Positions 1 through 64,000 of a stretch of DNA of 64,000 bases are shown here, in pieces. The stretch's first letter is position 1. Every line of letters begins with the position of its first letter. Made by a program: the position numbers and the translations under genes. This DNA is from Vibrio penaeicida (GTDB taxonomy: Bacteria > Pseudomonadota > Gammaproteobacteria > Enterobacterales > Vibrionaceae). Below the pieces are notes generated by a model. It searched no databases. It was not told the DNA's origin and saw only the letters and a list, made by a program, of their open reading frames with translations. The stretch spans positions 1,736,001 through 1,800,000 of the forward strand of contig NZ_AP025145.1 in NCBI RefSeq assembly GCF_019977755.1. The letters are read 5' to 3'.

Positions 1-1067
1 GCAAGCGTAATTCGTTGGCGAGTCCGCTCGTGGCGTTCACAAATAGAAGGAAAAAGCGGCAGTGTTGCATCCACCAGCCTTTCCATAACACGTTCGGATA
101 GCTGACTTCCCAACACTATGCTTTCTGGCTCAAATAAGTTTTCAAGGATGTTAATGGCAAATCTTAAGCGTTGACCGGATTCATCAATCCAACGTTGAAC
201 CACTTCATCATGCTCCCAATGTTCATCAATAAATGCAGGAAGCTGAAGATCTGAACCAGAATAATTCAGCATGGTTTTTAGCGCTTGTAGCGACAAGTGA
301 GTTTCAATGTAATCTGTCGAACCTGAATTGTGCCAATGAATTCGACCAATTTCTCCGGCATTACTCCATGCCCCTTTATAAGGCTGGTTGTTGGTAATAA
401 TACCTGCCCCCAAACCGTTACCAATATAGAGGTAGATAAAATTATCCAGCCTGTCTCCACGGCAGCTAAAACTGTGGCTAATAGCGGCAGAGGTTGCATC
501 GTTTTCCAAATAAACCGGATAAGCCAGCTTTTCACTCAATTTGTGCGTTAAATCCAGCTTGCCCCACGCTTGCCAAGCATTAGCAACTGGGTGGTGCTCC
601 GTGTCATCTTTGAGCAGGGTCGCAACGGCCACCCCCACTCCGATGAGCAACTGGCGAGAATTCGGTACCATATCGAGCAACCTGTTTACCACTCTATCAA
701 GTTGGCTTATCACGTAATCAGGCTCTAGGCTTGTTAGCTCTGCTTGGTAATCTGCCAGCAAATTTAGGTTGAGGTCCACTAAACTTGCATTCACAAACCC
801 CTGTTCAATCTGTAATCCAATAGACAAACACGAAGCAGGGTTCACTTCTAGCAACGTTTGGGGCTGCCCTCGCTTACCTTGCACCTTACCTACTTCTAGG
901 ACATAGCCTGTTTGAATAAGCTCTCGAACCAAGTTGGTGATAGTTTGGTTCCTCAGCCCAGACTGCTGTGCCACGCTCACACGGCTAACCCGAGGGTGCT
1001 GTCGAATAATTTCGAATACCACACTCAGATTTGAACGCTTGGTATGTTCGTGGTTCTTACCTTTCAC
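1..1067 (-). CDS. ROK-family transcriptional repressor, partial (C-terminus beyond left edge)
   Basis: About 355 residues are visible and the frame is open to the left edge, so the C-terminus is missing. An N-terminal winged helix-turn-helix (about residues 8-58, with VSVAQQSGLRNQTITNLVREL) is followed by an actin-like ROK sugar-binding domain with YIGNGLGAG and ENDATSAA motifs. I chose the GTG at 1065-1067 because AAGGA lies 6-8 bases upstream and translation leads straight into the HTH; no ATG fits. The zinc motif CxCGxxGCxE typical of NagC/Mlc is not present at the expected place (the sequence after GEIGRIHWH lacks the cysteines). It is divergent from the ABC operon starting at 1442 and probably represses it in response to an imported sugar or sugar phosphate. 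Family is certain, ligand unknown. Confidence 0.9.
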   Translation of the reverse strand, partial: MKGKNHEHTKRSNLSVVFEIIRQHPRVSRVSVAQQSGLRNQTITNLVRELIQTGYVLEVGKVQGKRGQPQTLLEVNPASCLSIGLQIEQGFVNASLVDLNLNLLADYQAELTSLEPDYVISQLDRVVNRLLDMVPNSRQLLIGVGVAVATLLKDDTEHHPVANAWQAWGKLDLTHKLSEKLAYPVYLENDATSAAISHSFSCRGDRLDNFIYLYIGNGLGAGIITNNQPYKGAWSNAGEIGRIHWHNSGSTDYIETHLSLQALKTMLNYSGSDLQLPAFIDEHWEHDEVVQRWIDESGQRLRFAINILENLFEPESIVLGSQLSERVMERLVDATLPLFPSICERHERTRQRITL

Positions 1068-1441
1068 CTTGACTTCCTTGTTGAACTCTTACTTTCGAAA
1101 GTTTGTCTGTGCCTAAAATCAGCGATTCCTTAGGTTACCTCTGATCGGAGGAGAAACAAGTTAACAAAATCCCACAATTGGAAAGCCGTTCGGTTTAATG
1201 ATGAAAATATCCCCAAGTGCCCCCAATAATCCTTCCACCCTAACTCATTGAATTCACAAAAACTACGAAATAAATTCAAATTCAGATCACAATTAATTGA
1301 TCAAAAAATATACAACAATGACCTTTCTATCATTTAATTCCATTCAATGGATTTATTTACTCAACTCGAAAATGTGCGATTCCAACGCATCCGCAAATTC
1401 AGGTTGACTCGGGTCGACAGACCCTAACACATGGAGGTGAT
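1068..1441. promoter_or_regulatory. Divergent intergenic region between ROK repressor and ABC operon
   Basis: This 374-base gap must hold the promoters of both the repressor and the ABC operon. Visible signals are a 12-base perfect palindrome ACTTTCGAAAGT at 1091-1102, just upstream of the repressor start, resembling the TTTCG/CGAAA core of NagC-type operators, and a small hairpin GGGTC-gaca-GACCC at 1411-1424 directly before the strong ribosome binding site GGAGGTGAT of the binding-protein gene. No convincing -35/-10 pair could be assigned by eye. Confidence 0.5.
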
Positions 1442-2713
1442 ATGAATAAGTTCTTACCACTTTTAGCGCTGAGTATATTGGCGGGTAGTTATACGCTTAA
1501 TGCTCAAGCTGAAGAAGTCACAGTGTTTTGCAGCTCATCTGGCGTGGAGTTACAGCTCTGCAAAGATGGAACGAACGCATGGGCAAAAGAAACCGGCAAC
1601 AAGGTGACTGTTGTTACCTTGCCAGCAAGTTGGGATGACGTATTGCCTCTTTATCAACAACTGCTGACGGCTAAATCTAAAGATATAGATGTACTTATCT
1701 TGGATACCATTTGGCCTGGGGCGTTGAAGTCTCACCTTCTCGATATGAATGAGTACGCCAAACCAGAGAGTATTTCTCAACATTTCAAAGCCGCGGTAGA
1801 AGGCACAACGGTTAACGGAAAAGTCCTTTCTATTCCTTGGTACATGGACACTGGCATGCTTTTCTATCGGAAAGATTTGCTCGAAAAATATGGTTACAAC
1901 CCACCCCAAACCTATCAAGAACTCACAAAAATTGCGCAAGACGTTCAAGCGAAAGAGAGAAAATCAGGAAATCCAGATTTTTGGGGATACGCCTGGCAAG
2001 GTCGGTCATATGAGGGCTTAACGTGCAATGCGATTGAGTGGTTTGGCTCGACCGATGGCGGCACAATTATTGATGAAAATGGCGACATTACCGTCAATAC
2101 TTCTGCCAACCGCGAAATTCTCAAAACAGCGTCAAGTTGGATAAATACAATCAGCCCACCGGGCACGCTAAACTACGACGAAGAGTCGTCTCGTGGTGTT
2201 TTCCAAAATGGGAACGCCCTTTTTCACCGTAACTGGTCGTATGTATGGAGCCTTGCCAATTCGGAAGATTCCGTCATCAAAGACAAAGTAGGTGTGGTTG
2301 CACTGCCGAAAGGCACCCCTGATGGCATCCACGCTGGCTGTTACGGCACCGCACTGCTTGGGGTATCCAAGTATTCTCGCTCTCCTGAAACCGCAGTGAG
2401 CTTAGTGAACTACCTGACGGGCATGAGCGAGCAAAAACGCCGCGCAATTGAAGCCAGTTACAGCCCCACTCTGCCTGCGCTGTACAACGATTCTGATGTT
2501 TTAAAAGCAAATCCGTTTTTATCCGACATGCAGACATCGTTCGCCAATGTGGTTGCCCGCCCTTCACAGGTAACTGGCGATCAGTACAGCCGAGTGAGCA
2601 ACACCATTTGGAAACAAGTTCATAAAGCACTGTCTGGAGAGGTCAGTGCCGATAAAGCGCTTGAACAAATGGAGTCGGAGCTGAAAAGGCTGAAAAAACG
2701 CGGTAAGTGGTAA
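1442..2713 (+). CDS. ABC sugar transporter, periplasmic solute-binding protein (CUT1 type)
   Basis: 423 residues with an N-terminal Sec signal peptide (charged MNK, hydrophobic LLALSILAG, cleavage probably after NAQA). The body is a family-1 extracellular solute-binding protein, resembling the trehalose/maltose ThuE/MalE group: ALPKGTPDG and HRNWSYVWSL regions are typical hinge/ligand parts, and length fits the family (about 420). The ATG follows a near-perfect GGAGGTGAT ribosome binding site. It captures the substrate in the periplasm for the permeases at 7039-8792. It is the first gene of the operon and is followed by a strong hairpin, which would let it be made in excess of the downstream genes. 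The substrate cannot be read from sequence; neighbours point to an amino-sugar glycoside. Confidence 0.88.
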   Translation: MNKFLPLLALSILAGSYTLNAQAEEVTVFCSSSGVELQLCKDGTNAWAKETGNKVTVVTLPASWDDVLPLYQQLLTAKSKDIDVLILDTIWPGALKSHLLDMNEYAKPESISQHFKAAVEGTTVNGKVLSIPWYMDTGMLFYRKDLLEKYGYNPPQTYQELTKIAQDVQAKERKSGNPDFWGYAWQGRSYEGLTCNAIEWFGSTDGGTIIDENGDITVNTSANREILKTASSWINTISPPGTLNYDEESSRGVFQNGNALFHRNWSYVWSLANSEDSVIKDKVGVVALPKGTPDGIHAGCYGTALLGVSKYSRSPETAVSLVNYLTGMSEQKRRAIEASYSPTLPALYNDSDVLKANPFLSDMQTSFANVVARPSQVTGDQYSRVSNTIWKQVHKALSGEVSADKALEQMESELKRLKKRGKW

Positions 2714-2727
2714 ACCATGCCGTGCTT

Positions 2728-2764
2728 TGGCAGGCAGTAAAGCGAATTGGGTTACTGCCTGCCA
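2728..2764 (+). terminator. Intercistronic hairpin after the binding-protein gene (attenuator/stabiliser)
   Basis: GGCAGGCAGTAA at 2729-2740 pairs perfectly with TTACTGCCTGCC at 2752-2763, extended by one T:A pair, giving a 13-bp stem with an 11-base loop, followed by ATACTTTTAC. The T tract is short, so partial termination or protection of the upstream mRNA from 3' decay is more likely than complete termination, as known after malE-type genes. Confidence 0.7.
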
Positions 2765-2822
2765 TACTTTTACTGGATTCAGATGATTTCGTTTCGAACA
2801 TAGATAAGGACGACAAGCTGTT

Positions 2823-3962
2823 ATGTTGAACTCACCGATTAGACTTGGGCTGATTGGGCTAGGAGAAGCGGCGCAAAGCCTTCATTTGCCGACTTTGTTT
2901 CACCATCCCGACAAATTTTGCGTCACCGCAGTATTCGATATCAGCCCAACCTTGGTCAACGAAGTTTGCCAACGCTACCACGTGAAAAGCGGCTATCACA
3001 CCGTTGAAGAAATCGTAAAGGATGACGCTGTTGATGCGGTCATAATCATGTCGCCTGATCCACTTCACTTCGAACATACCAAACTCGCCATCGCCCACAA
3101 CAAATCCGTTCTATTGGAGAAACCCAGCTGTTTGTTACCACGACATGTTGAAGAACTCATCAAACTGGAAAAACGGCATCAGGTTTCTGTCACCGTTGGT
3201 TACATGCGTGTCTATGCTAAAGCCTTTTCATTGGCTCAAGAAAAACTGGATGAACTGGGAGATATAAAAAGCGTGCGCGTTAGGGATTTACAACGTGAAG
3301 GTGACCACTTCCTTCCGCAAGTCTCTGATTTGTACTACCCCGACGATCACGATAAGCGACAAATCGAACACGCTAAAGAAGCCGAACAAAAGCAAAGAGA
3401 GGAGTTACTCGGCAGTCGAGCACACTCCAACTTATTGTGGAAAGCTTATCGCGTGCTAACAGGCGCAGCCATTCACAATTTGGCCGCACTGCGACATCTC
3501 ATTGACTCGCCTAAAAGAGTGGTGAGTGCGTTTGCTAATTCCAACGGTGAACACATTTCCATGACGATGGATTACGGATCCTTTTTTGCCACTTATGAAA
3601 TTTTAATCGATAACATTCCTCGCGTGGATGCCAGTATCGAACTGACCTCTGATACCAAGAGGCTCAAAATCAATTACCCAACGCCTTACATTCGAAACTT
3701 GCCTACCACTCTTGAGTTTCAAAGTGGAGAGGGGCACCACCCTAGCGAAACTCATGGTCCATTTTACCAAGATCAATTTAACCTTGAGCTTCTGTATTGG
3801 CACCAAACCCTTACCCAAAACGCGCCGGTTTTAACGGGTCTTAAAGTGTCTCAGAAGGATCTTAATTTGGTCATGCAAGCCATCGACTCTATCGCAATCA
3901 ATCTTGGAATCAACGATATCCCTAGCGATACAGCAACTAATGTGATGGGAGAACACGAATGA
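2823..3962 (+). CDS. Gfo/Idh/MocA-family NAD(P)-dependent oxidoreductase
   Basis: 379 residues. The N-terminal Rossmann fold starts RLGLIGLGEAAQSLHLP (dinucleotide-binding GLGEAA), and the family EKP motif is seen in LLEKPSCLLP at about residue 99; VGYMRVYAKAF follows. The C-terminal alpha/beta domain carries the substrate site. Such enzymes oxidise a sugar or inositol hydroxyl, often at C3 of a glycoside, as in ThuB or levoglucosan dehydrogenase. Its stop overlaps the next start in ATGA, so it is translationally coupled to the IolE-like protein, and the pair probably acts in sequence. Family sure; substrate inferred only. Confidence 0.87.
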   Translation: MLNSPIRLGLIGLGEAAQSLHLPTLFHHPDKFCVTAVFDISPTLVNEVCQRYHVKSGYHTVEEIVKDDAVDAVIIMSPDPLHFEHTKLAIAHNKSVLLEKPSCLLPRHVEELIKLEKRHQVSVTVGYMRVYAKAFSLAQEKLDELGDIKSVRVRDLQREGDHFLPQVSDLYYPDDHDKRQIEHAKEAEQKQREELLGSRAHSNLLWKAYRVLTGAAIHNLAALRHLIDSPKRVVSAFANSNGEHISMTMDYGSFFATYEILIDNIPRVDASIELTSDTKRLKINYPTPYIRNLPTTLEFQSGEGHHPSETHGPFYQDQFNLELLYWHQTLTQNAPVLTGLKVSQKDLNLVMQAIDSIAINLGINDIPSDTATNVMGEHE

Positions 3963-4846
3963 CTAGCCAGATAACGCTCGCCACCTGTCCTTGCTCTTGG
4001 GGAGTTTGGTACCCAAAGGATCACCAACAACCGAGTTGGCAAAAGTTTCTGGATGAAGCCAACTTTTGCGGATACCGCACCATTGAACTGGGACCTTACG
4101 GCTACCTTCCGACGAATATTCGGGAGCTCAAGTACGAACTGGAAGCCCACAACTTGAACGTTTGCGGCGCCGCACATATGTCGGATCTCATAGTCCCTAA
4201 CGCACTAAATACCATTCGATCGGATATAAGCAATATTTGCCCTACCCTGAAAGAATTAAATGCGCGCTATTTTGTGTTTATGGACGGCGACAGCCTTTAT
4301 AAACACCCAAGCGATCGCAACCTCAACCTTACGGATTGGAAGCACATCATTAAGGTGATTTCTGAATCAGCAAAAATTGTAAAGGAAGAGTATGGATTGG
4401 ATTATGTGTTTCACCCCCATGTTTCTACCTGCATTGAAAACGAACATCAAATTATCCGGCTGCTGAACGATACCCACCCCGACTACGTGAATCTCTGTTT
4501 CGACACAGGGCATCATCTATACACGGGTGGAGTACCCGAAGATTTCATTAAAGAATTCGGTTCGCGAATTCGCTACTACCACTTGAAAGACATGAATTCC
4601 GCTATTCGAGAGAAAGTGAAGCAGAAAAACCTCAGTGATGATGACGCTTTTGAACTTGGGGTGATGGTGCCGCTGGGTAAAGGCAACGTTAACTTCAATG
4701 CAATTAAAGCAGAATTGGACAGGCAAAACTTTCGCGGTTACGCGGTGATCGAACAAGACATTTACCCTGATATTCACAATATGGCACTCACGCATGCCAA
4801 AAGTAACCTCGCTTACATCAAACAACTTGGAATGGGGGTGTCATGA
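3959..4846 (+). CDS. IolE-like TIM-barrel sugar isomerase/epimerase/lyase family protein
   Basis: 295 residues of the xylose-isomerase-like (AP endonuclease 2) TIM-barrel family. The start TCPCSWGVWYP resembles inosose dehydratase IolE. Likely metal ligands are spread over the barrel: H and E around FHPHVSTCIENE, the DTGHH motif, HLKD, and E in VIEQDIYPD. Members carry out isomerisation, epimerisation, dehydration, or cleavage of 3-keto-glycosides. It overlaps its neighbours by ATGA at both ends, so it is tightly coupled to the dehydrogenase before and the ROK kinase after. Possible roles: a lyase/hydratase acting on the oxidised glycoside, or a true inosose dehydratase; the amino-sugar context favours the former. 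Confidence 0.82.
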   Translation: MTSQITLATCPCSWGVWYPKDHQQPSWQKFLDEANFCGYRTIELGPYGYLPTNIRELKYELEAHNLNVCGAAHMSDLIVPNALNTIRSDISNICPTLKELNARYFVFMDGDSLYKHPSDRNLNLTDWKHIIKVISESAKIVKEEYGLDYVFHPHVSTCIENEHQIIRLLNDTHPDYVNLCFDTGHHLYTGGVPEDFIKEFGSRIRYYHLKDMNSAIREKVKQKNLSDDDAFELGVMVPLGKGNVNFNAIKAELDRQNFRGYAVIEQDIYPDIHNMALTHAKSNLAYIKQLGMGVS

Positions 4847-5790
4847 CCCCCAACGCACTGAATACATACAACGTCCAATCCGCCAATGCCTTTGTGGGTA
4901 TCGACATTGGTGGCACAAAAATGGCGTCGGCACTGGTCGATATCAACACCGGTCACATCCTGTGTGAAACTCAAGTTGCCACGCAAAAACAACGCCCAAC
5001 AAAAGACATCATTACTGATATTCACAAACTGCTGTCTTACCACCTTGAGTTTGCGAACATCAAAGATATTCCGGTAAAAGGGTGCGGCATTGCCTTTCCA
5101 GAATTGGTGAACAATTCAGGAGAAATCGTCAGTGATTGGAATTTCGATCTTCGTTCACTAAGCCACTCTGATTTTCCCCTTAACAATGTGTTGTTTGAAA
5201 GTGATGTGCGAGTAGCTGGTCTGGCTGAAGCAAAACTGGGAGCGGGCAAGCCATACCAATCGTTCGTCTATGTGTCTCTGGGGACTGGGCTGGCATACAC
5301 CTTATTTAACAATGGGGTGCCTTGGCGAGGGAAAAACGGCTACGCCATTCATTTTGCGAGTAGTGCCCTCACTGGGTGTACAGCAGATATGAAGCCGCTG
5401 AATTATCTGCCTGAAGCGCTGGTATCTGGCGCGGGGTTACTAGATTGCTGGAACATGAGCCACCCCGCGCAGCGCTATCACGATTTACCTGAACTGTTAT
5501 TACAAGCGGAAATGGGCGCATCGAAAGAGCGCCAATACATTAAACTCGCTGGGGAGGTTTTGGGCAGTTTACTGGCACAAATGGTCAATATGTTAGACCC
5601 AGAAGCCATCATTTTTGGTGGTGGATTAGGTTGTGCTCAAGGCTTATACCATCACTGTATTGAAGCTACTCTGCGCGACCGAATATGGGCAGAAGATTGC
5701 AAAACCATTCCTGTTCATAAAGCGTATTTTGCAAGTAAAGCAGGGACGATTGGCGCGGCGCTTGCCGCATCTAAAATGGCGAAAGGTTAG
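4843..5790 (+). CDS. ROK-family sugar kinase
   Basis: 315 residues. The phosphate-binding motif GIDIGGTKMASALVD lies at about residues 19-33; the catalytic-base region is ESDVRVAGLAEAKLGAG, and LGTGLAYTL and IFGGGLG are further ATP/sugar-fold motifs. No N-terminal HTH is present, so this is an enzyme, not a repressor. The CxCGxxGC zinc motif of most ROK kinases is absent (only LTGCTADM is seen), which marks a divergent subgroup. It probably phosphorylates a free hexose or hexosamine at O6 in the cytoplasm, producing the substrate for the AgaI-like enzyme at 8796. The start overlaps the preceding stop (ATGA). Confidence 0.85.
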   Translation: MTPNALNTYNVQSANAFVGIDIGGTKMASALVDINTGHILCETQVATQKQRPTKDIITDIHKLLSYHLEFANIKDIPVKGCGIAFPELVNNSGEIVSDWNFDLRSLSHSDFPLNNVLFESDVRVAGLAEAKLGAGKPYQSFVYVSLGTGLAYTLFNNGVPWRGKNGYAIHFASSALTGCTADMKPLNYLPEALVSGAGLLDCWNMSHPAQRYHDLPELLLQAEMGASKERQYIKLAGEVLGSLLAQMVNMLDPEAIIFGGGLGCAQGLYHHCIEATLRDRIWAEDCKTIPVHKAYFASKAGTIGAALAASKMAKG

Positions 5791-5905
5791 GTATTTAAGT
5801 TCGCAAAAATAGGTGTGTTTTTAATCTGCGAACAAGGAAAGCTTAAACAAACACGATCTCAATAATATCTGGATATGTAGACTCTGGGAAAAAGGAAGAC
5901 AACCC
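5791..5905 (+). other. Short intergenic gap with hairpin within the ABC operon
   Basis: GTTCGCA at 5799-5805 pairs with TGCGAAC at 5827-5833. The loop is 21 bases. This is too weak to call a terminator; it may mark an RNA-processing point or a weak promoter boundary before the ATPase gene, whose ribosome binding site AAGGAAG is clear. Confidence 0.35.
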
Positions 5906-7027
5906 ATGGAAGTTTTGTCTTTACATCAGGTAAACAAAACATACAGCAAGACCCCTGTTTTGCGAGACATCAACCTATCGATTCATCAGGGCGAATTCAT
6001 TGTGTTCGTTGGTCAATCTGGTTGTGGAAAATCGACCCTTCTGCGCCTTATCGCGGGGCTTGATCTTCAAACATCTGGTGATGTTCGAATAGATGGCACA
6101 AACGTCAATGACGTTGCACCCGGGCAGCGTGGGTTAGCCATGGTGTTTCAGTCCTATGCGTTGTACCCACACATGAACGTTTGGGACAACATGGCATTTG
6201 CCTTAAAAACAGCTCGGCTTCCGAAACATGACATTTCAGAACGTGTCACTAAAGCCGCCGATATCCTTAAACTGGGATCGCTACTCGATAGAAAACCCGC
6301 TCAACTATCAGGCGGACAAAGACAGCGTGTCGCCATTGGCAGAGCGATAGTTCGTGAGCCTAAAATCTTCTTATTTGATGAACCCCTAAGTAACCTAGAC
6401 GCCGAACTTCGCGTAGACATGCGGGTCGAAATCGCCACACTCCATAAAAAACTCAACGCCACTACCATTTACGTCACACACGATCAAGTTGAAGCAATGA
6501 CGTTAGCCGACAAGATCGTTGTGCTCAATAACGGTGTCATTGAACAATTCGGATCACCGCTTGAGTTATACAACCACCCTATAAATCAATTTGTGGCAGG
6601 GTTTATTGGTTCACCCAAAATGAACTTTATTGAAGGAGATATGGAGGCTGACGGCTTTCATTTCCATGGTTACCACCTCGATATGGTGGATTCCAAAATT
6701 ATGGGTAGAAAAATAACGCTTGGCATTCGTCCAAAAGACCTCTCTCTAACAAGCAACCCAAAGAAAGCCGATCTAAAAGCCAAAATTACTCACACCGAAA
6801 TATTGGGTGATGAAAGTTACGTGTATTGCAACGTTGGGTCACGCATGAAACTTGTCGTAACACTGGATGGGCAGCAGCATCTTGAAGCTAACCAAGAGGT
6901 GTATCTGGTTTTTAACTGGGATCATGTGCATTGCTTCGATACCCGTGGCATCAATATCGATTACCAAAATAGCGATCGCCCACAATGCGATAGCGAATCC
7001 ACTCAGCCGCGAAATACGGAAGAATAG
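5906..7027 (+). CDS. ABC sugar transporter ATP-binding protein (MalK/UgpC type)
   Basis: 373 residues. Walker A GQSGCGKST at residues 36-44, Q-loop MVFQSYALYPHM, signature LSGGQRQR beginning at residue 134, Walker B IFLFDEPLSNLD, and H-loop VTHDQ. The C-terminal 130 residues form the OB-fold (TOBE) regulatory domain typical of MalK/UgpC/MsmK, with GIRPKDLSL. It powers sugar import through the two permeases immediately downstream. The C-terminus of about 20 residues is hydrophilic and not family-typical. Confidence 0.93.
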   Translation: MEVLSLHQVNKTYSKTPVLRDINLSIHQGEFIVFVGQSGCGKSTLLRLIAGLDLQTSGDVRIDGTNVNDVAPGQRGLAMVFQSYALYPHMNVWDNMAFALKTARLPKHDISERVTKAADILKLGSLLDRKPAQLSGGQRQRVAIGRAIVREPKIFLFDEPLSNLDAELRVDMRVEIATLHKKLNATTIYVTHDQVEAMTLADKIVVLNNGVIEQFGSPLELYNHPINQFVAGFIGSPKMNFIEGDMEADGFHFHGYHLDMVDSKIMGRKITLGIRPKDLSLTSNPKKADLKAKITHTEILGDESYVYCNVGSRMKLVVTLDGQQHLEANQEVYLVFNWDHVHCFDTRGINIDYQNSDRPQCDSESTQPRNTEE

Positions 7028-7038
7028 GTTGAGCCCGT

Positions 7039-7959
7039 ATGAATAAAGAAAGTAAACCATCCGTCGGGTTCCGGCTCAACCAACAAAAAGTCTACGAAGC
7101 GTGGCTCTATATTCTCCCTATGGCGCTTGTGCTGGCGGTGGTCGCCCTTTATCCATTGCTCAAGAATTTTTACTTCTCGTTTACGGATGCTTCGTTAATG
7201 GAGCCCGAACTTGCGAGTTGGATAGGGTTAGAAAATTACACTTACTTGCTCACTGATTCATCGTGGTGGAATTCGGTTTGGAACACGCTTTATTTTGCGG
7301 TGGTGTCTGTGGCACTGGAAACCGTCATTGGGCTTGGTATCGCTCTAATTTTGAATGCGAACTTGCCTACCAAAGGCATTATGCGTGCGGTCGTGTTGGT
7401 GCCTTGGGCTATCCCGACCATCGTCTCTGCAAGAATGTGGGAGTGGATGTTCCACGATCAATATGGCGTGATAAACCAAATTGGCATGTCGATTGGCATA
7501 CTGAGTGAAAAGATCGCATGGACAGCGGACCCACAATGGTCGATGGCTGCGATTATCTTCGTCGATGTTTGGAAAACCACCCCCTTTATGACGCTGTTGA
7601 TCTTAGCTGGTTTGCAAATGCTCCCAAAAGACATCTACGAGGTGGCGAAAGTGGATAATGTCCCTGCTTGGCGAGTCTTTTGGCACATCACGTTACCCCT
7701 GATCAAGCCAGCCATTTTGGTGGCGGTAGTATTCCGATTGTTGGATGCGCTGCGTATGTTCGATTTGGCGTATGTGTTAACAGGAAGCAGTGAGTCAACG
7801 ATCACTATGTCGATATTTGCGCGTAAGCAGTTGGTTGATTTTCAAGACATGGGGTATGGGGCAGCGGCTTCAACTCTGTTGTTCTTCATTGTTGCCTTAG
7901 TGACGATCGGGTATTTGTACTTATCCCGCAATAGCTTAATGTCTAAGGAGTCAAGATGA
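7039..7959 (+). CDS. ABC sugar transporter permease 1 (MalF type)
   Basis: 306 residues, six predicted membrane helices (first around ILPMALVLAVVALYPLL). The EAA loop is EVAKVDNVPAWRVFWHITLP, which docks with the ATPase. The size and arrangement fit CUT1 MalF/ThuF-like inner-membrane permeases. Its stop TGA overlaps the ATG of permease 2 (ATGA). Confidence 0.92.
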   Translation: MNKESKPSVGFRLNQQKVYEAWLYILPMALVLAVVALYPLLKNFYFSFTDASLMEPELASWIGLENYTYLLTDSSWWNSVWNTLYFAVVSVALETVIGLGIALILNANLPTKGIMRAVVLVPWAIPTIVSARMWEWMFHDQYGVINQIGMSIGILSEKIAWTADPQWSMAAIIFVDVWKTTPFMTLLILAGLQMLPKDIYEVAKVDNVPAWRVFWHITLPLIKPAILVAVVFRLLDALRMFDLAYVLTGSSESTITMSIFARKQLVDFQDMGYGAAASTLLFFIVALVTIGYLYLSRNSLMSKESR

Positions 7960-8792
7960 AGAACTCCACCAGAAATCGCCTCAGCAAAGGGCTGTTCTAC
8001 ATTTTGGTCGCCATTATTGCGCTGTATACCCTATTTCCATTCTATTGGTCTATCGTATCCTCGTTTAAGCAAGGGGCTGATTTATTCAAAGTCGAGTTTT
8101 TCCCAAGTATCCAGTGGGACAACTACATCAGCGTCCTCAGCAATGGTACGTTTTTACGCAATATTCTTAACTCGGTTATTGTCGCGACCGCGGTTGTTGC
8201 TGTGTCGCTATTCCTTTCTGTCACCGCGTCTTACGCTCTGGGACGAGTCAACTTTAAAGGAAGAACCACCATTTTGATGGCGATACTGAGTGTATCGATG
8301 TTTCCTCAAGTGGTGATTCTGTCAGGGCTGCTGGGCATGATAAACCTGCTTGAACTGTACAACACACTCTGGGCGTTGATCCTTGCCTATATGATCTTCA
8401 CCCTGCCCTTTACGGTTTGGGTCATCACCACTTTTATGAAGGAGCTGCCCCAAGAATTAGAAGACGCCGCAAGAATGGATGGCTGCTCTACCTTTCGAAT
8501 CATTACCCACGTGTTCTTCCCAATACTGGGGCCGGCTTTGGTTAGCACAGGTTTACTGGCATTCATTGCGGCATGGAACGAATTCTTGTTCGCCCTAACT
8601 TTTGTTCTCAATGATGAAATGCGCACGGTTCCTGTAGCCATTGCCCTCATTTCTGGCGCTAGCCGTTATGAATTACCATTTGGTGCCATTATGGCCGCTT
8701 CGGTCATTGTGACGGTTCCACTCGTTGTATTGGTTTTAGTGTTCCAACGAAAAATTGTATCGGGGCTGACAGCAGGTGCGATTAAAGGATAA
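7956..8792 (+). CDS. ABC sugar transporter permease 2 (MalG type)
   Basis: 278 residues, six membrane helices. The EAA motif is seen as ELEDAARMDGCSTFRIITHV, and AFIAAWNEFLFAL is characteristic of MalG-like permeases. Translation is coupled to the preceding permease through a 4-base overlap; ribosome binding site AAGGAG precedes the ATG. It forms the inner-membrane heterodimer with the 7039-7959 product. Confidence 0.93.
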   Translation: MKNSTRNRLSKGLFYILVAIIALYTLFPFYWSIVSSFKQGADLFKVEFFPSIQWDNYISVLSNGTFLRNILNSVIVATAVVAVSLFLSVTASYALGRVNFKGRTTILMAILSVSMFPQVVILSGLLGMINLLELYNTLWALILAYMIFTLPFTVWVITTFMKELPQELEDAARMDGCSTFRIITHVFFPILGPALVSTGLLAFIAAWNEFLFALTFVLNDEMRTVPVAIALISGASRYELPFGAIMAASVIVTVPLVVLVLVFQRKIVSGLTAGAIKG

Positions 8793-8795
8793 TTT

Positions 8796-9500
8796 ATGAA
8801 CGTCACTCAATTGAAAAACCACCAAGAAGTCTCGGCTTACCTCGCCCGTATGCTCACTAGCCAAATTCAAGTTACACCAGATTCAAGGATCATACTCGCT
8901 TCTGGTGGTACACCATCTTTAGCGTATGAAATTACAGGGGAACAGCTACTAGGAGTCGATACCTCCCGCGTCACCATCATAAAACTGGACGAATGGGTTG
9001 GGCTACCCGAAACCAGCGGCAGCAGTTGCGAGTATCAACTGACCCATGAAGTGATAAAACCATGGGGGATTGAACCACACCACTATATTTCTTTTAATGG
9101 GTCCGCGAGTGATATTTTAAGTGAAGCGCTGCGCGTTAAAAGCCAGCTAACCGCATACCAACCTGCACACCTTTGCGTTTTGGGGATAGGGCTTAACGGA
9201 CATATTGGATTCTTAGAGCCTTCCCCTTCTTTGCCGCATCGTTCAAGCGTTGTACCACTGCATGCTATGTCGAAAAACCACCCTATGGTCAAAAATCAGT
9301 ACGAGGTATCGCTCGGTATCACCATTGGAATTGGCGACATTATGGAGTGTGAAAAAGTCGTCTTAGTAGCAACGGGGGAACACAAGCAACAAATTCTCGC
9401 TCGATTGCTGGAGAGTGACATTTCCACATCACTGCCTGCTAGCCTATTGAAACTGCATCCCAACGTTGAATTGATAGTAGATGATAGTGCGATGTTTTAA
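8796..9500 (+). CDS. AgaI-like amino-sugar-6-phosphate deaminase/isomerase (NagB superfamily)
   Basis: 234 residues of the NagB/6-phosphogluconolactonase fold. LASGGTPSLAYE binds phosphate; KLDEWVGLP carries the conserved aspartate; CVLGIGLNGHIGFLEP carries the catalytic histidine and glutamate. The Asn-Gly-His in place of the Asp-Gly-His of GlcN6P deaminase, together with STSLPASLLKLH near the end, matches E. coli AgaI better than NagB. It would convert galactosamine-6-P (or glucosamine-6-P) to a ketohexose phosphate plus ammonia. The start lies 3 bases after the permease stop with AAGGA before it, so it is the last gene of this operon. E. coli agaI sits in the aga locus; here it is about 10 kb away. 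Confidence 0.82.
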   Translation: MNVTQLKNHQEVSAYLARMLTSQIQVTPDSRIILASGGTPSLAYEITGEQLLGVDTSRVTIIKLDEWVGLPETSGSSCEYQLTHEVIKPWGIEPHHYISFNGSASDILSEALRVKSQLTAYQPAHLCVLGIGLNGHIGFLEPSPSLPHRSSVVPLHAMSKNHPMVKNQYEVSLGITIGIGDIMECEKVVLVATGEHKQQILARLLESDISTSLPASLLKLHPNVELIVDDSAMF

Positions 9501-9538
9501 GTTTCAGTACTAATGTTAAGGAAGATATAGCCAAGTGA

Positions 9539-9568
9539 TCCTGTATCCTTTTCTTACGATACGTAGGA
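9539..9568 (+). terminator. Possible terminator hairpin at the end of the ABC operon
   Basis: TCCTGTATC at 9539-9547 pairs with GATACgtAGGA at 9558-9568, leaving a two-base bulge and a 10-base loop. There is no T tract after it, so the call is weak, but the position between two convergent genes fits. Confidence 0.35.
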
Positions 9569-9611
9569 CGATCTGAGTATTGAGCAGCTAACACCCAGAT
9601 CGATGGCGAGT

Positions 9612-11804
9612 CTACAATCTCAAATATTCGCTATACAGATAGTCAATTTGGTTTCTATCATCATTTTTAGAGATTGTGATGACGCAACTGAATTCCGCAC
9701 CGTTCATATCATCAAATCGAGGTTTTCTTGGATCTACCCCTAGCTCAGCAATGGTGTATGACGCTTGATCTGCATTAGGAATCAACTGACCATTCATTCG
9801 CCACTGATAAGACTCAACTTTTTCATCGTCCTTCAATTCACTGTCAGCACTTACTGAGAGAGTATTACCCACAGCAGGTGTTCCAGAAATATGCAACAGA
9901 GGGCGAGCTTGGCGGAATGCTTTACTGCTGAGTTTAGGCGCATCAATTGTTTGATGGTTAATAGCCGAAAGGGTTTCTTCAATAACAGGTTCATTATTAC
10001 CATCCAAGATAATATCACCATTTCCGTCTCTGGCGTACCTGACATAGTCGCCTATCACATCTGAATTACCTCGTAGATCCACATCACTAATGGTATTTTC
10101 GAAAGACAGATTGTTGACGATTTCACCAGTCCAAGGAACGCGAACACTAGTACACAAACGAACCGAGGAGACACGATTGTGATTAATCAGCATGTCGAAA
10201 CGTCGCTGTTCATTTTCTCGATCATTTGTATTCCCTAGGTCAAACCCAGAGATAATAATTCCTGACACCATCCCCAAGTGACCTTCGACGGTGTTGTCAT
10301 AAATACTAATGGAATGCGATATATTCTCAGACGCAGCTCCTATGCCAAAGGTATTTGCAGCGGCTGAATGCCCCACCGGAAGCCCCCCTGAGAATAGTAA
10401 ATTATGTCGGCAAGTACCTTGACGACCACTCAAGCTCACACCAAAATATTTCCCCCCTATTTTACAATTCTCAACCAGATAGTGATTCCCTTCGATGGCT
10501 ATAGAGCCCTTCAGGCTAGTTGACTCGCTAGATTGCAAGCATACACAATCATGTATCCAGAGATCATAACAACGACCACTCAACCCATCGTCTTCTTCAC
10601 TGAATTGTATGCAATCCGCACCTCCACCTAGTGGTGCATCAAAATAACTGAATGCGATCTCCATAGGTCGTTGTGCGCCAGCTTCTCTGTTAATTGATTT
10701 GCCATAAACTCCGTCTCCATACACATTCTTTATACGTAAAAAATCAATTTTAGTCCCTTTTGACCTAAGTAGCCTTATTCCTGACGAGTTAGCATGATCA
10801 TTGTTCCCAGACACAGTTAGTCGGAGTAACGCTAATTCATTCGTGGTATAAATATACAGAGGAACATTTCCATTTAGATTAGTACCTGATAAATCTGAAT
10901 TCTCAGAATCAAACTCAATATCCTTAATTTCTGTGTACCCACTGTCTGTAATGACTTTGTTGTTTGGGTATTTCCTAACTTCGACTAGATATAGGCGGTC
11001 ATTGCTATTATTTTTTGCTAACGCCGTATTAGTTGTTAGGATCATCTTAGGTTTATTTAAGAATGGGTCACCAAAAGCACCAATCGTTTGATTTTTGCTT
11101 ATTATGATACCAAATTCGAATATATCACCTCGCCTATAGAATATTTGTCCATATGACGTGTATGGGATTGGGATTGAGATTTCTGATTCCAGTATAGGTT
11201 TGTGTGGCTGTTTCCCGTCATTGCCTGTATCCCCGCTTTGAACAATGAATAGTGCATCCGTTGTGTCATCATAGACGGATACTTCCAGTTTAGTAGTTTG
11301 AGTCAGACCATTTCGTATTCTGGTTACTTCGATAATACGTGATTCCGTCGTCACAATTTGGGAGGAATCCTGAACACTTAACACACCATCGATTAGCTGA
11401 AACCCCGCTGAATCTCCAGATAAATTCCATAGATCTCCGAACTGGTTTTTGCCTATACGACCTAGAACGTAACCGTTAGGTGCATCGATCCCGACTCGCA
11501 GACATTCAAAAAAAAGATATTCACGATCACGCCCTTCCAAGGTGTCAAAAGGAGGCGGTAAATTATCCATATCAAGCTCAGGAATTAAGCTTCGCTGACT
11601 ACTAGCGCTTGTATCTCTTTTCACACTATATAAGTGTTCCCACAAAGGATTAGATATCGGCACCCCCGGAGAAATATCTGCCGTTGCTAAATAATGATGA
11701 ATAAAGCCGTCTTCAATAATTCGAACTTCTGAGCCCTTGATATAATCTAAATCTATATCGTGAACTGTTATCGCGTAGTCCCTTTTCTTTAACTCTATGG
11801 TCAT
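9612..11804 (-). CDS. Right-handed parallel beta-helix protein with N-terminal CBM5/12-like segment and C-terminal Ig-like domain
   Basis: 730 residues and no recognisable signal peptide (start MTIELKKRDYAI). Residues about 17-58 show the Y..G..V......Y.A......P......W pattern of short carbohydrate-binding modules (YIKGSEVR ... YLATADISPG ... PLWEHL). Residues about 300-600 are rich in Asn/Asp-spaced short strands (DCIQFSEEDD, YLVENCKIGG, LINHNRVSSV) like beta-helix lyases or phage tailspikes. The last 90 residues (YQWRMNGQLIPNADQASYTI) resemble an Ig-like/PKD surface domain. A ribosome binding site AGGGAAG precedes the ATG. Substrate and activity are unknown: a polysaccharide lyase/hydrolase, an adhesin or a tailspike-like fibre are possible. 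It lies between AT-rich flanks, suggesting transfer. Confidence 0.7.
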   Translation of the reverse strand: MTIELKKRDYAITVHDIDLDYIKGSEVRIIEDGFIHHYLATADISPGVPISNPLWEHLYSVKRDTSASSQRSLIPELDMDNLPPPFDTLEGRDREYLFFECLRVGIDAPNGYVLGRIGKNQFGDLWNLSGDSAGFQLIDGVLSVQDSSQIVTTESRIIEVTRIRNGLTQTTKLEVSVYDDTTDALFIVQSGDTGNDGKQPHKPILESEISIPIPYTSYGQIFYRRGDIFEFGIIISKNQTIGAFGDPFLNKPKMILTTNTALAKNNSNDRLYLVEVRKYPNNKVITDSGYTEIKDIEFDSENSDLSGTNLNGNVPLYIYTTNELALLRLTVSGNNDHANSSGIRLLRSKGTKIDFLRIKNVYGDGVYGKSINREAGAQRPMEIAFSYFDAPLGGGADCIQFSEEDDGLSGRCYDLWIHDCVCLQSSESTSLKGSIAIEGNHYLVENCKIGGKYFGVSLSGRQGTCRHNLLFSGGLPVGHSAAANTFGIGAASENISHSISIYDNTVEGHLGMVSGIIISGFDLGNTNDRENEQRRFDMLINHNRVSSVRLCTSVRVPWTGEIVNNLSFENTISDVDLRGNSDVIGDYVRYARDGNGDIILDGNNEPVIEETLSAINHQTIDAPKLSSKAFRQARPLLHISGTPAVGNTLSVSADSELKDDEKVESYQWRMNGQLIPNADQASYTIAELGVDPRKPRFDDMNGAEFSCVITISKNDDRNQIDYLYSEYLRL

Positions 11805-12309
11805 ATTATTTCTTCCCTAACTTTTTGTGACGTTGATCTAATTAACTATTGACGCTTTTATAAATTAACACCACAATATCAGTCACTCAATATTAGAAAA
11901 GAGTCATATCGAATTTAAACAATCCATCGTAATATTTATCCCTCTCAAGGTAATTTATATTTTTAAAAATTTAATATTTAAAACAATAAAGCATTAGTAA
12001 ATAATGACTAACGTATAGAAATATTAAATTGAAAGCTAATTAAATACTAAGTAATCACTCATTCTGAGAATTCGAAAACTTGCTTTATCATCAGACCTCA
12101 ATATTTTCCCTCACAAATGTGTACCAATCGTCTCACTCTCTTTTCATACCACTCTTGGTTTCCATGTGGCATAACCTTAAAAATTCCCCCACTTCAACAG
12201 CAATCTAAGGTGACTTGGTAAAGGCAAAACACAGCAAACCATGCTAGAATCTGCGCCACTATTTGCACCGTGTTATAGGTGCACGCTTAAATATCAATTG
12301 GATTTCTTC
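11805..12309. promoter_or_regulatory. AT-rich intergenic region with helicase promoter and leader stem-loop
   Basis: The left part (11805-12110) is very AT-rich and presumably drives the minus-strand beta-helix gene; no clear -35/-10 pair was found there. At the right end an extended -10 element TGCTAGAAT (12242-12250) would start transcription near 12257, giving a leader of about 50 bases for the helicase. In it GCACC (12265-12269) pairs with GGTGC (12278-12282). Confidence 0.55.
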
Positions 12310-13509
12310 ATGCCATTTTCCAAATTAGGACTCAGTCGTCCGATCACTACCGCTATTGCCGAGCAAGGTTACGACTCCCCAACGCCGATTCAGGAACAAT
12401 CCATTCCGGTTGCTCTGCAAGGGAAAAACATCATTGCAGCGGCGCAAACTGGAAGCGGTAAAACCGCTAGCTTCGTGCTGCCTATTTTGGAACAACTGAG
12501 CCAATCAGAAACTCAGCGTAAAAAGCGTTTCAGAGCATTAATCTTAACGCCGACTCGTGAACTCGCCGTTCAGGTTAATAAAAGCATTAAAGTGTACGCC
12601 AAACATCTGAACCTAAAATCGCTTGTGGTTTACGGCGGTGTAGATGATAAGCCTCAAAAGCAAAAGCTGATTGAAGGCATCGATATTCTGGTGGCGACAC
12701 CAGGGCGTTTGCTGGATCTTTACACTCAACGTGCCGTGCATTTTGAAGAAGCGGAAATATTGGTTCTCGACGAAGCCGATAAAATGCTCGACATGGGCTT
12801 TATCGACGACATCAACAAAATCATCGAGCGCTTGCCTGTTGATGTGCAAAACCTGCTGTTTTCTGCCACGCTTTCTCGTAAAGTTCGTGACCTTGCGAAA
12901 ACCGCTGTACCGAACCCTGTCGAAATTTCTTTGCACCTACAAAACGCTGAAAAGCCAAAGATCGACCAGTGGCTAGTGACGGTAGATAAAGACAAGAAAT
13001 CAGCATTGTTGAGCCATTTGATTCAAGAGAATGACTGGGACCAAGCACTTATCTTTATAGAAACCAAACATGGTGCAGCGAAGTTAGTTTCTCAGCTAGA
13101 GAAACGCGGTATTCAAGCGGAAGCATTCCACAGTGGTCGCAGCCAAGCTATTCGCGGGCAAGTCTTAGCGGATTTTAAATCTGGCAAAGTAAAATACTTA
13201 GTGGCGACAGGCGTTGCAGCCCGTGGGATAGACATCACCGAACTCAGCCGAGTGGTGAACTACGATTTACCTTTCCCGCCAGACGAATACGTGCACCGCA
13301 TTGGCCGTACGGGTCGTGCAGGTAAATCAGGTGAAGCGATCTCTTTTGTATCCAAAGACAACTTCAAAAATCTTTGCATGATTGAGAGCCTAATGGGTGA
13401 ATTGATTGTGCGTAAAGAAGTGGAAGGATTCGCACCAAGAAAAGAAGTGCCTATTTCTATTCTAAATTATGTGCCTAAGAACAAACGTAAGCCTAAAGAT
13501 AAAAGCTAA
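12310..13509 (+). CDS. DEAD-box ATP-dependent RNA helicase, RhlE-like
   Basis: 399 residues from the chosen ATG. All helicase motifs are present: Q motif (GYDSPTPIQEQSIP), I AQTGSGKTA, Ia PTRELA, Ib TPGRLLD, II VLDEADKMLD, III SAT, IV LIFIETK, V ATGVAARGID, VI HRIGRTGRAG. The C-terminal tail is short and basic (KNKRKPKDKS), as in small RhlE-type helicases involved in ribosome assembly or mRNA turnover. An in-frame ATG at 12241 would add 23 residues, but it lies inside an extended -10 promoter element, so 12310 (MPFSKLGLS) is preferred. Monocistronic. Confidence 0.93.
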   Translation: MPFSKLGLSRPITTAIAEQGYDSPTPIQEQSIPVALQGKNIIAAAQTGSGKTASFVLPILEQLSQSETQRKKRFRALILTPTRELAVQVNKSIKVYAKHLNLKSLVVYGGVDDKPQKQKLIEGIDILVATPGRLLDLYTQRAVHFEEAEILVLDEADKMLDMGFIDDINKIIERLPVDVQNLLFSATLSRKVRDLAKTAVPNPVEISLHLQNAEKPKIDQWLVTVDKDKKSALLSHLIQENDWDQALIFIETKHGAAKLVSQLEKRGIQAEAFHSGRSQAIRGQVLADFKSGKVKYLVATGVAARGIDITELSRVVNYDLPFPPDEYVHRIGRTGRAGKSGEAISFVSKDNFKNLCMIESLMGELIVRKEVEGFAPRKEVPISILNYVPKNKRKPKDKS

Positions 13510-13890
13510 AAGCGCTCGCAACCTATTGTGAGATGTTTGGTAATACCCTCCGTTACTACTCCCCCATAGCAAAACCTCATCGACTGAGCCCTCAACCGAG
13601 GGCTTCATCACGAAAAGTACCCCCACGTGTTACGCAAGTCACCTCAAGCTACTCACTCCACTTGGTATTCAGGTAACAAATCCGTCTAAGCGAATTTTAT
13701 GTTCAATGAATGCAAAAACTATGACAGGTTGAACGAACCTCACGTACATAATTATTGTTATTTCAGTTAATTACCGAAGTTTGCGAGTGATTTATAAATT
13801 AAAGGTCAGTGCGATTGTTTCTAGAGTATTGGGTTGATAGCTTGCCAGCAGAAGTATCCGATATCTATTTAAATAAGAGGTAAAAGATCT
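13510..13890. other. Intergenic region with weak terminator hairpin
   Basis: GCCCTC at 13588-13593 pairs with GAGGGC at 13598-13603 around a 4-base loop, extended by GA and TT; it is followed by TTCATC rather than a T tract, so it may be a weak terminator for the helicase gene. The remaining 280 bases, upstream of the secreted-protein gene, show no signal I can name. Confidence 0.4.
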
Positions 13891-16146
13891 ATGAAAAGCT
13901 TCACCTTGCGCCCTTTATTCGTTTCCACAGTGTTGGCAACGATGACACTCTCCGCTGCTCATGCCGCGACCACAACTTGGCCGGGTCAAGAAGTGGGTGT
14001 ATTAACCTATAACCTGACGGCCGACAAGCTGATTAAAACCGGTCCGATTCGCTTAGGGCAGATGGATTTAAATATCTCCGATGCAGAGCTTGATCAAATT
14101 CGAGCCAGCGCCCCCGATCAAGCTACAGCAGACAAGCTTGTCGAAATTGCGATCCTGAAGCGAAAGGTATGGCGAGCACCTTATTCTTTCGTCATCCCAA
14201 ATGAGCGACCACATTGGGCAATGGCCATGGCGCACGCTGCACAGCTTTTCAAAAACGTGACAGGGATTGATGACCCTTACCACAGCGCAAATCTATATGC
14301 AGCCAAAACGCTGCAAGAAAGTGCAGTTGGCGCCGACTATGACGCCAAAACCTTTACTTATCCGACGCCTCCCACCTATAAAGACCAAGATCCAAATCAC
14401 TCCAATTATGGTATCTGGAGTACGCTACATAACGGCAGAACCAAACACGATGGTTTCTTCCAATTAGAAGGACATATGTATTCTGCTTACGGCGAAATGA
14501 TGAGGATGTTCCCTAATCGTTTCTACAAAGGCATCAAACCAGATTCGGTTTACAAAGCAGTCGAACCTTATGAGATGACCTCGCCTATCTATAATGCGGT
14601 GTTTAAACCTGAACAAGGAAAAAACAGTTTTGTTCCAAGCGCCATCGGTGCATCGTACTACAACATTTTTGCTTACTACATTTTGGCGCGATCTTCAGAT
14701 AACTTCGGCGAATTTGTCGTTGAATCAAAAGATCCACTGGCATTAACTAAGCTGATTTCTGTCGGTTACAACCGAGGACTGAGCCCTAACAGCATGGCGT
14801 TGAATCCTTTAAAACCAGATGTAAGAGCGCACTGCGCGTCTTTGACTGTCATTGACGAATGCTTCGACCCAGAAAACCAAGGTGGTTTCGGAACCAGTTA
14901 CCTCTATCAAGTGCCGTACAAAGCAGTAGAACTTAAAGACGTCGCCGAAAATAACGGTCCTGGCTACCCAGGTTACTACACCAGTCAAATTGACTGGGCA
15001 ACGGTAAGCAGCTATTTGGATGCGCTTGGACCACTCTACACACCTGAAGAAATTACCTCGGCTAAAGCTTCTGCAAAAACAGCATTTGATGCGGTTGCGA
15101 AACAAGGAAGCATAGATTTTGCGAACCAATTTGGCGGTGTTCTTGATGCTATTTTGTTGTCACTTCCAGTGGACACGCCTTGGACACAGTTATGTAAAGC
15201 TGATGGCGGCGCGTATGACGCATTCAACCGTGATGGCACCTTTAAAGGTGTTGAGCACAGCTACCGATGCAAGCCAGAGACTGTGAGCAAGCCACTTATT
15301 TTAGGTACTCGCGTTGGCGACAGAGCACCAGTTGCGAGAGCCGGTGATGACCAGATCATTAGCCACGAAAAAACCGTTACACTTGATGGCTCTAAATCTT
15401 TTGACCCAGACGGCGACTCCATCACTTATTCATGGAAACAAGTTAGCGGCGCACCAGTAACTTTAACAGCACAAGGTTCTCAAGCATCGTTCTCTGCCCC
15501 TTCCGTCACGGCGACAAGCGTGCACAACTTCCAACTTACGGTCACAGGTAATGGAAAAACAGGCACCGACGAAGTGGTAGTAACATTACGACCTAACCAA
15601 GCACCAGTTATTGCTTACAAACCCGTGAAAGATATCTTTATCGGCGATACGGTCACAATTGATGCAAGTAAAACCATTGATCCTGATGGAGACACTGTCA
15701 GCTACCGCTGGGCTGGGTTACCTGATGGTTCCGTGGTAAACACAACCACACCAACAATCAGCTTCAAAGTGCCAGCTGCTACTACCTACACAATTGAATT
15801 AACTGCCACCGATTCGCTAAATAATACAGCGGTAGCGGCGATTCCTGTTGTCGTTGAACTGGTAGACGCAGGCTCCACATGGGATCCAAACAAGATTTAC
15901 CAAAAAGGGGATATCGTTCGTCACCGCAATAAAGAATTTACCGCGCAGTGGCATACTCAAAACGAAGAACCAGGGGTTGCGGAAGTGTGGTTGCAATCTT
16001 ACGGGTCTGAAGTGACTGAGTGGGATCCAAAACGCATCTATGGCAAAGGTGATCGAGTGCTATACAACGGCGCAACTTGGGAAGCGAAATGGTATGCCAA
16101 TTTTGAGAATGTTCCCGGTATCGATGGCGCTTGGAACAAAGTATAA
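13891..16146 (+). CDS. Secreted lysozyme-superfamily-like protein with two PKD domains and two CBM5/12 modules
   Basis: 751 residues. Signal peptide MKSFTLRPLF...AAHA with cleavage near residue 26. The N-terminal core (about 30-465) is not a family I recognise outright, but has, in order, KTLQESAVGADY (Glu143), DGFFQLEG (Gln191) and SVGYNRGLSP (Tyr293-Asn294), which mirror the E, GxxQ and YNxG motifs of GH23-type lytic transglycosylases/chitinases. Two PKD-type repeats follow (RAPVARAGDDQ..., then QAPVIAYKPV..., each with FDPDGD or IDPDGD). The C-terminus has two tandem CBM5/12-like modules (WDPNKIYQKGDIV and WDPKRIYGKGDRV, each ending in W), which bind chitin or related polymers. It probably acts outside the cell on an amino-sugar polymer. 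Modules are confident, catalytic assignment tentative. Confidence 0.8.
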   Translation: MKSFTLRPLFVSTVLATMTLSAAHAATTTWPGQEVGVLTYNLTADKLIKTGPIRLGQMDLNISDAELDQIRASAPDQATADKLVEIAILKRKVWRAPYSFVIPNERPHWAMAMAHAAQLFKNVTGIDDPYHSANLYAAKTLQESAVGADYDAKTFTYPTPPTYKDQDPNHSNYGIWSTLHNGRTKHDGFFQLEGHMYSAYGEMMRMFPNRFYKGIKPDSVYKAVEPYEMTSPIYNAVFKPEQGKNSFVPSAIGASYYNIFAYYILARSSDNFGEFVVESKDPLALTKLISVGYNRGLSPNSMALNPLKPDVRAHCASLTVIDECFDPENQGGFGTSYLYQVPYKAVELKDVAENNGPGYPGYYTSQIDWATVSSYLDALGPLYTPEEITSAKASAKTAFDAVAKQGSIDFANQFGGVLDAILLSLPVDTPWTQLCKADGGAYDAFNRDGTFKGVEHSYRCKPETVSKPLILGTRVGDRAPVARAGDDQIISHEKTVTLDGSKSFDPDGDSITYSWKQVSGAPVTLTAQGSQASFSAPSVTATSVHNFQLTVTGNGKTGTDEVVVTLRPNQAPVIAYKPVKDIFIGDTVTIDASKTIDPDGDTVSYRWAGLPDGSVVNTTTPTISFKVPAATTYTIELTATDSLNNTAVAAIPVVVELVDAGSTWDPNKIYQKGDIVRHRNKEFTAQWHTQNEEPGVAEVWLQSYGSEVTEWDPKRIYGKGDRVLYNGATWEAKWYANFENVPGIDGAWNKV

Positions 16147-16176
16147 CTAACCACTATTACTTATTGCTAGTTAATT

Positions 16177-16204
16177 AAAGGAGAGCATAAGCTCTCTTTT
16201 ATTG
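16177..16204 (+). terminator. Rho-independent terminator
   Basis: AAAGGAGAGC-ATAA-GCTCTCTTTT: ten base pairs with one G:U and a four-base loop, followed by TTTATT. It lies 30 bases after the stop of the secreted-protein gene. Confidence 0.9.
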
Positions 16205-16731
16205 TGACCTTTATTCCATGTTTATTTTCAAATAATGTTATAACCTCTCAAATTTAGAACCATACAATGAAATTTAACCAACCCCAAAGAAGAAGTTAAA
16301 TAAAAAAACAGTAAAATATAATTTATTAAAAACCACATTCCATTTAAGCTAACACCCCCCATAAATCTTTTAAAGAACTCCGCTCTTAATGAATAACAAA
16401 CTCAAAACTCACTGATAATTATAACTTTTATCATCCAGATCCGAAAAGTTAGCGTCTTAACAACAAAAATGTGAACTGTGAACAATCAGAAGCTGAAATA
16501 TAAAAATAATAATTAAATAATAAAACTTTCACTTTTTCCAAAACTCTAACTCTCACTTCCCTTCTTTGCATAGCGTCATTTAAAGCGTACATTTTCTTTT
16601 ATTAAAAACGAAAGAAAAAACATCATAAAAGTTTAATGGAACAAATGTGATCGAGTTAAATAATAAAACTATTTTTAGCTGATTAAATACTTAAACACGA
16701 TTCTAACATTGATAAATCGCTAGGAGAAAAC
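16205..16731. promoter_or_regulatory. AT-rich upstream region of the phosphatase gene with inverted repeat
   Basis: About 530 bases, strongly AT-rich, with no coding potential. TTTTCTTT (16592-16599) and AAAGAAAA (16611-16618) form an 8-bp inverted repeat that includes ACGAAAG, the same core seen in the boxes upstream of the second aga regulator. It may be an operator for a DeoR/AgaR-type protein. No firm promoter was assigned. Confidence 0.4.
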
Positions 16732-18276
16732 ATGAAAAATCCATGGCTAACAACCTGTCTATTAAGTGGTGTTGGTATTTGTACATCTGCAATTGCTAAC
16801 CAAGAATTTCGCGTTCACCCATATTTACAAAATCCGACGGATAGCGGCATGACCATCATGTGGTTATCAAACAAAAAATCACCTGGTGAAGTGACACTAC
16901 AGCAACATGGTAAGAATATAGTGTTCACTTCAACACCAAGAGAAGCCAAAGAGTTACGTTATTTTCCGACAGAAATAGAGAAATATGGAAAAGAGTTAGC
17001 CAGTTCCAGCGCACCTTACATTCATAGTGTCACCCTATCTGGCTTGAATGCTGGAACAGAATACAATTACGCAGTTACACAAAACGGACAAACCTATAAT
17101 GCCACTTTTACCACAGCACCGAGTAAAGATGGGAACGTTCGGTTTGTCGTGTATTCCGATTCAGAAACAGAGCCTGAATCGACAGGTCGAACCCGTCGCT
17201 GGTCTGAACCATTTGGCGACTTTAACCGACAGTATATAGTTGACCAGACAATAGGCTACCAACAGAACATGAACGTGATTTCATCAAGACAGCCAAATTT
17301 TAACGCCATTGCAGGGGATTTGGTTGAGTCAGGGAATGAACAACGTGATTGGGATGAATTTTGGCGACACAATTCCGGCGAGCTAGGTAATGTGGCTTCG
17401 CGTGTTCCCATCTTGCCAGCAATAGGTAACCACGAAAACTACCCAGGCCCTGATGGCGGCAAAAATGAGTACGTAGAAGATCTCTCTGCCCAAGCTATTG
17501 CTCGCTACCAAACCTATTTTGATGTACCAGACAACGGTAGCAAACGCTCTGTGTTTAAAGACAGATATTACCGAGTGGACTATGGTCCCATCACATACAT
17601 CACTATAGACACGTCCGACGGCAAAGCCGACAAATCGAGCCAAGATACCAACTGGCGTTTGACAGGGATAAACGCCCCAGATTTCAACCCAGGTTCAGAA
17701 CAGTATCAATGGTTAGAAAAACAACTGGCAGACGCCCAAAAAACAGCCCAATTCACTTTTGTACAGTTTCATCATGTACCTTATTCCGTCGGTCCACATG
17801 GATTTCCGACTGGCGACCAAGGTTTTGAAAAAGGCCAGGATAACCAGTCTGGCGTGCCTGTAAGAGTCCTCACTCCGTTGTTCAAAAAATACGGTGTCGA
17901 TGCCGTATTTGCAGGGCACGATGAGATGTACGAGCACTCCGTCGTAGAAGGTATTCATTTTTACGATGTTGGTATTGGCGGCGACGGGCTTCGCGGCCCC
18001 TATTTCGGTAAAGATGGTAAATACGATGTCCCGCTAGATAACCCTCACCAAGTTTTTCTCGCTCACCTTGACGCTCCGGAGAAATGGGAAGGCAAAAAGC
18101 TGGTTAGTGGTGGTAAGCACTACGGTCATTTAGAAGTGAATGTTCAGAAAAGCGAGAAAGGAACATGGTCGGCGGAAATTGCCCCTGTCTACGTATTCCC
18201 AATGATGGACAAATCCGGATTTATCCAAAGCTGGGAAAGAAGAGTGTACGACGATGTTGTTACTTTAACCAACTGA
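16732..18276 (+). CDS. Secreted metallophosphoesterase (purple-acid-phosphatase-like) with N-terminal fibronectin-III-like domain
   Basis: 514 residues. Signal peptide ending around SAIA (residue 22). Residues about 25-125 form a fibronectin-III-like domain (RVHPYLQNPTDSGMTIMW ... GLNAGTEYNYAV) as in purple acid phosphatases. The calcineurin-like catalytic domain shows YSDSE, GDLVESG, GNHE, FHH and GHDEMYEHS, giving the usual metal ligands, with S replacing the usual aromatic/His after the first D. It likely hydrolyses phosphomonoesters or diesters in the periplasm or outside. Ribosome binding site AGGAG precedes the ATG. Its place between the CBM protein and the aga locus suggests co-regulation but substrate is unknown. 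Confidence 0.85.
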   Translation: MKNPWLTTCLLSGVGICTSAIANQEFRVHPYLQNPTDSGMTIMWLSNKKSPGEVTLQQHGKNIVFTSTPREAKELRYFPTEIEKYGKELASSSAPYIHSVTLSGLNAGTEYNYAVTQNGQTYNATFTTAPSKDGNVRFVVYSDSETEPESTGRTRRWSEPFGDFNRQYIVDQTIGYQQNMNVISSRQPNFNAIAGDLVESGNEQRDWDEFWRHNSGELGNVASRVPILPAIGNHENYPGPDGGKNEYVEDLSAQAIARYQTYFDVPDNGSKRSVFKDRYYRVDYGPITYITIDTSDGKADKSSQDTNWRLTGINAPDFNPGSEQYQWLEKQLADAQKTAQFTFVQFHHVPYSVGPHGFPTGDQGFEKGQDNQSGVPVRVLTPLFKKYGVDAVFAGHDEMYEHSVVEGIHFYDVGIGGDGLRGPYFGKDGKYDVPLDNPHQVFLAHLDAPEKWEGKKLVSGGKHYGHLEVNVQKSEKGTWSAEIAPVYVFPMMDKSGFIQSWERRVYDDVVTLTN

Positions 18277-18294
18277 GCGAACTAGTTGTTATGC

Positions 18295-18414
18295 GTGCCA
18301 GCGCGTACAAGCAAGCATATGAGTAACCGGGTATATGGGTGACTGAATATATTAATAACTAAGTATATCAGTCACTAACTCGATGGCTTCCTTGTCTACG
18401 CTGGCACATTTTTT
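18295..18414 (+). repeat. Long imperfect inverted repeat (about 50-base arms), possible terminator or mobile palindromic element
   Basis: The outer arm 18295-18311 (GTGCCAGCGCGTACAAG) matches the reverse complement of 18391-18407 with 3 mismatches in 17. Pairing continues inward through AAGC, GAGT and GTGACTG(A)ATATA with a few bulges and an asymmetric insert in the left arm. Right after the right arm comes ATTTTTTAAA. As RNA it would be a very long hairpin followed by a T tract, so it could terminate the phosphatase transcript; as DNA it looks like a small palindromic intergenic element. Confidence 0.7.
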
Positions 18415-18537
18415 AAAGCGAGAAGCCTTATTGTGCAACTGTAGGATGTTTGTTACCCCTAAATTATTCGATAAAAAGTGAGCCCGATTATGAATGAGTT
18501 TGATCGCTTAGATTTTAGATAGTTTGAGTTACTCGAT

Positions 18538-18601
18538 AACTTAAGCTGTTTGAAACTTAAGCTGTTTGAAACTTAAGCTATTTGAAACTTAAGGTGTTTG
18601 A
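18538..18601. repeat. Four tandem copies of a 16-bp unit upstream of the first aga regulator
   Basis: Unit AACTTAAGCTGTTTGA repeats at 18538, 18554, 18570 and 18586; copies 3 and 4 have one substitution each in the centre. Each unit contains CTTAAG or CTTAAGG, itself a palindrome. The array ends 61 bases before the start of the DeoR-type regulator, so it may be an operator array; it could also be a slippage-prone sequence that alters promoter spacing. Confidence 0.85.
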
Positions 18602-18662
18602 TGCCAAGGCAACGTGAGCTAAAGTTAAGCATATACCAATAGCAGAATACGTTTAACCGCCA

Positions 18663-19436
18663 ATGACTGACACAGCAAAACGTCGCGAAGCCATTTTGAG
18701 CCACATCCAAACTCACCAGCAAGGTGATGTCAATGATTTCGCGGAGCAATTCCAAGTCTCTAAAGTCACCATTCGAAACGATCTAAATTACTTAGAAAAA
18801 CAAGGGTGTGTGACTCGATGTTATGGCGGGGCAAAGCTAAACCATCAATTTGCATTCGATCAACCCTTAAGCGACAAACAACAAATCAACAACCGTATTA
18901 AGTCCGAGCTCGGTGCTTACGCCGCGAACTTGATCAAGGATGGTGACACCATTTTGCTTGATTCCGGATCCACCACCGAACAAATTGCCCATCACTTAAA
19001 AGGCAAACATAATTTAACGGTGATGACCAACGCCATTAATATCGCCTACCATCTTGCCACCCAAGATGGCGTTGATGTTATGGTCACTGGTGGCGTCCTT
19101 CGTAAAAACTCTTACTCACTCTACGGTGCGGCTGGAGAGCACCTACTTGCAAGTTACCGTTTTAACCTCTTGTTTATTGGGGTAGATGGGTTCGACAAAG
19201 AAACGGGAATCAGTACGTCCCATCAAGGGGAAGCTGAGGTCAACCGAAAGATGCTTGCGTCAGCGCAGACCGTTGTCGCCATTACCGACTCGTCGAAGTT
19301 CGATCGCCAAAGCTTTTGCTCGATCGCACGCCCAGAACAAATCGACATACTGATTACCGATAGCGGTATTCCGGTTGGCTACGCAGAAGCTCTCAAAGCC
19401 AAAGGCATTGAAGTGCACATCGTCACCGTCACTTAA
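18663..19436 (+). CDS. agaR: DeoR-family transcriptional regulator of the aga locus (AgaR-like copy 1)
   Basis: 257 residues. N-terminal DeoR winged HTH (RREAILSHIQTHQQGDVNDF ... VSKVTIRNDLNYLEKQG), then the C-terminal sugar-phosphate sensor domain with LDSGSTTEQIA, MVTGGVLRKNSYSLYG, FIGVDGFDKETGIS and AITDSSKF. It strongly resembles E. coli AgaR and is about as long. It is the first gene of the locus, on the same strand as the metabolic genes. No clear ribosome binding site precedes the ATG (ACCGCCA). It probably binds a galactosamine-pathway phosphate as inducer. Compare its tandem paralog downstream. Confidence 0.85.
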   Translation: MTDTAKRREAILSHIQTHQQGDVNDFAEQFQVSKVTIRNDLNYLEKQGCVTRCYGGAKLNHQFAFDQPLSDKQQINNRIKSELGAYAANLIKDGDTILLDSGSTTEQIAHHLKGKHNLTVMTNAINIAYHLATQDGVDVMVTGGVLRKNSYSLYGAAGEHLLASYRFNLLFIGVDGFDKETGISTSHQGEAEVNRKMLASAQTVVAITDSSKFDRQSFCSIARPEQIDILITDSGIPVGYAEALKAKGIEVHIVTVT

Positions 19437-19817
19437 CCGTATTATGTGGTAAAGCCTCCCACCCCAATTCCTTTCTTCAATTCAGTATTATTCAAACCTT
19501 TTATCTACCCCTATTACTAAAAATGTGATCTTACGCATGAGTCACTTCGAAATCTTGCTATAGCTCACTCTTTCATTGCCCCTTTCAGTTCTGAAATCGC
19601 AGATCAATGGTGTGATGGTATCTATTGACTGAAACATCAAAATTAAAACGAAAGTCAAACCTTTCACTTCTCACGAAACGAAAGGATTTTAGCCCCAAGA
19701 ACGAAAGACAATCACCTGTGATCGACCTTTCATTTTTGTTTCACCATGCCTGATTTAATTCACAACAACAGACACAAGAACATTTCAGCTGTCGATGAAA
19801 AAAGAAAGGCAACGGTA
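19437..19817. promoter_or_regulatory. Promoter/operator region of the aga operon with CTTTC/GAAAG boxes
   Basis: Between the two regulators lie five copies of a CTTTCR-type core: ACGAAAG at 19648-19654, CTTTCACTT at 19661-19669, GAAACGAAAGG at 19675-19685, ACGAAAGA at 19701-19708 and CTTTCATTTTTGTTTC at 19727-19742. The last is one base longer than the TTTCRTTTYRTTTY core described for E. coli AgaR. A cluster like this is what an operator array for AgaR-type regulators looks like. Confidence 0.65.
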
Positions 19818-20594
19818 ATGACGAGTACACAAAGACGACAAAAAATCATGGAGCACATTCGTTCGCAAGGCTCAGGAAAGGTCGATGAGTTTGCAGATGA
19901 GTTTGATGTGTCGGCGGTAACCATTCGCCATGACCTCAATTTGTTGGAGAAAGAAGGCTGCGTTTTCCGGTGTTACGGTGGCGCAAATTTGAATCCGAAT
20001 TTTGCCTTCGATCAGCCTCTTTACCGAAAAGATCAACTTAACCGCAGTACCAAGCAAAAAATTGCTCACGCTGCAGCAGCACTAGTGCAAGATGGGGAAG
20101 CCATCATACTCGACTCGGGCTCAACCATTGGGCTAATGCCGCAATACCTCACGAATAAGCAGCATCTTGTCGTTCTCACTAACGCGCTGAATACTGCGTA
20201 TCAACTCAGCAACAATGAACAAATCGACTTACACGTGGTCGGTGGCAGTTTGCGCAGAGCGTCGTGCTCATTAACTGGGCATCACGGCGAACAACAAATT
20301 CGCTCTTACCTGTTCGATAAACTGTTCTTAGGAGTCGATGGGTTCGATTTGGGCGCAGGCATCACTACACCAGACAGCCTCGAAGCTCAAATCAACCGCA
20401 CCATGTGTGATGTCGCAAGGCAAGTCATCGCGGTGACCGACTCCAGTAAATTCGGGCGTAAAAGTTTTTGCACGATTCGAGCCGCTAATCAAATCGACGT
20501 ATTGGTCACCGACAGCAACATTCCTCATACCACTCATCAGGCACTCTTAGATATGGGTGTCGACGTCATTCTCGCCGATCAAACGGTCAATTAG
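19818..20594 (+). CDS. DeoR-family transcriptional regulator of the aga locus (AgaR-like copy 2)
   Basis: 258 residues from the ATG at 19818. The domain layout is as in the preceding paralog: HTH RRQKIMEHIRSQGSGKVDEF ... VSAVTIRHDLNLLEKEG, then LDSGSTIGLM, VVGGSLRRASCSLTG, FLGVDGFDLGAGIT, AVTDSSKFGRKS. An in-frame ATG at 19746 would add 24 residues, but it directly follows the operator-like CTTTCATTTTTGTTTC and has no ribosome binding site; starting at 19818, with AAGG before it, gives the same length as copy 1. It is followed by agaZ after 8 bases, so it is co-transcribed with the pathway genes. Two regulators may sense different intermediates. Confidence 0.85.
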   Translation: MTSTQRRQKIMEHIRSQGSGKVDEFADEFDVSAVTIRHDLNLLEKEGCVFRCYGGANLNPNFAFDQPLYRKDQLNRSTKQKIAHAAAALVQDGEAIILDSGSTIGLMPQYLTNKQHLVVLTNALNTAYQLSNNEQIDLHVVGGSLRRASCSLTGHHGEQQIRSYLFDKLFLGVDGFDLGAGITTPDSLEAQINRTMCDVARQVIAVTDSSKFGRKSFCTIRAANQIDVLVTDSNIPHTTHQALLDMGVDVILADQTVN

Positions 20595-20602
20595 GAACCA
20601 CA

Positions 20603-21910
20603 ATGAAAACTCTACAATCGCTGATTGAACAACATAAGCAAGGGCAAACCACTGGCATTTATTCCGTGTGCTCTGCTCACCCTTTGGTGTTGGAAGCCGC
20701 TATCAAACAAGCGGCTGCAGACAACCAATTGGTTTTGATTGAGGCGACGTCCAATCAAGTTAACCAGTTTGGTGGCTACACTGGCATGACACCTCTGAAC
20801 TTTTCTGAACACGTGTTTCAGCTTGCAGAAAAACACCGTTTCCCCGCCGAGCGCATCGTTTTAGGTGGCGACCACCTAGGTCCTAATTACTGGCAGCATT
20901 TACCAGCACGTCAAGCCATGGAATATTCCGCGCAAATGATTCACGACTACGTGAGCGCGGGATTTAAGAAGATTCACCTTGATTGCTCCATGGCTTGTGC
21001 TGACGATAAGTCACCACTAAGTGAAAGTGTTATGGCAGAACGGGCTGCACAGCTTTGTGTTGTCGCGGAAAGCGCATGGAATGAAGCAGGTGGAGAACCC
21101 CCTCTGTATGTCATTGGTACAGAAGTACCCACACCCGGTGGTGCCCTAGAGTCGTTGCAAGAAGCAGGATTAGAACTCACCAGCCCAGAAAAAGCCATAG
21201 CGACATTAGACGCGCATCACCAAGCATTTTACGATGTAGGGCTGGAGCATGTTTGGTCACGCATCATTGGTTTAGTTGTCCAGCCGGGCGTCGAGTTCGA
21301 TCATCACTCAATTCATCACTACCAAAGCAGGGCGGCTCAACCTTTGAGCAAGGTAGTGGAAGATCTGCCTCACCTTGTCTTTGAAGCACATTCGACCGAT
21401 TACCAAAACCCACAGGCATACCATGAACTGGTTGACGATCACTTTGCGATTCTCAAAGTCGGTCCCGCGTTAACTTTTGCATTGCGCGAAGCACTCTATG
21501 GGCTTGAACGTGCTGAACAAGAATGGTTGGGGAGCCATGAAGCTTCTCACCTGCGCGACACGGTTGAACAAGTGATGCACGAAGAACCAGACTACTGGCG
21601 TTCTCATTACTCGAGTAAAGGACATCAACAATTCCTTGATTGCAGCTACAGCTTAAGCGACCGAATTCGCTATTACTGGACACACCCTAATGTCAAAAAA
21701 GCGCAAAACGCATTATTTAGCAACCTCGAGGCACGCCCATTACCTCTGACTTTACTCAGCCAGTATTTACCAAATCAGGCAAAAGCCATCCTACAAAATC
21801 AAATTCAAAACCTACCTGCTGACATTGTCATACACAAGATCATGGAAGTGACCAAAGTCTATTCCGCCGCTTGTTATTCCAATTCAGTGACGAGTAAGGA
21901 GACAATTTAA
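20603..21910 (+). CDS. agaZ: Tagatose-1,6-bisphosphate aldolase, non-catalytic subunit
   Basis: 435 residues, the full length of the GatZ/KbaZ family. Visible family stretches are GIYSVCSAHPLVLEAA, EATSNQVNQFGGYTGM, VLGGDHLGPNYW, KIHLDCSMACADD, VIGTEVPTPGGA and FEAHSTDYQ. In E. coli this protein is needed for full activity and stability of the class II aldolase KbaY; it pairs here with the product of 27022-27876. Ribosome binding site AGGA before ATG. The TAA stop shares bases with the ATG of agaS (TTTAATGA region), so translation is coupled. Confidence 0.93.
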   Translation: MKTLQSLIEQHKQGQTTGIYSVCSAHPLVLEAAIKQAAADNQLVLIEATSNQVNQFGGYTGMTPLNFSEHVFQLAEKHRFPAERIVLGGDHLGPNYWQHLPARQAMEYSAQMIHDYVSAGFKKIHLDCSMACADDKSPLSESVMAERAAQLCVVAESAWNEAGGEPPLYVIGTEVPTPGGALESLQEAGLELTSPEKAIATLDAHHQAFYDVGLEHVWSRIIGLVVQPGVEFDHHSIHHYQSRAAQPLSKVVEDLPHLVFEAHSTDYQNPQAYHELVDDHFAILKVGPALTFALREALYGLERAEQEWLGSHEASHLRDTVEQVMHEEPDYWRSHYSSKGHQQFLDCSYSLSDRIRYYWTHPNVKKAQNALFSNLEARPLPLTLLSQYLPNQAKAILQNQIQNLPADIVIHKIMEVTKVYSAACYSNSVTSKETI

Positions 21911-23082
21911 TGACGACCTACTTAGGCTACGAACCCGCTTGGCTAGACCAGCGCAATGGCATTCACACTGCTCAAGAAATTGAACATCAACCGCGTTTGT
22001 GGCGACGTTTGGCAAACGATTTAGAAAGCCAATCGAATTCAATTAACGCGTTTTTATCGCCTCTATTATCGCGTTCAGATCTTCGCATCATTCTTACAGG
22101 CGCAGGCACATCGGCATTCATTGGTGACACTGCCATGCCTTTTGTTCAATCGAAGTTGAGCTATCAAGTTGAATCTATTCCAACCACCGATTTGGTTTCA
22201 AACCCAGAGCAGTACATTAACCCAGAGCGCCCTACTTTACTGGTCTCCTACGCTCGGTCTGGTAACAGCCCAGAAAGCGTTGCCGCGGTCGAACTGATTG
22301 ATCAGCTCGTTCCCGAATGTTTTCACTTAATTCTGACGTGTAATGAAAGCGGAGCACTTTCTCGCTACGCGAATACCGCTGCCAACGCGTACTGCATGAT
22401 CATGCCTGAAGGTTCTAATGATAAAAGCTTTGCCATGACGTCAAGCTTCAGCTGCATGCTGATGTCTACGCTGGTTTTATTAGGGGGCAACGATACAGAT
22501 CAATCGCACACCAACATCGCCACCATTGCCAGCTTATGCGAGAACAAAATTGAGCAATGGCAATCCGCCATCAAATCGTTGTCTGCGCTGCCGTATGAGC
22601 GATTAATTGTGCTTGGTAGCGGCGGGTTTTCAGGGCTGGCGCGTGAAGCGTCGCTAAAATCGTTGGAACTCAGCGCCGGAGCAGTCATGACTGCGTTCGA
22701 TTCTTCCCTTGGGTTCCGTCACGGTCCTAAGTTCACCATCAACGATAAAGCGTTGGTTATTCAGTTTATCTCCAGCGCCAACTATACCCGCCAATACGAT
22801 ATTGACTTGTTCAACGAAATCCAACGAGACCAGCAAGCCTTAAAGCACATTGCCCTCACTGAAAAAACGTTAGACAACACCAATGTATTCGAGCTTGGAC
22901 AATTAGATGTGGATGAAGAATGGCTCTGCTTTCCTTACATCTTGTTCTGCCAAATGTTGGCATTTGAGAAATCACTTCAACTTGGGCTAGGGCCCGACAA
23001 CCCTTGCCCAACAGGCGAAGTTAACCGAGTAGTACAAGGAGTGACTATTCATCCATTTAACAATGACATTAAAGGGAATTAA
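21910..23082 (+). CDS. agaS: Galactosamine-6-phosphate deaminase/isomerase, SIS family
   Basis: 390 residues with two SIS domains. Features: LTGAGTSAFIGDTA (phosphosugar loop), LLVSYARSGNSPESVAAV, NDKSFAMTSSFSCML, VLGSGGFSGLAREASLKSLELSAG, and SSLGFRHGPKFTI. Length and motifs fit AgaS, which converts galactosamine-6-P to tagatose-6-P and ammonia in the cytoplasm. It follows agaZ with a one-base stop/start overlap. Note that an AgaI-like enzyme with a similar proposed reaction is encoded at 8796-9500. Confidence 0.92.
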   Translation: MTTYLGYEPAWLDQRNGIHTAQEIEHQPRLWRRLANDLESQSNSINAFLSPLLSRSDLRIILTGAGTSAFIGDTAMPFVQSKLSYQVESIPTTDLVSNPEQYINPERPTLLVSYARSGNSPESVAAVELIDQLVPECFHLILTCNESGALSRYANTAANAYCMIMPEGSNDKSFAMTSSFSCMLMSTLVLLGGNDTDQSHTNIATIASLCENKIEQWQSAIKSLSALPYERLIVLGSGGFSGLAREASLKSLELSAGAVMTAFDSSLGFRHGPKFTINDKALVIQFISSANYTRQYDIDLFNEIQRDQQALKHIALTEKTLDNTNVFELGQLDVDEEWLCFPYILFCQMLAFEKSLQLGLGPDNPCPTGEVNRVVQGVTIHPFNNDIKGN

Positions 23083-23084
23083 TC

Positions 23085-23558
23085 ATGCCAAATATCGTTT
23101 TAAGTCGAATTGATGAACGCCTCGTCCACGGGCAAGTGGGCGTGCAATGGGTCGGCTTCGCCGATGCCAACATTGTGGTCGTCGTTAATGACGAAGTAGC
23201 CGAAGACACTATCCAGCAAAACCTGATGGAAATGGTGCTGGCAGACGGCATCGCCATCCGGTTCTGGACGGTGCAAAAGACACTAGACACCATCCACAAA
23301 GCCGCTGACCGCCAACGCATCTTATTGGTTTGCCGTACCCCTAAAGATTTTCGCCTGTTGGTGGAAGGCGGTGTCCCAATTACCAGTATCAATGTTGGAA
23401 ATATGCACTTTGTGGATGGAAAGAAACAAGTATCTAAAACGGTTTCGGTCGATGCCGAAGACGTCGAGGAGTTTCATAAACTCAACGCGCTTGGAGTGAA
23501 CTGCACTGTACAAGGTGTTCCTACAGAAAGCGCAACGGATCTTTTTACGCTTATTTAG
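23085..23558 (+). CDS. agaV: PTS system N-acetylgalactosamine/galactosamine-specific IIB component
   Basis: 157 residues of the mannose-family IIB fold. The start MPNIVLSRIDERLVHGQVGV contains the phosphorylated histidine (His15), and DEVAED and QGVPTE are typical. Nearly identical in pattern to E. coli AgaV. It passes phosphate from IIA (25357-25797) to the sugar carried through IIC/IID. Ribosome binding site AGGGAA precedes ATG; 2 bases after agaS. Confidence 0.93.
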   Translation: MPNIVLSRIDERLVHGQVGVQWVGFADANIVVVVNDEVAEDTIQQNLMEMVLADGIAIRFWTVQKTLDTIHKAADRQRILLVCRTPKDFRLLVEGGVPITSINVGNMHFVDGKKQVSKTVSVDAEDVEEFHKLNALGVNCTVQGVPTESATDLFTLI

Positions 23559-23592
23559 CAATAAGTATTTTAATAAATAAGGACAAACTCTC

Positions 23593-24369
23593 ATGGAAAT
23601 AGGACTCTTACAGGCGTTGATGCTCGGCATCCTTGCCTTCTTTGCTGGCCTTGATTTGTTCAATGGTCTCACCCACTTTCACCGACCTGTCGTACTTGGC
23701 CCGCTCGTGGGCTTGATCCTTGGCGACGTTCAAACCGGCATTTTGGTGGGCGGTACGCTCGAACTTATATGGATGGGCTTAGCGCCGCTCGCTGGTGCTC
23801 AGCCTCCCAATGTGATCATTGGAACCATCGTGGGCACCGCCTTTGCCATATCCACCAGTGTTGAACCGAATGTTGCCGTTGGGGTTGCGGTGCCATTTGC
23901 TGTCGCAGTTCAAATGGGGATTACCTTGCTCTTCTCCGCTATGTCGGCGGTGATGTCTAAGTGTGATGCCTTTGCTCGCGATGCCGATACTGATGGTATT
24001 GAACGCGTCAACTACTTCGCACTCGTTGTACTTGGCTCTTTCTACTTCCTCTGCGCTTTCTTACCGATATACCTTGGCGCAGAACACGCAGGAGCAGTGG
24101 TAAGTACCCTTCCAAAAGAACTGATTGATGGTCTTGGTGTAGCAGGTGGAATCATGCCCGCCATTGGCTTCGCTGTCTTGATGAAAATCATGATGAAAAA
24201 CGTATACATCCCGTATTTCATTATCGGTTTCGTTGCAGCTGCGTGGCTAGAGTTACCTATCCTCGCGATAGCGGCTGCCGCAACAGCCATGGCGATTATC
24301 GACTTTATGCGCAAGTCAGAACCCACCTCTGTAACAGCATCAACTAAGGATCTTGAAGATGGAATCTAA
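23593..24369 (+). CDS. agaW: PTS system N-acetylgalactosamine/galactosamine-specific IIC component
   Basis: 258 residues, mostly membrane helices. MEIGLLQALMLGILAFFAGL and GPLVGLILGDVQTGILVGG, ending ELIWMGLAPLAGAQPPN, are mannose-family IIC signatures. Forms the inner-membrane channel with IID. AAGGAC before the start; it overlaps the next gene by 11 bases. Confidence 0.92.
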   Translation: MEIGLLQALMLGILAFFAGLDLFNGLTHFHRPVVLGPLVGLILGDVQTGILVGGTLELIWMGLAPLAGAQPPNVIIGTIVGTAFAISTSVEPNVAVGVAVPFAVAVQMGITLLFSAMSAVMSKCDAFARDADTDGIERVNYFALVVLGSFYFLCAFLPIYLGAEHAGAVVSTLPKELIDGLGVAGGIMPAIGFAVLMKIMMKNVYIPYFIIGFVAAAWLELPILAIAAAATAMAIIDFMRKSEPTSVTASTKDLEDGI

Positions 24370-25243
24370 TGTGAGCAATGAATTTGACCTCCGCACTCAA
24401 AATACTGCGGTGCAACCTGCGACAGGCGTGGCTCAGGATGAGTACGAGGATAAAGAGGTTGGCGCGGAACTGACGAAAACGGACATTAACAAAATGGTTT
24501 GGCGTTCACTGCTTTTGCAAGCGTCATTCAACTTTGAACGTATGCAAGCAGCGGGTTGGTTGTACGGTCTCATCCCCGCACTGAAAAAGATTCACACCAA
24601 CAAGGCGGATCTTTCCAAAGCGATGCAAGGGCACATGGGCTTTTTCAACACCCACCCATTCTTAGTGACGTTTGTTATGGGCATTGTGCTGGCAATGGAA
24701 CGTTCCAAACAGAATATCAACAGTATTCAAAGTACTAAGATTGCGGTTGGTGCACCTATGGGGGGGATTGGTGATGCCATGTTCTGGCTAACGCTTCTGC
24801 CTATTTGTGGTGGTATCGGTGCCGACCTAGCCCTGCAAGGCTCCATTATGGGAGCAGTGTTCTTCATGGTTCTGTTCAACGTAGTCCACTTTGGCTTGCG
24901 ATTCGGGCTGGCGCACTACGCGTATCGAATGGGGGTTGCTGCTATTCCCATCATTAAAGCAAACACCAAAAAAGTTGGGCACGCTGCATCCATGGTTGGG
25001 ATGACCGTTATCGGCGCATTGGTCGCAACATACGTTCGCTTATCGACTACCGCTGAAATTACGGCAGGTGATGCCGTGGTCAAACTGCAAGCTGATGTTA
25101 TTGATAAGCTCATGCCTGCCTTTTTGCCTCTGCTGTATACGTTAGCCATGTATGCCTTGGTAAAACGAGGCTGGAGCCCTCTAAAACTGATTGGCATCAC
25201 CGTAACACTCGGTGTCGCAGGTCGCTTTATGGGCTTTTTGTAA
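24359..25243 (+). CDS. agaE: PTS system N-acetylgalactosamine/galactosamine-specific IID component
   Basis: 294 residues from the ATG at 24359, chosen because AAGGA lies 8 bases before it (a TTG two codons earlier is less likely). After a hydrophilic 45-residue N-terminus, longer than in E. coli, comes WRSLLLQASFNFERMQAAG, NTHPFLVTFVMG, and PMGGIGDAMFWLTLLPI, which are typical of mannose-family IID. Three to four C-terminal membrane segments. It works with IIC in the inner membrane. Confidence 0.92.
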   Translation: MESNVSNEFDLRTQNTAVQPATGVAQDEYEDKEVGAELTKTDINKMVWRSLLLQASFNFERMQAAGWLYGLIPALKKIHTNKADLSKAMQGHMGFFNTHPFLVTFVMGIVLAMERSKQNINSIQSTKIAVGAPMGGIGDAMFWLTLLPICGGIGADLALQGSIMGAVFFMVLFNVVHFGLRFGLAHYAYRMGVAAIPIIKANTKKVGHAASMVGMTVIGALVATYVRLSTTAEITAGDAVVKLQADVIDKLMPAFLPLLYTLAMYALVKRGWSPLKLIGITVTLGVAGRFMGFL

Positions 25244-25252
25244 ACTCGGCTT

Positions 25253-25313
25253 TTTCACGAAACATTGCTTTCACAAAACACTGTTTTTCACGAAGCACTG
25301 CTTTTCATGAAAC
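25253..25313. repeat. Imperfect 16-17-bp tandem repeats between IID and IIA genes
   Basis: Four units of the form TTTCACGAAACACTGC begin at about 25253, 25269, 25286 and 25303; the last is shortened. The unit contains TTTCAC and CGAAAC, similar to the boxes upstream of the aga operon, and the period is similar to the 16-bp array at 18538. Confidence 0.75.
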
Positions 25314-25319
25314 AAAAAA

Positions 25320-25339
25320 GGGGCTGAATCGTCAGCCCC
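25320..25339 (-). terminator. Hairpin in the IID-IIA gap that reads as an intrinsic terminator only on the minus strand
   Basis: GGGGCTGA-ATCG-TCAGCCCC: eight perfect pairs and a 4-base loop, preceded by AAAAAA and followed by AAAAAAA. Read on the minus strand it is followed by a T tract; read on the plus strand it lacks one. On the operon mRNA it would be a stable stem just ahead of the ribosome binding site AAGGA of the IIA gene. Confidence 0.75.
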
Positions 25340-25356
25340 AAAAAAAGGAATAACAC

Positions 25357-25786
25357 ATGATTGCTGTCATTTTGTCTGGTCACGGAGGGTTTGCTTCCGG
25401 TATTGCGCAAGCGATTCTTCAAATCATTGGTGACCAACCACAATTTAAATCTATCGATTTTCCAGAAGAAGCCACAACACCGCAACTTGAGGAAGCAATG
25501 CGCAAAGCCATTGAAGAAATAGACTCGGGTGACGGTATCATTTTTCTTACCGATCTCCTTGGTGGCACTCCGTTTCGCACCGCTTCACTGATTAGCCAAG
25601 AACGCAGTGACATAGAAGTCGTCACTGGCACGAATTTACAGATGGTAGCGGAAATGCTGCTCGATCGAGATGAGCTAAAACTCGCGGAGTTTCGAGACCA
25701 AGCTTTGGCATGCGCTCATCGTGGTATCACATCCCTCGCCGCAGAGATGGCGCAAAAAACCAACCAAACTACGGTGGCAGAAGAAG

Positions 25787-25797
<11 letters not shown>
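25357..25797 (+). CDS. agaF: PTS system N-acetylgalactosamine/galactosamine-specific IIA component
   Basis: 146 residues of the mannose-family IIA fold. MIAVILSGHGGFASGIA holds the phosphorylated histidine (His9); FLTDLLGGTPFRTAS and VVTGTNLQMVAEML are typical. It receives phosphate from HPr in the cytoplasm and gives it to IIB. The gap of 113 bases to the preceding PTS gene holds repeats and a hairpin. It overlaps agaA by 11 bases. Confidence 0.94.
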
Positions 25798-27876
<2,079 letters not shown>

Positions 27877-27949
27877 AAAAAGCGCTTTTTCATTCCAAGC
27901 CAGCGTCATCTCTTTTTTCACAACACCATCCCCCATTAGGTGTTTTACA

Positions 27950-27980
27950 AGGGGACCAAACTCTCGGTCCCCTATTTTTT
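27950..27980 (+). terminator. Rho-independent terminator of the aga operon
   Basis: GGGGACC (27951-27957) pairs with GGTCCCC (27966-27972) around an eight-base loop, extended by A:T, then TATTTTTT. Confidence 0.92.
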
Positions 27981-28214
27981 GATACAACAGTAATCACCCA
28001 ATCCGAGACGTTGCTAACATTTCTCCAGCTATAACGAAGAACAATACATAAATATCTGAGTTCCGATACTCAAAAACACTACTGGCGTCTTGAGCTTTTG
28101 TCGCTTTGCTTTCATATGTTCGTCACACCAATGCCTTAACTCACCTCTATGCTGTGCCCATAACTAATGCACACAAATCCATACCCAAAGAATTTTACCC
28201 AAGGAAACAAACCG
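27981..28214. other. Gap between aga terminator and phosphatase lipoprotein gene
   Basis: Presumably carries the promoter of the lipoprotein gene. I see no clear element apart from the ribosome binding site AAGGAAA at 28201-28207. Confidence 0.3.
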
Positions 28215-29882
28215 ATGCCTATAAGATACTGGCTCATGCTTGTCGCTGTACTTGCCTTAACAGCGTGTAAAGACAACAAAGAAATGTTCTTCGATTACGG
28301 TTCAGAATGGCGCTACATGGACAGCGGTATAGAACCATCACCTAAATGGAATCAGCCAAGTTATGACGACTCGGACTGGAAGAAAGGCGAAGGTATATTT
28401 TCTTATGGCTACGACCACCCAATTGATGGCAATACAGCGCTTACCAACTACAAAACAATGAGCTTTCCTGAGGCGACACCGAGTGCCTACTATTTCCGAA
28501 GAACCATCAAGGTAAACAACCTTTTAATACTGAAAGATGTGTACCTAAAAATGCGGGTGGATGACGCTGCCGTTATTTGGGTAAATGGCGTTGAGATCGC
28601 ACGTTCTCCTCTATTAAAACGCAATCAAACGCTCACCAATACCACCTCTCCGATGAAGTATTCAAAGTATGCTGAGGAAGCCGAAAACACATTTGTGCTG
28701 CCTTCCAAAGCTTTCGTTAAAGGCGAGAATATCATTGCTGTTGCGGTATATAATCAGGTCAACCATTCCACGAATGATGTTCAGTTCAATGCATCGCTAA
28801 ATAAAGAACTTAACTACAAAGGGGAACCAGACGGTCCTTACGTTACCCAACTTTCCAATGGATCAATTCGCATTGAAGCAGTGAGCCAGTCGGGGTTAAC
28901 CAGACGCACCTATGACCAAGTCCCGAGCAAAGGAATTAAGGTTGACCTACCTGGTGAGTTGGGCAGTTTTAACGTGCAGCTTAACGAAGGCGTTACACCA
29001 CCGCCTTACCAATACGATAAACCCACTCAGTTTTTTGTGACTTCCGATTTCGAAGGCAACATAGAGGCGCTCGTTTACATGCTGGTTCAGGCTGGCATTA
29101 TGGACAAGGAATACAATTGGACGTATGGCTCTGGGCACTTGTATCACTTAGGTGATCTGTTCGACCGAGGTGAATACGTAACTGAAAGCTTATGGCTTTT
29201 CTATCACCTTGAAAACCAAGCGCAGCGCGCTGGTGGCGACGTACATTTCATTTTGGGTAACCACGACCTAATGAACTTTTATGGCGATTTCCGCTATGTT
29301 CACCCTCGCTATTTTGAAAATGCCAGTTTGATGGGCAAAACCTTTCTAGAACTTCACGCCAAAGACACCGTGCTTGGTCAATGGCTGCGTTCAAAAAACA
29401 TTATGGAAATCGCGGGTGACACGCTGTTTGTTCACGCTGGTTTTAATAACGATCTTATCTCTGCGTTAAAAGACGGTCGCTTGTTATTGAAAGACATCAA
29501 TGCTTATGGGCGTGAACACATGGATGCGGGTTACATCCGATATGACGATCAAGGCAAGCCGATTAAAGACGCATATTACTTACCTTCACGACTCTACTGG
29601 GATCGCGCCGTGCCACGAGAGCAGTTATCGCAGGACCAACTAGAACAAGGACTTGCCGAATTTGGGGCGAAAGAAGTCATCATTGGGCATACTGTTTTTG
29701 AAAAGCCTTCTTATCTATACGATTACCATGTCATTGCCGCAGATGTGGATCATCAAACCAATTACAGCGTAGAAGGAAGAGTTCAAGGCTTGGAATACGA
29801 GAATGGAACCTACCACCATTTCATTGCGGATAAAGCGTCTGGCATTACTCGTAAGCCTGTGGAGCTTCTAGCACCGCGCTAA
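28215..29882 (+). CDS. Lipoprotein Shewanella-like protein phosphatase with N-terminal carbohydrate-binding-like domain
   Basis: 555 residues from the ATG at 28215 (AAGGAAA 7 bases upstream; a start at 28167 would put 16 extra residues before the signal). Signal peptide with lipobox LTAC, so probably lipid-anchored. Residues about 20-190 form a galactose-binding-like sandwich (WRYMDSG..., YYFRRTIKV, VWVNG-like VIWVNGVEIA). From about 270 the metallophosphatase shows VTSDFEGNIEALVYML, LYHLGDLFDRGEYV (GDxxDRG), FILGNHDLMNFYGDF, FVHAGFN and IIGHTVFEKP, as in PPP-type Shewanella-like phosphatases, suggesting Ser/Thr or Tyr phosphatase activity in the periplasm. The first Asp-x-Glu replaces the usual Asp-x-His. 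Confidence 0.85.
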   Translation: MPIRYWLMLVAVLALTACKDNKEMFFDYGSEWRYMDSGIEPSPKWNQPSYDDSDWKKGEGIFSYGYDHPIDGNTALTNYKTMSFPEATPSAYYFRRTIKVNNLLILKDVYLKMRVDDAAVIWVNGVEIARSPLLKRNQTLTNTTSPMKYSKYAEEAENTFVLPSKAFVKGENIIAVAVYNQVNHSTNDVQFNASLNKELNYKGEPDGPYVTQLSNGSIRIEAVSQSGLTRRTYDQVPSKGIKVDLPGELGSFNVQLNEGVTPPPYQYDKPTQFFVTSDFEGNIEALVYMLVQAGIMDKEYNWTYGSGHLYHLGDLFDRGEYVTESLWLFYHLENQAQRAGGDVHFILGNHDLMNFYGDFRYVHPRYFENASLMGKTFLELHAKDTVLGQWLRSKNIMEIAGDTLFVHAGFNNDLISALKDGRLLLKDINAYGREHMDAGYIRYDDQGKPIKDAYYLPSRLYWDRAVPREQLSQDQLEQGLAEFGAKEVIIGHTVFEKPSYLYDYHVIAADVDHQTNYSVEGRVQGLEYENGTYHHFIADKASGITRKPVELLAPR

Positions 29883-29932
29883 CCCCTTACTCTTACGCTA
29901 GTTTGCTTTAGGTAAGTACCTTTTTAATTCCG

Positions 29933-29982
29933 CCCCCTCTCCATCTGAGGGGGTATCATCTTGAGGGAGTATCATCTTGAGA
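29933..29982. other. Hairpin and short direct repeat between convergent genes
   Basis: CCCCCTC (29933-29939) pairs with GAGGGGG (29947-29953). It is followed by two copies of GTATCATCTTGAG spaced 17 bases apart, the second running into the 3' end of cobD. No T tract on either side; possible weak bidirectional terminator. Confidence 0.45.
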
Positions 29983-31033
29983 GATTGCTCCAAATATCTC
30001 TAAGCGTATCTTCCAACCTAAGCCACTGAGATTGCTCACGAGGTAAACCAAATCGTAAAGCATCGCCTTCATCGCATAATCTAACTAGGATTCCTCTTTC
30101 CGCAAGTTGCATATGCCGCTTTTCTGCTTCTGCGCATTTCACTGTATGGAAAAGTGTTTGTCCTTCAATCTCTTGGAAAAATACGCTGAGTAGCGTTCGC
30201 ATTTTTTTCCCATCGCTCATCAACTGTTCGCGGTTGTTCTTTTGCCATTTCTGGTCCAACAACGCTTGCTTCGCGACGTAACGAGTTGGTCCGGGAACGG
30301 TCCAAGGACCTAACCTAGACTGTACTTTTGCTAGCCAATCGGCAGATGCGAACAAAAAGCCCAGTCGCATGCCCGCCAACCCAAAAAACTTACCAACGGA
30401 ACGAAAAACAAAAAGATTGCTTGGTACCCCTTGTGGATAGAGCGTCAAGGCAGAGTGATCAGGCGTCATGTCCATAAACGCTTCATCCACCACTAAACAG
30501 CCGTGTTCGGGCAGAGCAGATAACCACGATTGAATAATACGTGGTGCAAACTTGATCCCTTGCGGATTGTTTGGGTTAATCACGAGTAAAACGTCGCAAT
30601 TGGCAATGGACTGCTCGTCTGGTTTGCCATCGTAAAAACTCAGTTCCGCAAACCCTTTAGCCACACATTGCTGCCACGCGTGCTGATGCTCCTTGTACCC
30701 CACCTTTGGCAGTAAGACTCGAAGCGCCTTAGTGCTAAACATCGGCAAAGTTGAAGCTTTGTCCAACACGCGGTGCTCGCATAGTAGAGATGGCAACAAC
30801 TGAATACCCGCTTGGCTGCCCGCGATAGGTAAAAGGTGTGGGGATTGATAATACCGCTGCGCGGCTTCGATAAGTCCATCCTCATCTTCCGGTAAGCGGT
30901 TCCACACGTTTGTCGGTATATCGCTTACAGGGTAAGTGTATGGGCTCACGCCAGTGGATAAGTCCAGCCAATCTTCGACGGGAATGTCAAAACGAGCAGA
31001 AAATTCCAATAATTTGCCGCCATGATGAATCAT
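29972..31033 (-). CDS. cobD: L-threonine-O-3-phosphate decarboxylase (cobalamin aminopropanol synthesis)
   Basis: 353 residues from the ATG at 31033, chosen because AGGAG lies 7-11 bases upstream and it forms an ATGA overlap with the preceding cbiB stop; a longer start would overlap cbiB by 100 bases. Fold type I PLP aminotransferase family: LDLSTGVSPYTYP, VINPNNPQG, LVVDEAFMDM, FRSVGKFFGLAGMRLGF (Lys of SVGKFFG binds PLP), LVRLCDEGDALRFGLP. Makes (R)-1-amino-2-propanol-phosphate, the linker of the cobalamin nucleotide loop. Confidence 0.92.
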   Translation of the reverse strand: MIHHGGKLLEFSARFDIPVEDWLDLSTGVSPYTYPVSDIPTNVWNRLPEDEDGLIEAAQRYYQSPHLLPIAGSQAGIQLLPSLLCEHRVLDKASTLPMFSTKALRVLLPKVGYKEHQHAWQQCVAKGFAELSFYDGKPDEQSIANCDVLLVINPNNPQGIKFAPRIIQSWLSALPEHGCLVVDEAFMDMTPDHSALTLYPQGVPSNLFVFRSVGKFFGLAGMRLGFLFASADWLAKVQSRLGPWTVPGPTRYVAKQALLDQKWQKNNREQLMSDGKKMRTLLSVFFQEIEGQTLFHTVKCAEAEKRHMQLAERGILVRLCDEGDALRFGLPREQSQWLRLEDTLRDIWSNLSR

Positions 31034-32022
31034 AAGTTGGCTCCTGAAAGCAGCGTGTTCCAATCCAGCATTACAAGGCCGAGCAGTATGAGCGCGCCAC
31101 ACCACAATAGGCTGGTTCGCACGACCAGTCGACAAGCTCTTGGGATGTCTTCTGGCTTCGCGAGCTCCCCAGATCCCATGTGAATTTTATTATGCATTTT
31201 TCCATGATACATCGCAGGACCACCGATTCTGATGTTAAGTGAACCCGCGCCCGACGTCATGACTGGACCGCCATTAGGGCTAGAACAAGCTTGAGCTTGT
31301 GCTTTCCAGCATTCCATAGCCTGCTTGGTGTTACCAAGGATCGCATAACTGACAGCGGTAGCTTTTGCAGGTAGATACCCCATAACGTCGTCCGCTTTGG
31401 CGGCGATAAACCCAAAGCTATTAAATCGATCGTTTTTGTACCCCCACATAGCATCCAGGGTGTTGGTTAGCCTGAATAAAACAGCGCCCGGAGCGCCAAG
31501 CAATACAAACCAGAAAAGCGTGCCAAAAACCGCATCGTTCCCATTTTCTAGTACCGATTCTATGGCTGCGGATGTGATTTGATACTCGGACATCTGCTCG
31601 GTTTCTCGGCTTACTATCCAACCAACTTTCTCTCTTGCTTCGGCAAGATCCCCCGCCTGCAAAGGCTGATGAATCCAACTTGCATGTTCAAGTAAACTCT
31701 TCTGACCGATACAAAGGTAGAGAATCACCGCTTGAAAGAAAAACCCCCATAACGAAGAAGATCCACTCACCCAAGAAGCAACCCAAAAAACACCGCCAAC
31801 AAAGGGGAAGATAACCAACAACCAAGCCACTGATCCTTTGATTTTGCTTTTCAAAGTATCTCTTGAGGCTGGAGTATTTATCTTTTCTTCAAGCCAATAA
31901 ACGACGTTGCCAAAACCTATTAGGGGATGCCATTTTTTAGGCTCTCCGAACAAGGCATCCAGCACCAGTGCACCGCATATCGCTATAGCCGACATAAATA
32001 CGCTGTTTACCCACCAATCCAT
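31030..32022 (-). CDS. cbiB: Adenosylcobinamide-phosphate synthase
   Basis: 330 residues, integral membrane protein with about five helices. DALFGEPKKWHPLIGFG near the N-terminus, ALRLTNTLDAMWGYK-like stretch (RLTNTLDAMWGYKN) and NGGPVMTSGAGSLNIRIGG are hallmarks of CbiB/CobD-synthase proteins. Attaches aminopropanol(-phosphate) to adenosylcobyrate. It is between cobC and cobD on the same strand, overlapping cobD by 4 bases and adjacent to cobC without gap. Other cob genes are not in the window. Confidence 0.93.
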   Translation of the reverse strand: MDWWVNSVFMSAIAICGALVLDALFGEPKKWHPLIGFGNVVYWLEEKINTPASRDTLKSKIKGSVAWLLVIFPFVGGVFWVASWVSGSSSLWGFFFQAVILYLCIGQKSLLEHASWIHQPLQAGDLAEAREKVGWIVSRETEQMSEYQITSAAIESVLENGNDAVFGTLFWFVLLGAPGAVLFRLTNTLDAMWGYKNDRFNSFGFIAAKADDVMGYLPAKATAVSYAILGNTKQAMECWKAQAQACSSPNGGPVMTSGAGSLNIRIGGPAMYHGKMHNKIHMGSGELAKPEDIPRACRLVVRTSLLWCGALILLGLVMLDWNTLLSGANL

Positions 32023-32562
32023 TTAAGAAGCCTTTTTCCCTGATTCCAACTTTCCGACAACAATGTCGCCATTTTGGGGTAGCGAGAACTCCGCACCGCC
32101 GATAAACAATTGTTGCCAAGTACGAATCCACTCTCCATGCCCAACCACAATCACAGGTTGATCCGATTGTTGCCGAGTCACAGCGTAGATAAACGCTCGT
32201 ATTCTGGAGTGGTAATGCTCAATAGTTTCAGGCATCTTCTTGTTTTTCCGAACGAAATCAGCCCCTAACGGTTTGCCTTCTAATTCTCCAAACGCCCTTT
32301 CCCTCAATCGTTTATCAACTACAAGGTATCCTCCCAATTCATTGGCCAATATTCTGGCGGATGATAGAGAACGACCTAAATCGCTGGTGTAGATAGGAAA
32401 GAGATTATTAGACTGATATTTAAAGACTTTTCGTGCTGAATGGCGGATCTGCTGGATTCCTTTTTGGGTCAAGCGGCTGTCGCGCCACCCTTGCAAAATG
32501 CCCGCTCGATTCCATTCTGTCTCTCCATGTCGAACTAGCACTATGGACCGTGTAAATTGCAT
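32023..32562 (-). CDS. cobC: Histidine phosphatase, probable alpha-ribazole phosphatase
   Basis: 179 residues of the phosphoglycerate-mutase-like family: IVLVRHGETEWNRAGILQGWRDSRLT holds the RHG catalytic histidine (given here as RHGETEWN), and VVGHGEWIRTW holds the second. ERAFGELEG is also typical. Position directly before cbiB and cobD makes CobC (dephosphorylating alpha-ribazole-5'-phosphate or cobalamin-5'-phosphate) the best call, though the family is promiscuous. No cobalamin riboswitch is visible upstream. Confidence 0.8.
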   Translation of the reverse strand: MQFTRSIVLVRHGETEWNRAGILQGWRDSRLTQKGIQQIRHSARKVFKYQSNNLFPIYTSDLGRSLSSARILANELGGYLVVDKRLRERAFGELEGKPLGADFVRKNKKMPETIEHYHSRIRAFIYAVTRQQSDQPVIVVGHGEWIRTWQQLFIGGAEFSLPQNGDIVVGKLESGKKAS

Positions 32563-32597
32563 ATAAGAAAAAGCCTTAAAACAAAGGGATAAAAGAA

Positions 32598-32610
32598 TTT
32601 ACAGTGTAAA
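32598..32610. promoter_or_regulatory. 13-bp perfect palindrome upstream of cobC
   Basis: TTTACAGTGTAAA lies 36 bases before the cobC start, in the 60-base gap after the ArsR-type regulator gene. It may be an operator. Confidence 0.45.
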
Positions 32611-32622
32611 ATTTCAAGTGAT

Positions 32623-33306
32623 TTATTCTGGATGAATTTGATATTTCTGGTGGAAAAGACGCAAACCTCTCTGGGTAAATTCAATCGCTCTTGAATCCAT
32701 ATCACGCAAAGCCCATTTTTTTGACAATGCATCATCCAAAATCCATTGCCCTAGGCGCCCTGCAAGATGGTTGCGCCTTTCACTCCAATCTAAGCAGGCT
32801 TTGCAAAGAGGGCGTTTACTTTTCTTCTGCTCAGCCCCATCAAACCCGATGCTTTGGAAGTAGTGCAAGCCTTCATCTGTTAGCGTTGCGTCGTCTACAT
32901 TGTCGGAAACCCACCCCTTTGACACCAAATGATCAAACAGCGATACCCCTAACTCCCCTGCTAGGTGGTCGTAACATACTCGCGATCGTCGAAGCCTTTC
33001 GTTTTCAGGTCCCGTTTTGATGCCTAGCGAAGACAGTGAAACTGAAATATTAAGTAATGATTCCAGTAGCGCCGCAATGTTTTGATTTTTAAGCTGAAAG
33101 TATTTGTGACGACCTTGTTTTCGGACCGTAAGCATGTCGCCTTCCACCAGCTTCTGTAAATGGCTGCTCGCCGTTTGTGCGGTGATATCGGCTTCGAGGG
33201 CAAGCTCGGTTGCGGTAAGTGCTTTTCCACCCATCAATGCCATTAGCATTCTTGATCGAGTTTTGTCTGCGATGAGTCCTGCCACATGGGCAATGTCTGG
33301 TTCCAT
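32623..33306 (-). CDS. ArsR-family winged-helix transcriptional regulator
   Basis: 227 residues from the ATG at 33306, preferred over one ten codons earlier because AAGGAC lies upstream and the palindromic operator candidate overlaps the earlier start. The HTH spans about 10-75 (LIADKTRSRMLMALMGGKAL, TATELALEADITAQTASSHLQKL). The long C-terminal half carries CKACLDWSERRNHLAGRLG, a conserved Cys-x-x-Cys element of ArsR/YdfF-like proteins with an extra domain. It is divergent from the NIPSNAP/ABM pair and likely represses both itself and them. Ligand unknown. Confidence 0.83.
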   Translation of the reverse strand: MEPDIAHVAGLIADKTRSRMLMALMGGKALTATELALEADITAQTASSHLQKLVEGDMLTVRKQGRHKYFQLKNQNIAALLESLLNISVSLSSLGIKTGPENERLRRSRVCYDHLAGELGVSLFDHLVSKGWVSDNVDDATLTDEGLHYFQSIGFDGAEQKKSKRPLCKACLDWSERRNHLAGRLGQWILDDALSKKWALRDMDSRAIEFTQRGLRLFHQKYQIHPE

Positions 33307-33324
33307 GAGAATAAGTCCTTTCAG

Positions 33325-33340
33325 TTCGATGCTCATCGAA
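33325..33340. promoter_or_regulatory. Palindromic operator candidate between the ArsR-type regulator and NIPSNAP gene
   Basis: TTCGATG-CT-CATCGAA is a perfect inverted repeat with a two-base centre, located 19 to 34 bases before the regulator's ATG and 57 before the divergent gene's ATG. This is where an autoregulating ArsR dimer would be expected to bind. Confidence 0.65.
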
Positions 33341-33396
33341 GCATGCGTTTTCTCGGGCTCGTAGACTGTAGCAAAAGTAGTAAGGAGACAACAACC

Positions 33397-33744
33397 ATGA
33401 CCATCACTTGTTTTATTGAATACCGAATCGACCCATTCAAAGTAAGCCTATTTGAACAGTATGCTGAAAATTGGAGCAAGATTATTCCAGAATGTGGCGG
33501 CGATCTATTGGGGTATTTTGTGCCTCACGAAGGTACTAACTATTGTGCCTACGGGCTCATTAGTTTCCCTTCTTTAACCGAGTATGAGGTGTATAGAAAA
33601 AGGTTAAAAGAGTCGGAATCGGGGCAATCTAATTTCTCATTTGCTAAAGACCAACGCTTTATCATTGAGGAAAAAAGAACGTTCCTTAAAGTTGTGTCGT
33701 CCACCTACAAACAAGCCCCTCGCTCTTTGGAAAGTATTGTATGA
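33397..33744 (+). CDS. NIPSNAP-family small protein
   Basis: 115 residues from the ATG at 33397 (TAAGGAG just upstream). MTITCFIEYRIDPFKVSLFE, GYFVPHEGTNYCAYGLISF and FLKVV fit the NIPSNAP/dimeric alpha-beta barrel fold. Reaction unknown. Its stop overlaps the next start (ATGA), so it is made together with the ABM protein. Regulated, by inference, by the divergent ArsR protein. Confidence 0.8.
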   Translation: MTITCFIEYRIDPFKVSLFEQYAENWSKIIPECGGDLLGYFVPHEGTNYCAYGLISFPSLTEYEVYRKRLKESESGQSNFSFAKDQRFIIEEKRTFLKVVSSTYKQAPRSLESIV

Positions 33745-34067
33745 TTGCCGTGATATTTGAAGTCGAACCCAAAGCGTCGGGCAAGGAAGCGTATTTCGAT
33801 ATCGCGGGGCAACTGAAAGAAGATCTGAACCAGATAGAAGGGTTTATTTCCGTTGAGCGGTTTCAAAGCCTAGTGACACCCAATAAGTTTTTGTCGCTTT
33901 CATTTTGGCAGGATGAAGCCGCTGTAAAGCGTTGGCGAACCTTGGCAACACACCGCGTTGCGCAAGATAAAGGCAGAAAAGAGTTGTTTACCCAATACCG
34001 CCTAAGGGTTGCACATGTGGTCAGAGATTACGGGCTGGAAGAACGGGCGCAAGTGCCATTGGACTGA
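33741..34067 (+). CDS. ABM-domain (antibiotic biosynthesis monooxygenase-like) protein
   Basis: 108 residues, a single ABM ferredoxin-like domain: MIAVIFEVEPKASGKEAYFD, FISVERFQSL, LSLSFWQDEAAVKRWR and HRVAQDKGRKELF, which match the YgiN/heme-oxygenase-like superfamily pattern. Such proteins oxidise quinones or heme, or act as small stress enzymes. Coupled to the NIPSNAP gene by a 4-base overlap. Confidence 0.83.
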   Translation: MIAVIFEVEPKASGKEAYFDIAGQLKEDLNQIEGFISVERFQSLVTPNKFLSLSFWQDEAAVKRWRTLATHRVAQDKGRKELFTQYRLRVAHVVRDYGLEERAQVPLD

Positions 34068-34095
34068 CAGTAAATCTGTTTTGGTTGACGCTAAA

Positions 34096-34797
34096 TTAAC
34101 GCCTGACAAAACCTTTACCAATTTTTCGGTATAAGGTTGCGCCATTATCTGAGCGCAGAATTACGCGGCTGTGTGGTTTGAATCTAACCCAAGAGTGTGC
34201 GGTAAAGGTTTCGTCATTGATTTGAAGATCGCCGTCCAATACAAAATATTCAGCGACCTCATCAACAACGTCTTCGACGAGTCGACTACCCGTTGTCAAG
34301 CGAATTAACTGGGTGTCTTCATACTCCGATTTCCAGAGTTGCAATGACGCAATACCACTTGCATTGATCTGCCAATCTGCGGCATTGGTATCCAAAATGA
34401 ACGACTCGTGATTTTCTGAATCTGGCATTTGTGCCAGCTTTACAAAGATTTCACATCCCTCTTTCGAATGCGGTCGATGAGTTGAGCTTACGGGATTTCG
34501 AACGTAAACACCTTTTGGATAGTCGCCGTTTTCATCAGAAAAAACGCCATTTAAAGTAATAAATTCCTCGCCACCTGCATGGACGTGTGATTCAAAATAA
34601 CTTTCTGGCTGATACCGAACAACAGAGGTCGCTCTGCGAACCACTTCTCCCCCCAGTCTTTCAAACATAATACGCTCAACACCAACCATAGGCGTTGCGG
34701 CATACGTTTGTTCTTCTGCCGCTAAACGGACGGTTTCATCAAATTCCACATTAAATTCTAAATGTGGTTGAGCAGCGGTTTCGGGTCTATTTTTCAT
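34096..34797 (-). CDS. ChrR-like double cupin-domain protein
   Basis: 233 residues with two cupin regions: SYFESHVHAGGEEFITLNGVF (His, His, Glu metal ligands) with RPHSKEG (second His), and in the C-terminal half YFVLDGDLQINDE ... WVRFKPHSR. This matches the ChrR-type anti-sigma cupin group, but there is no N-terminal sigma-binding zinc domain and no sigma factor adjacent. May be a metal-dependent small-molecule enzyme or sensor. Ribosome binding site GGAAGG before ATG. Confidence 0.75.
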   Translation of the reverse strand: MKNRPETAAQPHLEFNVEFDETVRLAAEEQTYAATPMVGVERIMFERLGGEVVRRATSVVRYQPESYFESHVHAGGEEFITLNGVFSDENGDYPKGVYVRNPVSSTHRPHSKEGCEIFVKLAQMPDSENHESFILDTNAADWQINASGIASLQLWKSEYEDTQLIRLTTGSRLVEDVVDEVAEYFVLDGDLQINDETFTAHSWVRFKPHSRVILRSDNGATLYRKIGKGFVRR

Positions 34798-34895
34798 CTT
34801 TCTGCCTTCCGTTAATTTATGTTTTCAATATAAGGAATGAGCGCAAAAGGGACGAACCATTAATTCTTCACAGCCAGTATAGATTTTCTTTACCG

Positions 34896-35855
34896 CTATT
34901 TAATCTCTTCTGCGTGTTTGCGAAGCCACGCTAAAAATTGAACCACTTTCTTAGGGACATTTTCACGAACATTGACCGCATAGTATTGCTGTTTACACAC
35001 CACACCACCATCGCCAAAAGGCGCTATCAAGGCTCCATTCGTGAGGAGATCATTAACCAAGTGTTTCCTGCCCATCGCGACACCGGAATGATTCACTGCC
35101 GCCAACACGGCAAGATCAGAGCGGTCAAAAGACATACCCGAATATCTACCGTTTTTAAGATTAATACCGTTGGCATTCGCCCATTCATCCCACTCGCTTC
35201 TACCCGAATCGGTATCCCACGCTTGATCGTCATGGAGCAGCGTGACTTGATCCAAGAATTGAGGCTTTTCGAGCAAATCGTATTGCTCGGCATATTGAGG
35301 TGAACATACGGGAAAAACGGATTCAGACAGAATCTCTGTGCATTGTAGAGACGTGTTTTTCTTATCATCAAAATAGATGGCGACATCAATGCCGTACCCT
35401 TGAAGCTGGATATTTTCGTTCCCAGTGAGAAGCTTTAGTTCTATTAATGGAAATTGTTGTTTGAAGTCTGCTAGCTTCGGAACAAGCCAACACTGAGCGA
35501 AAGAGGGGCGCGAATACACGGTTAGCGTACCCGATACATCACCGTTTTTTATGTCTAAGACATCTTGATTTAAGGCGAATAAAGTTTTGCGCACTGACTG
35601 GTACATGCGCTCACCTTCATCTGTTAGAGAGACTTTTCGGCTGGCTCGATGAAACAGCGCAATGCCCAGCTCGTCTTCGAGTTTAGACATTTTATGCGAA
35701 ACGGCACTAGGCGTAATGGAGAGTTCTTCGGCTGCTAAAGAAAAAGAGCAATGCCTCGCCGCGGCTTCAAAAGTATGCAGCTTAGATAACTGCATACTAC
35801 TCAGGGTTTGTTGTTTTGAGAATCGATCCTGCTTGGTGTACACGTCTCTCTCCAT
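34896..35855 (-). CDS. dsdC: LysR-family regulator of D-serine catabolism
   Basis: 319 residues. N-terminal HTH: MQLSKLHTFEAAARHCSFSL, AAEELSITPSAVSHKMSKLE, ELGIALFHRASRKVSLTDEG; effector domain with GTLTVYSRPSFAQCWLVPKL, LTGNENIQLQGYGIDVAIY and FDRSDLAVLAAVNHSGVAMG. These match E. coli DsdC closely. In E. coli DsdC activates dsdXA in response to D-serine; here the dsdA-like gene is 3 kb away. Starts: ATG at 35855 as given, or GTG four codons in (preceded by GGAGAG). Confidence 0.9.
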   Translation of the reverse strand: MERDVYTKQDRFSKQQTLSSMQLSKLHTFEAAARHCSFSLAAEELSITPSAVSHKMSKLEDELGIALFHRASRKVSLTDEGERMYQSVRKTLFALNQDVLDIKNGDVSGTLTVYSRPSFAQCWLVPKLADFKQQFPLIELKLLTGNENIQLQGYGIDVAIYFDDKKNTSLQCTEILSESVFPVCSPQYAEQYDLLEKPQFLDQVTLLHDDQAWDTDSGRSEWDEWANANGINLKNGRYSGMSFDRSDLAVLAAVNHSGVAMGRKHLVNDLLTNGALIAPFGDGGVVCKQQYYAVNVRENVPKKVVQFLAWLRKHAEEIK

Positions 35856-35907
35856 GAATCTGTATTTACTGAATCATGAAGCTAGCACAAGTCGACTCTC
35901 GATGGGA

Positions 35908-37278
35908 TTATCGCTTGTGAATTTGCACCTTATACCCTACCGGAGACATAGTGAACGCGAATTGCTCGACAACATCCTCCTGACCTTGCTGTGGCTCCAC
36001 GCGAAACGAACTAAACAAAGCATGAAATGCCAGTTTAATCTCCATCATCGCAAGTGAGCGCCCTGGGCAAAGTCTGGCTCCGGCACCAAACGGCTGTAAG
36101 TTTGAAAACGAAGCGCCACCTTGTTCTAGCCAGCGATTTGGATCATACGTCTTTGGATCGGCAAACAACTCAGGATCGAAACCATTGGCATGAAGCATAA
36201 CAAAAACAGGGGTTCCCTTTTTTACTTCAATATCGCCGATATGGGTATCTTCAATAGGTTCTAAATAAAGTTGGGGGGCGACAGGTTTTAAACGCATGGC
36301 TTCGTACATAATGGCAGTAATGTAAGGGACGCGTGGCAACGGCCAGGACAGAATATGTTCACTTCCCAAGTTTTGCAGTTCTTGGCTCAAATCTGCCTCT
36401 GAAGATTGGTCTCCGCTGACTAAGTATGACATCCACGCAAGCGTATTTGCGGTGGTATCCTCACCAGCCAATAATAGCGTGAGCGCGTTCGCGAGAATAT
36501 CGTTGTCCGTGAGTGTGGAATCTCGGTTTTGCTCGATCAGCATAATCTGGAGCATGTTTTCAGGCATGTCGATAAGTGCCGGTTCTTGCGTCAATTTTCG
36601 CCTTTGCTTTTCAATACACCCCGTCACGAACTGCTTTACTTTTTCTAAGCTTGCGTCAAATTGTTTGTCTTTCTTTGTTTTAAAGAATCGCCACATTGGT
36701 ATCGGTGACTTACAGCGCTGATTCACAATAGGGAAAACATCACCTAAGGCATCCGCTAAAGGCGTTTCTATTTGTTCTATGGAGTTAAAATCTTCACCAA
36801 ACGCGAGCAGCGAAGTAACGTCGACCGTGTACTTTTTAAACTCGTCAACCAACTCTACTGCTTCTCCAGTTTCCGCCAGAGACTCAAAACGTTTTTTAAG
36901 CCGTTCAGTTACTACCGCAAGTTGCGGATAAAAGTGCTTTAGATGGCTAGGTTGAAACATGGGTTCCGTCAGTTTTCTTTGGTGCCGCCAGCGTTCGTCC
37001 TCTGCGGAAAAAATACCGTTCAAGCCAACTTCATCAAATACATTTTCAATGCTTTTAAGTCGACGAAACTCATCCGGTCGGGATTTAAGTACTTGCTTCA
37101 CCTGAGATGGGTCCGCCAGCACCAATACGTTTTTTAGCCCTAGCCGAAGGCGGAACTGAACCCCGTATTCTGCTATCCAACCCAGCATTTGCTGATGGAT
37201 ATTGGGTTTCTTCAAGTAACCAACATGACCGAGTATTCCAGCGGTGGGTGGCATGGGAAGTTGCTCTATTTGCTTCAT
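35908..37278 (-). CDS. Cytochrome P450
   Basis: 456 residues, the usual P450 length. I-helix oxygen-binding motif LLLAGEDTTANTL, K-helix YEAMRLKPV (ExxR), PERF-like DPNRWLEQGG, and heme-binding loop PFGAGARLCPGR with Cys404. There is no membrane anchor and no fused reductase. No ferredoxin or ferredoxin reductase gene is nearby, so its electron donor must be elsewhere. Substrate unknown; AGEDTT and FGAGxRxCPGR resemble class I bacterial or fatty-acid/terpenoid-type P450s. P450s are uncommon in Vibrio-like genomes. Confidence 0.93.
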   Translation of the reverse strand: MKQIEQLPMPPTAGILGHVGYLKKPNIHQQMLGWIAEYGVQFRLRLGLKNVLVLADPSQVKQVLKSRPDEFRRLKSIENVFDEVGLNGIFSAEDERWRHQRKLTEPMFQPSHLKHFYPQLAVVTERLKKRFESLAETGEAVELVDEFKKYTVDVTSLLAFGEDFNSIEQIETPLADALGDVFPIVNQRCKSPIPMWRFFKTKKDKQFDASLEKVKQFVTGCIEKQRRKLTQEPALIDMPENMLQIMLIEQNRDSTLTDNDILANALTLLLAGEDTTANTLAWMSYLVSGDQSSEADLSQELQNLGSEHILSWPLPRVPYITAIMYEAMRLKPVAPQLYLEPIEDTHIGDIEVKKGTPVFVMLHANGFDPELFADPKTYDPNRWLEQGGASFSNLQPFGAGARLCPGRSLAMMEIKLAFHALFSSFRVEPQQGQEDVVEQFAFTMSPVGYKVQIHKR

Positions 37279-37404
37279 CCGTTTTTCCTGAAATAGTAAT
37301 TTATTGGATTGCTAACAAATTAAAAGGCTAACAAAGTGTTAAGAGAGACAGGGTAAGCAGATGTAAGCAAAATTTCTTGGAAAATTTAGGCAAACTTGGA
37401 CAAC

Positions 37405-38082
37405 TTAGACAAAAAAGAACACGATAACTAGGTTATAAAAAACCAAGCCAATGAATAGAGCAGCGAAGGATTTCCACGCAGATGCATTATTCACCTCCCC
37501 TACCCAGCGATGGAAGGCAATAACAGACACATACATTCCATATATGGCAAAGATGGAAATCCAAAATTTCGCATTTTCAATGCCACCTGAAATATTTGGC
37601 TTAAGCTTACTCGTATCCTCAATTACGGTTAATAGTGAGATGCAAATCATCATTAACCCATACGCGTAAAACGTCAGGATCATGGTTGAACGTAGGTTGA
37701 GTTTGCGCCTTTCTAACGCACAAAGAATGAGATAATGGGTAAAAGCGATAATGGCGATGTAGGCTGCAAACCCCACCACGATGAATTCTTGCTCGATAAA
37801 TCCTAAGGAGCGCTCATCTTTTAGTACATAGGGCGGAATAACAAAAACAAGCACGATAGATTCAATGAAATAGATTAGAGCGCGTTTGATGCCTGTTCTC
37901 GATTCGTCAATATGATCGACAAAGGTGTGAGGATGCCTAAACATTTTATACGTCGCCGAAAATATCACGAGGTACTTAGTAAAAAAGACACTAAGAAGAT
38001 CCAGAAACTCCCTTCGATTTTCACCATTCCCCATGATATGCCTGCTCGGTTTTGCTTCACTCTCCTTTTGTTTAACATTCAT
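37405..38082 (-). CDS. Yip1-like/multi-spanning membrane protein of unknown function
   Basis: 225 residues from the ATG at 38082. Five probable membrane segments (IESIVLVFVIPPYVL, EFIVVGFAAYIAIIAFTHY, STMILTFYAYGLMMICISLL, FWISIFAIYGMYVSVI, FAALFIGLVFYNLVIVFFF). It resembles Yip1/DUF families of inner-membrane proteins without known role. An upstream GTG at 38094 with GAGGGG before it is an alternative start. Lies between the P450 and a methyltransferase on the same strand. Confidence 0.7.
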   Translation of the reverse strand: MNVKQKESEAKPSRHIMGNGENRREFLDLLSVFFTKYLVIFSATYKMFRHPHTFVDHIDESRTGIKRALIYFIESIVLVFVIPPYVLKDERSLGFIEQEFIVVGFAAYIAIIAFTHYLILCALERRKLNLRSTMILTFYAYGLMMICISLLTVIEDTSKLKPNISGGIENAKFWISIFAIYGMYVSVIAFHRWVGEVNNASAWKSFAALFIGLVFYNLVIVFFFV

Positions 38083-38117
38083 CGGAGTACGCACCAAGCC
38101 CCTCAGAAAACAAATGC

Positions 38118-38765
38118 TTATGATTTCATATTTGCGACATCTTCAGCGGATGGTTTTCGGGCAATCATAAACATTGAGTCACCTCCGGGCTGCCATTCGT
38201 ATTCAATGTCGAAACCCGCTTTAAGCAGTTTTTCGGTTAAGCTGTCTTTCGTCATTCGGTTCACAAAAGGGGCTAGATTGAGTGTTTGCATTAACGGAAT
38301 TAGCAAACGCCATGCAATATTCAGTTGCCCGATGAGCGCCGTACTCGAAACGAAAATACCATTGGGTTTTAGCAAGTCGAATACTTGTGCAAGCACGATG
38401 TCGACATCATCCATTAAGTGAAGCACATTCAGCCCGAGTACCGCATCGAAGCTTTGCTTCGTCAAATTGAGTTGGTCAAACGTCCCCTCTTTAAATTCTA
38501 TGTTGCTGACTCCCTCTTGTTCCGCTTTGGATTTTGCAATCTCCAACATGTTTGAGGAAATATCGATGGCAACAATGCTGCTTACATAAGGGGAATGGTT
38601 GATTGCTGTTGTACCCGTTCCGCAACCAAATTCTAGAATGTTCCAGCCTTGTTCAAAGTAACTTTGCGTTACCTCCAGCTTCTTTTGATATACCGCCTCG
38701 TCTCTGACTGGTCTTTTGGCATACTTGGGTGCGCTTTTATTCCAAAAGTCTTTAGCTTCTTTCAC
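38118..38765 (-). CDS. Class I SAM-dependent methyltransferase
   Basis: 215 residues from a GTG at 38765, chosen because AAGGGG lies 6 bases upstream; the earlier TTG overlaps that ribosome binding site. Motif I ILEFGCGTGTTAI, then VAIDISSNMLEIAK, LGLNVLHLMDD and LKPNGIFVSST. Small-molecule methyltransferase of the Ubie/Methyltransf_11 group. Substrate unknown; the P450 nearby suggests a tailoring pathway but this is inference. Confidence 0.85.
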   Translation of the reverse strand: MKEAKDFWNKSAPKYAKRPVRDEAVYQKKLEVTQSYFEQGWNILEFGCGTGTTAINHSPYVSSIVAIDISSNMLEIAKSKAEQEGVSNIEFKEGTFDQLNLTKQSFDAVLGLNVLHLMDDVDIVLAQVFDLLKPNGIFVSSTALIGQLNIAWRLLIPLMQTLNLAPFVNRMTKDSLTEKLLKAGFDIEYEWQPGGDSMFMIARKPSAEDVANMKS

Positions 38766-38956
38766 TTGTATTCCCCTTATCAAAGTGGCGATAGCGAACG
38801 TTTACTCTATTCGAATTCAAGATGTCTTAGTTGAACTGGATTCACACATACGTGATTATTCATCATTTGTTATTTATACAAGACACAGATTAAATAGACC
38901 TTTAACCCAAGTAACCACAAGATGCTAGGTTCACGTTATATGGAGTACCCAAAGGA

Positions 38957-40285
38957 ATGGTCGCGTCTAATCACTCGGATTTAATTCAGCGGTTCCCGTT
39001 GCTTAAAAAACTTATCTCACTTGAAGAAATCTGCTGGTTTAACCCCAATGCCACCAACTTAGAAACAGGGTTGCCTTATGTGGGCTTAGGCATAGACGAT
39101 ATTCAGCAGGCGAGCCACCGATTAAAAAGGTTTGCCCCTTACATTAGTGAGGTGTTCCCTGAAACGAAAATCAACCAAGGCATGATTGAATCGGAATTGG
39201 TCGAGATTCCACATATGCACAAAAAATTAGAGCAGCTCTACGACACAAAAGTAGCAGGGAGATTAATGCTGAAAAAAGACAGTCATCTCCCCATTTCAGG
39301 ATCTATCAAAGCACGAGGTGGCATTTATGAAGTTTTGACTCATGCTGAACAGTTGGCGATAGAAGCAGGGCTGCTCAAGGAAAGTGATGATTACCGCATC
39401 ATCAACTCCGACGCGTTCCGAGCGTTCTTCAGCCAATACAAAATAGCGGTAGGGTCAACAGGGAACCTCGGTCTGTCGATAGGTATTATGAGTGCCAAGC
39501 TTGGATTTTCAGTGTCCGTTCATATGTCAGCAGACGCGCGACAGTGGAAAAAAGACAAGCTTCGACACCACGGTGTCAATGTGGTGGAATACCAACAAGA
39601 TTACGGGGTGGCCGTCGAACAAGGGCGTAAAGAAGCTGAAAAGGATCCACACTGCTTTTTTATCGATGATGAAAATTCACAAACCCTTTTCCTAGGGTAT
39701 TCCGTTGCTGGAGAAAGGCTGAAACAGCAGTTAGAAAAGCAAAACATCACCGTAGATGAAGATCACCCGCTGTTTGTGTATTTACCATGTGGAGTGGGTG
39801 GCGGACCTGGGGGCGTCGCGTTTGGTTTAAAAATGGCACTCGGCGACCACGTGCACTGCATTTTTGCCGAACCGACCCACTCTCCTTGCATGATGCTTGG
39901 CGTACACACGGGTTTGCACGATCAAATATGCGTGCAAGATTTGGGGATTGATAACGTAACTGCGGCCGATGGCTTGGCGGTTGGCAGAGCTTCTGGCTTT
40001 GTTGGAAGAGCCATGGAACGTTTGCTAGACGGGTACTACACCTTATCAGACGAGCATATGTATCGCTTACTGCGAGAACTGTCGTTAACGGAAGATATAC
40101 AACTAGAACCGTCCGCTTTGGCTGGTATGGCAGGGCCATTTCATGTTTGCACACACCAAGACTACTTAGACAAGTTCGGCATCGATAACACCAAATTGGA
40201 CAACGCCACTCACATAGTCTGGGCAACTGGCGGCGGTATGGTGCCGAAGGAAGAAATGACCAGGTATACCAATCACCCACGATAA
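38957..40285 (+). CDS. dsdA: D-serine ammonia-lyase (D-serine dehydratase)
   Basis: 442 residues, matching E. coli DsdA (442). PLP lysine Lys118 in [33 protein letters not shown]; phosphate-binding [55 protein letters not shown]. Converts D-serine to pyruvate and ammonia in the cytoplasm. The ATG has AAAGGA immediately before it (tight spacing). No dsdX transporter is adjacent, unlike in E. coli. Divergent from the methyltransferase. Confidence 0.95.
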
Positions 40286-40316
40286 AATTCAATTATTCAG
40301 CAATGATACGTGAAAC

Positions 40317-40345
40317 AAAAATCGAGCCCGTAAGCTCGATTTTTT
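40317..40345. terminator. Bidirectional terminator between dsdA and the S4-domain gene
   Basis: AAAAATCGAGC-CCGTAA-GCTCGATTTTTT: seven G/C-rich pairs plus A:T extension with a T tract on both strands. It lies between convergent genes. Confidence 0.92.
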
Positions 40346-40348
40346 CAC

Positions 40349-40807
40349 TTAAAACTTTATTGAACCACGCCCCGTTTGCTCATCACGAGGGGATGAGTTT
40401 GGTTTCTTCTCGGGTTGTTCTTTCTTAGCCTTTTTGCTGGTCGCGCTGTTTTTATTGCTAGAGCTAGACTTTTTATTACCTGAAGCTGGCTTTTTATTCT
40501 TAGGAGGACTCGCCTTACGACGTTCTTGCTTAATGGATTTCGCTTCTTTGGGTTCTGGTTCTGATACTGGCGCATCGCAAATGATAACGTAATATTCCTG
40601 ATTGAATTCAATCAAGTCACCATCGTAAAGCTTTCGACGCTTGCGAGTTTCTAGCTCACCATTAACGGCTACATAACCCTCTGAAATGGCGTATTTCGCT
40701 TCACCACCACCACTCACCACATTAGCAATTTTTAATACTTTGTAGAGCTCTATTGGCTGAGATGCGACCTCAACCCCTAGCGCTTCTACTTCAATCTCTT
40801 CACTCAT
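40349..40807 (-). CDS. S4-domain RNA-binding protein with basic disordered tail
   Basis: 152 residues. The N-terminal 75 residues are an S4 domain of the YbcJ type (IELYKVLKIANVVSGGGEAK, VNGELETRKRRKLYDGD). The last 65 are Lys/Ser/Pro-rich and disordered (PKNKKPASGNKKSSSSNKNS), a tail not found in short YbcJ proteins. Probably binds RNA or ribosomes. Confidence 0.85.
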   Translation of the reverse strand: MSEEIEVEALGVEVASQPIELYKVLKIANVVSGGGEAKYAISEGYVAVNGELETRKRRKLYDGDLIEFNQEYYVIICDAPVSEPEPKEAKSIKQERRKASPPKNKKPASGNKKSSSSNKNSATSKKAKKEQPEKKPNSSPRDEQTGRGSIKF

Positions 40808-40866
40808 TAACGAATCTCACTAGAAAGGACGCGACATTGTAACGATTTTTTCCGGGCATGTAGACA

Positions 40867-41526
40867 TTAATGGCAACCAGAGCATTTATGCTCCAACAGT
40901 TTCAAAATGTCTTCAGGCTTGCTCCACAAGTGGAAGGGGGTTTCTGCCGTAAGCTCTTGCTTCGAACCGTAGCCCCACAACACGCCTGCACTCTTCAGTC
41001 CATTTTTGTGTGCAGCAGTCAAATCCACGGCTCGGTCTCCAACCATCAAAGAACGTGCTGTAATAACCCCTTTCTTTTTTAGAGATTCCAATTGTTGCCA
41101 TTTCTCAATACCAACGTCGCCACCATCAACGAATGCAAAGAGATCTCGAAGACCATGCATTTCTAGAATTTGACTGGCGTAATCTGCTCGTTTAGATGTG
41201 CAAAGACCAAGTGTAAATTGTTCAGATTGATGGAGGGTTTTCAGCGTTTGGGCAATGCCAGCGTAAAGGGTATTTTCTTTGTATCCGATTTTGGAATAAC
41301 GTTCGCGGTATTTGTCGACGAGAGATTGTATGAGTTTGGGGTCGTTTTGCTTGGTGATGTCGTAAAAAGTGAGGTCTAACGGAGGGCCGATGTAATTGAG
41401 TAAGTGCTGCTCTGGGTAACTGGGGAAGTTGTGCGCTTGCAGCGAATAATTTATAGACCGTATAAAGCCTTGCCGGGGTTCGACGAGTGTACCGTCCAAA
41501 TCAAAAATTATGGTTTGATAATCCAA
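40867..41526 (-). CDS. HAD-family phosphatase (Gph-like)
   Basis: 219 residues from a TTG at 41526, chosen because GGAGG lies 5 bases upstream and HAD proteins usually start a few residues before DxDGT. An ATG at 41562 (twelve codons earlier) has no ribosome binding site. FDLDGTLVEP (catalytic Asp pair), LCTSKRA, VGDRAVDLTAAHKNG. Substrate range could include phosphoglycolate, nucleotides or sugar phosphates. Confidence 0.85.
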   Translation of the reverse strand: MDYQTIIFDLDGTLVEPRQGFIRSINYSLQAHNFPSYPEQHLLNYIGPPLDLTFYDITKQNDPKLIQSLVDKYRERYSKIGYKENTLYAGIAQTLKTLHQSEQFTLGLCTSKRADYASQILEMHGLRDLFAFVDGGDVGIEKWQQLESLKKKGVITARSLMVGDRAVDLTAAHKNGLKSAGVLWGYGSKQELTAETPFHLWSKPEDILKLLEHKCSGCH

Positions 41527-41735
41527 TATTCCCTCCTTGCTGTCCGAATTTTTAGTGTTCATGGTACTGCTTTTTATAGCCCTTAGATAGTAACGAAACT
41601 GTTAAAAAAACACCATTGAAAATTCATGTAAATTTAGTGGGGTCTTAATAGTGGCATTAATCTGGTTTGCGTTAGACTTCACTCCCATTTACAGTGAACG
41701 TTGTCGCGTTCTGATAAGCAAACAAGGAAGTGGTA

Positions 41736-42359
41736 ATGATCAGTATGGAATTTCTTCTCACAACCCTAATCGTCGTTTTAATACCTGGGACGGGTGTGAT
41801 TTTTACAATTTCCGTTGGGTTGTTTCAAGGTCGACGTGCCAGTATGGCAGCAGCCTTCGGCTGTACTTTAGGTATTATTCCAGCGCTTCTGGCATGTGTG
41901 TTGGGTTTGAGTGCCATTTTGCACACCAGTGCTTTAGCGTTTCAAATAATAAAATACGCAGGCGCCGCGTATCTGCTTTACCTCGCTTGGGGGATGTGGC
42001 GTGCTAGCAACGAAGGGAAAATGACATTTTCTAAAACAGAGAATTCTTCATTTCGAACAGTCTCCACTCAAGCATTCCTTCTCAATATCTTGAATCCCAA
42101 GTTATCGCTGTTCTTTTTGGCTTTCCTTCCACAATTCATCCCTAGCAATACTGAAGCCACGCTTTTTAGCATGCTGGTATTAGGTGGAATATTCATGCTG
42201 ATGACGTTTGTGGTGTTTGTTGCCTACGGTTTGTTGGCTCATCAGGTAAGCCAATACGTGACTCAATCTAAACGCGCAATTGCGTTGATTCAAAAAGTAT
42301 TTTCAGCCAGTTTTGCGGGGTTAGGCGCTAAACTGGCACTAAGCGAAAACTCGCTCTAA
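41736..42359 (+). CDS. LysE-family amino-acid exporter
   Basis: 207 residues with five to six membrane helices. LLTTLIVVLIPGTGVIFTIS and ALLLNILNPKLSLFFLAFLP-like (AFLLNILNPKLSLFFLAFLP) carry the family's PGP/NPK signatures. Exports small amino acids or homoserine lactones across the inner membrane. The ATG at 41736 follows AAGGAAG with 5-base spacing; a GTG at 41730 is too close to it. Confidence 0.87.
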   Translation: MISMEFLLTTLIVVLIPGTGVIFTISVGLFQGRRASMAAAFGCTLGIIPALLACVLGLSAILHTSALAFQIIKYAGAAYLLYLAWGMWRASNEGKMTFSKTENSSFRTVSTQAFLLNILNPKLSLFFLAFLPQFIPSNTEATLFSMLVLGGIFMLMTFVVFVAYGLLAHQVSQYVTQSKRAIALIQKVFSASFAGLGAKLALSENSL

Positions 42360-42385
42360 GAACCAATACTCCTACTTAACTTACT

Positions 42386-42439
42386 CAACTGACCTCAAGA
42401 TTCGAAACCCAATACATCCGAATCATTTGAGGTCAGTTG
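42386..42439. repeat. 19-21-base inverted repeat overlapping the 3' end of the GNAT gene
   Basis: CAACTGACCTCAA (42386-42398) and TTGAGGTCAGTTG (42427-42439) are perfect inverted copies, and pairing continues inward with GATTCG/CGAATC after a two-base bulge. The stop codon of the GNAT gene and its last 14 codons are inside the hairpin. No T tract follows. Confidence 0.85.
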
Positions 42440-42907
42440 AATTTCTAAAATGGGCAATTGTCGCCCTTCTGGTAATGATGGATAAACGCCAACTTGCTTG
42501 GCACCATATTTTTGATAGAAACCCACGGCATTTGGGTCTGACACAATGACTAACTTTTCAGCTGATTTCTCACTTATTCGAGCAAACATGTCAGTCATCA
42601 TTTGATCGCCAAACCCTAACCCTAGAAATCGCGGTGAAACAAAGCAATCTTCTAGTTCGAAGACTTTACCTTCAGACTGGCTAAATGAATACAAGCAGCA
42701 CAATAAACCGTCAGGGGTCACGCCTTTATAAAAGTGACGGTGCATAAAGCACGCCTCTGTAATGGTAAGCCCTGTGCGCCAAAGCTCGATTTGCTCTGGG
42801 CTATATCCCCAAGATGCTTTTGAAGCAAAGATCAGGGTATTGATGTTTGGAATGTCTTTAAGTTGCGCTTTAATGAAAGAACAGCGCGCTGTTGGAGAGT
42901 CTGTCAT
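42395..42907 (-). CDS. GNAT-family N-acetyltransferase
   Basis: 170 residues. Acetyl-CoA fold seen in LEDCFVSPRFLGLGFGDQMM (Q/RxxGxG/A-like loop, here RFLGLGFG) and NAVGFYQKYGAKQVG. Possible function: acetylation of a small amine or protein. The C-terminal 14 residues (ending VLGFES) are encoded in a strong inverted repeat that may be added sequence. Confidence 0.82.
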   Translation of the reverse strand: MTDSPTARCSFIKAQLKDIPNINTLIFASKASWGYSPEQIELWRTGLTITEACFMHRHFYKGVTPDGLLCCLYSFSQSEGKVFELEDCFVSPRFLGLGFGDQMMTDMFARISEKSAEKLVIVSDPNAVGFYQKYGAKQVGVYPSLPEGRQLPILEIQLTSNDSDVLGFES

Positions 42908-42955
42908 GGAATCCGTTACTGCAGTTACCCTTGTTCATTGGGCAATGATGACAAT

Positions 42956-44080
42956 TTAAAGTTCAAAAGGAAGCTGCATTTGCCACACCAAGCCTCGTTC
43001 ATCCGATTCTAGTTTCGCATGCCCCGCAAGAGAGGTATTGATGATATTTGCGGCTACCGTTGCACTCAAGCCAACATGCCCCGCTCGCCCACGTTTAGTG
43101 GTGAAAAATGGCCTAATTACTTCCGTCAAAATCTCGTTTTCAACGCCCACGCCATTGTCCCAATAAGTAATCGTAAGATGCTGCCCTGCTCGCTGCCACG
43201 AAATATGGATATTGCGTTTCTCTTCTGTATTTGAATAGGCATGAACTAAAGAGTTTTCTATCAAGTTGTTGAACACTATCCCAAGAAGTTTCGCATCGGT
43301 TTTTAACAGCTCTTTTTCACCATCCAGCCGAACCATTACTCCCGATTCTGCCAGTTTGGCGTGGAAATGCGCGATAACTTTTTCGATAACTTTAATCAGG
43401 CTCACTTCTTCAATGTTCAATTCATTTTCCGTATCAGAAATCGATTTAAACATTTCCATCATGTCGGCAACCCGATTTAAGTTATTCAGGTTTAGATCAA
43501 CACTGTCGTGGCAGAAGATGATGAAATCTTTTAGTTTCGAACTGGTGATCTTTTGATCCCTAAACTGCTGTTCAAAACTCAAAATGGTCTCTCTCATATG
43601 GGTAGAGGTAAGAATGCTTGTCCCTAGCGGAGTATTAATTTCATTTGCTACCCCAACCACTAGGTTATTTAACGCGGAGGTGAGCTCTTTTTTAAGGAGT
43701 TTTTTCTGTGCTTCACGGAGTGTCAGTTGAGTCTTTACTCTCGCCAATACTTCTTGAGGGCGATACGGTTTAGAAATGTAATCGACGCCCCCCGCATCCA
43801 ACGCTTCGACAATGCTTTCCACATCCGTGAATGCACTCACAAAAATAACGGGGATGTCACTGGTATCGGTGTTCTCTTTTAGAATTTTACACAACTCAAT
43901 CCCAGACATACGGGGCATTTTGATGTCTGAAATGATCAAGTCGGGTTTTTGTTTTTCCACCAGCTTCAAAGCAATGTGTCCACTGGTTGCAGCACGAATA
44001 CGATACTCCGGCTGCTGCATGATAAGTTGCAACATCCTTAAGTTTTCTGCCACATCATCGACAATCAAAAGTTCATACAT
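42956..44080 (-). CDS. Receiver-histidine-kinase-type protein lacking the phospho-acceptor histidine
   Basis: 374 residues. Receiver domain first (LLIVDDVAEN, SDIKMPRMSGIEL with Asp52, VSAF, YISKPY), a coiled linker, a HisKA-like segment and HATPase_c (NNLIENSLVHAYS, DNGVGVENEI, FFTTKRGRAGHVGLSAT). The expected H-box is LVVGVANEINTPLG: the conserved histidine is Asn146 (codon AAT). So it probably cannot autophosphorylate there and may be a regulatory pseudo-kinase or phosphatase. It is divergent from the large hybrid kinase at 44245, with 164 bases between. Confidence 0.9.
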   Translation of the reverse strand: MYELLIVDDVAENLRMLQLIMQQPEYRIRAATSGHIALKLVEKQKPDLIISDIKMPRMSGIELCKILKENTDTSDIPVIFVSAFTDVESIVEALDAGGVDYISKPYRPQEVLARVKTQLTLREAQKKLLKKELTSALNNLVVGVANEINTPLGTSILTSTHMRETILSFEQQFRDQKITSSKLKDFIIFCHDSVDLNLNNLNRVADMMEMFKSISDTENELNIEEVSLIKVIEKVIAHFHAKLAESGVMVRLDGEKELLKTDAKLLGIVFNNLIENSLVHAYSNTEEKRNIHISWQRAGQHLTITYWDNGVGVENEILTEVIRPFFTTKRGRAGHVGLSATVAANIINTSLAGHAKLESDERGLVWQMQLPFEL

Positions 44081-44244
44081 AGATCACGTAACACCCCGTT
44101 TTTTAAATCAAGTATAGACGAGGAAAATGAGAGTTATTGAGCCAAATGAAAATTTCTGAAATCAAGTCGTTGTCTTCTTGGGAAAAGTGCACATTGTTAA
44201 CTATGCTATTTAGAGTTGTGTTCCCGTAGTGACGTGGTAATTCC

Positions 44245-47200
44245 ATGAAAATGAAAACTCTATTCAGTCTATTGTTTTTACTTATGTTTATCGTAAATAT
44301 AGGTATCATTTTCGTCGTCGATCGAACGATAGATGTTTTCGAAGAAGAAGAACAAATTCTCCAAGAACAAGCCAATCTAATAAAAATGGGAAGCGAACTT
44401 AAACAAAGTTCTGATAATTTGACTAAATTCGCACGCGCATATGCCCTAACTGGAGACATCAAATGGAAAGCACTGTTTGAAAGGGTTTTGGATGTCAGAA
44501 ACGGAAAGGCACCCATTCCAGAAGGTCACGACTTTGGCTATTGGGATGTGATCGCAACGGAACCTCATTTAAATTTCACCCTAACGCCCGGCTTCATGGG
44601 AGAAACTTTTTTACAGAGAATACACGACGCTGGAATGTCCGAAAATGAGGTCAATTCACTTGCTGAAGCATTATCTAAATCGGACAAACTTGTTGAGTTA
44701 GAAGAGAGGGCTTTTGAACAAGTCGAGCTTGCCACCTCTCAAAGCAAACAGAACGCACTCTCCCTTTTGTATGGGCAGGATTACTTTGATGAAAAATCAA
44801 GAATCATGTCTGCCATAGAGACGGCCTATTTATCCAGCATGGACAGGCTAATCAGCGACCAAACTTCTACAGAAAGGCTCGTAGATCGGAATTCTCAAGT
44901 ACTGTTCGTAGGTATCCTTATCCTCGGTTTCTTTTTAGTTCTATCCTTTGCGTTACTTTGGTTGGTTTATATCGCGCCACTTGGTCGAATGCAAAACCAA
45001 GTCATCTCTAAAGTGAACGATCAAGACTACGACTTCAAACTCAGCGAACGAGTACAAGGAGAGCTAGGTGCATTTTCCAGTGCCATCAACTCATTACTCT
45101 TTAATTTACGAAATGAGCTGAGAATTGGACAAACCGTTCAAAACTATAATGATGTGATTCGTGGTAAGGAACAGCTTGACGACGTTGTATCCGCGACCAA
45201 ACAATTTCTAAACACTCACTTCTCTTTTCCACTCATCACTTTTTATCAAAATAAAAACGGTGATTTAGTCTCCATAAATAGCTTTGGCAACATCTATGAC
45301 CCGACCCCTGAAAACGATACGTTTCCCTATTACTGCTTAGAGACTGGCACGCATCTGGTGGTTGAAGCAACAGATGACGCCCCATTGAAACTGGGGATGG
45401 GTGAAATGACCATGGAGCTACTCGAACTTCATGCATTTCCAATACAAGCCAACAATAAGCCGCTTGGTGTCATTCAAATAGGCACCATTAAGAAGCTAAA
45501 CAAAAATACGCTTCGGATCCTTAACGAACTGGTAGAGAACTTCAGTATTGCCTTTCAATTGGGTTTGAACATAGAAATGCAGCGAGAGACAGAGCAAGAG
45601 GTCACGAGACAACTGGAGCTCAATCAGCACATTATCGACTCCATTCCTAACCCCACTTACTATCGCAATAGATTAGGGGAATATTTAGGCGTTAACGAAC
45701 AGTTTTGTGAGTTTATGGGGCTGAAGGTAGATCAAGTACTTGGAAGTCATATCGAGACGCTCTTTAACGAAGACACCGTACACGTACTTAAACGTTATGA
45801 GTTGGAACTTCTGCAAGGCACAAAACGTCTAGAGTTCGAAATGGTACTCACCAATGGTAATGAAGAAGAACGAGATCTGATCGTTTATGAAGCGCCATTT
45901 TATGACCAGAACAATGGCATTATGGGTATCGTCGGTACCTTTATGGACGTGACTGAGACAAAACAACTAGAACGAGAATTAATAGAATCAAAAGACTCTG
46001 CGGACAAGCTCAGTAAGATAAAAGGCGACTTCTTAGCGAATATGAGCCACGAGATCCGAACGCCAATGAATGCGATTATGGGGATGACCCACCTCGTCCT
46101 TTCGTCCAGTTTGGAAGAGCAGCAGCGTGTTTACGTGGAGAAAATCGATTATGCCAGCAAACAGCTTCTGGGTATCATCAACGACATTTTAGATTTTTCG
46201 AAAGTCGAAGCGGGCAAACTTCAAATTGAGAATACGGCGTTCAATCTCGATAAAGTTCTCGATAACTTAGCGAATGTATTGTCCGTGAAATCTGAAGACA
46301 AGGGTATAGAACTCATTTTTAACGTCTCGCCCAATATTCCGAATCATTTAACGGGCGATTCGTTAAGGCTGGGTCAAGTGCTTATCAATCTCGCGGGTAA
46401 CGCTGTCAAGTTTACCGACAATGGCGAGGTGATCATCAGTGTTTCAGAGGAATCCCGGACGGGCAACCTTGTGGTTCTGCGATTCACCGTAGAAGACACT
46501 GGAATCGGGATGACGCCCGAGCAGATCAACAACCTTTTCCAAGCCTTTAATCAAGGTGATACGTCTACAACTCGTAAGTATGGTGGGACGGGGCTGGGGC
46601 TGTCGATATCCCAGCAATTAATTCAACTCATGGGCGGCGAGATTATGGTGAGTAGCCAATATGGCAAAGGCTCACATTTTTGGTTTGAATTGGAACTGGA
46701 AATCAGTGAAGAAACAGAATCAAAAGAACGCTATCTCATTACCCAGCATAAAAGTGCATTGGTCATCGATGATAATGATACTGCGAGGCTTATCGTTGCA
46801 AGCATGCTGAACGATATGATGTTTGATGTCGACGTCGCATCGAACGCAAAAGATGCTTACCAGATACTTGAACACCAGAAAAAGCAATATGATTTACTTT
46901 TAGTGGACTGGCAAATGCCGGAAATTGATGGAATACAAGCTATTGAGCACATAACCGAGCACCAACTTTGCCCCAATGCAAAAACAATTTTGATCACGGC
47001 CTACGGCAATCAACTCGATTTCAACAACCAATATGCTCACCTTATCGACGGGCTAGTCTTGAAACCAGTTAACCCCTCCAACTTGCTTGATACCATAGTA
47101 GATGCATTAGGAAGCTACATTGCTGAAGACGTCCAACAAGCGTCTACTGACTCCCCAGCTAAACACAATATTTCTGGAACCCGAATACTATTGGTGGAAG

Positions 47201-48195
47201 ACAACATCACGAACCAAGAGATTGCCTCAACCATACTCGAAAATGAAGGGGCGACAGTCAGCATCGCGAACCATGGCTTAGACGCACTCGATTTATTAGA
47301 CAAGAACACATTCGACGTTGTGCTAATGGACATGCAAATGCCCGTTATGGACGGATTAACTGCCACCAAAGAAATTCGGAAACGATACGATGAGTTCACT
47401 TTGCCAGTGCTTGCCATGACAGCAAATGCCATGCGTGAAGATGTGGAAGCTTGCCTTAATGTCGGAATGAATGCTCACATAGCCAAACCCATTCATGTTC
47501 CTGGGCTTTTGGCCAAAATTTCCGAGTTCGCACAAAACCTATCAAACAAGAAACCCGAGGCAAGCCAACCAAAGCCAGCCTTAAATGGTCATGCTAAAAA
47601 GCCGGAGAATAACGTGAACTCAGAACATACTTTCCCAGAGGTCGAAGGCATCGATCTTAAAACTGGTTTACATCGGTTATCAGGTAATGCTGAAATCTAT
47701 TTCTCGACGTTAAAACGCTTCTTTAAGTCACAAGTAAACGATATGGAAGAGTTATTGGATATGGCTAACGAGCAAGAGTTAGAAAAAGCCAAAGACAAGC
47801 TGCATGCGATAAAAGGGGCATCGGCAAACCTTTCTGTCGATTTCCTTTATCAGCAATCCTCTAGAATGGAAAAAGAGATAAAGAACGGGCAGCCGATTTC
47901 TAAGGATGATGTGAAGAAAATGATGTCTTTTGTAGAAATGGTTAATTCTCAAATTCACGAAGCGGAAGAAAAACCACAAAATAAAATAGCGATCGATAGT
48001 AGTTTCCACAAGCTAATCGAACAACTCAACACAGCGTTACTTGAAGCGGATACCGAAGCTCTTACCATTATTGAGGAATTGCAAAAATACAACCTTGGTG
48101 ATGCTTCACCCCTTAACGAAATGAGCGAATTACTGGATAACTTCCAGTTTGACCAAGCAGCGGATATGTTAGCAAGGCTTAAACAATCAATTTAA
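44245..48195 (+). CDS. Large hybrid sensor histidine kinase (HK-REC-REC-HPt)
   Basis: 1316 residues. Two membrane segments (about 5-22 and 212-237) flank a periplasmic region of some 185 residues; then a HAMP-like linker, a GAF-like region (about 300-450), and PAS (LNQHIIDSIPNPTYYRNRLG). HisKA has MSHEIRTPMNAIMGM with His602; HATPase_c has NLAGNAVKFTDNGE and EDTGIGMT. Receiver 1 (Asp888, LLVDWQMPEIDG), receiver 2 (Asp1029, LMDMQMPVMDG), C-terminal HPt LHAIKGASANL with His1187. A complete four-step phosphorelay in one chain. Its cognate response regulator is not obvious; the degenerate protein at 42956 and the kinase at 48278 are neighbours. Confidence 0.94.
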   Translation: MKMKTLFSLLFLLMFIVNIGIIFVVDRTIDVFEEEEQILQEQANLIKMGSELKQSSDNLTKFARAYALTGDIKWKALFERVLDVRNGKAPIPEGHDFGYWDVIATEPHLNFTLTPGFMGETFLQRIHDAGMSENEVNSLAEALSKSDKLVELEERAFEQVELATSQSKQNALSLLYGQDYFDEKSRIMSAIETAYLSSMDRLISDQTSTERLVDRNSQVLFVGILILGFFLVLSFALLWLVYIAPLGRMQNQVISKVNDQDYDFKLSERVQGELGAFSSAINSLLFNLRNELRIGQTVQNYNDVIRGKEQLDDVVSATKQFLNTHFSFPLITFYQNKNGDLVSINSFGNIYDPTPENDTFPYYCLETGTHLVVEATDDAPLKLGMGEMTMELLELHAFPIQANNKPLGVIQIGTIKKLNKNTLRILNELVENFSIAFQLGLNIEMQRETEQEVTRQLELNQHIIDSIPNPTYYRNRLGEYLGVNEQFCEFMGLKVDQVLGSHIETLFNEDTVHVLKRYELELLQGTKRLEFEMVLTNGNEEERDLIVYEAPFYDQNNGIMGIVGTFMDVTETKQLERELIESKDSADKLSKIKGDFLANMSHEIRTPMNAIMGMTHLVLSSSLEEQQRVYVEKIDYASKQLLGIINDILDFSKVEAGKLQIENTAFNLDKVLDNLANVLSVKSEDKGIELIFNVSPNIPNHLTGDSLRLGQVLINLAGNAVKFTDNGEVIISVSEESRTGNLVVLRFTVEDTGIGMTPEQINNLFQAFNQGDTSTTRKYGGTGLGLSISQQLIQLMGGEIMVSSQYGKGSHFWFELELEISEETESKERYLITQHKSALVIDDNDTARLIVASMLNDMMFDVDVASNAKDAYQILEHQKKQYDLLLVDWQMPEIDGIQAIEHITEHQLCPNAKTILITAYGNQLDFNNQYAHLIDGLVLKPVNPSNLLDTIVDALGSYIAEDVQQASTDSPAKHNISGTRILLVEDNITNQEIASTILENEGATVSIANHGLDALDLLDKNTFDVVLMDMQMPVMDGLTATKEIRKRYDEFTLPVLAMTANAMREDVEACLNVGMNAHIAKPIHVPGLLAKISEFAQNLSNKKPEASQPKPALNGHAKKPENNVNSEHTFPEVEGIDLKTGLHRLSGNAEIYFSTLKRFFKSQVNDMEELLDMANEQELEKAKDKLHAIKGASANLSVDFLYQQSSRMEKEIKNGQPISKDDVKKMMSFVEMVNSQIHEAEEKPQNKIAIDSSFHKLIEQLNTALLEADTEALTIIEELQKYNLGDASPLNEMSELLDNFQFDQAADMLARLKQSI

Positions 48196-48225
48196 CCTCA
48201 GCTTCACGGTCACAAGCTCAGGTTA
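48193..48225. terminator. Hairpin between convergent kinase genes
   Basis: TAACCTCAGCTT and AAGCTCAGGTTA form an 11 of 12 stem (one C:C mismatch) with a nine-base loop right at the end of the 44245 gene. No long T tract, so a weak terminator. Confidence 0.5.
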
Positions 48226-48277
48226 ACTAACTTTATTGAACTGTTCGACTTAGTACTTTCGGTGTGGTGCTTTTGGT

Positions 48278-50584
48278 TTAGTGAGTTGTTCGCTTTTTCG
48301 AAAGCTCGCTACTTTCTGAGTTGGATTTGGAGTCTTTAACTATGAATTCAAAGTTGGAAACATGCTTTCTAAGCACTGTGGACAACTTACTTAAGCTAAC
48401 CGGCTTTGAAACAAACCCATCCATCCCGACTTCAAAACATCTCTTTTTCTCTTCCGCAAGTACGTTGGCAGTCAATGCGACAATAGGCACCCTTAAGTTA
48501 GATTCATTTTCCATTTTGCGAATAGAAAACGTAGCTTCAAACCCATCCATTACCGGCATCTGACAGTCCATTAAGACCAAATCATAATGCTCTACTGCGC
48601 ACTTTGATACCGCTACTCGTCCATTCTCTGCCACGCTAACATCAACCCCTAAACGTTCCAGCATCTTTTTCATGACAACTTGATTGGAAACTTGGTCTTC
48701 CACCAGCAAAACTCTCAAAAGCGATTTCACTACGGGTTTTCTTACAAGCAAATGTGGAGGGGGTGCCAATGGTTCTTTCTCGAATGCAGACTTAACTTTA
48801 CGTTCAAGATCATCAACATCATAAGGTCTTACTAGGCAGGTATCGACACCATGTTTGATGGCTTCTTTATGATCAAATTTGGATGAGGATATCATCATAA
48901 TTGAGGGTGCTTTATCCCCAAGCCCTTCTTTTATTTGCTTAACAAAATCAAAACTGTCGAGATACGCTAAATCATGATCTATCACTAAAAGCTGATAGGC
49001 CAACCCTTTCTTAAGTGCAGTTTTCAACATCGTAGTAACGTAGCTAATATCTTGGCAGCATGTCGACTCCCAGCCCATTTTGTCCAATTGAATAGACGTA
49101 ATTCTCATATTCAGGCAATAGTCGTCGAGTAGCAGCGCTCTTGGTTTATCAAGTTCGTCATCAATCATCACAGACTGCTCAGAGGAATACGAGAACCGTA
49201 ACGTAAACGAAAAGTGAGTCCCAACCCCGGGCTCGCTATCCAGCCTTAAGTGCCCTCCCATAAGATGTATTAGGTTTCGGGTTATGCCTAAACGCACCCC
49301 TGTGGTATTTCGTTCACTGCTATCGCTGGAAATATTTTGCTCAAATATTTCGTCTTGCTGAGGCCGTTCAATTCCAACTCCGCTGTCCTTGACTTCAAAG
49401 AGTATCGTTTCGGAATTGTCATCGTAAGAGAGGTGTTGAACATCCAAAAGAACATAGCCACTATCCGTAAATTTAATGGCATTACTCAATAAATTTCGCA
49501 GTACCTGTCGAATACGGCTTTTATCACCAAGTAATCTTGGACTGATACTGGAATCTAACGTGCATTGGAATAGAAGATCTTTTTCCGTTGCTTTGGCACG
49601 AAACATCGCATCAATGTCGTCCACCAATTCATTGATGCTAAAATCCTTTTTAACAATATCCAACCGACCAGTTTCCAATTGGGACATATCATGAATATCG
49701 CTTACCAAATCCTGTAAATTGGCGGTAGCGCTTTGGATAAGAGCAGAAAACTCCTTCAGTTCTTCTTTACTGGGTTCATCTTTCAATAGTGAAACCATTC
49801 CAACGTAGCTATTTAACGAATTCCTGATTTCATGGCTCATCGTCGACATTAAGTCACTTTTCCGTGCCTTCGCAATTTCAGCTTGCTGACATACATTAGA
49901 TAGTTGAAGAAAGGTTTCTCGAATTCGTACCACTGCATTATTGTATCGCTCGTTAAACTGCGACAGTTCATCTTGGAACCAGTGTGATTGAAAGTGAATT
50001 TTGTTTGGAAGGTTGTTCTCGTCGATTTCCCCAACTCGGTGAGACATTTCGCGAATTGGCTTGATGATTGAATTTAATAGAGTGATGTAACCAATCAATA
50101 CCACCAATAGCGCCAGTAAGCTTTGTGTCGCAAACTCCTTATACGAAAACCTGTCTTGCCATTCGATTTGATTTGGCGAAACTAAGGCTAGACTTAACGT
50201 TTTATCAGAGTACCCTTCTTCGAGCTCCCAATGAGATACCACTGAATTTTGCGAAGAGAATTGACCAAGCTGAATATCGTTTGACCCTGACATCGCTATT
50301 TTTACGCCGTCGACCTCTGCAAAGCGATATAGCTCTTTAACCACAGCCTCAAGCTGAGGCTGATCTTTCACCTTTATATAACGCTGAATCTTGGGAACAA
50401 AATACGTATCAACAGAAGCTACAATCGCTTCCGTCCTTTCAGAATTTTTCTGTTGCTCCCAATAGGCATTTGACAGCGTCGACAAAACAGCAAACAGGCT
50501 GCCTAACAAGCACAACAAGACCAATATCTGACGGGACAGACTTAACCTAGCTTTCCAACTTAATACGCTACTTAAGATAGTCAT
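48278..50584 (-). CDS. Hybrid sensor histidine kinase with pseudo-receiver and receiver
   Basis: 768 residues. Membrane segments at about 18-40 and 155-180 flank a periplasmic sensor of 115 residues; HAMP; HisKA with MSHEIRNSLNSYVGMVSLL (His251; NS replaces the usual TP after the arginine); HATPase_c with NLLSNAIKFTDSGY and DSGVGIE. Receiver 1 (LLVIDHDLAYLDSF) has Arg in place of the conserved lysine in CLVRPYD, so it may be a modified switch. Receiver 2 (LMDCQMPVMDG, VSKPVS) is canonical. No HPt, so output needs a separate partner, perhaps the HPt of the 1316-residue kinase. AAGG before ATG. Confidence 0.92.
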   Translation of the reverse strand: MTILSSVLSWKARLSLSRQILVLLCLLGSLFAVLSTLSNAYWEQQKNSERTEAIVASVDTYFVPKIQRYIKVKDQPQLEAVVKELYRFAEVDGVKIAMSGSNDIQLGQFSSQNSVVSHWELEEGYSDKTLSLALVSPNQIEWQDRFSYKEFATQSLLALLVVLIGYITLLNSIIKPIREMSHRVGEIDENNLPNKIHFQSHWFQDELSQFNERYNNAVVRIRETFLQLSNVCQQAEIAKARKSDLMSTMSHEIRNSLNSYVGMVSLLKDEPSKEELKEFSALIQSATANLQDLVSDIHDMSQLETGRLDIVKKDFSINELVDDIDAMFRAKATEKDLLFQCTLDSSISPRLLGDKSRIRQVLRNLLSNAIKFTDSGYVLLDVQHLSYDDNSETILFEVKDSGVGIERPQQDEIFEQNISSDSSERNTTGVRLGITRNLIHLMGGHLRLDSEPGVGTHFSFTLRFSYSSEQSVMIDDELDKPRALLLDDYCLNMRITSIQLDKMGWESTCCQDISYVTTMLKTALKKGLAYQLLVIDHDLAYLDSFDFVKQIKEGLGDKAPSIMMISSSKFDHKEAIKHGVDTCLVRPYDVDDLERKVKSAFEKEPLAPPPHLLVRKPVVKSLLRVLLVEDQVSNQVVMKKMLERLGVDVSVAENGRVAVSKCAVEHYDLVLMDCQMPVMDGFEATFSIRKMENESNLRVPIVALTANVLAEEKKRCFEVGMDGFVSKPVSLSKLSTVLRKHVSNFEFIVKDSKSNSESSELSKKRTTH

Positions 50585-51000
50585 AAGAATAACCTTGTAA
50601 CGTCTATTTTTATTCTTTAAGCATAGCTGGAAAAATCCAACTTCATAGAAACTCAGTTGCTTATTGGTGCTTTTTAAATTAGCTCAAAAGATTTTCATTT
50701 CTAATCAATAATTTGCCGAGCCTAATAAATCATATTGCCTACGAATATTTTCTAGAAATCTTCCTTACGTCACAATTATGAATACTAAGTTAAAGCTTAT
50801 TTACAGAATATACACCTAGATAAAACACCAATCAGTAAATTTTAAAACATAAATAACTCAATTAACCTAGACAATAAAACTGCAATCTATAAGATCGCAT
50901 CACCGAAACGAAGAGTTCGGATATTTATAGGACACAATCAGGGTGAATGAGTACTTCCACCCTAACTTAGGCTAAAACTTATTACATTACAGGAAAGATT
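50585..51000. promoter_or_regulatory. Intergenic region upstream of sstT
   Basis: 416 AT-rich bases between divergent genes. AGGGTG (50940-50945) pairs with CACCCT (50958-50963) about 40 bases before the sstT start, a possible leader stem. Promoters for both genes must be here but were not assigned. Confidence 0.35.
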
Positions 51001-52215
51001 ATGAACAACTCTTCCGTGTTATCACGGTTAGCAAACGGAAATCTTGTCTTACAGATACTCTTAGGCATTTCTTTTGGTGTTGCACTCGCCTTAACCTCAC
51101 CAGAGACCGCAATAAAAGCGAGTATGCTAGGTGATCTTTTTGTTGGTGCACTAAAAGCGGTTGCCCCCATTTTAGTATTCATTCTTGTCGCCGCCTCCAT
51201 CGCCAACCAAAAGAAAAATCAGCACACAAATATGAAGCCCGTTATTGTGCTCTACCTTTTGGGTACATTCTTTGCGGCTTTAACCGCCGTGGTGATGAGC
51301 TTTGTTTTTCCTACGACGCTAACACTAGTCGCAGGGGCAGAAGGAGCCACACCTCCTCAGGGCATAGCGGAAGTCTTGCACACTCTTTTGTTTAAGTTGG
51401 TAGACAATCCAGTCAGCGCACTGATGAATGCGAACTACATTGGCATTTTGGCGTGGGCAATTGCTTTGGGGCTAGCATTGCACCATGCGTCAGATACAAC
51501 TAAGGCTGTTTTTGAAGATTTAAGTCATGGTGTTTCGCAGATCGTTCGCTTTATTATCAGGCTTGCTCCGTTTGGTATTTTCGGACTCGTGGCATCAACG
51601 TTTGCAACCACTGGCTTCTACGCTCTTTTCGGCTATGCACAGTTACTGGCAGTATTGTTGGGATCAATGTTCATTATGGCGCTGATCATTAACCCAGTCA
51701 TTGTTTACGCCAAAACGAAACAAAACCCCTATCCTCTCGTTCTAACCTGCTTGCGAGAAAGTGGTGTAACGGCTTTCTTTACACGTTCAAGTGCAGCTAA
51801 TATTCCGGTCAATATGAATTTGTGCTCCAAGCTTAAACTGCATGAAGATACGTATTCTGTCTCTATCCCTTTAGGGGCGACCATTAACATGGGTGGCGCA
51901 GCCATTACTATCACAGTTCTTACACTGGCTGCAGTACATACCATGGGTATTCAGATTGATGTAATGACAGCCTTGCTGCTATCAATTGTCGCCGCCGTAT
52001 CAGCGTGTGGGGCATCTGGTGTGGCGGGCGGATCTTTACTACTGATTCCGTTGGCTTGTGGGTTATTTGGGATTCCAAATGACGTCGCGATGCAAGTCGT
52101 TGCCGTTGGTTTCATCATCGGTGTGATTCAAGACTCCGCTGAAACGGCTTTGAACAGTTCAACTGATGTGGTGTTCACGGCCGCTGTCTGTAAATCTTTG
52201 GATAAAGATTCGTGA
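51001..52215 (+). CDS. sstT: Sodium:serine/threonine symporter
   Basis: 404 residues of the dicarboxylate/amino acid:cation symporter family, with eight membrane helices. [15 protein letters not shown] at the start, [36 protein letters not shown] and [16 protein letters not shown] match SstT. Takes up serine and threonine with sodium ions through the inner membrane. Ribosome binding site AGGAAAG. Monocistronic, with a strong terminator after it. Confidence 0.94.
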
Positions 52216-52218
52216 TAA

Positions 52219-52248
52219 AAAATGCCCCGCTTCAACGCGGGGCATTTT
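52219..52248. terminator. Bidirectional terminator after sstT
   Basis: AAAATGCCCCGC-TTCAAC-GCGGGGCATTTT: a 12-bp perfect stem with T tract on both sides, between the convergent sstT and Sel1-repeat genes. Confidence 0.93.
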
Positions 52249-52295
52249 CAAAGGGACTTTTCAAAGAGACTATTACCAAGCTAAGTAAGTTTGCG

Positions 52296-53393
52296 CTAAC
52301 TCATTGCTTGGGTGAAATCAGAAGATTTGCTGGGTTGTTCCGTCTTTTCTTGCTCTAGCGTTCTTACCACAAACTCGTCACCATGAATCTCTGGGAAATA
52401 TTCATCGCGCTTGTACATTTTATTTAATGCCTTGATGATCGAGTGCCTTTTGATTTTCCCTTCTTCTAGTCTTGCTAAAATCGGTTTAGTTAGCCCTTGA
52501 AGACCGACAATGGCATCGATACCAATCACATTACCAATTTCATCACGACGTTTCTTGGCTTTCGAAAAGCCTGAGTGGGCGGAAAGAAAAAACCAAATGT
52601 AAGCAAGAGCATTACCTTGAGCATCGGTATCAGCCCAAAGCTCGCCGGCATAAAATTGCGCTCTCCCACTGCCCGTTTCGGCTGCTCGCTCAAGCCAATA
52701 AGTAGCACGAGTATGATTTTGTTCAACGCCTTGTCCTTCAGCATAATGCCGCCCCAAACGAATCATTCCTTCGATTGAACCATTATTTGCTGCTTTGTAA
52801 CTCCATTCAGCCGCTAAGGCAGAGTTAGGGGTAGGGTTAGATTCCGCAACGTACCAATCACTCATGTACAACTGAGCATCAATATTCCCTTCTTCGGCAA
52901 CCTCTTGGATTAAATCAATGCCTTTCTGTAAATCTTGATCAATACCATGACCTTTTAACAAACATAAACCCACTTCAAACTGAGCTTGTTTGTCGCCACC
53001 TCTTGCCTCTATCACTTTACCCCAATACTTTCCTTTAAGGTTCATGATGTGATTATCACTAAAGCGATTACACAAACGAACAACGCTGTACATGGCAATT
53101 TCATTGTCCGCATTTGCAGCCCGTTCATACCAATGTAAAGCCTCTCTCGGATTCCCTATTTCTGCTTCTTTCGCCAAGAATAGCTGAGTTGGAATGTGAC
53201 CCGTTTCTGCTTTGTAAACACGCTCTTGGTGATCTTTTGCTTTAGAGGCTTCCATTGCCTTTTTATATGCGGCTTCGCGAGCAACTTTATCTCGTTCTTC
53301 AGCGCGCTTTTTGCTGCTGATTGTCATCATACCGACCCCGACTAATATGAGACAGATAACGGAAGCGCCAATGGCAATGGTCATTACATTCAT
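52296..53393 (-). CDS. Membrane-anchored Sel1-repeat protein
   Basis: 365 residues from the ATG at 53393. N-terminal membrane anchor (MTIAIGASVICLILVGVGMM), then a coiled/charged stretch, then at least five Sel1-type repeats (ALHWYERAANADNEIAMYSV, AQFEVGLCLLKGHGIDQDLQ, MIRLGRHYAEGQGVEQNHTR, ATYWLERAAETGSGRAQFYA). Such repeats bind protein partners. An earlier in-frame ATG (53447) was not used because TACAAT, a possible -10 element, lies between the two. Function unknown. Confidence 0.85.
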   Translation of the reverse strand: MNVMTIAIGASVICLILVGVGMMTISSKKRAEERDKVAREAAYKKAMEASKAKDHQERVYKAETGHIPTQLFLAKEAEIGNPREALHWYERAANADNEIAMYSVVRLCNRFSDNHIMNLKGKYWGKVIEARGGDKQAQFEVGLCLLKGHGIDQDLQKGIDLIQEVAEEGNIDAQLYMSDWYVAESNPTPNSALAAEWSYKAANNGSIEGMIRLGRHYAEGQGVEQNHTRATYWLERAAETGSGRAQFYAGELWADTDAQGNALAYIWFFLSAHSGFSKAKKRRDEIGNVIGIDAIVGLQGLTKPILARLEEGKIKRHSIIKALNKMYKRDEYFPEIHGDEFVVRTLEQEKTEQPSKSSDFTQAMS

Positions 53394-53918
53394 AGGAAAC
53401 TGCTGGTGGTGAATACAAGCTGTATTGTACCGTTTTTGAGGGGGCATTTTTAGGGGGAATTGTGTTAAAAGGTGTCGTAACAGCCAATTTAACTATGTAG
53501 CTCAAAAAAATCAGCCAGTTACTTAACCTATCAAATATCCAACATCAAACAATCGAACGCTGTTTTAACATTTTGCGTAAAAATATTACGTCGATTTACA
53601 CTCAAACTGACCCATACCAAACGAGAGCATCTTCAAGATTACACCTCACATATGATGTGAAATGGAAATATTCCTTCTCTAAAAAAGAATGCTCAGTAAG
53701 GTTGACGTACGGTCATTAAAAATCATACTTAAACCATTACTCAAATTCATGCATATAAACATTTACGTCAAGTCCTGTCCATTCGACATGTCGAAATGCA
53801 ACATGCTGAAGTCTGAATGACCAAAACCTGAATAAGCAGTACATGAATAAACTTAAGCATATCGTAGCTGTTGTACTGCTCAGATAATTGAACTTGAAGA
53901 ATAAAAATACAGTTAGCC
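53394..53918. promoter_or_regulatory. Intergenic region between Sel1 gene and glgX
   Basis: A divergent gap of about 525 bases. It holds a possible -10 TACAAT on the minus strand near 53424 and a TCACAT-ATG-ATGTGA palindrome at 53646-53660, whose orientation is opposite to a CRP site. No other signal seen. Confidence 0.35.
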
Positions 53919-55868
53919 ATGGATAAAAAACGAGCACGCCCATTTCCACTCGGAGCGACACCAGACTCGACAGGTTGCAATTTTGCCGTTCACGCCCCCA
54001 GTGAAACGGATATTCGTCTTGCCTTGTTCGATAAAAACAATGAATTTGTCAGCTATACCCTCCAAAGCTTTGGGCATGGTGTTAAAGCCGTTTACCTAGA
54101 GGGTATTGAGCCAGGACAAAACTATGGTTTTATCGTGCCATTTGAAGATTCCGAAATATTAATCTCTGATCCTTATGCCAAAGCACTCAGTAAGCCTCTT
54201 CACTACGTGCCACCGTATACGCCTGAAAAAAGCTGGGTGTTAGCCAAAAGTGTTGTTACGTCGTCGGAATTTGACTGGCAAGGTATTGAACCGCCAAGAC
54301 GTGCTCTTGAAGATACGATTTTGTTCGAAACGCATGTCAAAGGCTTAACTAAACTACACCCCGAAATCCCTAGGGCGCAAAGAGGAACTTATCGCGCGTT
54401 AGCAAGTAAAGAAATGCTCGCGTTTTACGAAAAACAGGGCATTAATACCATTCAGCTACTTCCTATCGCTGCCTGTATGCACGAGCCACATTTGCTTGAA
54501 AAAGGAATGGCAAACTATTGGGGTTATAACCCATTCGTCTTTATGGCTCCAGATCCAAGATACGCAGAGGCAGACGCAGTTAAGGAACTGAAAACAGCCA
54601 TTAGAGAACTTCATCGCAACGGCATAGAAGTCATTTTGGATGTGGTATACAACCATACTGCCGAAGGTGGTGCTGACGGTCCTGAGTTTAATCTTAAAAA
54701 GCTCGATCCTTTACACTACCTCGTTCACGACGACCACTTCTCAAACTATACAGGGTGTGGGAATACCTTAGACCTAACACATCAACCCACCCTCAACTTA
54801 GTCATGGACACACTAAGATATTGGGTACAGGAATACCATATTGACGGCTTCCGGTTCGATCTGGCCGCCACACTCGGGAGAAACCGTGAACACTTCAACC
54901 ATAAAGCGTCCTTTTTTCAAGCCGTAAGACAAGACCCTTCTCTTCGTGAAACCAAGATAATTGCTGAACCTTGGGATATTGGTCCAAATGGGTATCAAGT
55001 TGGTGGCTTTCCTGATGGTTGGAATGAATGCAACGACAAGTTCCGTGACATTAGCCGTAGTTTCTGGCGGGGCGACCAAGGCTATCTTAAAGAGTTTGCC
55101 ACTCGGCTAATGGGCTCCAGAGACATATATTCTGCAAGCCGCTGGCCTGAGAAGCTTACGATCAATTACGTCACCTACCATGACGGCTTCACGCTACAAG
55201 ATTTGGTGTCTTATAAGCACAAAAATAATCTTAAAAATGGCGAATGTAATCGTGACGGGCATGGAGACAATCGAAGCTCAAACTACGGTGTGGAAGGCGA
55301 CACAAATAACATGCTCATTAAAGCTATGAGAGAAAAACAAAAGCGGAATTTCATGGCTAGCTTACTGTTTAGTTTTGGTGTCCCTCATATTCTAACGGCT
55401 GATCTTCTGTCGCACACTCAAAATGGTAATAACAATGCCTACTGCCAGGATAATGAGCTTAGTTGGCTAAACTGGGAGCTGTCTGAGCGGCAGAAACACT
55501 TCAAAGATTGGCTGGCGTCGCTTGTCGCAGCAAGAAATAAATACATGCTCCCATTTGTACGAGCATTTAGTGGGGATTCTCGAAACGACAACCGAATTAC
55601 TTGGCTCCGAACCGATAGCGAAGTCATGTCTCATGATGATTGGAACATTGTCAGCGCGATCGCACTTCACATGGGAATAGGTGAAGATGGTCGTGAGCTT
55701 TTGTACCTAATTAATCAATCAAGCGTCCCTGCAAGGTACAAATTGCCGGCATCTAAGGATCAGCACTGGCAAATCATATGTGATACCTCTTTGAACCATA
55801 AGCTTGATGAAGAGGTGCATGGTGAGCAGTTAGTCACGCCTATGACACTCATGATTCTACACAATTAA
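53919..55868 (+). CDS. glgX: Glycogen debranching enzyme, GH13 family
   Basis: 649 residues. An N-terminal CBM48-like domain (FPLGATPDSTGCNFAVHAP) precedes the (beta/alpha)8 barrel with DVVYNHTAEGG, GFRFDLAATLG (nucleophile Asp314), IIAEPWDIGPNGYQ (acid Glu350), VTYHDGFTLQD (Asp422) and NGNNNAYCQDN. It splits the alpha-1,6 branches of glycogen in the cytoplasm. Unusual: the GTPMLLAGDExGHSQ stretch of E. coli GlgX reads GVPHILTADLLSHTQ. No other glg genes are nearby. No ribosome binding site is obvious before the ATG. Confidence 0.92.
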   Translation: MDKKRARPFPLGATPDSTGCNFAVHAPSETDIRLALFDKNNEFVSYTLQSFGHGVKAVYLEGIEPGQNYGFIVPFEDSEILISDPYAKALSKPLHYVPPYTPEKSWVLAKSVVTSSEFDWQGIEPPRRALEDTILFETHVKGLTKLHPEIPRAQRGTYRALASKEMLAFYEKQGINTIQLLPIAACMHEPHLLEKGMANYWGYNPFVFMAPDPRYAEADAVKELKTAIRELHRNGIEVILDVVYNHTAEGGADGPEFNLKKLDPLHYLVHDDHFSNYTGCGNTLDLTHQPTLNLVMDTLRYWVQEYHIDGFRFDLAATLGRNREHFNHKASFFQAVRQDPSLRETKIIAEPWDIGPNGYQVGGFPDGWNECNDKFRDISRSFWRGDQGYLKEFATRLMGSRDIYSASRWPEKLTINYVTYHDGFTLQDLVSYKHKNNLKNGECNRDGHGDNRSSNYGVEGDTNNMLIKAMREKQKRNFMASLLFSFGVPHILTADLLSHTQNGNNNAYCQDNELSWLNWELSERQKHFKDWLASLVAARNKYMLPFVRAFSGDSRNDNRITWLRTDSEVMSHDDWNIVSAIALHMGIGEDGRELLYLINQSSVPARYKLPASKDQHWQIICDTSLNHKLDEEVHGEQLVTPMTLMILHN

Positions 55869-56088
55869 CGCTATACCCAAGTCATTCTTGCGGAAAATAT
55901 CACCGTATTTCCACTTGGGTACGCCCAATTCATTTATTTTATAAATTAGCTCACTTCATTTACAGAACAAATAACCGTTCTCGCCATATACATCCAGTCG
56001 ATATGCATTGATACGCGCCTAATTTAGGTCTAAGATAACGAATACAAAAATGGGATCTACTTCCAAATTTTAATAAAAAACAACGTCT
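55869..56088. repeat. Palindromic intergenic element after glgX
   Basis: TACCCAAGT (55874-55882) and ACTTGGGTA (55913-55921) form a 9-bp inverted repeat; inside, GGAAA-ATA pairs with TAT-TTCC. The TACCCAAGT/ACTTGGGTA ends resemble small palindromic repeats common in Vibrio intergenic DNA; this resemblance is from memory. The remaining 165 bases upstream of the cyclase gene are AT-rich without clear signals. Confidence 0.5.
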
Positions 56089-57864
56089 ATGGCTTTACCA
56101 AAAATATTAATAAAATTCATTCGTCCATTTATTGTCTTACTGATAATTGGAATGTTATATATGGCATATCAAGAACTTAAGGAGACAGAAACCCAAGCAT
56201 ATCAACAATCACAGGCAAATATTCGAACTGCAAGTTCGCTAATACATGCTCATTTAGAATCAACGGTGAGCAAGTTCTACATATTAGAGCAGACATGGCT
56301 TGAAAAAGGCTTTGGATCTTATCAGGAAATGGTTCAACAGATCTTGCTAGAGACCCCTATCTACTCCGATATTATTCTTCATTCTGAATCAAAAGATAAC
56401 TACCGTTCTTATCGTGGAACTTCTTTAACAAAAAGCTCAGTTAAAAACTTAAGTTGGAAAAGGCTGCATAGCTACGGTGACAAATTTTACGTTTCTTCTA
56501 TCTATGAAAAAGAGCCTAGTCACTGGGTTTTTGCGGTCAAACACTCCAACCCTAAACTGCTTTTTAATATGTGGATTGAATTCGACCTCTTTTACACGAC
56601 ACAGCATTTTAAAGATCTCAAAACCTTAGAAAGCGGCTACGTCTTTGTTGTCGATGCCACCGAAAAGCGGTTGGTATTTCACCCAGATCCACAACGTGTT
56701 GGAACCCGCTCAATCAGCTACAGCGCGGGAATTGAAGAGCAAGTAGACAATGGCGTTCGGTTTGGAACCATTGAATACTATTATAAGGATGACAATAAAA
56801 TTTCAGTATTTGATGCTGACAACGATTTAGGGTGGGTATTTGTTTCTGGTACCGGGCAAGCAGACATTCTCGCCAGTTCTTATCAAATTAGCCTTACAGC
56901 AATCATGTTTTGTTCTTTATTGTTTTTAACGGTGGCGGTGAACTACATTACATTGCAGTTAAACCAAGAGCTCGAAAAATTAAATAGAGCGCCGGATCTT
57001 TTGACGTTCAAAAACCAACTCAAAACCATATTTCGTCGGTTCTTTAGCCACAACGGACTTCAGCTTTGCCTATATGACCAGCAGCAACACACCTTTTCCA
57101 CGATCGATTATCACGGGAATTTAAACGCGATATTGCAGAACAAGCATTTAGCGGACAGGTTAACCCACCAAAAAAACCTGAGCTACACATTAGGAAAGCA
57201 TGGCGATGAACTGGCTCAAACGTTAAAAATACATTCGCGCCATTACACTATCCCACTCATAGTTCGAGAAAAATTACTCGGTGTTGTCTACCTTTCTTGC
57301 GCTATTCCTACTTATCGCACCCTAATACTTCTTGTTAGAGATTTCGCTCAAGTTTCTTTATCTAACTTATTTCTTAATCATCAGCTCAAAAACAAAGACG
57401 GCATGACTCAGCTAGACAATAAGCAGTACTTTTATTCTCGCCTGAACCAACCCGTCGAGCATTCCAATCGCTACCTAGCGTTTATCGACATTGATGACTT
57501 TAAGGCTATCAATGATAGGAATGGACATCTATGCGGCGATCAGATCATCACTGAAGTGGCAAAAACAATGAGCTCACTGTTCCCTGCTCCAACGGTTATC
57601 AGCGTTGCTCGATTCGGAGGTGAAGAGTTTTGTATATTGTTTGATGCAACTACCGCACAAGAGGCATTTGAACGAATAGAACACCTGAGAGATGAAATAG
57701 AAAATATTGATTTTATGTATGAAGATAAGGAATTGAACGTAACGGTCAGTATTGGGCTAACTAAAACAGAGCAAGATCAACACTCATCGTTAGAAAGAGC
57801 TGATCTTGCATTGTGCCGAGCAAAAAATGCTGGGAAAAACCAAGTAGTGATGAAAGCCGCTTAG
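56089..57864 (+). CDS. Membrane diguanylate cyclase with extracellular Cache-like sensor and GGDEF domain
   Basis: 591 residues. Membrane helix at about 7-28, an extracytoplasmic Cache-like sensor (about 30-265; SGYVFVVDATEKRLVFHPDP, DNDLGWVFVSGTG), a second helix at about 268-290, a linker domain, then GGDEF from about 440 with FIDIDDFKAINDRNGHLCGD and the active-site GGEEF at residues 510-514. Makes cyclic di-GMP in response to an external ligand. No EAL domain. An allosteric I-site RxxD is not evident before the GGEEF. No clear ribosome binding site. Confidence 0.9.
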   Translation: MALPKILIKFIRPFIVLLIIGMLYMAYQELKETETQAYQQSQANIRTASSLIHAHLESTVSKFYILEQTWLEKGFGSYQEMVQQILLETPIYSDIILHSESKDNYRSYRGTSLTKSSVKNLSWKRLHSYGDKFYVSSIYEKEPSHWVFAVKHSNPKLLFNMWIEFDLFYTTQHFKDLKTLESGYVFVVDATEKRLVFHPDPQRVGTRSISYSAGIEEQVDNGVRFGTIEYYYKDDNKISVFDADNDLGWVFVSGTGQADILASSYQISLTAIMFCSLLFLTVAVNYITLQLNQELEKLNRAPDLLTFKNQLKTIFRRFFSHNGLQLCLYDQQQHTFSTIDYHGNLNAILQNKHLADRLTHQKNLSYTLGKHGDELAQTLKIHSRHYTIPLIVREKLLGVVYLSCAIPTYRTLILLVRDFAQVSLSNLFLNHQLKNKDGMTQLDNKQYFYSRLNQPVEHSNRYLAFIDIDDFKAINDRNGHLCGDQIITEVAKTMSSLFPAPTVISVARFGGEEFCILFDATTAQEAFERIEHLRDEIENIDFMYEDKELNVTVSIGLTKTEQDQHSSLERADLALCRAKNAGKNQVVMKAA

Positions 57865-57866
57865 CG

Positions 57867-58862
57867 TTAAAGCGTGGCAACTCGTGGAGAAAGGAAAATT
57901 TCTCCTAGCATACACCGCACACTACCACCACCAATTGTCTCGATGGTTCCCACATCAAATGGAAGCAGTTTGCCATGTTGAGCAAGCTGCTTTCTTTGAG
58001 TCTCGCTAAATGCATTGAATGCAGACTGTGACATGGCAATTATCTTATCACCATTAACCGACTGCAATTCCAAGATATTGCCGCAGAACTTGTTCATTTG
58101 TTCAATGCTTATACTGATTACTTGGCGGTCTTTTGCTAGCGATTTCAGTACGAAGCGTCTCTCGTACTCTGGAATAACCTCATCACAAATAACACAAAAT
58201 GATTCACCCACCGCCATCATCACGTTGGTGTGATAAATTGGGTGACCTGTTTCAGGTAGTGCTGTTTGAAAACTGATCACTCGGTCGTAACCAATTTGCT
58301 TGGCGTAATCTTCGAGAACTTCTCGGTCACAACGCTGAGATAAAGCAGCATAAAGAGTTCGGTTAACATGATCTTTGACCATCACTCCCGTACTTTCCAA
58401 ATACGCTTCTTTATTTGTATAACTTAAAAGGCTGTCGTTTGTAGAACGAACGTTTCTACCCGCTTTTTCAAGCGCCTGTACAAGTGCTTCTGTTCTAACT
58501 TCGTGTCTTCGGTTTTCACACGCCATAGGAAAAGTAAAAAATTCGCCATTTCGAGTCGTACTGAACCAGTTATTAGGAAAAACGGCATCAGGTGTTTCAA
58601 TCATCGATTCAGGGTAATCAAATTCGACGACTTGAATACCATTCTGGCGTAATGTTTTTGCCATCAATTTGAATTCTGACATCGCTTTTTCACGAATAAC
58701 TTCTGTTGATTCGTCTACTGCGTGTTGAAATTCATTATCCGCTGCTGTTTGCGCATTAAACGCAAATTCTTTCGGTGGGACCATAACAACACAGTTTGCA
58801 TTCTGGACACCTTGCTCACTGTACAACAGAGAGTCGACATTTTGATTAGGAGAATTAAACAT
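57867..58862 (-). CDS. ctlX: CtlX-type amidinohydrolase (citrulline/arginine degradation-related)
   Basis: 331 residues from ATG at 58862 (AGGGA before it). Amidinotransferase/arginine-deiminase fold: VMVPPKEFAFNAQT, ETPDAVFPNNWFSTTRNGE, LPETGHPIYHTNVMMAVGES and the catalytic-cysteine region GGGSVRCMLGEIFL. This matches CtlX citrulline-utilisation hydrolases. The 3-base gap to the diguanylate cyclase is convergent. Lrp/AsnC regulators typical for this family: one is encoded at 63035, but not adjacent. Confidence 0.85.
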   Translation of the reverse strand: MFNSPNQNVDSLLYSEQGVQNANCVVMVPPKEFAFNAQTAADNEFQHAVDESTEVIREKAMSEFKLMAKTLRQNGIQVVEFDYPESMIETPDAVFPNNWFSTTRNGEFFTFPMACENRRHEVRTEALVQALEKAGRNVRSTNDSLLSYTNKEAYLESTGVMVKDHVNRTLYAALSQRCDREVLEDYAKQIGYDRVISFQTALPETGHPIYHTNVMMAVGESFCVICDEVIPEYERRFVLKSLAKDRQVISISIEQMNKFCGNILELQSVNGDKIIAMSQSAFNAFSETQRKQLAQHGKLLPFDVGTIETIGGGSVRCMLGEIFLSPRVATL

Positions 58863-59464
58863 ATTTTCCCTGACAACTTTGATTGGAACACCTTTGAATT
58901 GTAAACACAATGTTAACCGTTATTTCACTGTAATGACCTCATTTTGAGAAATTGGAAGCCAGCAATTAACTGCAATAATCCAGATATACCGCAAATATCA
59001 CTGAACACTTATCGGGATCACATATTAAGCTAACAAGATTAACATCGTCGACATATTCATCCGATAATCTATAAATAGTCGAATAGTTTCACTTCATTTT
59101 AATACTTAGTTAAAACAAAACATTAAGCTGTTCACCTACAAAATACGATGTCCAAGTAACGATATTGATTAATAACAAATTAATTTCATCATCACTAAAA
59201 TATCAATGCATTAAGTTGATTACATTTCACTAATGTTGGTGTAGAGTAAACGGCTCGGATATTCTCTTGTGTACAGAGAACATCTGTTTTTTCCTTAACT
59301 ACTTCAAGCCTTTACCTTGAGAACTCTTTAGTAGTTAAGGTTCGAATAGAAGAGCTCCTCTCCTCTTTGAATCGATCACCTTAAAATTAAACAAATTAAT
59401 CAGTTGCGCTAATAAGCCCACTGCCCAATGTTGGCAGCGGGACGTATTCTATTAGGAAGGATAT
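58863..59464. promoter_or_regulatory. Long structured leader upstream of the ABC exporter
   Basis: About 600 bases. In the last 200 there are three stem-loops: TTCTCT/AGAGAA (59262-59280) followed by T6; CCTTAACTACT/AGTAGTTAAGG (59293-59303 and 59330-59340), an 11-bp perfect stem with an inner CAAG/CTTG; and CCCaCTGCC/GGCAGcGGG (59417-59441), just before the ribosome binding site AGGAAGG. The first hairpin with T6 looks like an attenuator. No leader peptide was found by eye. The first 350 bases are AT-rich and featureless. Confidence 0.6.
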
Positions 59465-61330
59465 ATGTTCAAACTGTTCGAAAGCTTTACGAAGGCTTTT
59501 CCCAAGGATGAGCCCGAACAACCACCAAAAGGCATTTTCGCTTTTTGTCGTCATTATACGAGAGGGTACGAAATCCCACTGGTCATCATGGCCATTTTCG
59601 CCACCTTAGTTGCCGTTATTGAAGTCTCTCTATTCGGCTTTATGGGGCAACTTGTCGATCTACTCAGTCAAAGTAACCCAGAGACCTTTTGGCAGGAAAA
59701 CAAAGACACCCTACTTTGGTTTGGCTTTTTGCTGCTCGTTGCTATGCCTATTCTTGTTTTGGTGTATTCATTACTTATTCACCAAACTATGTTGGGCAAC
59801 TACCCAATGTCCATTCGTTGGCTAGCCCACCGATATCTGCTGAAACAAAGCCTCTCTTTCTATCAGGACGATTTTGCAGGTCGCGTAGCAACGAAGGTGA
59901 TGCAAACATCGCTCGCCGTAAGAGAAACCGTAATGAAAACGTGCGATGTTTTTGTTTACGTTTTGGTTTACTTCACATCGATAGTGGTCATTCTTGCACA
60001 AGCTGACTGGCGGTTAATGATCCCAATGCTAGCTTGGTTAACGGCATACGTGAGTATTCAAGTTTACTTTGTCCCGCGCTTAAAGAAAGTCGCTGCAGAA
60101 CAAGCTGATGCGCGTTCTACAATGACAGGTAGAATTGTTGACAGCTATACAAACATCGCCACGGTGAAGCTGTTTTCACACAGTAAGCGGGAAACCGAGT
60201 ATGCCGAGGAAGGTATGAAAGGGTTCCTAGACACCGTGCACCGCCAAATGCGCTTGGTAACGGGCTTCGATGTGTGTGTTGAGATCTCTAACTACATCAT
60301 GGTATTTGCTGTAGCCAGCATGTCTATATTCCTTTGGATGGATAATGCCATCAGTGTTGGTGCGATAGCCATTGCTATAGCACTGGCGTTGCGCATCAAT
60401 GGCATGTCGATGTGGATCATGTGGGAAGTGACGGCGTTGTTTGAAAACATGGGTACGGTAGTCGATGGTGCTAATACGCTATCAAAACCAATAGCCATTG
60501 AAGATAAAAAAGACGCTAAAGATCTCAGTGTAGAACATGGTGGCATCAGCTTTGATAATGTCAGTTTCCACTACGGTGAAAACAAAGGTGTCATCGACAA
60601 CCTTAACCTCGACATAAAACCTGGCGAGAAAGTCGGATTAGTCGGACGCTCTGGCGCAGGTAAATCCACATTGGTTAACCTCCTACTTCGCTTCCACGAT
60701 GTTGAAGGTGGCAGTATCAAGATCGATGGCCAGAACATATCTGAGGTCACTCAAGATTCACTTCGAGCTAAAATTGGCATGGTCACGCAAGACACTTCGC
60801 TTCTACACCGCTCGATTCGGGACAACATTTTATATGGCAACCCCGACGCATCTGAAGAAGACATGATCAATGCAACGAGACAAGCTCAAGCTCATGAGTT
60901 CATCGATACGTTAACCGACCCATTTGGTAATGTTGGTTATGATGCTCAAGTCGGCGAAAGAGGTGTGAAACTGTCCGGCGGGCAAAGACAGCGCATTGCT
61001 ATATCACGTGTACTACTAAAAGATGCGCCTCTGCTTATTATGGACGAAGCAACGTCGGCACTCGATTCTGAGGTTGAAGCGGCAATTCAGCATAGCTTGA
61101 ATGAGCTTATGGAAGGGAAAACGGTTATTGCCATTGCACACCGTCTCTCAACCATTGCGGCCATGGATCGCTTAATTGTTTTGGACAAAGGTAATATCGT
61201 TGAACAAGGTACTCACCAAGAGCTTGTTCGGTCTGATGGTATTTATGCACAACTTTGGGCACACCAAACTGGTGGTTTCATTGCAGAAGATTGTGAATTA
61301 GAAGCCAGAGAAGAAACAAGCCAAGTGTAA
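59465..61330 (+). CDS. ABC exporter with fused membrane and ATPase domains (MsbA/multidrug type)
   Basis: 621 residues. Six membrane helices in residues about 40-340, then ATPase: Walker A GRSGAGKST at 394-402, Q-loop GMVTQDTSLLH, signature LSGGQRQRIAIS, Walker B LLIMDEATSALD, H-loop IAHRLSTI. The substrate is unknown; lipid, peptide or drug export are possible. It probably works as a homodimer. It is preceded by a long structured leader and followed by a terminator, so it is its own transcript. Confidence 0.92.
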   Translation: MFKLFESFTKAFPKDEPEQPPKGIFAFCRHYTRGYEIPLVIMAIFATLVAVIEVSLFGFMGQLVDLLSQSNPETFWQENKDTLLWFGFLLLVAMPILVLVYSLLIHQTMLGNYPMSIRWLAHRYLLKQSLSFYQDDFAGRVATKVMQTSLAVRETVMKTCDVFVYVLVYFTSIVVILAQADWRLMIPMLAWLTAYVSIQVYFVPRLKKVAAEQADARSTMTGRIVDSYTNIATVKLFSHSKRETEYAEEGMKGFLDTVHRQMRLVTGFDVCVEISNYIMVFAVASMSIFLWMDNAISVGAIAIAIALALRINGMSMWIMWEVTALFENMGTVVDGANTLSKPIAIEDKKDAKDLSVEHGGISFDNVSFHYGENKGVIDNLNLDIKPGEKVGLVGRSGAGKSTLVNLLLRFHDVEGGSIKIDGQNISEVTQDSLRAKIGMVTQDTSLLHRSIRDNILYGNPDASEEDMINATRQAQAHEFIDTLTDPFGNVGYDAQVGERGVKLSGGQRQRIAISRVLLKDAPLLIMDEATSALDSEVEAAIQHSLNELMEGKTVIAIAHRLSTIAAMDRLIVLDKGNIVEQGTHQELVRSDGIYAQLWAHQTGGFIAEDCELEAREETSQV

Positions 61331-61351
61331 GCTCACGCTAGTATCATCTAT

Positions 61352-61380
61352 AAAGGCGGCAAAAATGCCGCCTTTCTTAT
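61352..61380 (+). terminator. Rho-independent terminator after the ABC exporter
   Basis: AAAGGCGGC-AAAAAT-GCCGCCTTT followed by CTTATTT. Nine-pair stem. Confidence 0.92.
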
Positions 61381-61478
61381 TTCCCCTTCGCACTTACACT
61401 TACTTACTAATCTACCACTCAATAATGTGACATTCATCGTAAAATGTTCGCCTCTTAAACGATGCCTTCACAAAAAAT

Positions 61479-62090
61479 ATGACTAAGTTCTACCTTCCAT
61501 TTTTGCTCCTTGCAATGCCGTTTCAAACGAATGCTTACGAAAAAATTAATGATCTGATGCTGAATGTTAAGATCGGAAAAGCGAACCTGTCCGCCGTGAA
61601 CAGCGTTGAAAATTTGGAAGGAACAATACTCGGTCTTGGTATTACATTCCAAACCAATGAATATACGGGTAGTGCGCATACTCTCATTGGATTTGAAATG
61701 GGAATGGAACAATTTTCCGAAAGTGGAGAAGCCGTCGATTTTGCAGGAAGTAAGATGCAAAGTGATGTGGTGTTGAATACTTTTTCACTTTCTCCAGTAT
61801 TCACTTATATCCCAATGCAAAACATACAGCTTTACGGTAAAGCCGGGCTTGGGTTTGCCTTTGGGACCATTCAAGGAAGTAACCCGCTTCATTCAGGGTC
61901 AATCGACATGTACAGCCATGGTGCATCTTTGGGGTTTGGAGTTGGAGTTAGATACCAAATCAAGAGAATCTTGCTGGGAATTGAGTACACCAAACAAGAC
62001 TTTACATCCACGTTTTTCAGTGCGCAGACGCAATTTAATGGCAAAGGACGTATCAACAGCTTGATGCTTTCCGCTTCCTATCAATTCTGA
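61479..62090 (+). CDS. Small outer-membrane beta-barrel protein
   Basis: 203 residues. Signal peptide MTKFYLPFLLLAMPFQTNA, then alternating hydrophobic/polar strands with glycine (LYGKAGLGFAFG, ASLGFGVGVRYQI) and C-terminal YQF ending in Phe, the outer-membrane assembly signal. Probably an eight-strand OmpW/OmpA-type barrel of unknown ligand. No obvious ribosome binding site; promoter not assigned. Confidence 0.8.
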   Translation: MTKFYLPFLLLAMPFQTNAYEKINDLMLNVKIGKANLSAVNSVENLEGTILGLGITFQTNEYTGSAHTLIGFEMGMEQFSESGEAVDFAGSKMQSDVVLNTFSLSPVFTYIPMQNIQLYGKAGLGFAFGTIQGSNPLHSGSIDMYSHGASLGFGVGVRYQIKRILLGIEYTKQDFTSTFFSAQTQFNGKGRINSLMLSASYQF

Positions 62091-62466
62091 AAACAAGCAT
62101 TCTATTGATTAACTCAGCACAACTACATTCAATCTTCAAACTCAAACAATTGAGCCTTAAAATAAACTTGTTTCACGTATAAGAATGGGTTGCGAAAGTT
62201 ATATGTAACATCGAAAAATATATTAATCAAATAAATTCAATGACATATTATTAATCATAAAGTAATTGGAAATATGAATTACATAATGAAACATTGACCA
62301 CCTAGATGTCATATAAGCTACTGGGTAAATTGCATGCACAACGCATAACCTCTAGCTTAACAACACAGAGCAAACGCCTTTAGAAGGCATGCAGTCTGTA
62401 TTGTTGGTTAGAGTACTCAAAAACAATAAACAACTTTGAGCGACATCGAAGGAATAAAAACAGCAT
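62091..62466. other. AT-rich gap with small hairpin
   Basis: GCCTT (62376-62380) and AAGGC (62384-62388) form a short stem inside a looser CTTAACAACACAG/CTGTATTGTTGGTTAG inverted arrangement, possibly the leader of the small protein downstream. Nothing else seen. Confidence 0.35.
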
Positions 62467-62715
62467 ATGAATCAAGACTTTTTAAACCTAACCCGCACCC
62501 AAACAGACTTCATACAGCGCCACAACTCACCCTTAATTACGTTATCGATTCAAGTTCATTGCATTGGTAACACAAAAGAAGTGTATACAGTGGCAGACAA
62601 ACGGAACGCTGTAGGGAAAATAACACTTATAGAGACATACAAACAGATGGATGGTGAGTGGATGTTTAGCACTTCTATCGAAACGTACACGGAGTCCGGT
62701 GAGTTCTTAAATTAA
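62467..62715 (+). CDS. Small hypothetical protein
   Basis: 82 residues. No family recognised. It is polar and could form one compact domain (VHCIGNTKEVYTVADKRN, EWMFSTSIETYTESGEFLN, beta-rich pattern). No signal peptide or membrane segment. An AAGGAA lies 13 bases before the ATG, which is far. It stands alone between an outer-membrane protein gene and a tRNA. It may be a real species-specific gene or spurious. Confidence 0.5.
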   Translation: MNQDFLNLTRTQTDFIQRHNSPLITLSIQVHCIGNTKEVYTVADKRNAVGKITLIETYKQMDGEWMFSTSIETYTESGEFLN

Positions 62716-62843
62716 GGCATACCTGAGAAAAGCAAGGTGAAGGAGTACGCTCTTTTAATCACGAAAATTCTATAAAGATAAAGCTGGGTATTGATTATTG
62801 GTATCTAAAGGGAAGTATAAGAGATTTAAGCAGTACGAAAGGG

Positions 62844-62918
<75 letters not shown>

Positions 62919-63034
62919 ATCATCGTGGAACGAGTTCTATATTGCCACAAGCATTGAGAATTGGAACCCCTAAAGGTCACTTTTTTCTTAGAAACTCAAC
63001 TGGTTGCTTGATTTTAAATCAACATGAACAAGCA

Positions 63035-63499
63035 TTAATCGAATATTTGAATTCTCGTGTCGTATTTTACCTTGTTCATGGAGATCAAAGTTCGAAAGTT
63101 CTTCACGTTTGGATTGGAATACAGCAACTCATCGCAAAGTGATTCATAGCTCTCCATTGTGGGAGAATCAACAATTAATACAAAATCGACCTCGCCCGTC
63201 ACCTTATAGCACTCTTTTACTGCCATCGACTTGTTTACTTTATCGATGAACGCGCGGTTCAACTCCAGTCGGTCTCGCTCCATGATGACTTCCACAACCA
63301 TATGAATCATAGGACCAAGCTTCTGATGGTTGATCAAAGCCACTTCCTTGCTGATCACTCCTTCTTCTTTAAGCCGTTTCACTCTTTTAAAACAAGCGGG
63401 AGCTGAGAGCCCAACAGACTCCGACAGTTCGACATTAGTGACCGAGCTGTCTTCCTGTAAACGCCTTAAAATGGCTTTGTCTAACTTATCTAAAAACAT
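63035..63499 (-). CDS. Lrp/AsnC-family transcriptional regulator
   Basis: 154 residues. N-terminal HTH (LDKLDKAILRRLQEDSSVTN, VELSESVGLSAPACFKRVKR), then the RAM ligand domain (VTGEVDFVLIVDSP, LLYSNPNVKNFRTLISMN). Senses an amino acid and binds DNA as octamer or dimers. Such regulators often control CtlX or amino-acid genes; the CtlX-type gene of this window is 4.2 kb away. The divergent partner to the right begins at 63910. Confidence 0.92.
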   Translation of the reverse strand: MFLDKLDKAILRRLQEDSSVTNVELSESVGLSAPACFKRVKRLKEEGVISKEVALINHQKLGPMIHMVVEVIMERDRLELNRAFIDKVNKSMAVKECYKVTGEVDFVLIVDSPTMESYESLCDELLYSNPNVKNFRTLISMNKVKYDTRIQIFD

Positions 63500-63909
63500 A
63501 CTTACCTTACTAAATTTTCACTTCGATAACCGCTTATGGTGAGCCTTGGCTTCTAAAGATATGCGGCTCACTATCGCTTAAATTACGAAACAGGGTCTGC
63601 TCGCCCCCAAACAATCTAGCACTTAAGTTTACTCAAGGAATGGCGTTTCACTTTTTAACTTTCGTTATGGAATTCACGTCCAATTTAGCCCAAAAGTCTC
63701 GTATGTTGGTGCAGTTTATGCTTCAAAAATTACGCCCCCTCAACACTTTGATTGTGCAGTCATTTTAACTTCTTGAAACATTATTAATGAAATAAGATAG
63801 AAAAAGAAATTTATGAAAACATTTCCCTCTTAAAACTAAAATTATTTTCCGCCTCTTGGAATAAAATAGAGACAGCCAAATAACTTACGATAATGAATGA
63901 GGAGTGCCT
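63500..63909. promoter_or_regulatory. Intergenic region upstream of a right-edge membrane protein gene
   Basis: 410 bases, AT-rich in the last 150. Presumably holds the promoter/operator shared by the Lrp-type regulator and the downstream gene. No clear palindrome. Ribosome binding site GAGGAG at 63898-63903. Confidence 0.3.
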
Positions 63910-64000
63910 ATGAAAGCCATTTGGAAAGGAGGCGTTAACCTAATAAAAGACATAAACCATGTTTATTGGACGCTACTAAAAATAATGGTACCTACTCTCA
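63910..64000 (+). CDS. Probable membrane protein, partial (right edge); nucleoside-recognition-type start
   Basis: Only 30 residues are visible, starting MKAIWKGGVNLIKDINHVYW and continuing LLKIMVPTL. ATG follows GAGGAG with suitable spacing. The start resembles nucleoside-recognition-domain membrane proteins (YjiH/SpmA-like), but the match is too short to be sure. Divergent from the Lrp-type regulator, which may control it. Confidence 0.5.
   Translation, partial: MKAIWKGGVNLIKDINHVYWTLLKIMVPTL

What the first reader, a model, noticed from the sequence alone, without database searches (positions are those of the whole stretch)
1442..9500. ABC operon for an amino-sugar glycoside with a possible hydrolase-free (3-keto) deglycosylation route
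The operon combines a CUT1 ABC importer, a Gfo/Idh/MocA dehydrogenase, a coupled IolE-like TIM-barrel protein, a ROK kinase and an AgaI-like amino-sugar-6-phosphate deaminase, but no glycoside hydrolase and no deacetylase. Seen: order, overlaps and motifs. Known: ThuB and the levoglucosan pathway use Gfo oxidation at C3 followed by TIM-barrel action. Inference: the imported glycoside is oxidised, cleaved by elimination or hydrolysis, then the freed hexosamine is phosphorylated and deaminated. This combination is not one I know as a described pathway.
Basis: partly seen in the sequence, partly recalled or inferred. Interest (0 to 1): 0.72.

Follow-up and report, generated by a model that had tools for sequence, protein, structure and literature searches.

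The report
Hydrolase-free amino-sugar glycoside operon (predicted)
This is a conserved set of eight bacterial genes that probably imports a sugar-linked amino sugar and splits it by a redox reaction instead of an ordinary hydrolase; the parts are of known kinds, the combination looks new, and the actual food molecule is unknown.

Summary
The operon is real and as described, in a Vibrio penaeicida-like genome. Eight co-directional genes (1442-9500) encode a CUT1 binding protein, a Gfo/Idh/MocA oxidoreductase, an IolE-like TIM barrel, a divergent ROK kinase, a MalK/UgpC-type ATPase, two permeases and an AgaI/NagB-family protein. A divergent NagC/Mlc-like ROK regulator lies upstream. None of the eight matches a glycoside hydrolase or deacetylase.

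The set is not a chance neighbourhood: the same eight functions recur in Photobacterium, Shinella, Ensifer and relatives. Two branches of the NagB superfamily fill the deaminase slot. Gfo and TIM trees give the same groups. The binding protein is closest to trehalose/maltose-type binders. The TIM barrel keeps the HxH/D/H/E pattern of both IolE and the Agrobacterium 3-keto-glycoside eliminase. An iol cluster lies elsewhere in the genome.

Best reading (about 0.5): one Gfo and one TIM barrel oxidise, eliminate/hydrate and re-reduce an amino-sugar glycoside; kinase and deaminase follow. Carbon position, linkage and substrate are untested. One TIM and one Gfo, against two of each in published routes, and a Gfo without the usual catalytic Asp, are the main doubts. 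New variant of a known kind.

The parts
1..1067 (-). Divergent ROK-family transcriptional regulator (NagC/Mlc-like, 401 aa; its C-terminal end lies before the window start)
   Evidence: ORF L009:7862-9067 -, i.e. window about -138 to 1067; NagC model 103 bits, Mlc 98 bits, both below curated cut-offs; PF00480 110 bits; same gene beside the operon in L010, L011, L012 and in Photobacterium L093 at 46% identity
1068..1441 (.). Intergenic control region; block about 1268-1361 nearly unchanged in four Vibrio loci, with an imperfect inverted repeat AATTCCATT-C-AATGGATTT at 1336-1354
   Evidence: alignment A6 of four loci; operator role inferred, not tested
1442..2713 (+). CUT1 ABC solute-binding protein, 423 aa
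   Evidence: best solved relatives 6jb0 group (372 bits over about 380 aa), MalE3 6dtq, trehalose/maltose-binding 1eu8, SmoF 7nbz
2823..3962 (+). Gfo/Idh/MocA oxidoreductase, 379 aa
   Evidence: PF01408 84 bits; EKP Lys100 and His218 invariant in 35 sequences, Asp position of the DxxxH motif is Gly214 in all 35; in the best 60 of 86 PDB matches shown the best-scoring stretch is in the N-terminal 160 residues
3959..4846 (+). IolE-like TIM-barrel protein, 295 aa
   Evidence: PF01261 93 bits; TIGR04379 149 bits against cut-off 290; His152, His154, Asp182, His208, Glu265 invariant in 42 sequences
4843..5790 (+). Divergent ROK-family sugar kinase, 315 aa
   Evidence: PF00480 109 bits; Asp121 invariant; Zn-cysteine motif and GE(I/L)GH Glu absent in the window protein (alignment A5)
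5906..7027 (+). MalK/UgpC-type ABC ATPase, 373 aa
   Evidence: NF008653 475 bits, above its cut-off 432
7039..7959 (+). ABC permease 1 (MalF type), 306 aa
   Evidence: PF00528 74 bits
7956..8792 (+). ABC permease 2 (MalG type), 278 aa
   Evidence: PF00528 61 bits
8796..9500 (+). AgaI/NagB-family amino-sugar-6-phosphate deaminase/isomerase, 234 aa
   Evidence: PF01182 61 bits; AgaI model 186 bits against cut-off 271; Asp65, His136, Glu141 and Lys197 of the NagB pattern present

Best explanation
The operon is an inducible uptake and catabolic module for a glycoside (probably disaccharide-sized) that contains a 2-amino-2-deoxyhexose. The CUT1 importer brings it in intact. The Gfo enzyme oxidises a ring hydroxyl, most likely C3, with NAD(P)+. 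The IolE-like metal-dependent TIM barrel removes the acidified alpha proton, expels the group at C1 and adds water. The same Gfo enzyme reduces the freed keto-sugar, so that the sum is a redox-neutral hydrolysis without a glycoside hydrolase. The ROK kinase phosphorylates the free hexosamine and the AgaI/NagB-type enzyme turns the 6-phosphate into a ketose 6-phosphate plus ammonia. The divergent ROK regulator senses the sugar. Shown: gene content, order, conservation, family membership and residue patterns. Inferred: every chemical step, the carbon position, induction and the substrate.
For: The same eight functions are in 11 of 11 module loci compared gene by gene (3 Vibrio, 1 Photobacterium, 7 Rhizobiaceae-like; picked because they hold the set; in one, L032, the NagB-like match is split over two frames). 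In an unpicked set, 12 of 297 genomes of one family have the Gfo: 4 have all eight, 1 is cut by the contig start, 4 have Gfo+TIM without such a kinase or deaminase, 3 have no TIM in the stretch read. In six plasmid loci opened around TIM hits an oxidoreductase gene is next to the TIM in all 6 (by annotation; L060 by weak match). Gfo and TIM trees give the same groups; rank correlation of pairwise distances Gfo-TIM 0.79, TIM-ROK kinase 0.90 over 8 loci. Outside the V. penaeicida group the deaminase slot is held by another branch of the NagB superfamily, 21-24% identical to the window protein, which argues for the hexosamine-6-phosphate step. The SBP matches trehalose/maltose-type binders over nearly its length. 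The TIM keeps the pattern reported for AtOGE: His132, catalytic His134, Asp163, His189, Glu233 (PMC10628242 section 8; A1). Precedents: LgdB2, a TIM-barrel hydratase suggested to be bifunctional (PMC7676230 passages); RgNanOx, one Gfo-class enzyme that oxidises and re-reduces with tightly bound NAD (PMC7535918 passages). In Sinorhizobium the nearest paralogous importer sits with a GH4 enzyme and a PfkB kinase; GH4 enzymes use the same oxidation-elimination chemistry (PMC7676230).
Against: One TIM and one Gfo, against two of each in the published routes. The residue pattern is shared with IolE, so it does not separate the two. The Gfo lacks the usual catalytic Asp (Gly214) and its substrate half matched no solved structure well. 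The non-Vibrio NagB-like proteins have Pro where NagB has Glu148, so they may not be ordinary deaminases. The kinase lacks sugar-binding and zinc motifs of standard ROK kinases. No NCBIfam profile passes its curated cut-off for the Gfo, TIM, kinase or deaminase. Distances of the SBP and of the deaminase follow the other genes less well (SBP-Gfo 0.57, SBP-deaminase 0.14, MalG-deaminase 0.18). Four plasmid loci with SBP relatives at 43-51% have no Gfo, TIM, kinase or deaminase match of this kind (L041, L043, L055, L056), and the Gfo+TIM pair also occurs with quite different transporters, so neither half is tied to the other. No structure could be predicted.
Confidence: 0.5

Rival explanations
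1. Redox epimerisation: Gfo oxidises C3 of a rare amino sugar (free or as a glycoside), the TIM barrel inverts or shifts a neighbouring centre as D-tagatose/psicose 3-epimerases and IolI do, Gfo reduces it back, and the now ordinary hexosamine enters ROK kinase and deaminase. No glycosidic bond is cut.
For: The TIM superfamily holds epimerases and isomerases; the A3 profile finds D-tagatose 3-epimerase weakly (E 0.003). Needs only one Gfo and one TIM, as seen. Explains the absence of any hydrolase.
Against: The closest solved relatives by far are IolE proteins (135 and 128 bits against about 20 for the epimerases). The binding protein resembles disaccharide binders.
Confidence: 0.15
2. Cyclitol or aminocyclitol route: Gfo is an inositol/inosamine-type dehydrogenase and the TIM barrel a true inosose dehydratase, working on an inositol or inosamine part of the imported compound (rhizopine-like, or a glucosaminyl-inositol), while kinase and deaminase handle the sugar part.
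For: Best NCBIfam matches are IolG (78 bits) and IolE (149 bits), both under cut-off. MocA of rhizopine catabolism is a founder of the Gfo family (PMC7676230 passage); that MocC is IolE-like is recalled, not tested. A glucosaminyl-inositol would explain all eight genes. A TIM relative in another record sits beside an annotated iolG.
Against: An iol cluster with IolD and IolC above curated cut-offs, IolB below its cut-off, an aldolase and its own IolE-like TIM (192 bits) lies on contig C1, and no iolB, iolC, iolD or iolJ-type gene is in this operon. The Gfo match to IolG stops after the NAD domain (residues 6-152).
Confidence: 0.17
3. Neutral alpha-glycoside route: the substrate is a trehalose- or sucrose-like disaccharide, Gfo and TIM split it, the ROK enzyme is a glucokinase and the NagB relative is a lactonase or another sugar-phosphate enzyme.
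For: SBP relatives bind neutral disaccharides by their names; the Shinella NagB-like protein is annotated 6-phosphogluconolactonase and lacks NagB's Glu148; the kinase's best NCBIfam match is the ROK glucokinase family (74 bits, under cut-off).
Against: The window protein has the NagB pattern including Glu141 and matches AgaI best (186 bits; pgl model only 47 bits). The Photobacterium protein scores 110 bits with nagB and 39 with pgl.
Confidence: 0.13

Closest known systems
Levoglucosan pathway LgdA/LgdB1/LgdB2/LgdC of Bacillus smithii (PMC7676230; outline with abstract and passages seen)
   Same: Oxidoreductases plus TIM-barrel (sugar phosphate isomerase-annotated) enzymes that replace a glycoside hydrolase by oxidation, elimination, hydration and reduction
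   Different: Two TIM barrels and two oxidoreductases there, one of each here; product is glucose; no hexosamine kinase or deaminase named in what I saw; the Gfo here scores 35 bits against a cut-off of 650 for levoglucosan dehydrogenase
Agrobacterium AtOGE/AtHYD O-glycoside operon (PMC10628242; outline with abstract, sections 7 and 8 read)
   Same: TIM barrel with metal ligands His/Asp/His/Glu and a catalytic HxH His, the pattern of His152, His154, Asp182, His208, Glu265 here
   Different: Four-enzyme operon, shown there on 3-keto-phlorizin; AtOGE's sequence was not at hand for a comparison, and no PDB match was named as such an eliminase
GH4 glycosidases, and the Sinorhizobium GH4 + PfkB + importer locus
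   Same: Same oxidation-elimination logic; same importer subfamily (SBP 48-49% identical)
   Different: One polypeptide does all steps (annotated 6-phospho-beta-glucosidase); here separate Gfo and TIM proteins and a ROK kinase plus deaminase
RgNanOx/YjhC (PMC7535918; abstract and other passages seen)
   Same: Single Gfo-class enzyme that oxidises, eliminates, hydrates and re-reduces with no net redox change, with several catalytic His of its own
   Different: Acts alone on an anhydro-sialic acid; no TIM barrel
IolE/IolG inositol catabolism
   Same: Best family models for the TIM and for the Gfo N-domain
   Different: Below cut-offs; an iol cluster is present elsewhere in this genome; no other iol gene in this operon

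Membership tests
CUT1 ABC sugar importer | SBP + MalK/UgpC ATPase with TOBE domain + two BPD permeases in one operon | tested here: met
   (NF008653 475 bits, cut-off 432; TOBE_2 and OB_MalK hits)
IolE inosose dehydratase | Score above curated cut-off of TIGR04379 | tested here: not met
   149 against 290; the iol-cluster TIM of the same genome also scores below, 192, so this is weak
IolE inosose dehydratase | Genes of the iol pathway beside it | tested here: not met
   none in the operon; the iol cluster is on contig C1
3-keto-glycoside beta-eliminase TIM barrel (AtOGE type) | Metal ligands and catalytic His: H-x-H, D, H, E on strands 5 to 8 | tested here: met
   His152/His154/Asp182/His208/Glu265 invariant in 42 sequences, order compared by eye with PMC10628242 section 8; strands not modelled; shared with IolE, so not sufficient
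Four-enzyme 3-keto glycoside pathway (Lgd, AtOGE, PUE) | Two TIM barrels and two oxidoreductases | tested here: not met
   one of each in the operon and in the two annotated Shinella loci; in the other module loci only relatives of the window proteins were sought
Glycoside 3-dehydrogenase (levoglucosan, BT2158, BT2159 models) | Score above curated cut-offs | tested here: not met
   35/650, 19/750 and 20/650 bits
Gfo/Idh/MocA oxidoreductase | NAD domain and catalytic Lys (EKP), Asp and His (DxxxH) | tested here: inconclusive
   PF01408 met; Lys100 and His218 invariant, Asp position is Gly214 in all 35 sequences; triad definition from PMC7535918
AgaI/NagB deaminase | Catalytic Asp, His and Glu, phosphate-binding Lys | tested here: met
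   Asp65, His136, Glu141, Lys197 in the window protein; roles recalled from E. coli NagB; the other branch lacks the Glu
AgaI/NagB deaminase | Score above a curated equivalog cut-off | tested here: not met
   AgaI 186/271, nagB 119/237
ROK sugar kinase | PF00480 above cut-off and catalytic Asp | tested here: met
   109 against 22.9 bits; Asp121 invariant
ROK sugar kinase | Zn-cysteine motif and GE(I/L)GH sugar-binding Glu | tested here: not met
   absent in the window protein; the seven module kinases aligned (window included) read (F/Y)AIHF at the Glu site, and only the Photobacterium one keeps a CxxC pair; motifs recalled
Rhizopine (moc) catabolism | MocA and MocC orthologues | not tested
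   no reference sequences at hand; papers only seen in a listing

The most novel reading that the evidence does not exclude
A split, redox-neutral two-protein counterpart of a GH4 glycosidase (one Gfo, one IolE-like TIM barrel) dedicated to an unphosphorylated amino-sugar glycoside, wired to a divergent hexosamine kinase and two interchangeable NagB-type deaminases: a new deglycosylation route for amino sugars spread between marine Vibrionaceae and soil Rhizobiaceae.
Probability: 0.35. Interest if true: 0.7.

Novelty: new variant of a known kind. Interest (0 to 1): 0.5.

Why it matters
In the papers seen here, the multi-enzyme 3-keto routes act on glucosides and other neutral sugars; RgNanOx acts on an anhydro-sialic acid. 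A hydrolase-free route for amino-sugar glycosides would mean that a class of such compounds can be used by bacteria that glycoside-hydrolase annotation calls unable. It would also show the shortest multi-protein form of the pathway: one oxidoreductase and one TIM barrel. The module gives a defined, testable gene set with relatives in soil bacteria (Shinella, Ensifer).

Tried and rejected
Chance neighbourhood: rejected, since the set recurs in other genera with different order and strand. Sinorhizobium SMb21216-21221 glucosamine/galactosamine locus as the orthologue (a lead from memory and from PMC4961836 and PMC11378808): left as unproven, because the two S. meliloti loci with the nearest SBPs (48% and 43%) do not show a ROK kinase match beside them. 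Plain myo-inositol operon: weakened by the iol cluster elsewhere. 6-phosphogluconolactonase reading of the deaminase: weakened. An Rfam scan of 14 kb found nothing at gathering thresholds. Promoter-like sites were fewer than in shuffles (8 against 13.5) and terminator-like sites slightly more (12 against 8.2, sd 3.1). Structure prediction was off, so no fold search was run. Ten paper searches listed nothing that I recognised as this gene set; most hits were seen only as listings and the library lacks most subscription papers.

Rows dropped before counts: the ORF filter of my scripts hid the Gfo of L040 (a longer minus-strand ORF covers it), so the Gfo tree has 17 of the 18 loci given, and the TIM tree 14; an unfiltered tblastn later showed which loci lack a TIM, kinase or deaminase match. 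The 11 loci were chosen because they hold the module. Plasmid loci opened around SBP hits: 3 of 7 have the module (L042, L057, L058), 4 do not (L041, L043, L055, L056). Plasmid loci opened around TIM hits: 0 of 6 have kinase and deaminase matches (L044, L045, L059, L060, L061, L062).

Full report
Observation. Pfam and NCBIfam confirm the families. The window belongs to a 6.8-Mb, three-contig genome, at C2:1736001-1800000. The same locus occurs in two named Vibrio penaeicida strains and in Vibrio sp. S9_S30 at 88-96% identity of the TIM protein, so this is a V. penaeicida-like Vibrio. Within the genus 4 of 227 genomes carry the Gfo at E <= 1e-40. Within the family 5 of 329 carry a TIM protein at 68% identity or more, while the other matches listed are at 33% or less. 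V. nigripulchritudo has homologues of Gfo and TIM at 78-79%; its neighbourhood was not seen.

Surroundings. Just upstream and divergent is a 401-aa ROK regulator, best matched by NagC and Mlc models below their cut-offs. The intergenic region has a block of about 95 bases that is nearly identical in four Vibrio loci, with an imperfect palindrome at 1336-1354. The Photobacterium intergenic region contains a similar AATGGATTTA element (by eye). Downstream, the 730-aa gene at 9612-11804 is not at that place in L011 and L012 and has no Pfam hit, so I take the operon to end at 9500.

Conservation. A search of 297 genomes of one alphaproteobacterial family (Rhizobiaceae, judged by named plasmid records that carry the same locus) found the Gfo in 12. 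I read 12 to 20 kb around each. All eight functions are in 4 (L031, L032, L033, L035). One is cut by its contig start but has permease and Gfo arranged as in L031 (L034). Four have Gfo and TIM without such a kinase or deaminase (L036-L039), three of them with a ROK regulator. Three have no TIM in the stretch (L029, L030, L040). Named plasmids of Shinella sp. HZN7, Shinella sp. WSD5-1 and Ensifer canadensis carry the full set. The Photobacterium locus L093 (its contig length, 2052529, is that of the longest contig of P0005, which a source names Photobacterium gaetbulicola) carries, divergent from the regulator, SBP, NagB-like, Gfo, TIM, kinase, ATPase and permeases in that order. Fifteen contig lengths are shared between 119 of the 120 listed Gfo entries and the 120 listed TIM entries, which suggests the pairing at large. 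In six plasmid loci opened around TIM hits an oxidoreductase gene lies next to the TIM in all 6, but none has kinase and deaminase matches. Trees of Gfo (17 rows) and TIM (14 rows) give the same groups; the full set is scattered over several groups (fewest changes 4 in the Gfo tree, 2 in the TIM tree). So Gfo+TIM is a cassette that travels as a pair, and the CUT1 + kinase + deaminase part seems to have been joined to it or lost from it more than once. SBP and deaminase distances follow the rest less well.

Deaminase slot. Outside the V. penaeicida group this slot is filled by a different branch of the NagB superfamily, 21-24% identical to the window protein. In V. penaeicida and S9_S30 an AgaI-like protein stands at the end of the operon instead. 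That one NagB-superfamily member replaces another is the best evidence that a hexosamine 6-phosphate is really made. A caution: the other branch has Pro where E. coli NagB has Glu148 (numbering recalled).

Substrate. The binding protein aligns over about 380 residues with the 6jb0 group (372 bits), then with MalE3, the trehalose/maltose-binding protein 1eu8 and the sulfoquinovosyl glycerol binder SmoF. That the 6jb0 group is a Thermus alpha-glycoside-binding protein is recalled; the PDB file names it only as an ABC substrate-binding protein, and a paper search did not find its description. In S. meliloti and S. medicae the closest paralogue seen (48-49%) is beside a GH4 enzyme and a PfkB kinase. 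The importer subfamily is thus linked to glycosides that are cleaved by redox chemistry in two different ways. The substrate itself cannot be named.

Mechanism. The TIM barrel keeps His152, His154, Asp182, His208 and Glu265 in 42 of 42 aligned sequences. AtOGE uses His132, Asp163, His189, a weakly bound Glu233 and catalytic His134 (PMC10628242 section 8). IolE 3cny shows the same pattern, so the pattern fits elimination next to a ketone in general. Published pathways use two TIM barrels and two oxidoreductases (PMC7676230; PMC10628242 section 7). One of each could suffice: LgdB2 was suggested to be bifunctional, and RgNanOx oxidises and re-reduces with one bound cofactor (PMC7535918 passages). 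The Gfo here has Lys100 and His218 but Gly214 at the Asp position of DxxxH in 35 of 35 sequences; in the 60 of 86 PDB matches shown, the best stretch stays in the N-terminal 160 residues. The kinase is a ROK member with Asp121 but without the zinc motif and the GE(I/L)GH Glu. These departures recur across the module and suggest an unusual substrate.

Inositol reading. The same genome has an iol cluster on contig C1: IolD (854 bits, cut-off 715), IolC domain (315, cut-off 300), an IolB-like protein (166, cut-off 205), a class II aldolase, Gfo proteins, a TIM protein (192 bits with IolE, cut-off 290) and a CUT2-type importer. That speaks against a second myo-inositol pathway, but not against an inositol-containing glycoside.

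Literature. Ten searches of the open library listed the parts but nothing that I recognised as this combination. PMC9007349 (passages) describes 3-keto hydrolases of the DUF1080 family and a NagX route for glucosamine. PMC4961836 and PMC11378808 (passages) describe SMb21216-21221 genes for galactosamine or glucosamine; I could not show that they are orthologous. PMC10066097 (passages) reports further TIM barrels of unproven role in levoglucosan loci.

Verdict. New variant of a known kind; interest 0.5.

Noticed in passing
window 9612-11804 (-): 730-aa protein with no Pfam match; at the same place L012 has three tandem ORFs of 508-509 aa with alike starts, and L011 a 373-aa ORF: a variable spot beside the operon.
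   Followed up: partly
window 13891-16146 (+): 751-aa protein with PKD domains and CBM5/12 carbohydrate-binding modules.
   Followed up: no
L009:3960-4859 (-) and L009:5995-6783 (+), before the window: Two proteins with HExxH-type metalloprotease motifs by eye (HELGHNMGLYH and HELAHVFG) on either side of a 230-aa gene; the same three ORFs are in L010.
   Followed up: no
L093:11584-12390, L042:12245-13030, L058:12104-12904, L031, L033, L035: Branch of the NagB superfamily with Pro at the NagB Glu148 site (AFNPPG or AFNPAG); annotated 6-phosphogluconolactonase in Shinella.
   Followed up: partly
L056:7655-14331 and L041: Sinorhizobium GH4 + PfkB kinase + importer locus whose binding protein is the closest paralogue seen there; may be a phosphorylating version of the same logic.
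   Followed up: partly
L061 and L062: Klebsiella and Pantoea records carry a TIM barrel + Gfo pair behind a LacI regulator, TIM 33% identical to the window's, function unassigned.
   Followed up: no
L032:4945-5726: The NagB-like match lies in two pieces in different frames in this record, so the gene or the record may be broken there.
   Followed up: partly
window 1336-1354: Imperfect palindrome in the conserved intergenic block, candidate operator of the ROK regulator.
   Followed up: partly
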